Source: Anaerolineales bacterium | Lineage (GTDB): Bacteria; Chloroflexota; Anaerolineae; Anaerolineales; Villigracilaceae | DNA: 37,267 nt | Direction: 5' to 3' | Assembly (NCBI GenBank): GCA_014379595.1 | Contig: JACMLM010000045.1 | Span: 1-37,267 of the forward strand | Translations under genes and position numbers: made by a program | In this document: positions 1 through 37,267 of the stretch, in pieces | Layout of the letters: every line of letters begins with the position of its first letter | Position numbering within the stretch: the stretch's first letter is position 1 | Notes under the pieces: generated by a model | The model's database searches: none | The model's input: the letters and a program-made list of their open reading frames with translations, nothing else | What the model was told of the DNA's origin: nothing

Positions 1-879
1 GAGTAATTCTGCGATCAACCCCAGCAAAATAGATTGAAAACCAAGAATGAAAAACATTGCGCTTATTTGTAACAGGGGTGAATTGGCTATACCGACTAAA
101 AAGAAAATACGCCGTGTTAAAAGGTAAGACATAATGGCGGCACTGATCACCATCAGAAGTCCACCTGCACCGCCAAAGAGATAGATAGGCTTCGAGGCGT
201 AAGAGACGAGAAATTTTACTGTAAACAGATCAAGGACAACTTTTACAGTTCGTTCCAAACCGTATTTGGTTTTTCCAAATTTACGAGGATGATGGCGAAC
301 AACCACCTCGGTAATATTTGCGCCGACGGAATTGGCAAAGACCGGAATAAAGCGATGCATCTCGCCATATAAACGAAATCCCTCAAGCACATCGCGGCGA
401 TAGACTTTGAGCGTGCAGCCATAATCATGTAAATGTACACCGGTTACACGTGAGATAAGCTTGTTTGCAAGCATGGAAGGAAAGTTACGAGTAAAGGCAT
501 TATCTTTTCGATTTTTCCGCCAACCACTGACAAGGTCATACCCTTCATCAAGTTTAGCGAGCATCATTGGGATATCGGCAGGATCATTCTGCATATCAGC
601 GTCAAGCAAAACAATGATCTCGCCCTGAGAATAATCCAATCCAGCGGCAATCGCTGCGGTCTGACCAAAGTTTCGTCTGAATGAGATTACGCGAATATGC
701 TGCTTATCTTTTTCTGCATACTCTTTAAGGACATCTAAACTTCTATCGCTACTGCCGTCATCAACCAACACCATTTCCCAGGTTTGGTTAATGGTGTTCA
801 TAGTTGTATAGATTGCGTCAAATAAAACAGGTAAAGTATCCTGTTCGTTATAGAGGGGAATAATAAGTGAGATGTTCAT
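1..879 (-). CDS. Polyprenyl-phosphate glycosyltransferase, GT2 family (3' end cut by window)
   Basis: The frame is open from the ATG at 879 to the window edge (293 codons, no stop). The N-terminal part is a GT-A domain. It begins MNISLIIPLYNEQ, carries VLVDDGSSD at about residues 37-45 and the metal-binding LLDADMQND at about 91-99, and has a FGQTAAIAAG segment between them. From about residue 230 two hydrophobic spans follow. This is the layout of DPM1/GtrB/ArnC-type enzymes, which move a sugar from a nucleotide donor onto undecaprenyl (or dolichyl) phosphate at the inner membrane face. Its ATG overlaps the stop of the upstream GT-C gene as ATGA, implying translational coupling. That partner needs a lipid-linked sugar donor, so the pair makes functional sense. 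The sugar is unknown and the C-terminus lies outside the window. Confidence 0.88.
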   Translation of the reverse strand, partial: MNISLIIPLYNEQDTLPVLFDAIYTTMNTINQTWEMVLVDDGSSDRSLDVLKEYAEKDKQHIRVISFRRNFGQTAAIAAGLDYSQGEIIVLLDADMQNDPADIPMMLAKLDEGYDLVSGWRKNRKDNAFTRNFPSMLANKLISRVTGVHLHDYGCTLKVYRRDVLEGFRLYGEMHRFIPVFANSVGANITEVVVRHHPRKFGKTKYGLERTVKVVLDLFTVKFLVSYASKPIYLFGGAGGLLMVISAAIMSYLLTRRIFFLVGIANSPLLQISAMFFILGFQSILLGLIAELL

Positions 880-2771
880 GGTAGTCTGTGAAATATCCTT
901 AATTCAGCTCCTTCATTGCAAGTGGGAGCTGTGGGTGGTTTTTGGTATTCTTCAAATTCCTGCGGATTTAAATAGTCTTTCCAGCTTGAATAACGTTTGG
1001 CTTCAATAATGAAGATATCGGCGCTATCTCTCCACTCAGTGAGCAATACACTATTCCAGTATCCAAAGCGGAAGAGGGTATCGGGGTCTCCTCCAGTTCT
1101 ATAAGCATAGCCATCATTGATCTGTGGAGGAAAAATACGTACGTGCGGGACGTATACCATGGGTGTAAACGATAACCCGCCATCCCAATATACCAGACTA
1201 TCCGGAGGGATGACGCGTGCAAGATGAGCTCCAAGCTGCTCATTTGCAGCAAGCAGATCTTCATTGCAATGTATATGACTTCCGCCTAAATTAATTAACG
1301 GGGAAAGCAATAATCCAATTACAAGATATAAGTTAAGCACTATAAAGCCGTAACCAGTCTGTGTTTGATTAATTCTTATACGGCGCCATATAAAAAATGA
1401 GACAAGCAATATTCCAACTCCAACCATTAGGCCAATTGCCGAGCTAATATATCTCTTAGTAACTGGCAAGGGAAAGCCAAATTTATTTCTTATCAAATCA
1501 ACAAGAGTGGTTGTGCCCGGTAAAAATCCGCCGTCGCGCATTCGTGGGACAGGCATATCAAGAATCGAACGTCCAATGTTTTCAAACAATGAAAAACCGA
1601 TCCCTGTAGAAAGAATAAGGACAAGCAGGATGGCAAGAATTGAAATGATCCGCGATGGCTTGCTTTGCCATGACACAGATAAAGCAATAACTAGCAAAAG
1701 AATTCCCAGCGGATCAAAAAAAGCAAGGTAGTTGGCAAAACAATATACACAGCTATAACTTTCATACTGACTTGCCAGAGCTGCCCATCCATGCATGATG
1801 AATAAAATAAAATATAACAGGGCAAGAAAAACACTTGCTCGCATGGCAGGCAGAGTCTCCTGCGTAGAAGCAGATTTCCAATCTCGCGGGTGCGACCAAA
1901 GGATGAGAGCAAAAACACTTCCAAGTATGGGGATGAAGTGATAGCGAACCCCTTGAAAAAAAGCAATCGTTCGATTCCAAATATCGATGGATGGATCCCA
2001 AATGGGAATCGCATCCTTAGGTAATCGAAACGGATCAAGAAACGGAGTGAGGCTTTCAGGAAGCCACGGCGCCCAGATCGTTAAAATATTCGGCCAGTAA
2101 TAAATATGAACTGCCAGAAAAACTACAGCACTTGTGCCAAAGGATAACAAAGCTTTTTTAAGGCCATGTTGCCAGAATACATAAAGAATCAACAACGGTA
2201 AAACTGGCGCCATATTCTGCCTGGTAAGCACGGCAAGCGCAGCAAGTATTGAGCCAAGGATGATCTGCCACAATGGACGATTCTCCCCAAGCACACAAAC
2301 ACACATCCACGTCAGCAGGAATGCAATGATCACTTCTGAAACTGCAACTGAATGTATTCTGATAATAATCGGGCTAAGTGCAAACACCCATACAGTGCCC
2401 GCGGCGATCCATTTCCCAGCCCAACGCCGAGCTAGTATCCAAACACCCAAGACAGTAAGCAAACCAAGAAAAATGGAAAAAAAACGGCCTGTTCTCAAAC
2501 CAGGACCAAACAAAAATTGAGCAAGACCTGGAATTAAAAATGCAAAAGGTGCTTTGTTTGTCAGAGGCCCATAAGGCTCAAACGGCTCATATACCCCACG
2601 TAAATACAAGATGCCTTTTAATAAATATGAACCTTCATCCAAACTGGTGACAGTGGTGTAGGCATAGATCACAGCTTGAATTAAATAAAGAAGCGCTCCA
2701 AGGACAGCCAGTAAAACTGGAGTCCATGAAGGCCACTCTATTTTTCTTAAAAATTCTATTCTTTTCACCAT
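876..2771 (-). CDS. GT-C membrane glycosyltransferase (GT39/ArnT-like), 631 aa
   Basis: A large multi-spanning membrane protein with about a dozen hydrophobic segments. After the first membrane span comes TSLDEGSYLLKG, with D45 and E46 in the place of the catalytic acid of the GT-C/PMT superfamily, then a GPLTNKAPF loop near residue 65. Such enzymes use a polyprenyl-phosphate sugar on the outer membrane face to glycosylate lipids, proteins or polysaccharide. The C-terminal part after about residue 500 is a soluble periplasmic-type domain. It lies 22 bp downstream of gmd and overlaps the GT2 gene by 4 bp, so it belongs to one operon and probably uses the GT2 product. The acceptor cannot be read from sequence. 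Confidence 0.8.
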   Translation of the reverse strand: MVKRIEFLRKIEWPSWTPVLLAVLGALLYLIQAVIYAYTTVTSLDEGSYLLKGILYLRGVYEPFEPYGPLTNKAPFAFLIPGLAQFLFGPGLRTGRFFSIFLGLLTVLGVWILARRWAGKWIAAGTVWVFALSPIIIRIHSVAVSEVIIAFLLTWMCVCVLGENRPLWQIILGSILAALAVLTRQNMAPVLPLLILYVFWQHGLKKALLSFGTSAVVFLAVHIYYWPNILTIWAPWLPESLTPFLDPFRLPKDAIPIWDPSIDIWNRTIAFFQGVRYHFIPILGSVFALILWSHPRDWKSASTQETLPAMRASVFLALLYFILFIMHGWAALASQYESYSCVYCFANYLAFFDPLGILLLVIALSVSWQSKPSRIISILAILLVLILSTGIGFSLFENIGRSILDMPVPRMRDGGFLPGTTTLVDLIRNKFGFPLPVTKRYISSAIGLMVGVGILLVSFFIWRRIRINQTQTGYGFIVLNLYLVIGLLLSPLINLGGSHIHCNEDLLAANEQLGAHLARVIPPDSLVYWDGGLSFTPMVYVPHVRIFPPQINDGYAYRTGGDPDTLFRFGYWNSVLLTEWRDSADIFIIEAKRYSSWKDYLNPQEFEEYQKPPTAPTCNEGAELRIFHRLP

Positions 2772-2793
2772 AAACCTGACGTGATGAAAAATT

Positions 2794-3762
<969 letters not shown>

Positions 3763-3793
3763 TTAACTCCTTAGTCAAAATTCAGTCGCTGAA

Positions 3794-5404
3794 TTATACA
3801 CTACGTTTTCGATCACGCCACAATCCCCAAATGAAAATCAAAGCCCATAAGCCAAGAATGATGACCACCATGTGAGCAAACGGCAACTGTGTTCCAAAAT
3901 GAATATAGCGATTCGCATACCATTGACCGAATAATATCAGGAAGATAACTTCCATCAATATCACGCGCAATAACCACGCATTTTTTGTTTCCTGCCACCA
4001 AACCAAAACATTGCCAGCAAGGATAGCCTGCCATAAAAACAATATTGATCGATAACGTGGATTATCCCATTGATCGCCTCCCCCACGCAAAGCAGTGAAT
4101 AGAATCCATCCCCACACGATAAAGCTTAACCAGATTAGCAGCCTGCGATTCTTTTCGAGACCCGAGCCTGTTGCGGTTACGAAAGATACGATCAGCACTG
4201 GAAGTATCGCATACCAACCCAATGCCCGTAAGATTCCTATAATCTGCCAGATGACTTGTGTGGGCGAAAAGATCGCAGCAGGCAAAACAGGCTGTAGAAT
4301 CCCATAGATCATCACGAACGGTAACTGCATCCATTCTGGCATTTCATCAAAAAGTTTTTGTACCCAACCTGACTCTGCCTCGACTTTATAAACATTCAAT
4401 TTTAAAGACTCGCGAATAAAACCAGTGATCACACCAATCGGACCGCCGCCACCCAAATTGCCTTGTCGATCTACAGCAGATGACAAGATGAATAAACCAA
4501 CCATAAACACACAGGCGGCAATTGCAACCATCCGCCATGAAATACGACCGCGTTCACCTGTGAAATAGACCCAACCTACTAAGATAATTAAGGTCACCAA
4601 CGCTACGCTGGGTGAAACCAGTAACATACCGGTAATACCAAGGCTAACCCAAATCCACGAATTTCGAGTATGTGTATTCTGCCAGCTAACAAATCCCCAC
4701 AACACAAAGGCACTGAACAACCATAGATAAGGTTCACGCATGGCAGACCCGCCCAGTAAAATGCTTTCGGGGTAAAGCGCATAGATCCACCCTGAAACAA
4801 TTGCGACTTTCTCCCCCCACTGTTGACCCACCGCCTTAAACAAAAATGGTACTGCCAATGCAGACATAAATGCCGACATCAATACCAATATCAATGGACG
4901 ATGCGCATCGGGCGATACATAACGATATATAAACGCGCTGAATGCCAGTAAGCCGCCATATTGATCAGAAGCAAATTTTTGATTGAAAGCATCCAAAACA
5001 GGTTGCTCAGAATTCGCCAGATCCCACGCCTGACCATCACGACGATATGCATCTGTATAGGTAAAGCCTGCACTTTGTTCCTCATCTTCCACATAACCAT
5101 AGACAGGTAATGCAAGATATGTGATTACGCCACCGGCAAAACGTAAAGCGAACGCGAGCGCAACCATCCATATCAAGGTCTTCGCGCTGAGCGGAGTGAA
5201 ACTCGTGCTCGTCGAGTTGAACGAAGTCGAAGCGCCAGCCCATCTCGTGGACAAAGTCAGCAGGGAGATACAAAGAAGAAAGAGGAAAGAGAATCCCAGC
5301 CAGCCAATTAGCCAATTGCCAGGCTGTAGAGATGATAAAACTGCTCCCAAACCAAGGGAGAGAGGCAAAATCCAAATGAAATCACGTTGACTTAAGTTCT
5401 TCAT
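3794..5404 (-). CDS. GT-C type membrane glycosyltransferase (GT39-like), 536 aa
   Basis: Polytopic membrane protein with about 12 hydrophobic spans. The first external loop contains VEDEEQSAGFTYTDAY and RRDGQAWDLA, acidic motifs like those of GT-C glycosyltransferases. YPESILLGGSAMREPYLW at about residues 210-230 resembles the family-39 PMT-2 region. It is the first gene of the operon that continues with gmd. Upstream of the ATG is only a weak purine run (GTGGGGAT). Residues about 57-74 (RWAGASTSFNSTSTSFTPLSA) are unusual: low-complexity Ser/Thr encoded by a palindromic repeat at 5184-5235 that is read through in frame. An O-antigen polymerase (Wzy-like) role is possible but less supported. 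Confidence 0.68.
   Translation of the reverse strand: MKNLSQRDFIWILPLSLGLGAVLSSLQPGNWLIGWLGFSFLFLLCISLLTLSTRWAGASTSFNSTSTSFTPLSAKTLIWMVALAFALRFAGGVITYLALPVYGYVEDEEQSAGFTYTDAYRRDGQAWDLANSEQPVLDAFNQKFASDQYGGLLAFSAFIYRYVSPDAHRPLILVLMSAFMSALAVPFLFKAVGQQWGEKVAIVSGWIYALYPESILLGGSAMREPYLWLFSAFVLWGFVSWQNTHTRNSWIWVSLGITGMLLVSPSVALVTLIILVGWVYFTGERGRISWRMVAIAACVFMVGLFILSSAVDRQGNLGGGGPIGVITGFIRESLKLNVYKVEAESGWVQKLFDEMPEWMQLPFVMIYGILQPVLPAAIFSPTQVIWQIIGILRALGWYAILPVLIVSFVTATGSGLEKNRRLLIWLSFIVWGWILFTALRGGGDQWDNPRYRSILFLWQAILAGNVLVWWQETKNAWLLRVILMEVIFLILFGQWYANRYIHFGTQLPFAHMVVIILGLWALIFIWGLWRDRKRSV
5184..5235. repeat. Palindromic repeat of the GAGCGGAG...GAAGTCGAAG family inside a reading frame
   Basis: The segment starts GCGCTGAGCGGAGTG and ends GAAGTCGAAGCGC, with complementary ends (GCGCT/AGCGC) and an inner CTCG/CGAG pair. 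The same core words occur at 17709-17848 and 25984-26036, both intergenic. Here the element lies inside the 3794-5404 gene and keeps the frame, encoding a Ser/Thr-rich insert. Confidence 0.7.
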
Positions 5405-5446
5405 ATCCCCACTTTTACCACGAAGTGATGAGGAGTGTAGGGCATA

Positions 5447-6871
5447 TTGGCAATGGCAGCATCAGGGATTGTGGATATAATTCTGTATATGACAAGCAAC
5501 GAAACAATAATTGTGGGATTATTTTTTTTGGTAATAGTATTTTCTATATTCAGAACTCATTTTATTATTTTGCTCAATCTTTTGGGGAAGTTTGAATTTG
5601 GCCGCACGAAAACTCTTCAATATATAGACCAAGATATAGAGCCTAAATTATCAAATGTGGACGAAGATATCAAGCCCGAATTACCAATTCTATCTTGGAT
5701 CACTTTAACTGGAGAAAAGTTTGCAGTTCGCATTTTCATTTTTGTAATTCTCTCGACTTTAATCTATATTGCATTCACATCTTTTTCAAGAGTTTTCATT
5801 CAAGTTGGCAATACTCAATTTTCAGCGGGGAATGATAAATTTGGATCAGCCAGTTATACGTTAGCACTAGAATTAAATCGCGACCTTAAAAAATCTATTA
5901 ATCAGTGTTCTGCTAATATAACTCAGGGCCAATATGGACTGGCAATTAGCTATTGTAGCGAGGCGATTGAGATTGATAGCAATTATGCATATGCCTACTT
6001 CCTGCGCGGTAATGCCTATTTGAATTTAAAACAATACGAACAAGCCATTGCCGATTTCACCAAAGATTTAGAGCTTATCCCAATCGCCACGCGTTCTTAT
6101 ATCAATCGTGGTGGCGCTTATATGCAACAGGGAAAATACGATTTGGCAATTGCCGAATTCACCAAATCTCTTGATATTAATCCAAAAGAAAAGCAAGCCT
6201 ATCTCAATCGAGGTCTTTCTTATTATTGGCAAGGTAAAAGTAATTTAGCCATAGCTGATTGCAACAAAGCCCTTGATTTTGACAAACAATATTGGAACGC
6301 ATATTTTTGTTTAGGAATGACATTTGGTGGTCAGGAGGAATACGACTTGGCAATAGAAAATTTCAACAGAGCAATTGAACTCGCCCCAACTGCACAGGAA
6401 GTATATTTGATGCGCGGTTCAATTTATGACAGACAAGGAAAAAAAGATTTGGCTATTAACGATTTTACGAAAGCTATTGAAATTGACCAAAATTACAGCA
6501 GTGCATATTTCTCTCGCGGCGCTATTTATGCTGCACAAAAAAAATACGATTTAGCTATATCTGATTTCAACAAAGCTATAGTGATTGACCCGAATTGTGT
6601 GGACAACTATATTTGGCGCGGAAATACATTTGCTGACATCAAAAAATTTACTGAGGCAATTGCTGACTATCAAAGAGCCATTACAGTAAATAACAACTCA
6701 AAACCGAATTCCTATGTATACTGTGTGCAAGGTGTCACCTATACTAAAATGGGAGATTTTGAATCAGCTATTGCTTCTCTTGAACAAGGCGTAAAATTAG
6801 ATGTTACAAGTGAAAATGGCTGGTGTAAATCGGCCCTTGAAAATGCTCAGCAAGGAATACCAACTCCTTAA
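5447..6871 (+). CDS. Membrane-anchored tetratricopeptide-repeat protein, 474 aa
   Basis: Two hydrophobic spans (about residues 21-45 and 89-115) are followed by a tandem TPR domain from about residue 145 to the end. Roughly nine units of about 34 residues carry the pattern Y-x-x-A-I-x-D-(F/Y)-x-x-A-I-x-(I/L)-(D/N)-P, for example KKYDLAISDFNKAIVIDPN. TPR arrays bind other proteins; no enzymatic domain is visible. The start is uncertain: TTG at 5447 has AGGAG 11 bases upstream, ATG at 5453 is farther from it, and ATG at 5489 would still leave the first membrane span. It is transcribed divergently from the GT-C gene. The DNA is visibly richer in A and T than the flanking genes, which may mean more recent acquisition. 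Confidence 0.75.
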   Translation: MAMAASGIVDIILYMTSNETIIVGLFFLVIVFSIFRTHFIILLNLLGKFEFGRTKTLQYIDQDIEPKLSNVDEDIKPELPILSWITLTGEKFAVRIFIFVILSTLIYIAFTSFSRVFIQVGNTQFSAGNDKFGSASYTLALELNRDLKKSINQCSANITQGQYGLAISYCSEAIEIDSNYAYAYFLRGNAYLNLKQYEQAIADFTKDLELIPIATRSYINRGGAYMQQGKYDLAIAEFTKSLDINPKEKQAYLNRGLSYYWQGKSNLAIADCNKALDFDKQYWNAYFCLGMTFGGQEEYDLAIENFNRAIELAPTAQEVYLMRGSIYDRQGKKDLAINDFTKAIEIDQNYSSAYFSRGAIYAAQKKYDLAISDFNKAIVIDPNCVDNYIWRGNTFADIKKFTEAIADYQRAITVNNNSKPNSYVYCVQGVTYTKMGDFESAIASLEQGVKLDVTSENGWCKSALENAQQGIPTP

Positions 6872-6893
6872 AATCGCTCCCTAATACCAGCCA

Positions 6894-8063
6894 TTAGCCA
6901 AACAAAGATTTCTCCGCAATCTTAAACTCTTCCATCACCATCTCCTCCCTCTTCACCCAACTAAACTGTTCAACATCTTTTCGCGCTTGATTCCCTAACT
7001 TCATACGCAAAGATTCATTTGCTAGTAATTTCTCAAGCTCTAACCTCCAACTCTCTACTCTCTGTTCTCTATTCTCTGCACTTACTTCCACAAAAACCGC
7101 ATTCCCCTCATTCAACACTTCACGGATCGAAGGCAAGTCTGCTGAAACAATTGCGCGCCCCGATGCCATGTATTCAAACATCTTCATTGGGTTGATGACC
7201 TCGGCAATGTCCTGTCCACTGCTGGCAGAGATCGAGCGGCTGTACGGCATCAAAAGAATATCGGATGCAGCTTGATAGAGCGGGATACTTTCATGCTTCA
7301 CAAAACCCGTCATCGTCACGTTCGTCATTTTCGCTTCGGTCAACTTGCCGCGCCAAAAATCCACCAGCTCAGGCGTGCCGCCCACCCACAAAAAATTGAC
7401 CTGCGGCATTTGCTTTGCAAGTTCAAATAATAAATCCGCACCGCGGCCAGGATATATATGACCTGTGAATCCAACTGTGAGTCCATCGGGCAGATTCAAT
7501 TGATGCCTTGCTTCAGATGGATTCGGCAGCCCATCATATTTCTCCAACTCGACTCCATTCGGCGCGACGATCACCGAATCATTCTTAAACTGAATCCTGG
7601 TTGAGCGTTCTAAAGCATTTCTCAATGCGGATGTTGTGACCGTCATCAACTTTCGTTCGCGTGCTTTCCAAAATTGACGCAGCCACCATGCACCCATTAC
7701 TCCAGATACATCCGCGTGCATTTCAAGCACAACAGGATAGCCTGCCCATAATCCCATTACAGCAGATTGTGGAAGCCATGTGTAGATTAAGTCCGCGCCA
7801 AATCTTTTCGCGGCACGCTGGGCATGGAAGATAAAGTCAAAGCGTTTGAGATGCCTTTGGGACGGAAGCAGTTCCAAATTAGGCGTGATGCGTAATCCGT
7901 AATGCGTGAGGAGTGATTGATAATTGGTAATTTCTGTTTCTTTTGGAGCAAACATCTTCACATCATGATTCAATTGCATTAAAGCCTGACCAACTTTCAT
8001 TGCTTGAATCGAGTTTGCAGTTAAAGATGGAATACGAGAATTGGTAATCAACGCAATCTTCAT
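6894..8063 (-). CDS. GT4-family glycosyltransferase, 389 aa
   Basis: A GT-B fold retaining glycosyltransferase. The N-terminal acceptor domain begins MKIALITNSRIPSLTANSIQ and the C-terminal donor domain has VGFTGHIYPGRGADLL (about 195-210), then PMKMFEYMASGRAIVSADLPSIREVL, the usual nucleotide-sugar binding E-x7-E region. It lies one base downstream of the flippase gene, so the two are probably cotranscribed and assemble and export a lipid-linked oligosaccharide. Two low-complexity stretches, SLLTHYGLRITP (about 50-61) and ENREQRVESW (about 328-337), are encoded by word-repeat DNA (7884-7914 and 7051-7079) and look like in-frame insertions. Donor and acceptor are unknown. Confidence 0.83.
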   Translation of the reverse strand: MKIALITNSRIPSLTANSIQAMKVGQALMQLNHDVKMFAPKETEITNYQSLLTHYGLRITPNLELLPSQRHLKRFDFIFHAQRAAKRFGADLIYTWLPQSAVMGLWAGYPVVLEMHADVSGVMGAWWLRQFWKARERKLMTVTTSALRNALERSTRIQFKNDSVIVAPNGVELEKYDGLPNPSEARHQLNLPDGLTVGFTGHIYPGRGADLLFELAKQMPQVNFLWVGGTPELVDFWRGKLTEAKMTNVTMTGFVKHESIPLYQAASDILLMPYSRSISASSGQDIAEVINPMKMFEYMASGRAIVSADLPSIREVLNEGNAVFVEVSAENREQRVESWRLELEKLLANESLRMKLGNQARKDVEQFSWVKREEMVMEEFKIAEKSLFG

Positions 8064-8064
8064 A

Positions 8065-9393
8065 CTACTGTTCTCTGCTCTCTATGCTCTTAATTTCTTT
8101 CAGCCCACGAAGGACCATCACGCCAACTGAAGCGATGTAATAATAGGAAAGTAAAGCACCTGCAGCCACAATGCCGTATTTTGGAACCAGCCAAAACGCC
8201 AAGCCAACTTTGATAAGCCCAACAGTTAATGTGACCCAAATTGGAAAATCAGGCAGTCCAAGCGAAAGCAGCAGCGGACGATTCCAAAAAAGTGTGTAAT
8301 TGAAAACGAGGCCAATAGTCAATGCGACGAGCGCTGGATACGCGGGAATATATTCTTCGCCAGAATAAATTTGAATGACCCAACGTCCAAACAACACAAG
8401 GCCAAGTCCAAGCGCGAGATTATATGTAAAAGAAAGCGTTGTGATCTTTCGCAGAAAATCTTTTAAGCGCGGCCAAGCTCTTTCAACAACAAGACGATTT
8501 ATTTCAGGAAAAGTAGTTGCGATGAGAGGATCAGCAGGAATGGCAAGGAATCCAACAATAATATAGGCCACACGATAGAGTCCGACTGCCTCAGTTGAGA
8601 GAAAGAATGCAATCCAAAGAAGTTCGCTCTCACGAAAGATCTTAATAATGGTTGCGCTGATATTTGAACTGACTGCAAAACGAATCATTTCACGTGAAGA
8701 TTTTACTGTTGGAAGCGGCACTCTCCACCAGTCACCACCAAGAACGCGACGCAATTGAACCTGCGCAGCGAAAAACATGCCAAGCCCAAAAATGATCTTA
8801 CCAAGCAGATACGCGCCGAGGATGACAGGCAAAGCCCCCTTTAATAAAAAAGCACTAACTATGATCAACGCGGTGACAATGCTTTGAATAAGATTGATCG
8901 TGCCTTGCAATTTAATTTTATGAGTCACCTGCAAAATGCCTGTGGAAGTTTCTGTATTGAAATTGGCGAGCAAGCCAACTGCGAATACCGTGAACATCCA
9001 CGCGGAGTCTGGGCTTTCGGTGAGATAATGTTCAGCCAAACCCGCCGTAAGCGCAACTATAAGAAAAGCAAGCAATGAAACCGCTGCTTCTGTTAAACCT
9101 GCAGCCTTCATAATTGCAGATGCTTTGTTGTTTTCACCTTTTCCGAGATACTCACCCCCATAACGTACAACCAACTCACTCATCCGAAATGAGAAAATAC
9201 TATTTATTACAGCTGCATACACCATCACCACACCCAATAAGCCAAAGCCTTCCAACCCAAGCAAACGCGCGGCTAGTGACCCTTGAATAACACTCAGCCC
9301 GAGGCTAATGGTATTCGTGCTGAATAATGCTCCGCTGGAACGGAGCACTTTGGAAAGCAAGGGATCGTCTTTAAATTTTGAGAGAAGCGACAT
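8065..9393 (-). CDS. Oligosaccharide flippase, Wzx/MATE-like, 442 aa
   Basis: Polytopic protein with about 12-14 hydrophobic helices, of the polysaccharide-synthesis/MurJ-like exporter superfamily. The N-terminus (SSGALFSTNTISLGLSVIQG, then ARLLGLEGFGLLGVVMVY) matches the first two helices of Wzx proteins. The role would be to turn undecaprenyl-pyrophosphate-linked glycans across the inner membrane. The C-terminal end (LKEIKSIESREQ) is made of the same AGAGAACAG-type word repeat found inside the next gene. There is no clear Shine-Dalgarno; TATAAT lies 7 bases before the ATG (9401-9406), suggesting a leaderless mRNA from its own promoter, separated from the epimerase gene by a hairpin. Confidence 0.82.
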   Translation of the reverse strand: MSLLSKFKDDPLLSKVLRSSGALFSTNTISLGLSVIQGSLAARLLGLEGFGLLGVVMVYAAVINSIFSFRMSELVVRYGGEYLGKGENNKASAIMKAAGLTEAAVSLLAFLIVALTAGLAEHYLTESPDSAWMFTVFAVGLLANFNTETSTGILQVTHKIKLQGTINLIQSIVTALIIVSAFLLKGALPVILGAYLLGKIIFGLGMFFAAQVQLRRVLGGDWWRVPLPTVKSSREMIRFAVSSNISATIIKIFRESELLWIAFFLSTEAVGLYRVAYIIVGFLAIPADPLIATTFPEINRLVVERAWPRLKDFLRKITTLSFTYNLALGLGLVLFGRWVIQIYSGEEYIPAYPALVALTIGLVFNYTLFWNRPLLLSLGLPDFPIWVTLTVGLIKVGLAFWLVPKYGIVAAGALLSYYYIASVGVMVLRGLKEIKSIESREQ

Positions 9394-9400
9394 GGATAAA

Positions 9401-9406
9401 ATTATA
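9401..9406 (-). promoter_or_regulatory. Candidate -10 box for a leaderless flippase mRNA
   Basis: TATAAT on the minus strand, with 7 bases between it and the flippase ATG. No convincing -35 was found. Confidence 0.45.
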
Positions 9407-9419
9407 AACGTTTATGAAA

Positions 9420-9468
9420 AGACCTCGGAGTTCTTGCGAAGCCCCTGTGGGTGAGAACTCCGAGGTCT
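9420..9468 (-). terminator. Perfect 15-bp inverted repeat, likely terminator after the epimerase gene
   Basis: The arms AGACCTCGGAGTTCT (9420-9434) and AGAACTCCGAGGTCT (9454-9468) are perfectly complementary around a 19-base loop. They begin six bases after the epimerase stop and are followed on the minus strand by TTTTCATAAA. A second copy with one compensated base pair is at 36066-36098. Confidence 0.7.
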
Positions 9469-9474
9469 GCATTG

Positions 9475-10446
9475 TTACGGCATCAAAATATCTTTCGCCC
9501 ACTCACGTTCTGCATAATACCAGTCGATCAGATTCTTGATCCCCTCAGCCAAATTCACCTGCGGATCCCAACCCAGCACCTCGCGGGCTTTGGTCACATT
9601 GGCTTGATTCATGAACATATCTGCAAGATTGGGCGGACCGTATTGAACGTTAGCTTTTTTCCCTGTCAACTCTTCAACCAATTCAACAAGACCATTGATA
9701 GTAATCACTTCATGGCCGCCCAGATTAATGACTTCGTATCCCACAGGCTTCAACGCAGCAATCGTGCCGCGAGCTATATCATCTACATAAGTAAAGCCGC
9801 GCGATTGTTTTCCATCCCCATTGATTCGAATCGGCTCACCTTCAATAATCCATTTTACGAAACGAAAAATGGCAAGATCGGGGCGGCCCGCAGGACCATA
9901 CACCGTGAAATAGCGGACAATAGTCACATCAATATCATAAAGATGATGATAAGAATGCGCCATTACCTCGGCACCTTTTTTGCTGGCGGCATAAGGCTGC
10001 ATTGGCTCGCTGCTTGATGCAGTTTCAGGCGTGGGGTATTCAGGATTCTCTCCATAAATACTGGATGTGGACGCGAGGATAAATTTTTTACACCCAAATT
10101 GACGACACACTTCGAGCATGTTCAATGTTCCAGTGGTATTTGACTCAAGAAACGCCCAGGGGTTTTCCACGCTGTAACGAACCCCGGCGCGTGCGGCTAG
10201 ATTAATCACGCCATCAAATTTTTCATTCTTGAACAAGTCGATCACAGATTTGTCTGAAATATCGTGCCTGTGAAAAGTAAATCCTTTTAACTCTTGAAGT
10301 TTCTTTAAACGATAATCCTTAATGCGAGGGTCATACGCATCGTTGATATTATCAATACCAACAACCGTATGTCCCTGCTCGATCAGCATTTGGGTGGTTC
10401 GTGAACCAATAAATCCAGCAGCGCCTGTTACTAAATAATTTGACAT
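9475..10446 (-). CDS. NAD-dependent nucleotide-sugar epimerase (UDP-glucuronate 4-epimerase-like), 323 aa
   Basis: Extended short-chain dehydrogenase. The NAD loop is VTGAAGFIGSRTTQML (about 5-20). AARAGVRYSVENPWAF (about 83-98) is characteristic of UDP-glucuronate/UDP-galacturonate 4-epimerases. The catalytic Tyr/Lys are in YAASKKGAE (about 152-160) with ASTSSIYGE upstream. It lies 6 bp downstream of a UDP-sugar dehydrogenase that makes a uronic acid, so the likely job is C4 inversion of that product. UDP-glucose 4-epimerase is the main alternative. A perfect hairpin follows the stop. The N-terminus starts MSNYLVTG with no upstream extension. Confidence 0.85.
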   Translation of the reverse strand: MSNYLVTGAAGFIGSRTTQMLIEQGHTVVGIDNINDAYDPRIKDYRLKKLQELKGFTFHRHDISDKSVIDLFKNEKFDGVINLAARAGVRYSVENPWAFLESNTTGTLNMLEVCRQFGCKKFILASTSSIYGENPEYPTPETASSSEPMQPYAASKKGAEVMAHSYHHLYDIDVTIVRYFTVYGPAGRPDLAIFRFVKWIIEGEPIRINGDGKQSRGFTYVDDIARGTIAALKPVGYEVINLGGHEVITINGLVELVEELTGKKANVQYGPPNLADMFMNQANVTKAREVLGWDPQVNLAEGIKNLIDWYYAEREWAKDILMP

Positions 10447-10452
10447 GGTAAT

Positions 10453-11775
10453 TTAAAGTCTCTCAACTTTCTCATGCTCTTTGCCGTACGCGCCTGTAGC
10501 ATTACGAGTATCAAAGACAAATTTTGAAACTTCAATGAGAGCTTTGTAATCATATCCTTTGTGATTGGTCACAATGATCACAGCATCTGCATCCTTTGCA
10601 GATTTCATCATGTCTGGTACGCTCTCCATTTTCCAGCCATCACGTTCATGATGGAAATGTGGGATATATGGATCGTGATATTCAACCAACGCGCCCTTCT
10701 TTTTTAGAAGGCCGATTACATCCAGCGCAGGAGACTCGCGCACATCGTTGATATCAGGTTTATAAGCCACACCCAGCACCAGTACCTTTGAGCCTTTGAG
10801 ATGTTTGCCACGGTCATTCATTGCTTCAAGAATACGGCTAACAACATAGCGCGGCATATTCGTATTGATCTCAGAAGCAAGCTCAATGAAACGCGCATTG
10901 TAATGAAAGGACTTCATTTTCCATGATAAATATAACGGGTCAATTGGAATACAGTGCCCCCCTAATCCCGGGCCTGGTGTGAACTTCATAAAACCAAATG
11001 GCTTCGAAGCAGCAGCATCGATCACTTCCCAAACATCCACACCGAGGCGTTGACACATGATCGCTAATTCATTGACCAATCCAATATTGATCATACGGAA
11101 TGTATTCTCAAGCAGCTTGGACATTTCTGCCGCTTCTGCTGTAGATACATAATGGACCGTCTTAATCGCGCCTTCGTACCATACGGTTGCTACATCACCG
11201 CAAGCGGCGGTGATGCCGCCTAATACTTTGGGCGTATTGATCGTTGTCCAATCTTCGCGGCCAGGGTCTACACGTTCGGGAGAAAATGCAAGGAACCAAT
11301 CCACACCAATTTTCAGGTCATTGCCTTCACTCAATTTTGGCAAAAGTAACTCGCGTGTCGTACCGGGATATGTAGTTGATTCCAAAACAACCACCATGCC
11401 CTCATGCATATATTTCGCCAATTCTTCTGTGGCAGAAATAATAAACGACATATCCGGGTCACCTGTTTGACGCAGCGGAGTTGGCACACAAATGCTGACC
11501 GCATCCATCTCTTTTAAGATGGAAAAGTCAGTCGTGGCGGTCAGCTTTCCTTCTTTAACAAGCTTTGCAACTACATCCGTAGTTACATCAGGAATATAGG
11601 ATTCTCCTTTTTTTAACGAGTCAACTTTACGTTTATCAGGGTCAACGCCGGTGACATGAAAACCGGCTTCGCCAAACACAACAGCTAGAGGTAACCCTAC
11701 ATAGCCAAGCCCAAGAATGGCGATCTTTGCATCTTTATTTTTTAATTTCTGAATGAGAGTTTCTTTTGTAGTCAT
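10453..11775 (-). CDS. UDP-N-acetyl-hexosamine / UDP-glucose 6-dehydrogenase (WbpA/TviB-like), 440 aa
   Basis: Oxidises the C6 hydroxyl of a UDP-sugar to a carboxylate using two NAD+. The N-terminal Rossmann loop is AILGLGYVGLPLAVVFGEAG. The catalytic Cys is in GPGLGGHCIPIDPLYLSWK (around residue 265), with the central-domain motif EMSKLLENTFRMINI. GGHCIPIDP followed by YLSWK is typical of the WbpA/WbpO/TviB branch (UDP-GlcNAc or UDP-GlcNAcA type) rather than plain Ugd. The ATG at 11775 is preferred over the in-frame TTG at 11787 because AAGGA lies 4-5 bases before it. It sits between udg and the epimerase in one operon. Confidence 0.88.
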   Translation of the reverse strand: MTTKETLIQKLKNKDAKIAILGLGYVGLPLAVVFGEAGFHVTGVDPDKRKVDSLKKGESYIPDVTTDVVAKLVKEGKLTATTDFSILKEMDAVSICVPTPLRQTGDPDMSFIISATEELAKYMHEGMVVVLESTTYPGTTRELLLPKLSEGNDLKIGVDWFLAFSPERVDPGREDWTTINTPKVLGGITAACGDVATVWYEGAIKTVHYVSTAEAAEMSKLLENTFRMINIGLVNELAIMCQRLGVDVWEVIDAAASKPFGFMKFTPGPGLGGHCIPIDPLYLSWKMKSFHYNARFIELASEINTNMPRYVVSRILEAMNDRGKHLKGSKVLVLGVAYKPDINDVRESPALDVIGLLKKKGALVEYHDPYIPHFHHERDGWKMESVPDMMKSAKDADAVIIVTNHKGYDYKALIEVSKFVFDTRNATGAYGKEHEKVERL

Positions 11776-11798
11776 TTTTTCCTTCAACCTTATAATAA

Positions 11799-12434
11799 TT
11801 AGAACAAGCTCAATTGTTTTGGCTTTTCATTTTGTTTGAGTATTTCTTCTTCTCTTACACTTTTACCTTGTGCAGCACGTGCTTGTTTTAATAACTCAGG
11901 CAGGTTTGCAAAATCTGCAAGGATGGCAGGCTTAAGTGCTGCTTGATGCAATGCCGCTGCGGGATGAAACATGGGAATCACAAAGCGATCATCCACTTTT
12001 CGCATCTGTCCATGCACTGCACTGATCTTCGCTCCCGAAACAAACTTACCCATTGAAAAACGCCCCAACGTCACAATGATACTCGGATTAATTGCTTTGA
12101 TCTGTGCTTCCAAATAAGTATCACATGCAGCTAGTTCTTCCGGCAAAGGATCACGATTACCAGGCGGGCGGCACTTTACCACATTCCCGATCCAAACATC
12201 TTCGCGAGTAACCCCTGCCTGTGCAAGGAGTTGATCTAAAAATTTACCGGCCGCACCCACAAACGGACGTCCTTGTTCATTTTCATGAAAGCCAGGGCCT
12301 TCGCCAATGAACATAATTTCCGCATTTGCCGGGCCTTCACCCGGCACTGATTTTTTACGACCCTCATGCAATGGGCATTTCGTGCAAACAGAAATTTTCT
12401 CGGCAAGTGCAGCCAAAGGCTCTTTAACAAACAT
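11799..12434 (-). CDS. udg: Family 4 uracil-DNA glycosylase with [4Fe-4S] cluster
   Basis: Removes uracil (deaminated cytosine) from DNA to start base-excision repair. The four cluster cysteines of family 4 are visible: C17 and C20 (CTKCPL), C88 (VVKCRPPGNRDP) and C104 (LAACDTYLEAQ). Motif GEGPGFHENEQGRPFVGAAG (44-63) forms the uracil pocket and the second catalytic motif is MFHPAAAL near residue 155. Its 211 aa is normal for the family. The gene starts immediately after rimI, without spacing, in the tsaE-tsaB-rimI operon. The C-terminal tail of about 30 residues is charged and not conserved in type. Confidence 0.94.
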   Translation of the reverse strand: MFVKEPLAALAEKISVCTKCPLHEGRKKSVPGEGPANAEIMFIGEGPGFHENEQGRPFVGAAGKFLDQLLAQAGVTREDVWIGNVVKCRPPGNRDPLPEELAACDTYLEAQIKAINPSIIVTLGRFSMGKFVSGAKISAVHGQMRKVDDRFVIPMFHPAAALHQAALKPAILADFANLPELLKQARAAQGKSVREEEILKQNEKPKQLSLF

Positions 12435-12890
12435 TTATTCTCCACTCAAATTTTTAAGAGACATCAAGATCGCAGTTTCATCGTTATCTCTGTAATATCC
12501 TTCGCGGCGACCACTTTCCACAAAGCCAAATTTACGATACATCTCCTGGGCAACGGTATTGCCTTCGCGCACTTCCAAAAATGATGTAAGTGCCCCCTCT
12601 TCTTTTGCAGACTTCAATGTATGTGCCAGTAAGTTTTTGCCAATACCTTGATTAAGAAAATCAGGATGTGTTGCAAAAGTCGCAATATGGATTTCATCCA
12701 CGATCAACCATGCAACCACCATGCCAACCACGCGGCCATCCAGATCAACCACCCAACAGCGCGAAGCGGGATTATCTGTCAACTCAAATTGAAATGAACG
12801 TGCGGGCCACGGCAAACTAAAAGATACCTGATCAATTGCAACAACCTGCTCAAGATCAGCCAGTGTCATTTTGCGAATACTATAACTCAT
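12435..12890 (-). CDS. rimI: Ribosomal protein S18 alanine N-acetyltransferase
   Basis: GNAT acetyltransferase of 151 aa that transfers acetyl from acetyl-CoA to a protein N-terminus. The acetyl-CoA loop is THPDFLNQGIGKNLL (about 73-88). LEVREGNTVAQEMYRKFGF and YYRDNDETAILM are the C-terminal RimI signature. RimI is commonly linked to the t6A genes, and here it overlaps tsaB by 4 bp (ATGA), indicating coupled translation. Substrate assignment to S18 follows the family and context; it is not read from sequence. Confidence 0.9.
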   Translation of the reverse strand: MSYSIRKMTLADLEQVVAIDQVSFSLPWPARSFQFELTDNPASRCWVVDLDGRVVGMVVAWLIVDEIHIATFATHPDFLNQGIGKNLLAHTLKSAKEEGALTSFLEVREGNTVAQEMYRKFGFVESGRREGYYRDNDETAILMSLKNLSGE

Positions 12891-13555
12891 GGAATGGGCG
12901 TTCCCGCAACATGCAAATAAACAGGAGCAAGCGATGCAGCGTCATCCACTTCATTTTTTTGCCAGCGTGCCCATGCCAACTCTGCGAGAATGGCGGGGCG
13001 GCGAACACAGTGTACCGGTGATGCCAACAGGACGTTCACACGCTTGCGTGCCAGGCGACTTCTATCTTCAGATGATAGCTCGCCCGCCACATATGTTGGA
13101 CTCTCGATTTGGTCTGCCAATTCATCTACAGTTCCGCTTCCTACCTCGCCTTGAACCTGCCACTCGTTCTTGATGCTTTTATACCAACTGAAAGCGATTC
13201 GCTTGCGGCCAGCTTGTATCACCGTCACCAGGGGATACTTTCCCGCAGGCTGCGCTGTTGCAATAATATCCATGGTAGAGATTCCGATAACTGGAATATG
13301 CTTTGCAAGCGCAATCCCTTTTACCAAAGATAAACCAACACGTAAACTTGTAAAAGAACCAGGACCTATTGCTACACCCAACGCGCTGACCATGTCCATC
13401 GTATTGCCAGATCTGGCTAAAAGTCCAGAGAGAGCCGGTGCTAATTCCGTTGTGTGATGTTGACGAGTCGTCCAGGTCATCTCGCCAAGAACTTGTGCTC
13501 CATCATATAAAGCTAATCCCACTTGAGCAGTGGATGTATCAACAGCAAGTAACAT
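12887..13555 (-). CDS. tsaB: tRNA threonylcarbamoyladenosine (t6A37) synthesis protein TsaB
   Basis: A 222-aa ASKHA-fold pseudo-enzyme that partners TsaD and TsaE in t6A37 formation on ANN-decoding tRNAs. The N-terminus MLLAVDTSTAQVGLALYDG and the QHHTTELAPAL and GVAIGPGSFTSLRVGLSLVKG motifs (about residues 38-48 and 61-82) are diagnostic. It overlaps tsaE by one base (TAATG) and rimI by four (ATGA). The third component, tsaD, is not in this window. Confidence 0.94.
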   Translation of the reverse strand: MLLAVDTSTAQVGLALYDGAQVLGEMTWTTRQHHTTELAPALSGLLARSGNTMDMVSALGVAIGPGSFTSLRVGLSLVKGIALAKHIPVIGISTMDIIATAQPAGKYPLVTVIQAGRKRIAFSWYKSIKNEWQVQGEVGSGTVDELADQIESPTYVAGELSSEDRSRLARKRVNVLLASPVHCVRRPAILAELAWARWQKNEVDDAASLAPVYLHVAGTPIP

Positions 13556-14052
13556 TAGGCCACCCCAAACATGGACTGGCGAATGCCATCCAGCAATTCA
13601 TCATAGCGTTTGCCGTTTGCATTGAAACGCATCTGACGATGTTCATCTGCCATGTATTCAAGATTGATCCACAAACGTTCTTCAGGAATTAACTCGCCTA
13701 ATTGTTCAGGCCATTCAATAATAAGCGCACCTTCTGCAAGCATTGAATCGAGATCAAGTTCTTCGGCTTCAGAAATGGATTCGAGACGATAGGTATCAAG
13801 ATGAAAAAGTTGATCACCATTTGCACGGCGATATAAATTTACAATTATAAAAGTTGGGCTTGAAACAGAATCCTGCGACCCCCAACCTTGTGCAAGGCCC
13901 TGCACAAAAGTTGTTTTGCCTGCGCCGAGATTTCCCTGTAAGCAAATGACATCACCTGCTTTAATTTCATTGCCAAGCCGCATTCCAATACGACGTGTTT
14001 GTTCTGGGCTTCGGCTGAAAAATTCAATGGTATGTGAATCTAAGATGGGCAT
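13555..14052 (-). CDS. tsaE: t6A synthesis ATPase TsaE
   Basis: A 165-aa ATPase that drives turnover of the TsaB-TsaD complex. The P-loop LQGNLGAGKTTFVQGLAQG (G40 to T47) is followed by VSSPTFIIVNLY, HLDTYRL and IIEWPEQL, all hallmark TsaE segments. It is the first gene of the operon. No good Shine-Dalgarno precedes the ATG; TATAAT lies 9 bases upstream, inside an imperfect GGGAG...CTCCC palindrome, so the mRNA probably has almost no leader. Downstream it is coupled to tsaB. Confidence 0.95.
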   Translation of the reverse strand: MPILDSHTIEFFSRSPEQTRRIGMRLGNEIKAGDVICLQGNLGAGKTTFVQGLAQGWGSQDSVSSPTFIIVNLYRRANGDQLFHLDTYRLESISEAEELDLDSMLAEGALIIEWPEQLGELIPEERLWINLEYMADEHRQMRFNANGKRYDELLDGIRQSMFGVA

Positions 14053-14061
14053 GGCGGGAGA

Positions 14062-14067
14062 ATTATA
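14062..14067 (-). promoter_or_regulatory. -10 box of the tsaE operon
   Basis: TATAAT on the minus strand, 9 bases before the tsaE ATG, flanked by the complementary pair GGGAG and CTCCC. No clear -35 at 16-18 bp. Confidence 0.5.
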
Positions 14068-14113
14068 CTCCCTGATAAATCATGTGCGAGAAAAAGTATT
14101 AACTACATAAGGA

Positions 14114-14166
14114 ACAAAGGAGCACAAAGGAAAACCAAAGAATTGCTCTCCTTCGTGCTCCTTTGT
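14114..14166 (-). repeat. 17-bp inverted repeat between the GT4 gene and tsaE (terminator-like)
   Basis: The arms ACAAAGGAGCACAAAGG (14114-14130) and CCTTCGTGCTCCTTTGT (14150-14166) pair with one mismatch around a 19-base loop. The neighbouring CACTTCGTGGTTACA at 14167-14181 resembles ACCACGAAGTG upstream of the GT-C gene near 5417-5427, so this belongs to a dispersed word-repeat family. It can stop transcription leaving the GT4 gene, although no good T run follows. Confidence 0.5.
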
Positions 14167-14187
14167 GACACTTCGTGGTTACAGGTT

Positions 14188-15432
14188 TTAGAATTTCAGT
14201 TTTGCAGAAATACGCGACATAAAACTGCCGCGCCAATTTTGCAAAATAGCTTCGATATATAGATCTTCCAGTGAACGCACCTGTGCTTCAATGGAATATT
14301 TTTTACTCAGTTCTGTAGAACATTTTCCATATCGTTCAAGTTTTTCAGGGTCAGATAACAACTTCACCAACGTTTCACTAAATGCATTCACGTCCAGCGG
14401 AGTTAAATGTCCATTCTCATTTTCAATGATCATGCCTTCAAAAGCTTCATCCTGTACCGCCACCATTGGCAAACCAGATGCAATTGCCTCGATCACTGAA
14501 ATCGGATGCACCTCTGTTGTGGATGCAGAAAGAAAAACAGTGGCATCATGCAATAGATCAGGCAGCTCATCACGATTGACCATTCCAAGAAAATGAATTC
14601 GGTCTTTTACTTTTGTAGCAGCAGCATGTTCTTCCAATTTTTGAAGCGCACTTCCGTCACCCGCAAAAACAAGATGCGCTTCAGGTACTCGATTTGACAT
14701 ACGTACAAAAGCATCGATTAGAAAATCAAGACGTTTCTCAGGAGCCACTCTGCCAACGGATAATAATATAGGCGCATCTGATTTTAACCCAAGCCTGCTT
14801 CTGAAACTACCGGGGTTTTTCGCCGCTTTGAAATTGCTAAGATCAATTCCATTTGGAATAGTATGGATCGGCTTATTCACTTTCTGTTCTAAAAGCAGAC
14901 GGTGAAACTTGGGCGACGGCACAACGATTTGATCACCGAGATTAGTGGATGTAGTACTAAACCAGCGCGCCGCGTGGCGAATCACACCTGTACCGCCAAT
15001 GATCTTTAGGTAATGTGTGTAATCTGTAATGGACGTGTGATAAGTATAAATAAGAGGCAGGTTCTTTGTGGAAGCAGTGAAGTAAGCCAACAGACCTACT
15101 GTCAATGGGCTGTGCGCGTGCAATACATCAAAATGTTTTCGCGTTAAGGACCATGTACTACGCGGAGTGCCTAATACAGCAACATATATTGGCGGGTCAT
15201 TTAAATATTTTAAAGATGGAAGGCGCACGACACCTGGTTGATCATCTGTATAACCGGGAATCCTCGGTGCAAAAATAGTTACCTGATGACCTCTGCGTTG
15301 TAACCCTTCTGATACCAATTGCAAAGAAATGGAAACACCGTTGACCTGAGGTGCATATGTATCTGTGAATAAACCGATGCGAAGTGAACCGATATTAGCT
15401 TTTGACTTTGGTTGTGTTGCGACTTCCGCCAT
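14188..15432 (-). CDS. GT4 glycosyltransferase, glucosyl-diacylglycerol-synthase-like, 414 aa
   Basis: GT-B enzyme. The N-terminus RIGLFTDTYAPQVNGVSISL, then DVLHAHSPLTVGLLAY and YTYHTSITDYTHYL, are typical of the diacylglycerol glucosyltransferase / PimB / MgtA group, which glycosylates membrane lipids. The donor half has IPNGIDLSNF, LLSVGRVAPEKRLDFLIDAF and STTEVHPISVIEAIASGLP, the E-x7-E region. The ATG at 15432 is chosen over the TTG at 15438 because GGGAG lies 9 bases before it, while it would be only about 3 bases from the TTG. It is alone between a hairpin and a DUF951 gene. Lipid substrate is inferred from family resemblance. Confidence 0.82.
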   Translation of the reverse strand: MAEVATQPKSKANIGSLRIGLFTDTYAPQVNGVSISLQLVSEGLQRRGHQVTIFAPRIPGYTDDQPGVVRLPSLKYLNDPPIYVAVLGTPRSTWSLTRKHFDVLHAHSPLTVGLLAYFTASTKNLPLIYTYHTSITDYTHYLKIIGGTGVIRHAARWFSTTSTNLGDQIVVPSPKFHRLLLEQKVNKPIHTIPNGIDLSNFKAAKNPGSFRSRLGLKSDAPILLSVGRVAPEKRLDFLIDAFVRMSNRVPEAHLVFAGDGSALQKLEEHAAATKVKDRIHFLGMVNRDELPDLLHDATVFLSASTTEVHPISVIEAIASGLPMVAVQDEAFEGMIIENENGHLTPLDVNAFSETLVKLLSDPEKLERYGKCSTELSKKYSIEAQVRSLEDLYIEAILQNWRGSFMSRISAKLKF

Positions 15433-15477
15433 ATTCAAATTCTCCCGAGTGTATTGACAAGATAAATAAAAATAATA

Positions 15478-15702
15478 TCAATCAGCTTCTATTATTGCTG
15501 AATCCCCTGGGCTTTCATGTTTTGTTAAATTTGCCTTCATGCGTTTCGCCAATTCACGGCGGGTGAGCATTACACGATGTTGACACCCTTTGCATTCCAA
15601 ACCAATATCTGCACCGAGACGAACTACTGTCCATTCGTAAGAGCCACATGGATGTGGTTTTCTCAAACGCAAATGGTCTTTCAACTGCAAGTCAGGAAGC
15701 AT
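15478..15702 (-). CDS. DUF951 family small cysteine protein, 74 aa
   Basis: Matches DUF951 by its order LRLRKPHPCGSYEW (C19), VVRLGADIGLECKGCQHRVML (C37, C40) and LTRRELAKRMK. These are short, strongly conserved proteins of unknown function, possibly metal or nucleic-acid binding; in Firmicutes they sit near replication genes. No Shine-Dalgarno is present. TATAAT stands 7 bases before the ATG, so the mRNA should be leaderless or nearly so. The gene precedes the GT4 gene by 45 bp on the same strand. Confidence 0.88.
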   Translation of the reverse strand: MLPDLQLKDHLRLRKPHPCGSYEWTVVRLGADIGLECKGCQHRVMLTRRELAKRMKANLTKHESPGDSAIIEAD

Positions 15703-15709
15703 GAGCAGG

Positions 15710-15715
15710 ATTATA
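15710..15715 (-). promoter_or_regulatory. -10 box of the DUF951 gene (near-leaderless start)
   Basis: TATAAT on the minus strand with 7 bases to the ATG at 15702. The -35 is not recognisable. Confidence 0.5.
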
Positions 15716-15776
15716 CCGCCATGATTTGAAACATCGTTTGTCTGATGTTAAAGGTGTGTAAACACAAACAAGTTTA

Positions 15777-15832
15777 GTCAGCAGTTGCACTGCTGACTAT
15801 TTCACGGCATCTGCCGCAGTACAACTGCGGCA
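15777..15832. repeat. REPIN-like double hairpin, copy 1
   Basis: Two perfect hairpins. The first is GTCAGCAGT-TGC-ACTGCTGAC (15777-15797). The second is TGCCGCAGT-ACA-ACTGCGGCA (15812-15832). Each has 9-bp arms and a 3-base loop, and the second is roughly the first in reverse orientation. A second copy is at 27714-27764. It lies upstream of the MBL gene. Confidence 0.85.
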
Positions 15833-15934
15833 AATCAGGTGTGACATATTTCCCAGCATCTGTGCGAAAACTTTCCTTGAGGAAAACTCAGTATCAAAGA
15901 TAATAAAGGCGTAACCTGAAACGGAGGTAATGCC

Positions 15935-16981
15935 ATGAACGACGAAATGAAAATCAAATTCTGGGGTGTGCGCGGAAGTTATCCCACACCCGGTGCTGGG
16001 ACTATTAAATATGGCGGAAATACGTCATGTGTGGAAATTCGCGCTGGCGAGCGCACAATTATTTTAGATGCTGGTACAGGCATCATTCCGCTCGGACGCG
16101 AATTGGCGAAACGCGCTGCACAAGAGAAACGACCGATTGAGGTGCTATTGCTTTTCAGTCATTTGCATCACGATCACACGCAGGGTTTTCCATTCTTTGT
16201 GCCTGCTTATATACCCAATGCGCGCTTGCATATTTTTGGTCCGGGCGGCACACCTGAAACAGTAAAACATGTTTTGGAACATAATCAATCTGCAGAAACT
16301 TTTCCGCTCAGCTTGCGCGAGATGGCTTCCTCAAAGAATATAGAGTCAGTGCGCGAGTCACAGGTGATTGTTTGGGATGAAGATGGAGTCCATTTTGCTG
16401 AATTAGGCTCACGGCTAAGTCCCGATGCGGTTGTCATCCGCATCCATAAATCGTATGCTCATCCCGGCGGAGTTTATATTTATCGCATCACGTGGCGTGA
16501 CAAGTCGGTTGTGTATGCAACAGATACTGAAGGTTATGTGGGCATGGATCGCAGGCTGGTGGCATTTGCACGCGATGCGGATGTGCTGATCCACGACGCG
16601 CAATATAGCGAAGAACATTATCGCGGATCGATGGTTGGATTCCCATCCACGCAAGGATATGGACACTCGACCGCAATAATGGCTTCAGAAGTAGCCGCAT
16701 CAGCTGAGACGAGTGAACTGATTCTGTTTCATCATGACCCTGCCTACACTGACGATATGGTGGCGGCGCAAGAATCATCTGCGCAGAAGTTATTCCCAGA
16801 TTCTCGCGCAGCTTATGAAGGCATGGAGATTAAATTAACAATATCTCGTCATTGCGAGGAGGGAGCACTTCCCGACGAAGCAATCTCCCTCAACGTAACG
16901 GGGATTGCTTCGGGCACACCTGCCCTGGCGGGCGGTGCCAGGGAAGTGCAAGTACGCCCTCGCAATGACGGAAGTCTTTGA
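15935..16981 (+). CDS. MBL-fold metallo-hydrolase with repeat-derived C-terminal tail, 348 aa
   Basis: A metallo-beta-lactamase-fold hydrolase of the PhnP/RNase Z-like branch. It begins KFWGVRGSYPTPGAGT and YGGNTSCVEI. The zinc ligands lie in SHLHHDHTQG (H76, H78, D80, H81), and later come YATDTEGY, LIHDAQYSEEHY, GHSTA and FHHDP. The substrate is unknown: phosphodiesters including cyclic nucleotides are possible, and the next gene encodes a cyclic-nucleotide-type regulator. A Shine-Dalgarno GGAGGT lies 6 bases before the ATG. Residues about 305-348 are not part of the fold. They are translated from a terminal-inverted-repeat element (16847-16970), so the original end was probably near residue 303. 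Confidence 0.85.
   Translation: MNDEMKIKFWGVRGSYPTPGAGTIKYGGNTSCVEIRAGERTIILDAGTGIIPLGRELAKRAAQEKRPIEVLLLFSHLHHDHTQGFPFFVPAYIPNARLHIFGPGGTPETVKHVLEHNQSAETFPLSLREMASSKNIESVRESQVIVWDEDGVHFAELGSRLSPDAVVIRIHKSYAHPGGVYIYRITWRDKSVVYATDTEGYVGMDRRLVAFARDADVLIHDAQYSEEHYRGSMVGFPSTQGYGHSTAIMASEVAASAETSELILFHHDPAYTDDMVAAQESSAQKLFPDSRAAYEGMEIKLTISRHCEEGALPDEAISLNVTGIASGTPALAGGAREVQVRPRNDGSL
16847..16970. repeat. 124-bp palindromic repeat (MITE-like) forming the 3' end of the MBL gene
   Basis: It begins CGTCATTGCGAGG (16847-16859) and ends with the exact reverse complement CCTCGCAATGACG (16958-16970). Inside are CGAAGCAATCTCCC and GGGATTGCTTCG, also complementary. This is a widespread bacterial type of non-coding repeat with no transposase. 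Here it is translated in frame. Confidence 0.8.
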
Positions 16982-16997
16982 AGAATGGATGTAAAAT

Positions 16998-17705
16998 ATG
17001 TTAAGAATGAATGAAGTGAAGAAAGACGATACCCGTAATATCCTCTCGGACATCAAACTGTTCGAAGGACTCACGCCCACACAACTAGATTGGGTAGCGA
17101 AACATGCGCATCGGCGCGTCTTCGCAGCAGGGACGAATGTGTTGACGATTGAGCAACCTGGTGAAGCTGTGTTTATCATTTTGCATGGGACAGTGAAAAT
17201 CCATGTTGAACAAGGCGAACGCGATGTCATTCTTTCTGTGTTGGGAAGCGGTGACTTGCTTGGCGAGATGAGCTTGATAGACAGTGTAGGGCGCTCTGCA
17301 AGTGCATTAACTTTGGAAAGCTCACTTATGCTATGGATGGACAGAAACACATTTAATTATTTACTTGATAACTTTCCACCTGTGGCGCGCAATTTAGTAA
17401 AGATATTATCGTCTCGCGTGAGATTATCAGATCAAGTAATCCAATCTCTTGCCACATTAGATGTGAATGGACGCGTTGCACGTCAATTGCTTGCATTCGC
17501 AGAACGTTATGGACGTGAAGTGACCGATGGCGTACAAGTCCGCATTGTGTTGACACAAAGTGATTTGGCTGACCTTGTTGGCGCATCACGCAAGCGTGTC
17601 AATCAAGCGATGGTATTTTTCAAAGAGCAGGGATTAGCAAGCACAGACGCAGACGGAAGATTTATCATCCATGATAAGGCGGGACTCACAAGCTTTTGTG
17701 ATTAA
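16998..17705 (+). CDS. Crp/Fnr-family transcription regulator, 235 aa
   Basis: An N-terminal cyclic-nucleotide-binding beta-roll covers about residues 20-140 and a C-terminal winged helix-turn-helix about 160-230. GSGDLLGEMSLIDSVGRSASA (E90, R99, S100) retains the Glu and Arg-Ser that hold the phosphate and ribose of cAMP in true CRPs, so nucleotide binding is plausible. There are no cysteine clusters of the Fnr type. The recognition helix lies in LTQSDLADLVGASRKRVNQAM. It begins 16 bp after the MBL hydrolase, so the two may be cotranscribed. The start at 16998 versus the in-frame ATG at 17007 is not decided. An inverted-repeat element follows the stop. Confidence 0.88.
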   Translation: MLRMNEVKKDDTRNILSDIKLFEGLTPTQLDWVAKHAHRRVFAAGTNVLTIEQPGEAVFIILHGTVKIHVEQGERDVILSVLGSGDLLGEMSLIDSVGRSASALTLESSLMLWMDRNTFNYLLDNFPPVARNLVKILSSRVRLSDQVIQSLATLDVNGRVARQLLAFAERYGREVTDGVQVRIVLTQSDLADLVGASRKRVNQAMVFFKEQGLASTDADGRFIIHDKAGLTSFCD

Positions 17706-17708
17706 TTC

Positions 17709-17848
17709 TTCGTCCAGAGCGGAGGCGCACGCACTTAATCTTCGTGAGTCGCAGTCGAAGGACAGGTTGTATGTAAATTATTATCTATTTGAATCCTTAT
17801 ACTTCGACTGCGTTCCTCAAAAGCATTCGTCACTCCGCTCAGGACGAA
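17709..17848. repeat. 140-bp nested inverted repeat of the GAGCGGAG...GTCGAAG family
   Basis: The outer arms TTCGTCCAGAGCGGAG (17709-17724) and CTCCGCTCAGGACGAA (17833-17848) match at 15 of 16 positions. The inner arms CGCAGTCGAAG (17750-17760) and CTTCGACTGCG (17802-17812) are perfect. The same words are seen at 5184-5235 and 25984-26036. It separates the Crp gene from the thioesterase promoter. Confidence 0.8.
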
Positions 17849-17857
17849 TAAAGATTG

Positions 17858-17863
17858 TATAAT
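17858..17863 (+). promoter_or_regulatory. -10 box, exactly 6 bases before the thioesterase ATG
   Basis: TATAAT, then CCCGCC, then ATG. This spacing puts the transcription start on the A of the ATG. No -35 is recognisable, and there is no Shine-Dalgarno. Confidence 0.6.
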
Positions 17864-17869
17864 CCCGCC

Positions 17870-18289
17870 ATGACTGACTATAAATTCTTCCATCCCACTG
17901 AAGTCCGCTACGGGGATTTGGATCCGCAGGGACATGTGAACAACGCAAAATACCTGACGTATTTTGAGCAGGCGCGTATCTATTATTTAATTCAACTTGG
18001 ATTATTCAATAAGGATCAATCTTTTATGGAAGTGGGGGTTATTATTGCAGACATCCACATTACTTATCATTCAACTACACATTATGGTGACCCTGTTAAA
18101 GTTGGCGTACGGACAACAAAGATAGGTAACAAGTCCTTTACTACGGAACAATGCCTTATGCACGCAGAGACAGGCAAAATCATGGCTTCTGCCACTGTGG
18201 TACTGGTCACATTTGATTATGAGGGATTGAAACCGATTCGCGTGCCTGATGACTGGAAGAAGAAGATCAACGAGTTTGAAGGTTTGTAG
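17870..18289 (+). CDS. Acyl-CoA thioesterase, hotdog fold (YbgC/FadM-like), 139 aa
   Basis: Hydrolyses acyl-CoA thioesters. The N-terminal VRYGDLDPQGHVNNAKYLTYFEQAR is the 4-hydroxybenzoyl-CoA thioesterase signature; D18 is the expected catalytic acid, followed by the hotdog helix. IADIHITYHSTTHYGDPVKV and ATVVLVTFDY complete the domain. The ATG at 17870 is used: a TTG at 17857-side would place the -10 box inside the coding region. The gene has its own leaderless promoter immediately after a 140-bp palindromic repeat. The acyl substrate is unknown. Confidence 0.87.
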   Translation: MTDYKFFHPTEVRYGDLDPQGHVNNAKYLTYFEQARIYYLIQLGLFNKDQSFMEVGVIIADIHITYHSTTHYGDPVKVGVRTTKIGNKSFTTEQCLMHAETGKIMASATVVLVTFDYEGLKPIRVPDDWKKKINEFEGL

Positions 18290-18298
18290 AAAAATCGG

Positions 18299-18344
18299 TG
18301 GTCGAGTAGGCCGAGTGTTCTTCGAGGCCGTATCGAGACTACCA
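18299..18344. repeat. Short imperfect inverted repeat (GGTCGAGTA type)
   Basis: TGGTCGAGTAGGCCG at the left and CCGTATCGAGACTACCA at the right are imperfectly complementary, with an inner GAGGCC/GGCC pair. It resembles the dispersed GGTCTCGATACGG/ACTCGACC intergenic repeats of many bacteria. It lies between the thioesterase and peptidase genes. Only one copy is in the window, so the call is tentative. Confidence 0.4.
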
Positions 18345-18371
18345 GTTGAAATAAAGATATAAGGATTAACC

Positions 18372-19421
18372 ATGTCTCTCCCTCCAATTGACGAAAAATA
18401 TTTCACAGACTTCCTCGTTGACCTGCTCAACATCCCATCTCCTACTGGGTTTGCAGAACCAGCGATCAAATTTGTGGAAGAAGAATTATCCAAATATAAG
18501 CAGTTAAAACTTTCACGCACAAGAAAAGGCGGACTGGTTGCAAAATGGGAAGTTGAAAGTGGCTTACCTCCTGTTGCTCTCACTGCACATGCGGATACGC
18601 TTGGTGCTGTTGTTAAAGAAATCAAATCCAGTGGGCGGCTCAGATTAAGCAAGATCGGCGGCGTTCAATGGCCTTCCGTGGAAACTGAAGGCGTATGGAT
18701 TTTTACGAGCAAAGGCGAAAAAATTCGCGGCTCGATATTAATTGATAATGCTTCTGGTCATATCTTCGGAGCGGTAGGCGCAGAGACTCTGCGCAGTGAC
18801 GAACATATGGAAGTACGACTTGATGCACGCACAACTTCTGAAAAAGAAACCCGTGAGCTGGGAATCAACATTGGCGATTGCGTCGCATTTGATCCGCGTG
18901 TGGAAGTGACCAATGGATTTATCCGTTCGCGCTTTATGGACGACAAGGCTTGTGTAGCGAATATCATAGCGGCGATCAAGTCGATGGCAGAATCAGGTCA
19001 AGGTCCGACTCGAACGGTTTATTTTCTAATATCCAATTATGAAGAAGTAGGACATGGTGCAGCTTCTGGAATTCCATCTGACGTTGCGGAGTTGATCACA
19101 GTGGATATGGCTGTGGTTGGTCATGGGCAGGAGTCGGATGAATTTCATGCAACGTTATGCATCAAAGATAGCGGCGGACCGTATCATGAAAGTTTGAATA
19201 AAAAAATGCGCGCTCTTGCGGAAAAACATAATATTCCCTACAAAACAGATGTGTATCCTTTTTACAGTTCGGATGGCGAGGCATTTTGGCGTGCAGGCGG
19301 CGATGTGACCTTGTCATTGATCGGCCCCGGCATTGACGCTTCGCATAATTACGAACGCGCTCACATGGACGGCTTGAATGCCACAACAAATTGGATCATG
19401 GCTTATTTGCTTGAAAGCTAA
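18372..19421 (+). CDS. M42-family metallo-aminopeptidase, 349 aa
   Basis: A dinuclear zinc/cobalt aminopeptidase of the TET/FrvX type, which usually forms large cytosolic shells and trims peptides. Metal and catalytic residues appear in order: LTAHADTLG (H73, D75), RFMDDKACVA (D190), NYEEVGHGA (E224, E225), VDMAVVG (D245) and IDASHNYERAHMDG (H331). Length and order match the family. A Shine-Dalgarno AAGGA is 6 bases before the ATG. It lies 82 bp after the thioesterase. Residue preference (glutamyl, leucyl or other) cannot be told. Confidence 0.9.
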   Translation: MSLPPIDEKYFTDFLVDLLNIPSPTGFAEPAIKFVEEELSKYKQLKLSRTRKGGLVAKWEVESGLPPVALTAHADTLGAVVKEIKSSGRLRLSKIGGVQWPSVETEGVWIFTSKGEKIRGSILIDNASGHIFGAVGAETLRSDEHMEVRLDARTTSEKETRELGINIGDCVAFDPRVEVTNGFIRSRFMDDKACVANIIAAIKSMAESGQGPTRTVYFLISNYEEVGHGAASGIPSDVAELITVDMAVVGHGQESDEFHATLCIKDSGGPYHESLNKKMRALAEKHNIPYKTDVYPFYSSDGEAFWRAGGDVTLSLIGPGIDASHNYERAHMDGLNATTNWIMAYLLES

Positions 19422-19489
19422 TGAATTTATAATGTAATAGAATCATGTTCCAAGTTATCTTGATAGCATACAAGTTTTCAGGATAAGAT

Positions 19490-19966
19490 ATGACCATAGA
19501 ATCAATTGACGCAAAGATCGGCTCGCTCGCACCAAACTTCAAACTGCTTGCCACCAATGGGCAGGAGATTGCGCTTTCAGATTTTCGCGGAAAATCGAAT
19601 GTAATCGTGTTCTTTATCCGCGAGACATCCTGCGGACAATGCCGCACACATGTGACTCAACTGGGGCGCATGTACGAGGAATTCCGTGAAGCAGGTGCAG
19701 AGATCATCGTCATATTGGGTGAAGATGTGGAAGAAGCGCGTGAATATGCAGAAAGTATAAGCCTGCCTTTCCCTATCCTTTCTGACCCAAACCGCGATGT
19801 TTATCATCTTTACGAATTGGAAAAATATTTTTTACTTTTTCAACGCACAGCTTCCCTTGTTGTGGATAAAGATGGCTTGGTCCGTTATCTCAAACGTACT
19901 ACTGTGCCCAACGTCTGGCTGCAGGAAACTCGCGAGTTGTATGGGTTTGTGGATAGCTTGAACTAA
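19490..19966 (+). CDS. Peroxiredoxin-like thioredoxin-fold protein with CxxC, 158 aa
   Basis: AhpC/TSA superfamily: GSLAPNFKLLATNGQEIALSDF, FRGKSNVIVFFIRETSCGQC, then ILSDPNRDVYHLYEL and TASLVVDKDGLVRY. In ordinary peroxiredoxins the peroxidatic site is PxxxTxxC. Here the segment is RETSCGQCRTH (C48, C51), a thioredoxin-like CxxC, so disulfide exchange or a divergent peroxidase is more likely than classical AhpC. An AGGATAAG stretch precedes the ATG, and a TATAAT at 19427-19432 gives a leader of about 55 bases. A rho-independent terminator follows. Confidence 0.82.
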   Translation: MTIESIDAKIGSLAPNFKLLATNGQEIALSDFRGKSNVIVFFIRETSCGQCRTHVTQLGRMYEEFREAGAEIIVILGEDVEEAREYAESISLPFPILSDPNRDVYHLYELEKYFLLFQRTASLVVDKDGLVRYLKRTTVPNVWLQETRELYGFVDSLN

Positions 19967-19999
19967 GAACAAAAATGTAAAACGTAAAGAGATCAAGTA

Positions 20000-20024
20000 A
20001 GCCTCACCATGGTGGGGCTTTTTG
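20000..20024 (+). terminator. Rho-independent terminator after the CxxC protein gene
   Basis: The stem AGCCTCACC / GGTGGGGCT (one G-U pair) is followed by TTTTTG. Confidence 0.85.
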
Positions 20025-20059
20025 TTTTCCTATTACTTGGGGCGAGATGACCTCGCCAC

Positions 20060-20088
20060 TTGTTTACCTGTTTACTTGATACTATACT
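20060..20088 (+). promoter_or_regulatory. Promoter of the LLM oxidoreductase gene, leaderless
   Basis: TTGTTT (20060-20065), 17 bp, TATACT (20083-20088), then 6 bases and the ATG at 20095. This is the one complete -35/-10 pair among the leaderless starts. GTTTAC is repeated directly twice in the spacer, and a GGCGAG/CTCGCC hairpin lies just upstream (20041-20057). Confidence 0.65.
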
Positions 20089-20094
20089 TACCCT

Positions 20095-21102
20095 ATGAAA
20101 CTCGATGCCGCATTACCCATCGTTCCATTACAAGATGTGCCTGCCATTGCGAAAGCCGCACAAGAGATCGGCTTTGCTGCCTTATGGACTCAAGAGACTC
20201 AACACGATCCATTTCTGCCATGTACATTGATTGCGGAACATTCATCCAGTATGGAATTTGGGACAGCCATCGCAGTTTCCTTCGCACGATCACCTGCCAA
20301 TCTGGCTTACACCGCATGGGATTTGGCAGCACAGTCTGAGGGTAGATTTATTTTGGGACTCGGCACACAGGTCAAGGCGCATATTGAACGCAGGTTCGGC
20401 ATGAAGTGGCCTGAGTCTGTGACGGGGAAATTGCGCGAACAAATCAATGTCATGCGCGCGTTTTGGGATAATTGGCAGAACGGCACAAAATTAAACTTTC
20501 GCGGCGAATATTTCAAGGCCACTTTAATGTCGCCATTCTTTAATCCAGGCCGAATTGAACATCCGAATATTCCCATTTATATTGCTGGCGTAAACACTGG
20601 ACTTGCAAAACTGGCTGGCGAATTATGTGACGGATTCCATGCGCATCCGTTTAATAGTCCGCGATATATGAATGAAGTGATCTTGCCTGCGATTGAAGAA
20701 GGATTGAAGAAGGAAGAAAGAAAGAGGGAAGATATTGCGGTTTCGGTCACAGCATTCGTAGCTACCTCTCCCGAAGAAGAATCTTTCGCGCGAATGCAGT
20801 TATCGTTCTACGCATCGACTCCATCCTACCGCCCCGTCATGGATTTGCACGGCTGGGGCGAGACGGCAGAACAGTTATCAAGTCATGCCGCGAAAGGTGA
20901 ATGGGCTGAGATGCCCATGCTCATCACAGATGAAATGCTGCATGAGTTTTGTCTCGTGACGCATGAAAAGAATTTGGTTTCAGAATTGAAGAAGAAATAT
21001 GATGGGATTGCAGATAGGTTGACGCTCTACACGCCGTTTGTGCCAAAAGAGAAAGATGAGTGGTGGAGAAATCTGACAGATAACTTCAACAAGACTTTAT
21101 AA
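20095..21102 (+). CDS. LLM-class (luciferase-like) flavin/F420-dependent oxidoreductase, 335 aa
   Basis: Bacterial-luciferase-like TIM barrel: LQDVPAIAKAAQEIGFAALWTQETQHDP at the N-terminus, GTAIAVSFARSPANLAYTAWDLA, FILGLGTQVKAHIERRFGM and HPNIPIYIAGVNTG with LAGELCDGFHAHPFNSP. The pattern follows the F420-dependent MSMEG_2256-like subgroup, but cofactor choice (F420 or FMN) is inferred. The ATG has no Shine-Dalgarno and lies exactly 6 bases after TATACT, so the mRNA should be leaderless. It stands alone between a terminator and an unrelated kinase-like gene. Substrate unknown. Confidence 0.84.
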   Translation: MKLDAALPIVPLQDVPAIAKAAQEIGFAALWTQETQHDPFLPCTLIAEHSSSMEFGTAIAVSFARSPANLAYTAWDLAAQSEGRFILGLGTQVKAHIERRFGMKWPESVTGKLREQINVMRAFWDNWQNGTKLNFRGEYFKATLMSPFFNPGRIEHPNIPIYIAGVNTGLAKLAGELCDGFHAHPFNSPRYMNEVILPAIEEGLKKEERKREDIAVSVTAFVATSPEEESFARMQLSFYASTPSYRPVMDLHGWGETAEQLSSHAAKGEWAEMPMLITDEMLHEFCLVTHEKNLVSELKKKYDGIADRLTLYTPFVPKEKDEWWRNLTDNFNKTL

Positions 21103-21130
21103 AAGACACGTCGAATTATTGGGAGTAAAA

Positions 21131-21793
21131 ATGAATACAAACTCTAATCCGTTAGAAAAATATCGTGAATTAATCGAACACCTGATGAGATCACACATGT
21201 CAAGTTTTTCAGTAAACGGATACTTAACTTCCATTCTTGCTTATTCAAATATTTTACATACACAAATCACTGGCCCTGTCGACGAACAGCAGAGTGAATT
21301 TTTGAATAAAATAACTGATAGCACTAATCGTCTGTCAGATCATTTGCATATTTTCATAATAGCATCACAGCTTATGTTTACCCCAGAGCAAATTTACGAG
21401 GGTGATTTCAACTTACTCGAAACAATTGAAAGTTTTATCGAACAAACAGCAAAAACAACAGAATTTCAGATTGAAAAAGAGATATTAGCAAATCCACCTG
21501 TACTTAACGTTGACAGAAATTTAATTAGCACCTCAATCGACTGTATTGGAAAGATAATCAAACAAGTTCACCCAACTTATAAGGGATGGATAAAACTTTC
21601 CGTCGCTGCTGATAAAGATTTTGTCAAGGTGGTCTTTTCAACGAACAAGGACGAAGATATATATCCTGCAAATGAAAACCCAGAATTATTTATTGTTCAA
21701 ACTGTTGCGGAGTTACATGGTGGTAATTTCGAAATAGTAAATAGTGACGATAATATATACAACTTCATTTTCACCTTGCCAATTCAGAAATGA
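21131..21793 (+). CDS. Degenerate histidine-kinase-like protein, 220 aa
   Basis: The arrangement follows a HisKA dimerisation domain (about residues 20-75) plus a HATPase domain (about 95-218), with no sensor or membrane span. YLTSILAYSNILHTQITGP and EQQSEFLNKITDSTNRL align with the HisKA helices of cytosolic kinases, but where H-D/E-L-R-x-P-L-T is expected there is SSFSVNGYLT, so the phospho-acceptor His seems lost. The ATPase part keeps VAELHGGNFEIVNSDDN and FIFTLP but lacks clear N and G boxes. It is likely a non-catalytic scaffold or regulator. ATG at 21131 is chosen, with GGGAG 5 bases upstream. The gene is A+T-rich. Confidence 0.65.
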   Translation: MNTNSNPLEKYRELIEHLMRSHMSSFSVNGYLTSILAYSNILHTQITGPVDEQQSEFLNKITDSTNRLSDHLHIFIIASQLMFTPEQIYEGDFNLLETIESFIEQTAKTTEFQIEKEILANPPVLNVDRNLISTSIDCIGKIIKQVHPTYKGWIKLSVAADKDFVKVVFSTNKDEDIYPANENPELFIVQTVAELHGGNFEIVNSDDNIYNFIFTLPIQK

Positions 21794-21832
21794 AAGCCGT
21801 TTCAAATATCATTCAATAAATTTGGAGAATTC

Positions 21833-22162
21833 ATGAACTTCACCGATTATCAAACCAAATCACGCGCCACCGCAAAATATCCTGCTATCGGACACGCCGT
21901 CATCTACCCCACGCTGGGACTCGTCAACGAGGCGGGCGAAGTGGCAGGCAAGATCAAGAAAGTCTTCCGCGATAAAGACGGCGAAATTACAGCTGAAACC
22001 CGTGAGGCTCTCAAAGCCGAATTAGGCGATGTGCTTTGGTATCTTGCCCAAGTTGCAACGGAATTAGGACTTTCTCTCGATGAAGTAGCCGAATCCAATA
22101 TAACTAAACTAAAGGATAGGCAGGCGCGCGGTAAGATACAAGGTGATGGGGACAACCGATAA
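21833..22162 (+). CDS. MazG-like nucleotide pyrophosphohydrolase, 109 aa
   Basis: All-alpha NTP pyrophosphatase of the short MazG-like class, which removes unwanted or damaged dNTPs. LVNEAGEVAGKIKKVFRDK supplies the first acidic helix and ELGDVLWYLAQVATELGLSLDEVAE the second, together the E-x-x-E...E-x-x-D metal site. GGAG lies 7 bases before the ATG. It stands between the kinase-like gene and clpC, about 170 bp before the latter. Confidence 0.88.
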   Translation: MNFTDYQTKSRATAKYPAIGHAVIYPTLGLVNEAGEVAGKIKKVFRDKDGEITAETREALKAELGDVLWYLAQVATELGLSLDEVAESNITKLKDRQARGKIQGDGDNR

Positions 22163-22303
22163 TCAGTTGAAAGCGTACAGTTAAAGGCTGAAAAGTTAAG
22201 AATCAAGCCCATTCCAACCTGGAACTTTCAAAGCTGCAATTTGTACTCAAACTCGTAAGGAAACTCTAACCTTTTTCCTACGGAGAGTTGCTTGCCTTTT
22301 TGG

Positions 22304-22309
22304 TACAAT
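22304..22309 (+). promoter_or_regulatory. Extended -10 promoter of clpC
   Basis: TGG-TACAAT forms an extended -10 (TGn). The leader of about 18 bases to the ATG contains the Shine-Dalgarno AGGAGATA. No CIRCE or CtsR-type operator is visible nearby. Confidence 0.5.
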
Positions 22310-22333
22310 GCCTAAGGATATAGGAGATAAACT

Positions 22334-24835
22334 ATGGCTGGCATGGAACGATTTACACAGCGAGCAAGGCGCGTACTCAGCCTGGCACATCAGGAAGCTG
22401 AACGCGCTCGCCAGAGCAATATTGGAACCGAACACCTTCTTCTTGGTCTTATGGACGAAGAGGGCGGCGTCGCCGGCCGTGTGCTGCGCGACCTCGGTAT
22501 GACCCCCGACCGCGTCCGCGAAGTAGTACAGCGCGTTTCGGGCAATGCAGTTAATTTTGACCCCAACCACATCGAGCTTGCCGCAGAAACACAGCAAGTC
22601 CTCGAATTTGCCGTGGACGAAGCCCGTCGACTCGGCCATCATTACATTGGCACAGAACACATTTTGTTGGCACTCGTGCGCATTGAATCAACTGGAATGG
22701 AAGCGCTTCGCAGACTCGGCGTCACAGCCGACCAGATCCGCAGACAGACTCGCCGCGTATTGAACGAAACCGCATCATCCTCACCCGCAGCTGCCGGCTC
22801 CCAATCAAGCAGGAGCAGCTCTTCATCAGCAGCCGCACCAAAAACCCCCCTCATCGACCAACTCGCCTCCGATCTAACTTCGAAGGCTGAAGAGAAAAAA
22901 CTTGACCCCGTCATTGGGCGTCAAAAAGAGATCGAACGTGTCATTCAAATATTGGCACGCCGTACAAAGAACAATCCCGCACTCATCGGTGAACCCGGTG
23001 TGGGCAAGACTGCAATCGTCGAAGGCCTCGCCCAGCGTATTGTCGAAGGCGATGTGCCTGCGCCATTAATGAACAAGCGCGTTCTTCAACTGGATGTGGG
23101 CTCACTCGTTGCCGGCACCATGTATCGTGGTCAGTTCGAGGAAAGACTCAAACGGATCATTGATGAGTTAAAACAATCAGGCGCGATCCTGTTCATTGAC
23201 GAAGTCCACATGTTGGTCGGGGCAGGAGCCGCAGGTTCATCGGTCGATGCAGCCAACATCCTCAAGCCCGCTTTATCGCGCGGCGAATTACAAGTCATCG
23301 GCGCGACCACCATGGACGAATATCGCAAGCACATCGAATCCGATGCTGCGCTTGAACGCCGCTTCCAACCCGTGCAAGTGGATGAACCTTCTGAAGAAGA
23401 AACCATTGAAATCCTCAAAGGCATTCGCGGTGCATACGAAGAACATCATCATTTGGTAATTTCAGATGAAGCGCTTGAAGCAGCAACACATTTATCCTCA
23501 CGTTATGTCACCGAGCGTTTCCTCCCCGATAAAGCCATTGACCTGATCGACGAATCTTCATCACGTGTGCGTATGTATAAGAGTCCCGCCGCAAAATATG
23601 CCAAGGATCTATTTGGCCAATTGCGTCAGGCTCGTCAGAACCGTACGCTTGCACAAGAAGAAGGCAATCCCGAAGATATCAAGGAATGGGAAGAGCGCGA
23701 ATCAGATCTTGGTCAGCAGATCGAACGCCTGCGCACCGGCTGGGATCGCGCAAATAGCCCTGTAGTTTCTGCAGAAGATATTGCCGAAGTAGTTTCCATG
23801 TGGACGGGTGTTCCGCTGATGCAGCTTGCAGAAGCAGAATCACAACGTCTGCTCAAAATGGAAGATGAATTACGTGTTTCGATCATCGGTCAGGAAGATG
23901 CGATCATTGCCATCTCACGTGCGGTGCGTCGTGCGCGTGCCGGCTTGAAAGACCCGAAGCGCCCGATTGGTTCATTTATGTTCCTCGGCCCAACAGGCGT
24001 TGGCAAGACCCAATTAACCAAGACCCTTGCCAAGTTTATGTTTGGCAGTGAAGATGCCGCCATTCAACTGGATATGTCCGAGTTCATGGAACGTCATACT
24101 GCGGCTCGTTTGGTTGGCGCCCCTCCCGGATATGTTGGCTACGAAGATGCAGGTCAACTCACTGAGGCCTTGCGCCGCAGACCTTATTCGATCATAGTTT
24201 TTGATGAGATCGAAAAGGCACACCCTGAAGTACACAACATGCTGTTGCAGATCATGGAAGAAGGTCATCTTAGTGACGCCAAAGGCCGCAAAGTGGATTT
24301 CCGCAATGCGATCATCGTCATGACTTCCAATATCGGCGCAGACATGATCAAGAATCAATCTTCGCTCGGCTTTGCCATGAAACGCGATGAAGTCACCGAA
24401 GAACGTCTCTCGTACGAAGACATGCGCAAGAAGTTGAACGAATCCCTCAAACGTGCTTTCCGTCCTGAGTTTATCAACCGCGTGGATGCAGTTGTTATCT
24501 TCCGCTCACTCAACAAGGAAGATATTCAGAAGATCGTTTCCCTTGAATTGGACAAGGTTTCTGAACGGCTCACGGAACACAACCTGATACTTACAGCTTC
24601 TACTGAAGCATTGGCTTCCATTGCAGACCAGGGCTACGATTCAGAATTTGGCGCCCGCCCGTTACGCCGTGTCATCCAGCAAAAAGTGGAAGATCCGCTA
24701 TCAGATCGTTTGCTAGCTGGTGAATTCGTGAACGGCGATACTATTGCAGTAGAAGTAAATGAAGACGGCGAAATAATTCTTAGCAAGGCTGAAGATAAAA
24801 AAGCCGAAGAGATACTTCCCGAGCCAACTTTGTAA
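22334..24835 (+). CDS. clpC: ClpC-type AAA+ unfoldase, 833 aa
   Basis: Unfolds proteins and feeds them to ClpP, or acts as a chaperone. Two Clp-N repeats occupy residues 1-145 ([21 protein letters not shown]; then [11 protein letters not shown]). AAA domain 1 has Walker A GEPGVGKT (219-226) and Walker B ILFIDE (about 286). The middle domain of about 40 residues ([20 protein letters not shown]) is of the short ClpC type. AAA domain 2 has GPTGVGKT (about 552) and [11 protein letters not shown], and the C-terminal sensor is [14 protein letters not shown] Ser/Ala linker (149-168) joins the N domain. clpP, ctsR and mcsB are not adjacent. A GTAGGG-type hairpin follows. Confidence 0.96.
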
Positions 24836-24847
24836 AAACTAATAAGG

Positions 24848-24876
24848 GTAGGGATGCGGCTTAGCTGCATCCCTAC
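24848..24876. repeat. GTAGGG-type hairpin after clpC
   Basis: GTAGGGATGCGGC (24848-24860) and GCTGCATCCCTAC (24864-24876) pair fully with one G-U, around a 3-base loop. It is followed by AAATTTT, a weak terminator tail. It shares the GTAGGG ends with the repeat at 32447-32511 and resembles 28281-28304. Confidence 0.65.
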
Positions 24877-24884
24877 AAATTTTA

Positions 24885-25934
24885 ATGAATAAACAAGAAC
24901 TCCTCAAGCAAGCTGATTACAACTTTCAACGCGGCAATCGAAAGATCGCAGAAAAATTTCTTTCAGAACTGCTGGCACAACATCCCAACGAAGAATCCGC
25001 GTGGATGTTGATGGCACGCGTGGTGGAAGATAAAGACCGCAAAGCCGAATGTTACGAAAAAACGCTTAAGATCAATCCAAATAACATGGAAGCTAAGATC
25101 GGGCTTGTGCGTCTGAAATCATCCGATAAAACCATTCCCATTCCTGGTCTTGTTATTGAAAACCCTTTCCCCAAGGCACCCAGCCCATTTAAGAGAATCT
25201 TGCGCAGCGCGGTCACTGTCACAGTTTTGGTACTGATCTTTGGCACAACCACTTTTGTAATTGCACAAAACAATCCCGAATCGAACGTTGCAAAATTGAT
25301 CATACCTTCCACGCCTACTCCTTTGGCAGAGACTCTTGCAGATGGTGTCGCATCAGAAACTAGAGCACAGGTCAATGCGGAATATCCGCAGTACGCGCCC
25401 CTCGTGGATGCGTTGATCAGCCTGGCAATCAGCAACGCCAAGAATGGTATGGAAGGTGCGCCTGAACGTCCGGGTGCGCAAATTGTTCCATCTGATACGG
25501 TAGCTATGGAAGGAAAGAATTCTCTTGAGAATGCACTTCCTCAGCCCGGCTCCCTAAACACTGCAACTCTTACTGAACAACAAATCACATCCTGGCTTGC
25601 AATGGAAATGAGGAACAACCCTGATCTGCCTTTGCATGATGTACAAGTCTACTTGCGCGATGGGACAATACAAGTTTGGGGAATAGTTGAAGGGAATGAC
25701 AACTCAACTTCTGCACTGATCGTTGGCAAGCTCAATCTTGTCAACGGAGACCCAAGCTTTGAAGTTGAGTCTCTGCAGATCGGTCAACAAGTGATCCCAG
25801 ATATATTGCTTTCACAAGCGCAATCATGGCTCAATGAATTGATCTCCAAAAAGATTAATGAGCAGGTCCCAGGGTTGGAGATCATGAACATCAACATTAG
25901 CAGCGGATTGATCACGATGTCTGGAATGAGATAG
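24885..25934 (+). CDS. TPR-like protein with one membrane span and an extracytoplasmic domain, 349 aa
   Basis: Residues 1-90 form TPR-like helices (NFQRGNRKIAEKFLSELLAQHPNEES; KAECYEKTLKINPNNMEA). A single hydrophobic span lies at about 105-126 (AVTVTVLVLIFGTTTFVIA). The outer part has a linker and, from about 220, a domain of alternating strands (LTEQQITSWLAMEM, VYLRDGTIQVWGIVEG) that loosely recalls LmeA/DUF2140-type lipid-binding folds; this is weak. There is no Shine-Dalgarno. It is closed by a strong bidirectional terminator. Function unknown. Confidence 0.7.
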   Translation: MNKQELLKQADYNFQRGNRKIAEKFLSELLAQHPNEESAWMLMARVVEDKDRKAECYEKTLKINPNNMEAKIGLVRLKSSDKTIPIPGLVIENPFPKAPSPFKRILRSAVTVTVLVLIFGTTTFVIAQNNPESNVAKLIIPSTPTPLAETLADGVASETRAQVNAEYPQYAPLVDALISLAISNAKNGMEGAPERPGAQIVPSDTVAMEGKNSLENALPQPGSLNTATLTEQQITSWLAMEMRNNPDLPLHDVQVYLRDGTIQVWGIVEGNDNSTSALIVGKLNLVNGDPSFEVESLQIGQQVIPDILLSQAQSWLNELISKKINEQVPGLEIMNINISSGLITMSGMR

Positions 25935-25943
25935 AAGTTTCAT

Positions 25944-25972
25944 AAAAAAACCACCGTGATGGTGGTTTTTTT
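25944..25972. terminator. Bidirectional rho-independent terminator
   Basis: Seven A, ACCACC-type stem, loop GTGAT, GGTGG, then seven T; symmetric on both strands. Confidence 0.88.
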
Positions 25973-25983
25973 ATAATAACCTA

Positions 25984-26036
25984 CGTCCTGAGCGGAGCCG
26001 CACGTCTTGTTTTCTGTGCGGCGAAGTCGAAGGACG
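25984..26036. repeat. Short copy of the GAGCGGAG...GAAGTCGAAG repeat
   Basis: CGTCCTGAGCGGAG at the left and GAAGTCGAAGGACG at the right, with inner perfect arms GCCGCAC (25997-26003) and GTGCGGC (26016-26022). It is intergenic, upstream of msrA. Confidence 0.8.
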
Positions 26037-26139
26037 AAGTTAGTAAAACTGTAATCTTCCTTTAATAATATTTTTCGATCTCGCCGCATCTTATCAATAG
26101 AAAGTTCCGCAATCACCGGGAACAAAAGGAGCCTTTATT

Positions 26140-26691
26140 ATGACCGACAATTATGAGATCGCTACATTAGCCGGGGGATGCTTCTGGTGTTTGGAAGCCG
26201 TATTTGATGAAGTGAAAGGGGTGGTATCTGTTGAATCAGGGTATTCGAACGGACATACGCAGGACCCCACTTACAAACAAGTTTGCGGTGGAGGTACAGG
26301 GCATGCAGAAGTGACACGCATCCAGTTCGACCCCTCCATTCTCTCATTCCGCGACTTGTTAAATGTCTTCTTCGCCATCCATGATCCCACCACTATGAAT
26401 CGCCAGGGAGCGGACGTAGGCACACAATATCGTTCCGCCATTTTTTATCATTCACCAGAACAAAAGGAAACCGCTGAATCACTCGTCAGCGAGTTAAATG
26501 CCCAGAAGATCTGGAACAGCCCCATCGTTACGGAAGTGACCGCAATTAATAACTTCTCGGTCGCCGAAGATTATCATCAGGAATATTTTGCGCGCAATCA
26601 AAACCAGCCATATTGTCAGGCAGTGGTTGCACCGAAGGTATCCAAATTCCGCAAACATCATTTGGAGATGTTGAAGAAACAGCCAGTATAA
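26140..26691 (+). CDS. msrA: Peptide methionine-S-sulfoxide reductase
   Basis: Reduces methionine-S-sulfoxide in proteins using thioredoxin. ATLAGGCFWCLEAVFDEVKGV carries the catalytic C14. YKQVCGGGTGHAEV and HDPTTMNRQGADVGTQYRS follow, with YHQEYFARNQNQPYC giving a C-terminal resolving Cys. Its 183 aa is typical. The Shine-Dalgarno is AGGAG. A strong terminator lies 15 bp after the stop; it overlaps the region before dus. No msrB is nearby. Confidence 0.95.
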   Translation: MTDNYEIATLAGGCFWCLEAVFDEVKGVVSVESGYSNGHTQDPTYKQVCGGGTGHAEVTRIQFDPSILSFRDLLNVFFAIHDPTTMNRQGADVGTQYRSAIFYHSPEQKETAESLVSELNAQKIWNSPIVTEVTAINNFSVAEDYHQEYFARNQNQPYCQAVVAPKVSKFRKHHLEMLKKQPV

Positions 26692-26705
26692 ACCAGTTAT
26701 ACTTG

Positions 26706-26735
26706 GGGCGGACGAAAAATGTCCGCCCTCTTTTT
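26706..26735 (+). terminator. Rho-independent terminator of msrA
   Basis: GGGCGGAC, 7-base loop, GTCCGCCC, TC and TTTTT. It ends 4 bases before the chosen dus ATG. Confidence 0.85.
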
Positions 26736-26739
26736 ATTT

Positions 26740-27702
26740 ATGAACAATACTTCCTCTCCCCACTTCCACATCCGCGACGTGCCGATTTATGGTGACACCA
26801 TCCTCGCGCCCATGGACGGCTACTCCGATTGGCCGTTCCGTTCCCTTTGCCGCGAACTGGGTTCAGCCATGAGTTATACCGAATTCGTCAAAGTCGAGAA
26901 AATCCTTAGTCGTTCCAAGGAACCCGCTAAACGACTCTACTTCACCGACGTTGAACGTCCTATTACATTTCAAATCTATGGCGACGATCCAGATTTAATT
27001 CTAAAAGCTGCTTTGAAAATACAGGTATTAAATCCAGATATCATTGACCTCAACATGGGCTGCCCAGCCAAAAGCATAGCAGAGCGTGGCGCAGGTGTTG
27101 GTATGATGCCTTCTCCATTAAAAATCGCGCGTACATTCAAGAAGTTAACTTCCGCATTGAAAGTTCCAGTGACCGGGAAAATTCGCCTCGGCTGGGATAA
27201 AAACAAAAACTATAAATTGATTGCGCGTATCGTGGAAGAGAATGGCGGTTCACTGATCGCAGTTCATGGCCGCACAAAAGAACAACGCTACACAGGCAAT
27301 GCAGATTGGGACGCTGTTGCTGAAGTTAAAGCAAGCGTAAAAATCCCTGTCATCGGAAGCGGCGATGTAAGAAGAGTTATAGATATTGAACGCATGAAAA
27401 AATATACAAGTTGTGACGCAGTCATGGTTGGACGCGGCGCACTTGCAAACCCCTGGATATTTTCAAAGCTTGACCGCGAACAAGTGACACCTGAGCAGGT
27501 ACAACAAACTGTCCGCAGGCATCTTGCGAAGAGCGTTGAATTTTATGGCGACGAAGACGGCTCACGATTATTCCGTAAATACGCCGTACAATATTTGCTG
27601 ATGCAAACCCTCACACGTGAAACACGCAAACAAATCCTCAAACCCATGCCATCGGGTGAATTTCTTGAAATGCTTAATCAAGTCTACACAGTCACCGCAT
27701 AA
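26740..27702 (+). CDS. dus: tRNA-dihydrouridine synthase, 320 aa
   Basis: FMN enzyme that reduces specific uridines in tRNA with NADPH. ILAPMDGYSDWPFRSLCREL binds FMN. NMGCPAKSI carries the catalytic C108, and GKIRLGWD, AVHGRTKEQRYTG and IPVIGSGDVR follow in order, then GRGALANPWIF. The Dus subgroup (A, B or C) is not clear. The ATG at 26740 is chosen because the in-frame ATG at 26719 lies inside the msrA terminator hairpin. How dus is transcribed past that terminator is unclear; TATACT at 26698-26703 could serve as its -10. Confidence 0.9.
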   Translation: MNNTSSPHFHIRDVPIYGDTILAPMDGYSDWPFRSLCRELGSAMSYTEFVKVEKILSRSKEPAKRLYFTDVERPITFQIYGDDPDLILKAALKIQVLNPDIIDLNMGCPAKSIAERGAGVGMMPSPLKIARTFKKLTSALKVPVTGKIRLGWDKNKNYKLIARIVEENGGSLIAVHGRTKEQRYTGNADWDAVAEVKASVKIPVIGSGDVRRVIDIERMKKYTSCDAVMVGRGALANPWIFSKLDREQVTPEQVQQTVRRHLAKSVEFYGDEDGSRLFRKYAVQYLLMQTLTRETRKQILKPMPSGEFLEMLNQVYTVTA

Positions 27703-27713
27703 TTTTGTGTTTA

Positions 27714-27764
27714 TTCAGCAGTTGCACTGCTGAAATATTAGCTTATCGCAGTGCAACTGCGATA
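27714..27764. repeat. REPIN-like double hairpin, copy 2
   Basis: TTCAGCAGT-TGC-ACTGCTGAA (27714-27734) and TATCGCAGT-GCA-ACTGCGATA (27744-27764), both with perfect 9-bp arms; the second can extend by one more pair. The loops TGC and GCA are complementary, as in an inverted pair. Compare 15777-15832. Confidence 0.85.
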
Positions 27765-27779
27765 ATAACCAAGTTGACG

Positions 27780-27785
27780 TATAAT
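27780..27785 (+). promoter_or_regulatory. -10 box exactly 6 bases before the DUF6391-like ATG
   Basis: TATAAT, CATATT, ATG. TTGACG directly abuts the -10 and so cannot be its -35. There is no Shine-Dalgarno. Confidence 0.6.
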
Positions 27786-27791
27786 CATATT

Positions 27792-28280
27792 ATGATCCTC
27801 GACCTTCCTCTCCTTCTCGAAACCCGACGCAATCATGCACTTGAACATGCCACGCTGCATATTCTTGCGCGAACACATCAGGGCAACAACATGGGCGGAC
27901 ATTCCAACCCGACAGGATTTTTTCTGTTCGGAAATTTTGAAACGCAAGACATATGGACTGCCGCAACTGAAGCCTTGACTCGATTACGTTCTGGCGAAAG
28001 CGGATTAGCCATTCACCCGGGGTGCGGCACCAATATGGCAGCGACCGCGCTTCTTCCTGGATTTATGGCCTGGCTCCCGCTTCGAGGAACAAAATCTACA
28101 ATGTGGCGACTCCTGCTTGTCCCCATTGCATTGATTCTGGCTGTTGCTGGTTATTACCTGAGCCGTCCGCTTGGGCCATGGCTGCAAAAGAATGTCACCA
28201 CTGAAGCAAAGATGGGCGAAATGCAAATCATAGACATCATCCCCGTCCGCAAGGGTGTGCATCGAGTCATCACGAAATAA
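27792..28280 (+). CDS. Small membrane protein, DUF6391-like, 162 aa
   Basis: It begins MILDLPLLLETRRNHALEHATLHIL; the R-N-H-A-L-E-H-A-T box is the reason for the DUF6391 assignment, made from memory of the family. GNNMGGHSNPTGFFLFG and LAIHPGCGTNMAATALLPGF follow, then a hydrophobic span (about 119-138). His- and Cys-containing boxes could bind metal. The function is unknown; relatives occur in Chloroflexota and cyanobacteria. The ATG at 27792 has a TATAAT 6 bases before it; the longer frame back to 27705 would run through the double-hairpin repeat and is rejected. Confidence 0.72.
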   Translation: MILDLPLLLETRRNHALEHATLHILARTHQGNNMGGHSNPTGFFLFGNFETQDIWTAATEALTRLRSGESGLAIHPGCGTNMAATALLPGFMAWLPLRGTKSTMWRLLLVPIALILAVAGYYLSRPLGPWLQKNVTTEAKMGEMQIIDIIPVRKGVHRVITK

Positions 28281-28304
28281 AGGGGTGGACGGCCGTCCAC
28301 TCCT
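28281..28304. repeat. 24-bp near-perfect palindrome before holA
   Basis: AGGGGTGGACGG and CCGTCCACTCCT are complementary with one G-U pair; the core GTGGACGGCCGTCCAC (28285-28300) is perfect. CCTACGG follows, so the outer form resembles the GTAGGG-ended repeats. It lies between the DUF6391-like gene and holA and may act as a terminator. Confidence 0.7.
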
Positions 28305-28315
28305 ACGGTCAATTT

Positions 28316-29287
28316 ATGTCCAATGTAATCTTCCTCTACGGCAACGATGAATTCGCTATCACACGCAGACTCAAAGACTTTGAGTCTGATTTTAGTGACC
28401 CAACTACTGCGGGCATGAACACAGCGCATCTTGAAGCGCGAACTATGAGTGAAGACGAATTGAATAACGCGGTCAATGCCATGCCGTTTCTCGCATCAAA
28501 ACGATTGGTGATCATTTCCAACCCTTCGGCAAAATATAGCAACCCTGCTACACGTAAAAAATTTGAAGAGTACATTGGCAATGTCCCCGATTCGGCGCGG
28601 CTTGTGATCCATGAATTGATGGAGCCAAAAGAAGCCGAGAAGCATTGGTTAATGAAATGGGCAGGCAAGAATACAACTGCGATCAAAACGCAGGCTTTTA
28701 TGCTCCCAAAACAAAGGGACATGACAGGCTGGATCGTGAACGAAGTAAAGAAACAAGATGGCAAGATAGACCCAGCTGCTGCATCCAAACTTGCTGAAAT
28801 GGTCGGTGTGGATACTCGTCAGGCGGGGATGGAAATTGCCAAACTGCTGGCCTATGTCAATTGGGCAAGACCAGTTCAAGGGTCAGATGTTGAAGCGGTT
28901 TGTATCGTCACATCCCAGCAAAGTGTATTTGATTTTGTCGATGCCCTGTCACAGGGAAATGCAAAGTCCGCACAAAAGCTTTTGCACCGCCTGCTTGAGA
29001 ATGAAGATTCATTTTCTTTGTGGGGCATGGTCGTGCGTCAATTTAGGTTATTGATACAAGCGCGTGAAATTTTAGACGGCCGCGGAAACAAGGATGATGT
29101 GGCGCGCGCATTAGGTGTTCACCCCTATGTTGCAGAAAAAACAACAGGGCAGGCAGGGCGTTTCTCAATTGAAGCCTTGGAAAATATCTATCATCGTTTA
29201 TTGAACATTGATGAGAGAGTAAAAAGAAGCCAGATCACTTTGGATCTGGCTCTGGATACTTTGATCGTTGAACTGGCGGGGAAATAA
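28316..29287 (+). CDS. holA: DNA polymerase III delta subunit
   Basis: The clamp-loader subunit that opens the beta sliding clamp. VIFLYGNDEFAITRRLKDFE is the N-terminal HolA signature, and the degenerate AAA fold lacks a P-loop, as expected. AMPFLASKRLVIISNP, LVIHELMEP, KLAEMVGVDTRQAGMEIAKLLAYV and SVFDFVDALSQGNAKSA are in register with the family. Its 323 aa is normal. There is no obvious Shine-Dalgarno. The stop is only 3 bp from the convergent stop of the next gene. Confidence 0.88.
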   Translation: MSNVIFLYGNDEFAITRRLKDFESDFSDPTTAGMNTAHLEARTMSEDELNNAVNAMPFLASKRLVIISNPSAKYSNPATRKKFEEYIGNVPDSARLVIHELMEPKEAEKHWLMKWAGKNTTAIKTQAFMLPKQRDMTGWIVNEVKKQDGKIDPAAASKLAEMVGVDTRQAGMEIAKLLAYVNWARPVQGSDVEAVCIVTSQQSVFDFVDALSQGNAKSAQKLLHRLLENEDSFSLWGMVVRQFRLLIQAREILDGRGNKDDVARALGVHPYVAEKTTGQAGRFSIEALENIYHRLLNIDERVKRSQITLDLALDTLIVELAGK

Positions 29288-29290
29288 TAA

Positions 29291-30109
29291 TTAAGGTGCT
29301 TTCCCTTTGCACGGTATAATGGACGGATCACTACCGGGGTATATTACAACGGTACACAAAACAGTATAGTCATCTTCATAATGAGCAGTTACATCGATGC
29401 CCACTGTTGAATACACAGATGGAACCTGACTGAGGGTATAAGGTTGATCCGCATGTTCTGGGAACCCTTCAGTTTTCAAAAGAGGCGTTTGATACTCATC
29501 AGGGGATGAAGCTCGCGACGCATCTTGCAAAATGCCATGAATAATATATACAGCCTGTTCAGCCTTTGGATTCATCTTTCCATAGATACCAGGAATTAAT
29601 CCCAGCACAATAATGATCACAAAATTTACAAGAAATACTTTTCTGCGTGCCCATCCATTCTCATATAGTGCATGAACAAATCGGCGTGCAAGCCAGAAAA
29701 ATATATAAGCGAGCGGGGTCATAATGGCTGTAAAGGGAAGAGCCAGCCCAAGCAGAACCAGCAAATTCAAAAAGATACTGTCTATACCCTGTACAAAATT
29801 AATAATGAGGATCGTGGCCGCCATGCTGAACGCAGACAGCAAAATACTCATCCAGCCTTCGGATGAAAGCGCAGCCAACCCGGCCAGAAAGCCGCCTAAC
29901 ACTGACCACAACAACCATGAGACGAATAAGGATGACCATTCAACATAAATGGGCAAATCAGGGTACAGCCAAAGGTTTATGAGGGCCGATACAAGCGAGG
30001 CAATGGTCCCAACTAAAAACCCGCTGAGTGCAGCAAAAAGTATACGCTGCGTTCTTTCTGCATTATTTTTTGCAACCAAGGAAGATGTTTCAAAAATTTT
30101 GTTTGTCAT
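29291..30109 (-). CDS. Hypothetical membrane protein with five spans, 272 aa
   Basis: About five hydrophobic helices occupy residues 22-200 (for example GFLVGTIASLVSALINLW; WSVLGGFLAGLAAL). The last 70 residues are soluble and end in DYTVLCTVVIYPGSDPSIIPC. I do not recognise the family. The in-frame TTG at 30130 is rejected because the TATAAT (30116-30121) would lie within the coding region. The ATG at 30109 has that box exactly 6 bases before it, predicting a leaderless mRNA. It is convergent with holA, with 3 bp between stops. Confidence 0.65.
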   Translation of the reverse strand: MTNKIFETSSLVAKNNAERTQRILFAALSGFLVGTIASLVSALINLWLYPDLPIYVEWSSLFVSWLLWSVLGGFLAGLAALSSEGWMSILLSAFSMAATILIINFVQGIDSIFLNLLVLLGLALPFTAIMTPLAYIFFWLARRFVHALYENGWARRKVFLVNFVIIIVLGLIPGIYGKMNPKAEQAVYIIHGILQDASRASSPDEYQTPLLKTEGFPEHADQPYTLSQVPSVYSTVGIDVTAHYEDDYTVLCTVVIYPGSDPSIIPCKGKAP

Positions 30110-30115
30110 AAGGAT

Positions 30116-30121
30116 ATTATA
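30116..30121 (-). promoter_or_regulatory. -10 box exactly 6 bases before the ATG at 30109
   Basis: TATAAT, ATCCTT, ATG on the minus strand. No clear -35. Confidence 0.6.
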
Positions 30122-30132
30122 CATCTCCAAAG

Positions 30133-30522
30133 TTAGAACATTTTTGTCTGCTGGATGTTCTCTTCACCACTTGAACCACTCCAGCCAAATTTCTTTAAGT
30201 CAATTTTATCTTTCACAAACACAACGCCTTCATCCTCCAACAATAGACGTTGTCTCTCAGCTCCGCCGGGTCTTTCACTGATCTTGCCTTGCGAGTTGAT
30301 CACACGCTGCCAGGGGACGTCATCGGGACAATTCGCCATCGCGCCTCCCACCCAACGCGGAGCAAAGGCTGTATAAGCTTCAATCTCCACACCATTAGGT
30401 GGAGGAATCATTTTACCAATTTGCCCATAAGTGGCGACGTGACCGTAGGGAATCTGGCGCACGAGGGTCCAAACTTGTTCATAGTATGTCTGCTGGTTGG
30501 GCGGCGAGGAATAAGATGGCAT
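30133..30522 (-). CDS. Alkyltransferase-like protein (ATL), copy 2, 129 aa
   Basis: The C-terminal DNA-binding domain of O6-methylguanine methyltransferases: YYEQVWTLVRQIPYGHVATYGQIGKMI with the helix-turn-helix, then the active-site motif. The acceptor Cys of PCHRV is replaced by Trp in VPWQRVINSQGKI, so it cannot dealkylate DNA. It should bind alkylated guanine and flag it for nucleotide excision repair, as ATL1/eAtl proteins do. It is about half identical to the next gene upstream (30526-30885), 3 bp away. The C-terminal extension GSSGEENIQQTKMF is extra. Confidence 0.88.
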   Translation of the reverse strand: MPSYSSPPNQQTYYEQVWTLVRQIPYGHVATYGQIGKMIPPPNGVEIEAYTAFAPRWVGGAMANCPDDVPWQRVINSQGKISERPGGAERQRLLLEDEGVVFVKDKIDLKKFGWSGSSGEENIQQTKMF

Positions 30523-30525
30523 TGG

Positions 30526-30885
30526 CTATTTTCCATTCCATCCATATTTTTTCATATCAATTCGGCCCCTGTTATTAAATTCTATGCCTTCATCTTCCAA
30601 TAAAAGTTGATGTCTCCTGGCCTGTGCGCCATCTCGTTCTGTGATTTCACCTTTTGAATTAACCACTCTTTGCCAGGGCACTTCATTGGGGCTATTTTCT
30701 ACTGCATTGCTTACCCACAGTGCACCATATTCGAGATATGTTTCAGAGTCTATGCCAGCAGGTGAATTAATCATTTTTGAGATTTGACCGTAAGAAGCAA
30801 CTTTTCCGCGTGGAATCATGCAAACAATATTCCAGACTTCGGCGTAAAATGCTGGTGGGTTCGGTAGAGATGGAGGTTGAGCCAT
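30526..30885 (-). CDS. Alkyltransferase-like protein (ATL), copy 1, 119 aa
   Basis: The same domain as its neighbour: FYAEVWNIVCMIPRGKVASYGQISKMI, NEVPWQRVVNSKGEITERDGAQ and LLLEDEGIEF. The acceptor Cys is again Trp (PWQRV), the usual choice in ATLs. AAGGA lies 7 bases before the ATG. It follows the 510-aa membrane-protein gene by 14 bp. Tandem ATL genes suggest a duplication; differences in the GIDSETYLEYG loop may change lesion preference. Confidence 0.88.
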   Translation of the reverse strand: MAQPPSLPNPPAFYAEVWNIVCMIPRGKVASYGQISKMINSPAGIDSETYLEYGALWVSNAVENSPNEVPWQRVVNSKGEITERDGAQARRHQLLLEDEGIEFNNRGRIDMKKYGWNGK

Positions 30886-30899
30886 AATGTTTTCCTTTT

Positions 30900-32432
30900 C
30901 TAACGAGGCGCTAGATATTGATAATACAATGATTGCCGAACATTGGCAATAAAATTTCTGGAAAGTTGATCATCCATAAACTCCAACGAGACGATGTCAT
31001 CTGCAACGAGTGAGCCGGGATGCTCTTTTTCCAGCGCACCGGCTTGTTCGAGATGAGTGGCAGGCTCAGTCGGAGTGTCTGCGCGTTGACTTTCATGTAG
31101 AATAAAATAATATTCGTAAGTACGATAAATCGAGCGATTGATCTCGTAAAGCGGAGTCAATGCGCCGAGAAGAAGTAATACGTAAAGAGTAAACCGTAAA
31201 GTGCGAGTTGTTGTTGTTTGGAAAATGACTTCGCCTGTCATAATCATTAAATAAAATAGCGGAGCAATGGAAGCCCGCATGACAAAATCACGCCCAGTAC
31301 CGATTTGAATAAATGGAATCATAAGGAGTAATAAGCCTGTTATCACCCAGCGCGCGTCACGCCATTTAGATGGAGCAAGCACCAACCAGAGAATTCCGCC
31401 TTCAAGAAGGAAAAAAGCGAAAAATTCATTCATTGCAATCGTTTGTAGACCTCTTTCCTGCGCAGCGGCGTTAGAGGAAAAATACAGATAGGAACTAATA
31501 ACAATTACTACGCTAGCAAGCAATATATCAAGACGAATATTTTTGAATAAAGATTTGATATCCCTTCCTTTGAAGAATTGAATTAGCAAGTAAGGTAATA
31601 ATCCAATTGAAGCAAGGGGGGCAAAAAAGAAACATAACGACCAGATGAAAATTTTTCGAAATATCTGAGTATGGAGTGCAGGAGCTTGCTCCTGTATTTC
31701 AAACAGCAAGCTGTTTGACTCCATAATCAATATACAACATAACCACGCAGGGACTGCTTGATTAAAGACCCAAAATAATTGAGTAGTAAAGGATGAATAC
31801 TGTAAATTGCCAGCCCAGATCTCCAAATGTTGAATGGGAGGCCAAAGCGTTGGATAATCACCTTCAAGGAAAAGTGTGCCAATCGCATCCATGCCACTGA
31901 AGAGGATAAGTAAAAGTGCAATTTTGTTCAGTGATGCTTTGAGTTTTAAGCGGAGATGCAATGCTGTCAGAAAAACACCAAGCCATGTCCACAGGAACAG
32001 GAAAAAATTCGCAGCGCCGAAACCAAAGGCTTTGCCAACAAGTGCAGACGGCAGCCAGTATCCGACATAATATACAAGCATTTTTATTGGCCCGCGTTCA
32101 GGTGCAGAATAAATGACAGGCCAATCGTATGTGATGAGGTCACGTAAAACGGCGTTACGCCAATGGTGATCCCAGTTTTGAAAAGCGTATCCGCCCACGC
32201 CGGAGATGAAGACCCATAAACCAGTAAAAAGTAAAAAGTAAAAAGTAGTTCGTGAATAGTAAATAGTGAATGATTGATTATAAAAGTATTGCTTTAACAG
32301 TTGCCATAAGACGTAAAAAATAATCGCAACTACTGGAATTGCAATCGGTAGTCGTAGCCAACCCACACAAAAGATAATGAATGGGATGGTGAGATAGAGG
32401 TAGGTGATGTGAAAAAGCCAGCGCGTTTGCAT
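30900..32432 (-). CDS. Large polytopic membrane protein, possible GT-C type, 510 aa
   Basis: About 12 hydrophobic spans. After the first two, NWDHHWRNAVLRDLITYDWP and MLVYYVGYWLPSALVGKAFG form a conserved acidic/His loop. This D-W-x-x-H-x-x-L motif with YY-G-Y-W-L-P is seen in a group of uncharacterised bacterial membrane proteins that look like GT-C enzymes. Two stretches are repeat-derived: YSRTTFYFLLFTGLW (DNA 32221-32275, AGTAAAA words) and TTTRTLRFTLYVLLLL (31175-31209). A double hairpin at 31673-31722 encodes part of MESNSLLFEIQEQAPAL. Function not established. Confidence 0.6.
   Translation of the reverse strand: MQTRWLFHITYLYLTIPFIIFCVGWLRLPIAIPVVAIIFYVLWQLLKQYFYNQSFTIYYSRTTFYFLLFTGLWVFISGVGGYAFQNWDHHWRNAVLRDLITYDWPVIYSAPERGPIKMLVYYVGYWLPSALVGKAFGFGAANFFLFLWTWLGVFLTALHLRLKLKASLNKIALLLILFSGMDAIGTLFLEGDYPTLWPPIQHLEIWAGNLQYSSFTTQLFWVFNQAVPAWLCCILIMESNSLLFEIQEQAPALHTQIFRKIFIWSLCFFFAPLASIGLLPYLLIQFFKGRDIKSLFKNIRLDILLASVVIVISSYLYFSSNAAAQERGLQTIAMNEFFAFFLLEGGILWLVLAPSKWRDARWVITGLLLLMIPFIQIGTGRDFVMRASIAPLFYLMIMTGEVIFQTTTTRTLRFTLYVLLLLGALTPLYEINRSIYRTYEYYFILHESQRADTPTEPATHLEQAGALEKEHPGSLVADDIVSLEFMDDQLSRNFIANVRQSLYYQYLAPR
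31673..31722. repeat. Three-stem palindromic element inside a coding frame
   Basis: The outer arms are GGAGT (31673-31677) and ACTCC (31718-31722). Inside are CAGGAG-CTTG-CTCCTG (31679-31694) and TCAAACAG-CAAG-CTGTTTGA (31699-31718). The loops CTTG and CAAG are complementary, the same inverted-pair design as the double hairpins at 15777 and 27714 but with a different core. The frame stays open. Confidence 0.7.
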
Positions 32433-32446
32433 AATTTATTTATTGT

Positions 32447-32511
32447 AGTAGGGGCGACCCTTCAAGGCAATTCTTAAGACGTATGACTATTCTGAACGGG
32501 TCGCCCCTACT
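32447..32511. repeat. GTAGGGGCGACCC inverted repeat overlapping a stop codon
   Basis: AGTAGGGGCGACCC (32447-32460) and GGGTCGCCCCTACT (32498-32511) are perfect 14-bp arms around a 37-base loop. The TAG stop of the gene at 32507-33997 lies inside the right arm. It can serve as terminator between the two membrane-protein genes. Confidence 0.75.
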
Positions 32512-33997
32512 GTTGCAATTCATATATTACATAATCGTCTTTCTGAATTGTAACGGAATAATTCTCAGTCAAGAACACGCGTAATTCAGGGAATTCGCGA
32601 GATGTATTTATACCTGAAACCCAAGGTTTATCTATCGCGGTGACTTCAATAATAAAGTTTGGATTTGCAAGTTTCAAATCGTTTATAAAATCTGCACGCA
32701 GGGATTGGATATATGGCGTTGAGATATGATGATAAAAATAAAAGTCAAATATATAAGGTGTGGCGATATGTGCACGTGTTTCAAGCATTGCAAGCAAGGT
32801 TCCGCCCGTCCAATCTAGGGGCTGGACGGTGTCACCCTCTTCGAGATTCTTTTCCAGGAAATGCGAAATTTCATCCGCACGGCTGGCGGCGATGAAGATG
32901 GGTTTGCCTTCGAGTTGACGCAGAAAAGCAGTTGATGGACGGATGGTTAAAAGGATAACGACTAGAAGGGTGAAAGATGAAATAAAAGTCAAAGGTCGAA
33001 GGTCAACGGTCGAAAGAGATAATGAAGCTAAAAGAATAATGAAATAGAGAAATGGAACATAATGGTATTCAAAGAATTGACCCGACAAAGCGGGGTAAAT
33101 GGCATAGCATAATACAAGGCTTGCCAGTAAATAAACTCTTTTACTTTGATTGAGATATATACCGATCAATGCGGGAATGATCCAGAGTGCGTTTCCACCG
33201 AGACGAAAGAACTGATTCAGCAAAAATGGGATTCGCCCAAGCCCGGTGTTCATCGCCATTTGACCATCAATTTGCGAATAAAGCGGCCAGTAATTAATGG
33301 CAATGTTGATGAAGGGAGTCAATGCGCCTGTGACAGCAAGCCATACGATCATAATCAATATCGGAATCAAAAACCCTGCCACAGTGGGGAGAATACTTGC
33401 CTTCGCCGCATCGAGCAGAGTCAACTTGAAGCGTTTGACCATGTCACTCATGTCAAAGAGCAGAATGGGGATGAGTCCGATCGCTGCGTGGGGTTTGAGA
33501 GTGGCTGCCAGACCAAAGAAAAATCCAATAGCGAGGCGATGTTTGAGAGTCAGGTCATCACGCATGGTTATATAAACAGCAAGCGCGATGAAGAGAAGCA
33601 AAAGATATTCACGTTGAAGCGACATAGACGGGCCGCCTTGAAGATATTTCAAGCCAAAGAGAATCCCAGCGGTGATAGCTGTTATTTTTCCAAAACGACG
33701 CATTGAAAAAAAGGTGATGGTGAGAAGTGCTGTAAGGAGAACGAGATCGAGGATGCGAATACGAAGAGCGCTGAACCCGCTTAAGAAACCCAGCACGGAA
33801 TAAGCGGCAAAACTACCTGGCATTTGAAAATCAAAGATATCGCGATAGGGAATGCGGTCTTCACTTTGCATAAGGAAGGCTTCGTAGAAAAGCGGTGCTT
33901 CGTCATGTGCGATGGGCCATTGCAAAGAGAACGCGGCTTGAACAATAAGTAAAGCAGCGAGGAGAATGACAAAGATTATAAGTATTGTGCGACGCAT
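32507..33997 (-). CDS. GT-C membrane glycosyltransferase (mannosyltransferase-like), 496 aa
   Basis: Eleven or more hydrophobic helices. The first loop has HDEAPLFYEAFLM (D32, E33, the presumed catalytic acid pair), DRIPYRDIFDFQMPGSFAAY and a later LGLAATLKPHAA-type turn. This is the typical pattern of family-39/87 GT-C enzymes using polyprenyl-phosphate sugars. The ATG at 33997 is chosen over the adjacent TTG. Residues STVDLRPLTFISSF are encoded by AAGGTCGAAGGTCAACGGTC word-repeat DNA (32986-33016). It starts 11 bp after the lipoprotein gene, so they may be cotranscribed. Confidence 0.72.
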   Translation of the reverse strand: MRRTILIIFVILLAALLIVQAAFSLQWPIAHDEAPLFYEAFLMQSEDRIPYRDIFDFQMPGSFAAYSVLGFLSGFSALRIRILDLVLLTALLTITFFSMRRFGKITAITAGILFGLKYLQGGPSMSLQREYLLLLFIALAVYITMRDDLTLKHRLAIGFFFGLAATLKPHAAIGLIPILLFDMSDMVKRFKLTLLDAAKASILPTVAGFLIPILIMIVWLAVTGALTPFINIAINYWPLYSQIDGQMAMNTGLGRIPFLLNQFFRLGGNALWIIPALIGIYLNQSKRVYLLASLVLCYAIYPALSGQFFEYHYVPFLYFIILLASLSLSTVDLRPLTFISSFTLLVVILLTIRPSTAFLRQLEGKPIFIAASRADEISHFLEKNLEEGDTVQPLDWTGGTLLAMLETRAHIATPYIFDFYFYHHISTPYIQSLRADFINDLKLANPNFIIEVTAIDKPWVSGINTSREFPELRVFLTENYSVTIQKDDYVIYELQQ

Positions 33998-34008
33998 CAA
34001 GAGAATCT

Positions 34009-34704
34009 TTATTTCACATCTTCGCCTAGGTCCATTTCAGTTGTTGTGACAACTTCACGGGTTAGCAGATTTATCTTTGCAAGATAATTTTTTTCGTTCG
34101 AGTTATATATGACAAATAATGTAGAGCCTTCCTTATAAATATCTCCAAGCAGGTTATCCACATCTGGTATTACTTCTGCAAATCCGTTTCCGCCAACATC
34201 AGAGATACCCAGAGTCTTTTTATCTTCGTAATCCAGATTGCCATTTTTATTGGTATCAGCTTTTACCATGACGTACAACCACCACTCGATGGGCGGAGGC
34301 GGTTTTGCAGGTTCCGTAGCAGCGTAATCGGGGACAGGAAAACCCCTGATCTGAAGAATCACAGTGTCATTGGTTGGCAATAAACGATGATATGTTTCGG
34401 AATCAAGGTCAAAAAAAACATAGTTATACACATCGTAGCCGCTTGATCGGTAGCTGCTGTCGATCCATGTAAGTGGATTCGCGCTTGATTCGCGTGAAGT
34501 TGGGTCGGCGGAAATCCTTGCCAACAAATAATTTGTCCCCTGTATTGGAGTGAAGACCGAGAGGATCTTTTCGACGGGTTGAAGTGTTGGTGCAGGTCCC
34601 AAGTTTGGCTGTGATGGATTGGGGCCACTTAGGAGTTGGGTACAGGATGCACTCACTACCATAAGGCTGATGACTGTGATAAATAAAATAAGTTTTCTTT
34701 TCAT
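34009..34704 (-). CDS. Putative lipoprotein with EF-hand-like loop, 231 aa
   Basis: A cleavable signal MKRKLILFITVISLMVVSASC ends in Cys21 with a loose lipobox (SAS before the Cys). A Pro-rich linker follows. DTNKNGNLDYED at about residues 155-166 is a near-perfect EF-hand calcium loop (D1, N3, N5, G6, D9, D12), next to EVIPDVDNLLGDIYKEGSTLFVIYNSNEK. The protein should sit on the outer face of the membrane. An AGGAAG lies about 10 bases before the ATG. I do not recognise the rest, and no enzyme domain is visible. Confidence 0.7.
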   Translation of the reverse strand: MKRKLILFITVISLMVVSASCTQLLSGPNPSQPNLGPAPTLQPVEKILSVFTPIQGTNYLLARISADPTSRESSANPLTWIDSSYRSSGYDVYNYVFFDLDSETYHRLLPTNDTVILQIRGFPVPDYAATEPAKPPPPIEWWLYVMVKADTNKNGNLDYEDKKTLGISDVGGNGFAEVIPDVDNLLGDIYKEGSTLFVIYNSNEKNYLAKINLLTREVVTTTEMDLGEDVK

Positions 34705-34739
34705 TTTTATATACTTCCTGTTTTATATAAAGCATAGAG

Positions 34740-35207
34740 TTATTTATAGATGACTTTGAACCGCTCGCAAACAAGCGGCATGTCTTCGCTGAATTCCCTG
34801 CCAAATTTAGGGAGAATGCGTGAGAAAAAATTTGTGTGTGCTTTGCGCCAGTATTCAAGGGTGAGATCGCCTTCACCTTCTGAACGCGCAAAATCTTCAT
34901 CTACTTCGTTGAAGCGGCGGAGAGTAACTTCAGTGGTTTCGAGAATACAGATCGGATTATTATGACCATCCAATGTAATGGAGATGAGTCCAACCTCAGG
35001 GATTGGATTTCCTTCCGCTTCCCATTCCCATACGGCGGAGCATGTCCCTGTTTTAATTCCGCTTAAAACAAGCTGACCCAGTTCATCTGCCAGTTCGGGG
35101 TTATCTCCAAACCACTCGGCAATATAGCTTTTGCCATGATAAGGAGAATCGGGAGAAAGAGTTGATAAAAAGGATTTCCAGTATTGTTCGATCTTTGGGT
35201 CAACCAT
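34740..35207 (-). CDS. ASCH-domain protein, 155 aa
   Basis: ASCH superfamily (PUA-related RNA-binding barrel): IKTGTCSAVWEWEAEGNPIPEVG, then ICILETTEVTLRRFNEVDEDFARSEGEGDLTLEYWRKAHTNFF, close to the YqfB-like group. In known cases the fold binds modified nucleosides or hydrolyses N4-acetylcytidine; catalytic identity here is unproven. It begins directly at the stop of the zinc-ribbon gene, with no spacing, implying one transcript. Confidence 0.88.
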   Translation of the reverse strand: MVDPKIEQYWKSFLSTLSPDSPYHGKSYIAEWFGDNPELADELGQLVLSGIKTGTCSAVWEWEAEGNPIPEVGLISITLDGHNNPICILETTEVTLRRFNEVDEDFARSEGEGDLTLEYWRKAHTNFFSRILPKFGREFSEDMPLVCERFKVIYK

Positions 35208-35489
35208 CTAAACAAACTCTCCGCCTTTTACTTCCTGTTCGATCAATTCACGATTGTATGTGAATTTGAAATCGACTTCCATGCGCTGAAAACATTTATT
35301 GTCACCCATTAACACTTTGCGCCCAATATACACGTCGCGGCCTGATTCGTATTCGACGCTTAAGTCATTGTCCAGATCCACGCGACCCTCAATTACTTCT
35401 CCACAGCGTTTGCATTTGACAGAGAAGGTGTAATATCGTTTTTCAGGTTTGGAAGAAGCTCCGCCAAAGAATCTTTTAAAAAAGCTCAT
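35208..35489 (-). CDS. Small zinc-ribbon-like protein, 93 aa
   Basis: MSFFKRFFGG, then YTFSVKCKRCGEVIEGRVDL (a C-x-x-C-G knuckle at about 25-28) and, further on, GDNKCFQRMEV as a possible third Cys. No fourth cysteine is evident, so metal binding is incomplete or made between two chains. The Shine-Dalgarno GGAGG is strong. It is adjacent to the ASCH gene. A TATAAT is present in the A+T-rich upstream region (about 35540-35546). Function unknown. Confidence 0.7.
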   Translation of the reverse strand: MSFFKRFFGGASSKPEKRYYTFSVKCKRCGEVIEGRVDLDNDLSVEYESGRDVYIGRKVLMGDNKCFQRMEVDFKFTYNRELIEQEVKGGEFV

Positions 35490-35560
35490 TAGAACCTCCA
35501 GGTATTCAAAACATTTATTACCTTGTGATGAATTATTTTATAATTATAACCCGCCAAATT

Positions 35561-35595
35561 AAATAAAACAGGGACATAGCAGCGCTGTGTCCCTG
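35561..35595 (-). terminator. Rho-independent terminator of the UGA-interrupted gene
   Basis: CAGGGACATAGC and GCTGTGTCCCTG pair along 12 bp with one G-U, loop AGC, followed on the minus strand by TTTTATTT. It begins 19 bases after the second stop (35615-35617), consistent with the longer reading frame. Confidence 0.8.
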
Positions 35596-35614
35596 CAATA
35601 GCTTTCAAAATTTC

Positions 35615-35776
35615 TTATGGCAATACCAATAAGAAAAAGGTTAAGGCAAGAGAAACCAGGAATGCTTTTCCAAGTATCTTCATAGCTTGCAATCTGACTT
35701 GTTTTAATTCGCTTTGATCTTCTATCTTTTCCACTTCATCGGTTAATTGACGTGAACCACGTCCAGCGAGAGATAC
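35615..35776 (-). other. In-frame continuation after a UGA (53 codons)
   Basis: Directly after the UGA at 35777-35779, in the same frame, comes VSLAGRGSRQLTDEVEKIED, then QSELKQVRLQAMKILGKAFL and a hydrophobic end VSLALTFFLLVLP with stop TAA at 35615-35617. The second hydrophobic span would complete a two-span protein. Related bacterial small membrane proteins, as I recall, have a Cys at the UGA position (KTCV-LA-RG). Read together, 35615-36049 encodes 144 codons including the UGA. Confidence 0.7.
35749..35763 (-). promoter_or_regulatory. Hairpin 14 nt after the in-frame UGA (possible SECIS-like element)
   Basis: GACGTG-GTT-CACGTC on the minus strand is a perfect 6-bp stem beginning 14 nt after the UGA, with a loop starting G-U at nt 20-22. 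Bacterial SECIS elements also sit just after the UGA, with a G/U-containing loop at about this distance. The bulged U of E. coli elements is not present and the loop is small, so the resemblance may be chance. Confidence 0.3.
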
Positions 35777-36049
35777 TCAGGTTTTGTCTCGCCATTGAAA
35801 GTAACTTGCGGCAGCAGCTCCAAATGGAAGAATTAATGTGAGTCGCCAAACTTTGTCAGCGCCTGTGATGAGGAGAATAGCCAAAATAATCAGAGCTATC
35901 ACAAATTGGATGATGGCGAAATTTAAGCGCTTGCGCCTCTCTGCAAGACTGATGTTGGCAATACATACTTCATAATTGCCATCCTCTTCTTCCGGGGAAA
36001 AAGAATCAGATTTGGTATTTGAAAACGGAATATTTAATCCTGAAAGCAT
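35777..36049 (-). CDS. Small membrane protein truncated by in-frame UGA, 90 aa
   Basis: MLSGLNIPFSNTKSDSFSPE, then CIANISLAERRKRLNFAII and a hydrophobic span (about 47-65), then GADKVWRLTLILPFGAAAAS and YFQWRDKT before UGA. I recall a family of uncharacterised Chloroflexota/Deinococcus membrane proteins with C-x3-S-x2-E-R-x-R, G-x6-R-L and a Cys after KT; the UGA falls on that Cys. The ATG at 36049 is chosen: AAGGA lies 7 bases upstream, whereas the longer frame to 36103 is merely the 36066-36098 hairpin read as protein. Function unknown. Confidence 0.7.
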   Translation of the reverse strand: MLSGLNIPFSNTKSDSFSPEEEDGNYEVCIANISLAERRKRLNFAIIQFVIALIILAILLITGADKVWRLTLILPFGAAAASYFQWRDKT

Positions 36050-36065
36050 GAATGAATCCTTTAAA

Positions 36066-36098
36066 AGACCTCCGAGTTCTTTTAGAACTCGGAGGTCT
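36066..36098 (-). terminator. Perfect 15-bp inverted repeat, likely terminator after the VOC gene
   Basis: AGACCTCCGAGTTCT (36066-36080) and AGAACTCGGAGGTCT (36084-36098) around a TTT loop, followed on the minus strand by TTTTAAA. It differs from 9420-9468 by a compensated G-C to C-G swap in the stem. Confidence 0.75.
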
Positions 36099-36110
36099 CT
36101 CATATTATAA

Positions 36111-37031
36111 CTAACTTATCTTACGTAGTATCACACCATTCTGTGACGGGTCAACCATCAGAAGCCCATCTTCTGTTTGATTGGATGCAATTCCCGCATT
36201 ATTGACTCGCGCAACTACTTCGTCCAATGCTTCCTGATTCGCAAAGTCAATTGTGAAGTGACGCAGGCCCACTGAATCCGCGGGTGGAGGCGGCGCACCT
36301 TCACCCTGCCAGGCGTTAAGCCCGAGGTGATGATGATATCCACCCGCGGAAATAAACGCGGCCTGGAAAGTACTGGACATGCCCATCACGTCAAAACCGA
36401 TGATGCCGTGATAAAAATCCACAGCTTCCTGCACATTCCGCACATGCAAATGGACGTGTCCCACTCGTGTTTCGGGCGGGATGGAAACATCCAAACGATC
36501 ATCTTCCTTGAGATGCTTGAACAACGCATCCACATCCAACGGCTCACGGCCGCTGCTTAATGTGCCATCTGTACGGCGTGTAACGAAATCATTTTTCTCA
36601 ATGATGAACGTCCCATCTTCAGGTGACTCGGCGTATAACTCAATGCCATTGCCTTCAGGATCATCCAAATATGTGGTCTTCGTCATGATATGGTCAGTTG
36701 GGTGGTTGCGATATTTCAACTCAAACAAACGCGCCACTGCAATAGCCAGCTGACGTCTATCCGGAAACAATACGGCAAAGTGATATAAGCCAGTCGCGCC
36801 GCGATATTTCTTTAAGTTAGGTTCTTCGGTCAGGCGTAACAAGTCTGTGCCGCCTGCGCCGAGTCCAGCTTTATTTCCTTCACGCCAATGGAGTTGAAAG
36901 CCAAGTACCTTTTGATAGAATTCGATCTGATTCTCCAGGCTGGCAACTGTCAACGAGACAAGGCCCATCATCGTGGCGGGATGAATCGAAAATTCAGTTT
37001 TATTCGCAGTTTGTGTTTGCATTGGTTTCAT
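36111..37031 (-). CDS. VOC-family extradiol dioxygenase (CatE-like), 306 aa
   Basis: Two glyoxalase/VOC modules, at residues about 15-140 and 165-305. Module 2 carries the metal site: RVGHVHLHVRNVQEAVDFY (His), AGGYHHHLGLNAWQGEGAPP (His) and a C-terminal acidic end. Module 1 begins MMGLVSLTVASLENQIEFYQKVLGF; the His commonly found before S/H-L-T-V is Leu here, so it is probably structural. GLYHFAVLFP and YLDDPEGNGIELYAES match catechol-2,3-dioxygenase CatE. Substrate is unproven. It is preceded 85 bp upstream by an LLM oxidoreductase gene, and both could act on the same small molecule. Confidence 0.85.
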   Translation of the reverse strand: MKPMQTQTANKTEFSIHPATMMGLVSLTVASLENQIEFYQKVLGFQLHWREGNKAGLGAGGTDLLRLTEEPNLKKYRGATGLYHFAVLFPDRRQLAIAVARLFELKYRNHPTDHIMTKTTYLDDPEGNGIELYAESPEDGTFIIEKNDFVTRRTDGTLSSGREPLDVDALFKHLKEDDRLDVSIPPETRVGHVHLHVRNVQEAVDFYHGIIGFDVMGMSSTFQAAFISAGGYHHHLGLNAWQGEGAPPPPADSVGLRHFTIDFANQEALDEVVARVNNAGIASNQTEDGLLMVDPSQNGVILRKIS

Positions 37032-37116
37032 TTTTTTCTCTTGTAGTTTATGATTAAAGTCTAATAGCTAGACAACATCATCACGAGTTTAATTTCTTTT
37101 GAGAATCAACTCACGA

Positions 37117-37267
37117 TTACAATCCATTAACTAATGGTGCTACCCGTTTACCGATCAGTTCAATAGATTGCGTGAGTTTTTCGTGCGATAAGCCTGCATT
37201 ATCCATCTGGAAAGTGACTCTTGAAATACCGCCAAGTGCTTCACTATGCCGAAGGATTTTTGCAGCA
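37117..37267 (-). CDS. LLM-class flavin-dependent oxidoreductase, C-terminal 49 codons (partial)
   Basis: Reading the minus strand from the window edge gives AKILRHSEALGGISRVTFQM, then DNAGLSHEKLTQSIELIGKR, VAPLVNGL and a stop TAA. GGISR-x-TFQMD-x-G-L-x-H and IELIGKRVAP form the C-terminal signature of FMN-dependent luciferase-like monooxygenases of the 2I7G/CE1758 type. The rest lies outside the window. The 85-bp gap to the VOC gene holds a GTCTA...TAGAC inverted repeat (about 37060-37075), possibly an operator. Confidence 0.78.
   Translation of the reverse strand, partial: AAKILRHSEALGGISRVTFQMDNAGLSHEKLTQSIELIGKRVAPLVNGL

Follow-up and report, generated by a model that had tools for sequence, protein, structure and literature searches.

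An in-frame UGA followed by a conserved hairpin points to a new family of small membrane selenoproteins in Chloroflexota and, as it appears, Gemmatimonadota

The 2026 review of prokaryotic selenoproteins (PMC13188914) catalogues 119 families and subfamilies, the deep-Sep study (PMC12013277) reports nine new families, and selenocysteine (Sec) in Anaerolineales is described for formate dehydrogenases (PMC4959059). The constraints on bacterial SECIS elements (bSECIS) given in the review are a loop of 3-9 nt, a stem of 4-16 bp, a G in the first two loop positions, a minimum free energy of -7.5 or lower and a loop placed 16-37 nt after the UGA. Among described systems the gene presented here can be compared to bSECIS selenoproteins of the SelD and FdhA type, which it resembles in the in-frame UGA, in the hairpin just downstream with a G at the loop start, and in the presence of SelA, SelB, selC and SelD in its genome, whose own selD shares the GTT loop. 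It is unlike them in that the predicted product is a small three-helix membrane protein in which the Sec stands in a K-T-U-V motif, with neither CxxU nor UxxC.

The gene is located on the minus strand of the window, i.e. the whole stretch of 37,267 nucleotides analysed, which is contig JACMLM010000045.1 of an Anaerolineales bacterium. Frame 36049-35618 comprises 144 codons with a single interruption, the TGA at 35779-35777: an ATG at 36049 opens 90 sense codons ending in K-T, the TGA follows, and 53 more sense codons lead to the TAA at 35617-35615, in agreement with the original prediction. The terminator which that prediction placed 19 nt past the TAA is found as a strong hairpin (35595-35569) followed by TTTTATTT; a hairpin scan restricted to loops of 3-8 nt had left it unlisted. 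UGA serves as an ordinary stop elsewhere in the window, as had also been stated, since the 25 open reading frames of at least 200 aa end in TAA (16), TAG (5) and TGA (4). The features of the locus are as follows.

35618..36049, minus strand: candidate selenoprotein coding sequence of 144 codons, UGA read as Sec, stop TAA at 35617-35615 (homolog search and alignment)
35777..35779, minus strand: in-frame UGA at codon 91 (Sec), a site where homologs have either UGA (47 distinct genes) or Cys
35749..35763, minus strand: SECIS-like hairpin GACGTG-GTT-CACGTC, its loop starting 19 nt past the UGA (conservation and covariation)
35561..35595, minus strand: terminator-like hairpin with T run, 19 nt past the TAA
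36111..37031, minus strand: VOC/glyoxalase-dioxygenase gene (PF00903), the next gene upstream on the same strand

Other elements of the window include a palindromic hairpin at 36066-36098, between the VOC gene and the start of the candidate; similar copies are present at 18 other places of the genome (40 of 57 candidates scored), and it resembles a dispersed palindromic repeat. The next gene downstream (35208-35489) encodes a small CXXC protein, all of whose Pfam matches are below cut-off, and a gene of this kind is found near the selenoprotein gene in 8 of the 21 loci compared below. Two adjoining related small genes on the minus strand (30133-30522 and 30526-30885), which fall in one cluster, are apparently a tandem duplication. 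Rfam gave no window match at gathering score, its five weak matches all being far below gathering scores.

We consider it highly probable that the gene encodes a small membrane selenoprotein in which the UGA is read as Sec, and infer the insertion itself from five lines of sequence comparison: the conserved UGA, the Cys homologs, a covarying SECIS-type hairpin, the Sec machinery and coding-type selection downstream of the UGA. The original prediction had put forward this reading together with a simpler one, a one-base mutation or a sequencing error. A single base change does convert TGC or TGT to TGA, and the UGA would in that case be a true stop or a wrong base, in a pseudogene or a misread gene, with the downstream frame as a remnant. 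The homologs contradict this. A search within the same family gave 31 matches in 28 of 150 genomes, and at all 27 places spanning the site (26 genomes) a TGA is found at the same site, directly behind K-T and with the frame open downstream; the four matches which do not span it are L034, L036, L038 and one unnumbered piece of G116. Class-wide there are matches in 25 of 396 genomes: UGA is found in six from the window's own genus and in six from other families, Cys in 13 from family f7. Phylum-wide, 38 of 400 genomes match, and 20 loci were read as two UGA forms (family f65) and 18 Cys forms, counts in which one Cys locus (G220) is shared with the class search and which leave eight of the 38 matches outside the reading. 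In the class of G522 (Gemmatimonadaceae), whose genomes we infer to be Gemmatimonadota from one Gemmatimonadaceae member, 17 of 246 genomes match; 15 loci were read as 13 UGA and two Cys, one of the latter in the genome of L065 itself, leaving aside two weaker matches, G1094 (with an extra TAA) and G972. The loci L058 (Anaerolineales) and L065 (Gemmatimonadaceae) likewise have Cys at the site. When named genomes were scanned with a pattern, 21 loci emerged, 20 in Chloroflexi/Anaerolineae assemblies and one in Gemmatimonadaceae; plasmids gave no match.

Altogether 47 distinct genes, from Chloroflexota and, as it appears, Gemmatimonadota genomes, carry UGA at the same site. On this ground a nonsense mutation or sequencing error was rejected, and we assign it a negligible probability, even if one relative, G116, looks broken upstream of the site. 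The residue at the site is UGA or Cys in the homologs read, so that the Cys anticipated there from relatives does occur, in the diverged homologs of f7, L058, L065 and the phylum loci; none has TGG and none ends naturally at the site. TGC or TGT is confined to such diverged homologs, the nearest being L058 with 55% identity, and is absent from near strains. Several loci show individual features: in G116 (L035/L066) the gene is split over two frames, the first part containing a TAG, and is probably a decayed copy or an assembly error, in G122 (L034, L038) it is cut by contig ends near the UGA and hairpin site, with its ends on two contigs, and G145 has two diverged copies (L018, L037), both with UGA. 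In L164, L167 and L171 (f7) a related-looking gene, whose product starts (M/L/V)NWLAH(L/I)FLS, adjoins the Cys form.

The segment behind the UGA evolves, as judged by sequence comparison, like a coding sequence under purifying selection, which again argues against a remnant. In the 25-row alignment A1, from which, as from the selection test, L016 (identical to L015) and L035 (upstream part in another frame) are excluded, the residues invariant on both sides of the UGA include Q85, D88-K89-T90, U91-V92, R97, R100, E107, Q121-A122, K128 and P144. Not one stop occurs among the 1325 codons which these 25 genes have in the 53-codon part behind the UGA. Averaged over 300 pairs, pN/pS amounts to 0.48 behind the UGA and to 0.36 ahead of it, with silent sites near saturation; for the window gene and its closest relative L010 (72% identical) the downstream part gives dN 0.15 and dS 1.30. 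The hairpin tallies below (32 and 47 sequences) do include L035, and a further row set, A3, leaves out L050 (a near copy of L051) and L066.

The stem GACGTG/CACGTC with its GTT loop starts at the 14th nt after the TGA (35763-35749), as predicted, and the window gene falls within the bSECIS constraints, with 6 bp, a loop at 19 nt and -7.9 kcal/mol over 40 nt. Taken alone the hairpin is weak evidence, because 36 of the 1573 TGA triplets of the window (both strands) have a well-placed hairpin of at least six pairs with a G in the first two loop positions, and 97 have one of at least five. What goes beyond chance is the comparative evidence, namely the TGA at the same site, the Cys homologs and the covariation of the stem. 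Among 32 distinct UGA sequences the five pairs 15-27, 16-26, 17-25, 18-24 and 19-23 (counted from the UGA) form in 96.9% of 160 cells, and 25 of the 160 cells are changed on both sides. None of 500 shuffles reached the number of doubly changed cells, the paired fraction or the covariation score, and two of the five measures were within the shuffle range (pairs with a double change, 217/500; further pair types, 352/500). As codons 6 and 9 are conserved Arg codons, a separate control was run in which synonymous codons were shuffled between sequences within amino acids, a procedure that ignores relatedness. The pair 18-24, silent on both sides, is Watson-Crick in 30 of 32 sequences where the expectation is 15.5, and the complete set of five pairs is formed by 27 of 32 where it is 20.0; values as high as these occurred in 0 of 20000 codon shuffles in both cases. 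Covariation at silent positions thus appears to exceed what codon choice explains, a further point against a mutated stop. A tree-based test of 18-24 has four independent contrasts to draw on, of which three speak for covariation and none opposes it (p 0.25), so that independent events are too few for a tree-corrected result.

Conservation of the structure is not uniform. The outer pairs form less often (13-29 in 12/32, 14-28 in 7/32), -7.5 kcal/mol over 50 nt is reached by 27 of the 32 sequences with five folding above it, and in some the best fold differs from the named stem. With the f65 and Gemmatimonadota genes added, the four pairs from 15-27 to 18-24 are kept in 45 of 47 genes and all five in 38, and the loop begins with G in all 47 and with GT in 40. 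In 14 Cys forms pairs 16-26, 17-25 and 18-24 form in 12 and 19-23 in 13, the difference lying mainly at pair 15-27 (formed in 4/14) and in the loop; inner pairs therefore follow in part from the Arg codons and the high G+C.

The genome of the window carries the complete set of genes which the original prediction proposed to look for, selA, selB and selC, and selD in addition. The tRNA-Sec (selC) scores 64.6 bits with anticodon tca (UCA), and profile scores are 342 bits for SelB, 550 bits for SelA and 345 bits for SelD; neither selA nor selB is found beside selC in the 19.5 kb read around it. The selD gene (L105 1501-2433) holds one in-frame TGA itself, followed by the hairpin GACGCAG-GTT-CTGCGTC with the loop starting 33 nt after the UGA, which has in common with the candidate hairpin the GTT loop and the outer GACG/CGTC letters. 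Every one of the 32 genomes with a UGA form that were examined (26 of the same family and six of other families of the class) has tRNA-Sec or SelB over cut-off, and five give no true tRNA-Sec. In the same family tRNA-Sec is found in 23 of 26, and in the remaining three (G112, G125, G001) SelB passes the cut-off; in the other families tRNA-Sec scores at least 66 bits in G394, G195, G481 and G357, and SelB passes the cut-off in G441, G419 and G357, G394 being without SelB over cut-off, the hit of G441 being a tRNA-Leu and G419 giving no tRNA-Sec hit. Out of 15 genomes with Cys forms that were examined, ten have tRNA-Sec of at least 71 bits, and five (G521, G152, G220, G299, G429) have neither, the best hit being a tRNA-Ser and no SelB passing the cut-off. 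This distribution is supportive and does not amount to strong statistics, because f7 accounts for four of the five and most genomes of the window's family have tRNA-Sec in any case (130 of 150).

Sec and Cys must have replaced each other three times in a 73-row tree and four times in a tree of 79 rows including Gemmatimonadota forms, both trees having a midpoint root, few columns and poorly fixed deep forks. The Cys form L058 is placed among UGA forms beside L073, with support of 94/91 in the smaller and 80/89 in the larger tree. Its genome gives a tRNA-Ser as the best tRNA-Sec hit and no SelB over cut-off, which would fit a loss of Sec decoding with a change from Sec to Cys.

A different way to obtain the long product is readthrough without selenium, by a near-cognate tRNA or a programmed event, or a switch giving 90 residues at low selenium and 144 when selenium is available. 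Some termination at the Sec UGA is usual in selenoprotein genes, the 90-residue form would according to the model retain the first two helices, and the invariant downstream residues show that the long form matters. The homologs without UGA have Cys, not Trp, at the site, however, and both the hairpin and the Sec machinery fit Sec, so that we regard readthrough or a switch as very improbable. For the selenoprotein the steps would be that frame 36049-35618 encodes an integral membrane protein of 144 residues, that SelB and tRNA-Sec decode the UGA at 35779-35777 as Sec, directed by the hairpin 35763-35749, and that translation ends at the TAA 35617-35615.

An AlphaFold2 model from 20 rows (mean pLDDT 81.7, pTM 0.69, with residues 1-27 below pLDDT 50) has helices at 35-62 and 66-87, a short one at 92-97 directly past Sec91, a small strand, and a helix at 112-142. 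In the hydropathy profile a strong segment lies around residues 42-64 and a further one at about 122-144; the signal of helix 66-87 is weaker. On the DNA these elements correspond to the following positions.

35864..35947, minus strand: helix 35-62, within which lies the strongest predicted transmembrane segment (AlphaFold2 and hydropathy)
35789..35854, minus strand: helix 66-87, probable second transmembrane helix, less hydrophobic, with the Sec just past its end (AlphaFold2 and hydropathy)
35624..35716, minus strand: C-terminal helix 112-142, hydrophobic end at about 122-144 (AlphaFold2 and hydropathy)
35963..35965, minus strand: codon of Cys29, three residues before a conserved N-I-S/G motif (alignment)

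The stretch R-R-K-R ahead of helix 1 hints weakly at a cytosolic N-terminus and Sec, weakly because the flanks have no net positive charge (residues 1-43 with 5 K/R and 7 D/E; 86-126 with 8 K/R and 7 D/E). Cys29 is present in all 64 Chloroflexota rows aligned. Among the Gemmatimonadota it is lacking from 7 of the 13 UGA forms and from the two Cys forms. An internal redox pair of Cys29 and Sec91 is thereby weakened as a general mechanism, and the selenol probably acts alone or with an external partner, since this Cys is not universal.

As to known families, Table 1 of the review (PMC13188914) lists nothing like this small membrane family, and none of the nine deep-Sep families (PMC12013277) matches it by name. 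None of the proteins tabled passes a curated cut-off of Pfam or NCBIfam (June 2026), and the best E values of the other 24 members of A1 are 8.1e-4 (Pfam) and 2.2e-4 (NCBIfam), none from a selenoprotein family. This comparison with the catalogue covers those of its families that have NCBIfam or Pfam models, the Pfam part being confined to forms other than those of Gemmatimonadota. Sequence searches with the window protein gave an E of 0.2 for the best match in PHROG and in PDB alike, Foldseek found no solved structure at E 0.001 or better, and the best structural match (Z 7.1, rmsd 3.6 over 81 residues) is within the range of common helical arrangements. A description of the family was not found in the published literature covered by our search, which extended neither to preprints nor to most subscription journals. 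The family is almost certainly one of selenoproteins and would be new, absent from the current catalogue as compared, as the original prediction had anticipated. A relation to the YgaP-like proteins (PF11127, DUF2892) was suggested by weak Pfam hits and by a shared short stretch N-x-x-x-x-(D/E)R-x-x-R ahead of the first helix. L088 reaches only 15.0 bits against a cut-off of 25.3, however, and a profile comparison with 10 members gave the relation no support (probability 0.7%, E 0.084).

The catDE and mhq operons of Bacillota are quinone and electrophile stress operons, and MhqR is said to be a MarR-type regulator. Part of the present family may be likened to these operons, as genes for a VOC dioxygenase and for DoxX lie close to a regulator of the repressor type; it differs in that the representative regulator is TetR_N, not MarR-type, and in the additional presence of LUD genes, F420-linked genes and the selenoprotein. 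Across 21 loci, the window among them, a VOC/glyoxalase-dioxygenase gene is found near the selenoprotein gene in 14 cases, of which 13 have it upstream on the same strand and one, L051, has it downstream. Other recurring neighbours are TetR (10), LUD domain (10), DoxX_2 (8), DoxX (5) and F420-linked NADP oxidoreductase (5), the Pfam label of each neighbour cluster resting on one representative. Downstream, a gene which we read as SurE-like is present in 12 of 21, and genes for an F420H2-dependent quinone reductase and a DSBA-like protein are seen in addition in L050, L051 and L054. Several of the 21 loci are close relatives, mostly of genus g1 and one (L050) of g3. The two other f1 or class loci among them, L057 and L058, show none of the neighbour clusters, and in 17 loci outside g1, several of them short, the stress-gene set is absent save for one TetR-like hit of 29% identity. 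The window, whose contig ends at 37267, shows from the neighbour set the VOC gene only. The stress-gene context was accordingly dropped as a general clue, failing outside g1 and one g3 genome, and a role in quinone or electrophile stress is a lead and not a finding, because these neighbours occur in part of the family.

From the neighbours, our best guess is that the protein serves as a selenol oxidoreductase which attacks quinones, peroxides or similar compounds at the surface of the membrane. The Sec would stand where the second transmembrane helix ends on the cytosolic side, and its selenol may there reduce or bind a membrane-soluble oxidant or electrophile such as a quinone or peroxide, aided by an external reductant and not in every case by an internal Cys; we offer this as a tentative proposal, and one whose chances are well short of even. 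Alternatively, the protein might handle a metal or metalloid at the membrane with the Sec as a ligand. Such a role would suit a column of Sec or Cys lacking CxxU or UxxC, but no metal-handling gene is among the ten labelled neighbour representatives and Cys29 is not universal, and we consider it unlikely. A redox sensor or regulator of the neighbouring stress genes, with the Sec oxidised by the signal, would account for the proximity of TetR, LUD, DoxX and VOC genes in part of the family; as the gene is found without these neighbours in other lineages and a TetR regulator is already at the locus, this appears decidedly improbable. In the broader picture of the oxidoreductase, proteins of this type may be widespread uncatalogued small membrane selenoenzymes of Chloroflexota and Gemmatimonadota in which a lone selenol detoxifies quinones or lipid-type peroxides at the membrane surface and Sec and Cys interchange repeatedly as the machinery is lost, a speculative view to which we give a rather low probability.

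Standard gene calling ends these genes at the UGA, as the listing of open reading frames did in the window, so that members of the family are likely to have been split or overlooked. The bacterial selenoproteins gain with it a membrane family, one which appears to span two phyla. It also offers a natural comparison of Sec and Cys, including an Anaerolineales Cys form in a genome without detected SelB or tRNA-Sec, and the role of a lone selenol at the membrane surface becomes a directly testable question.
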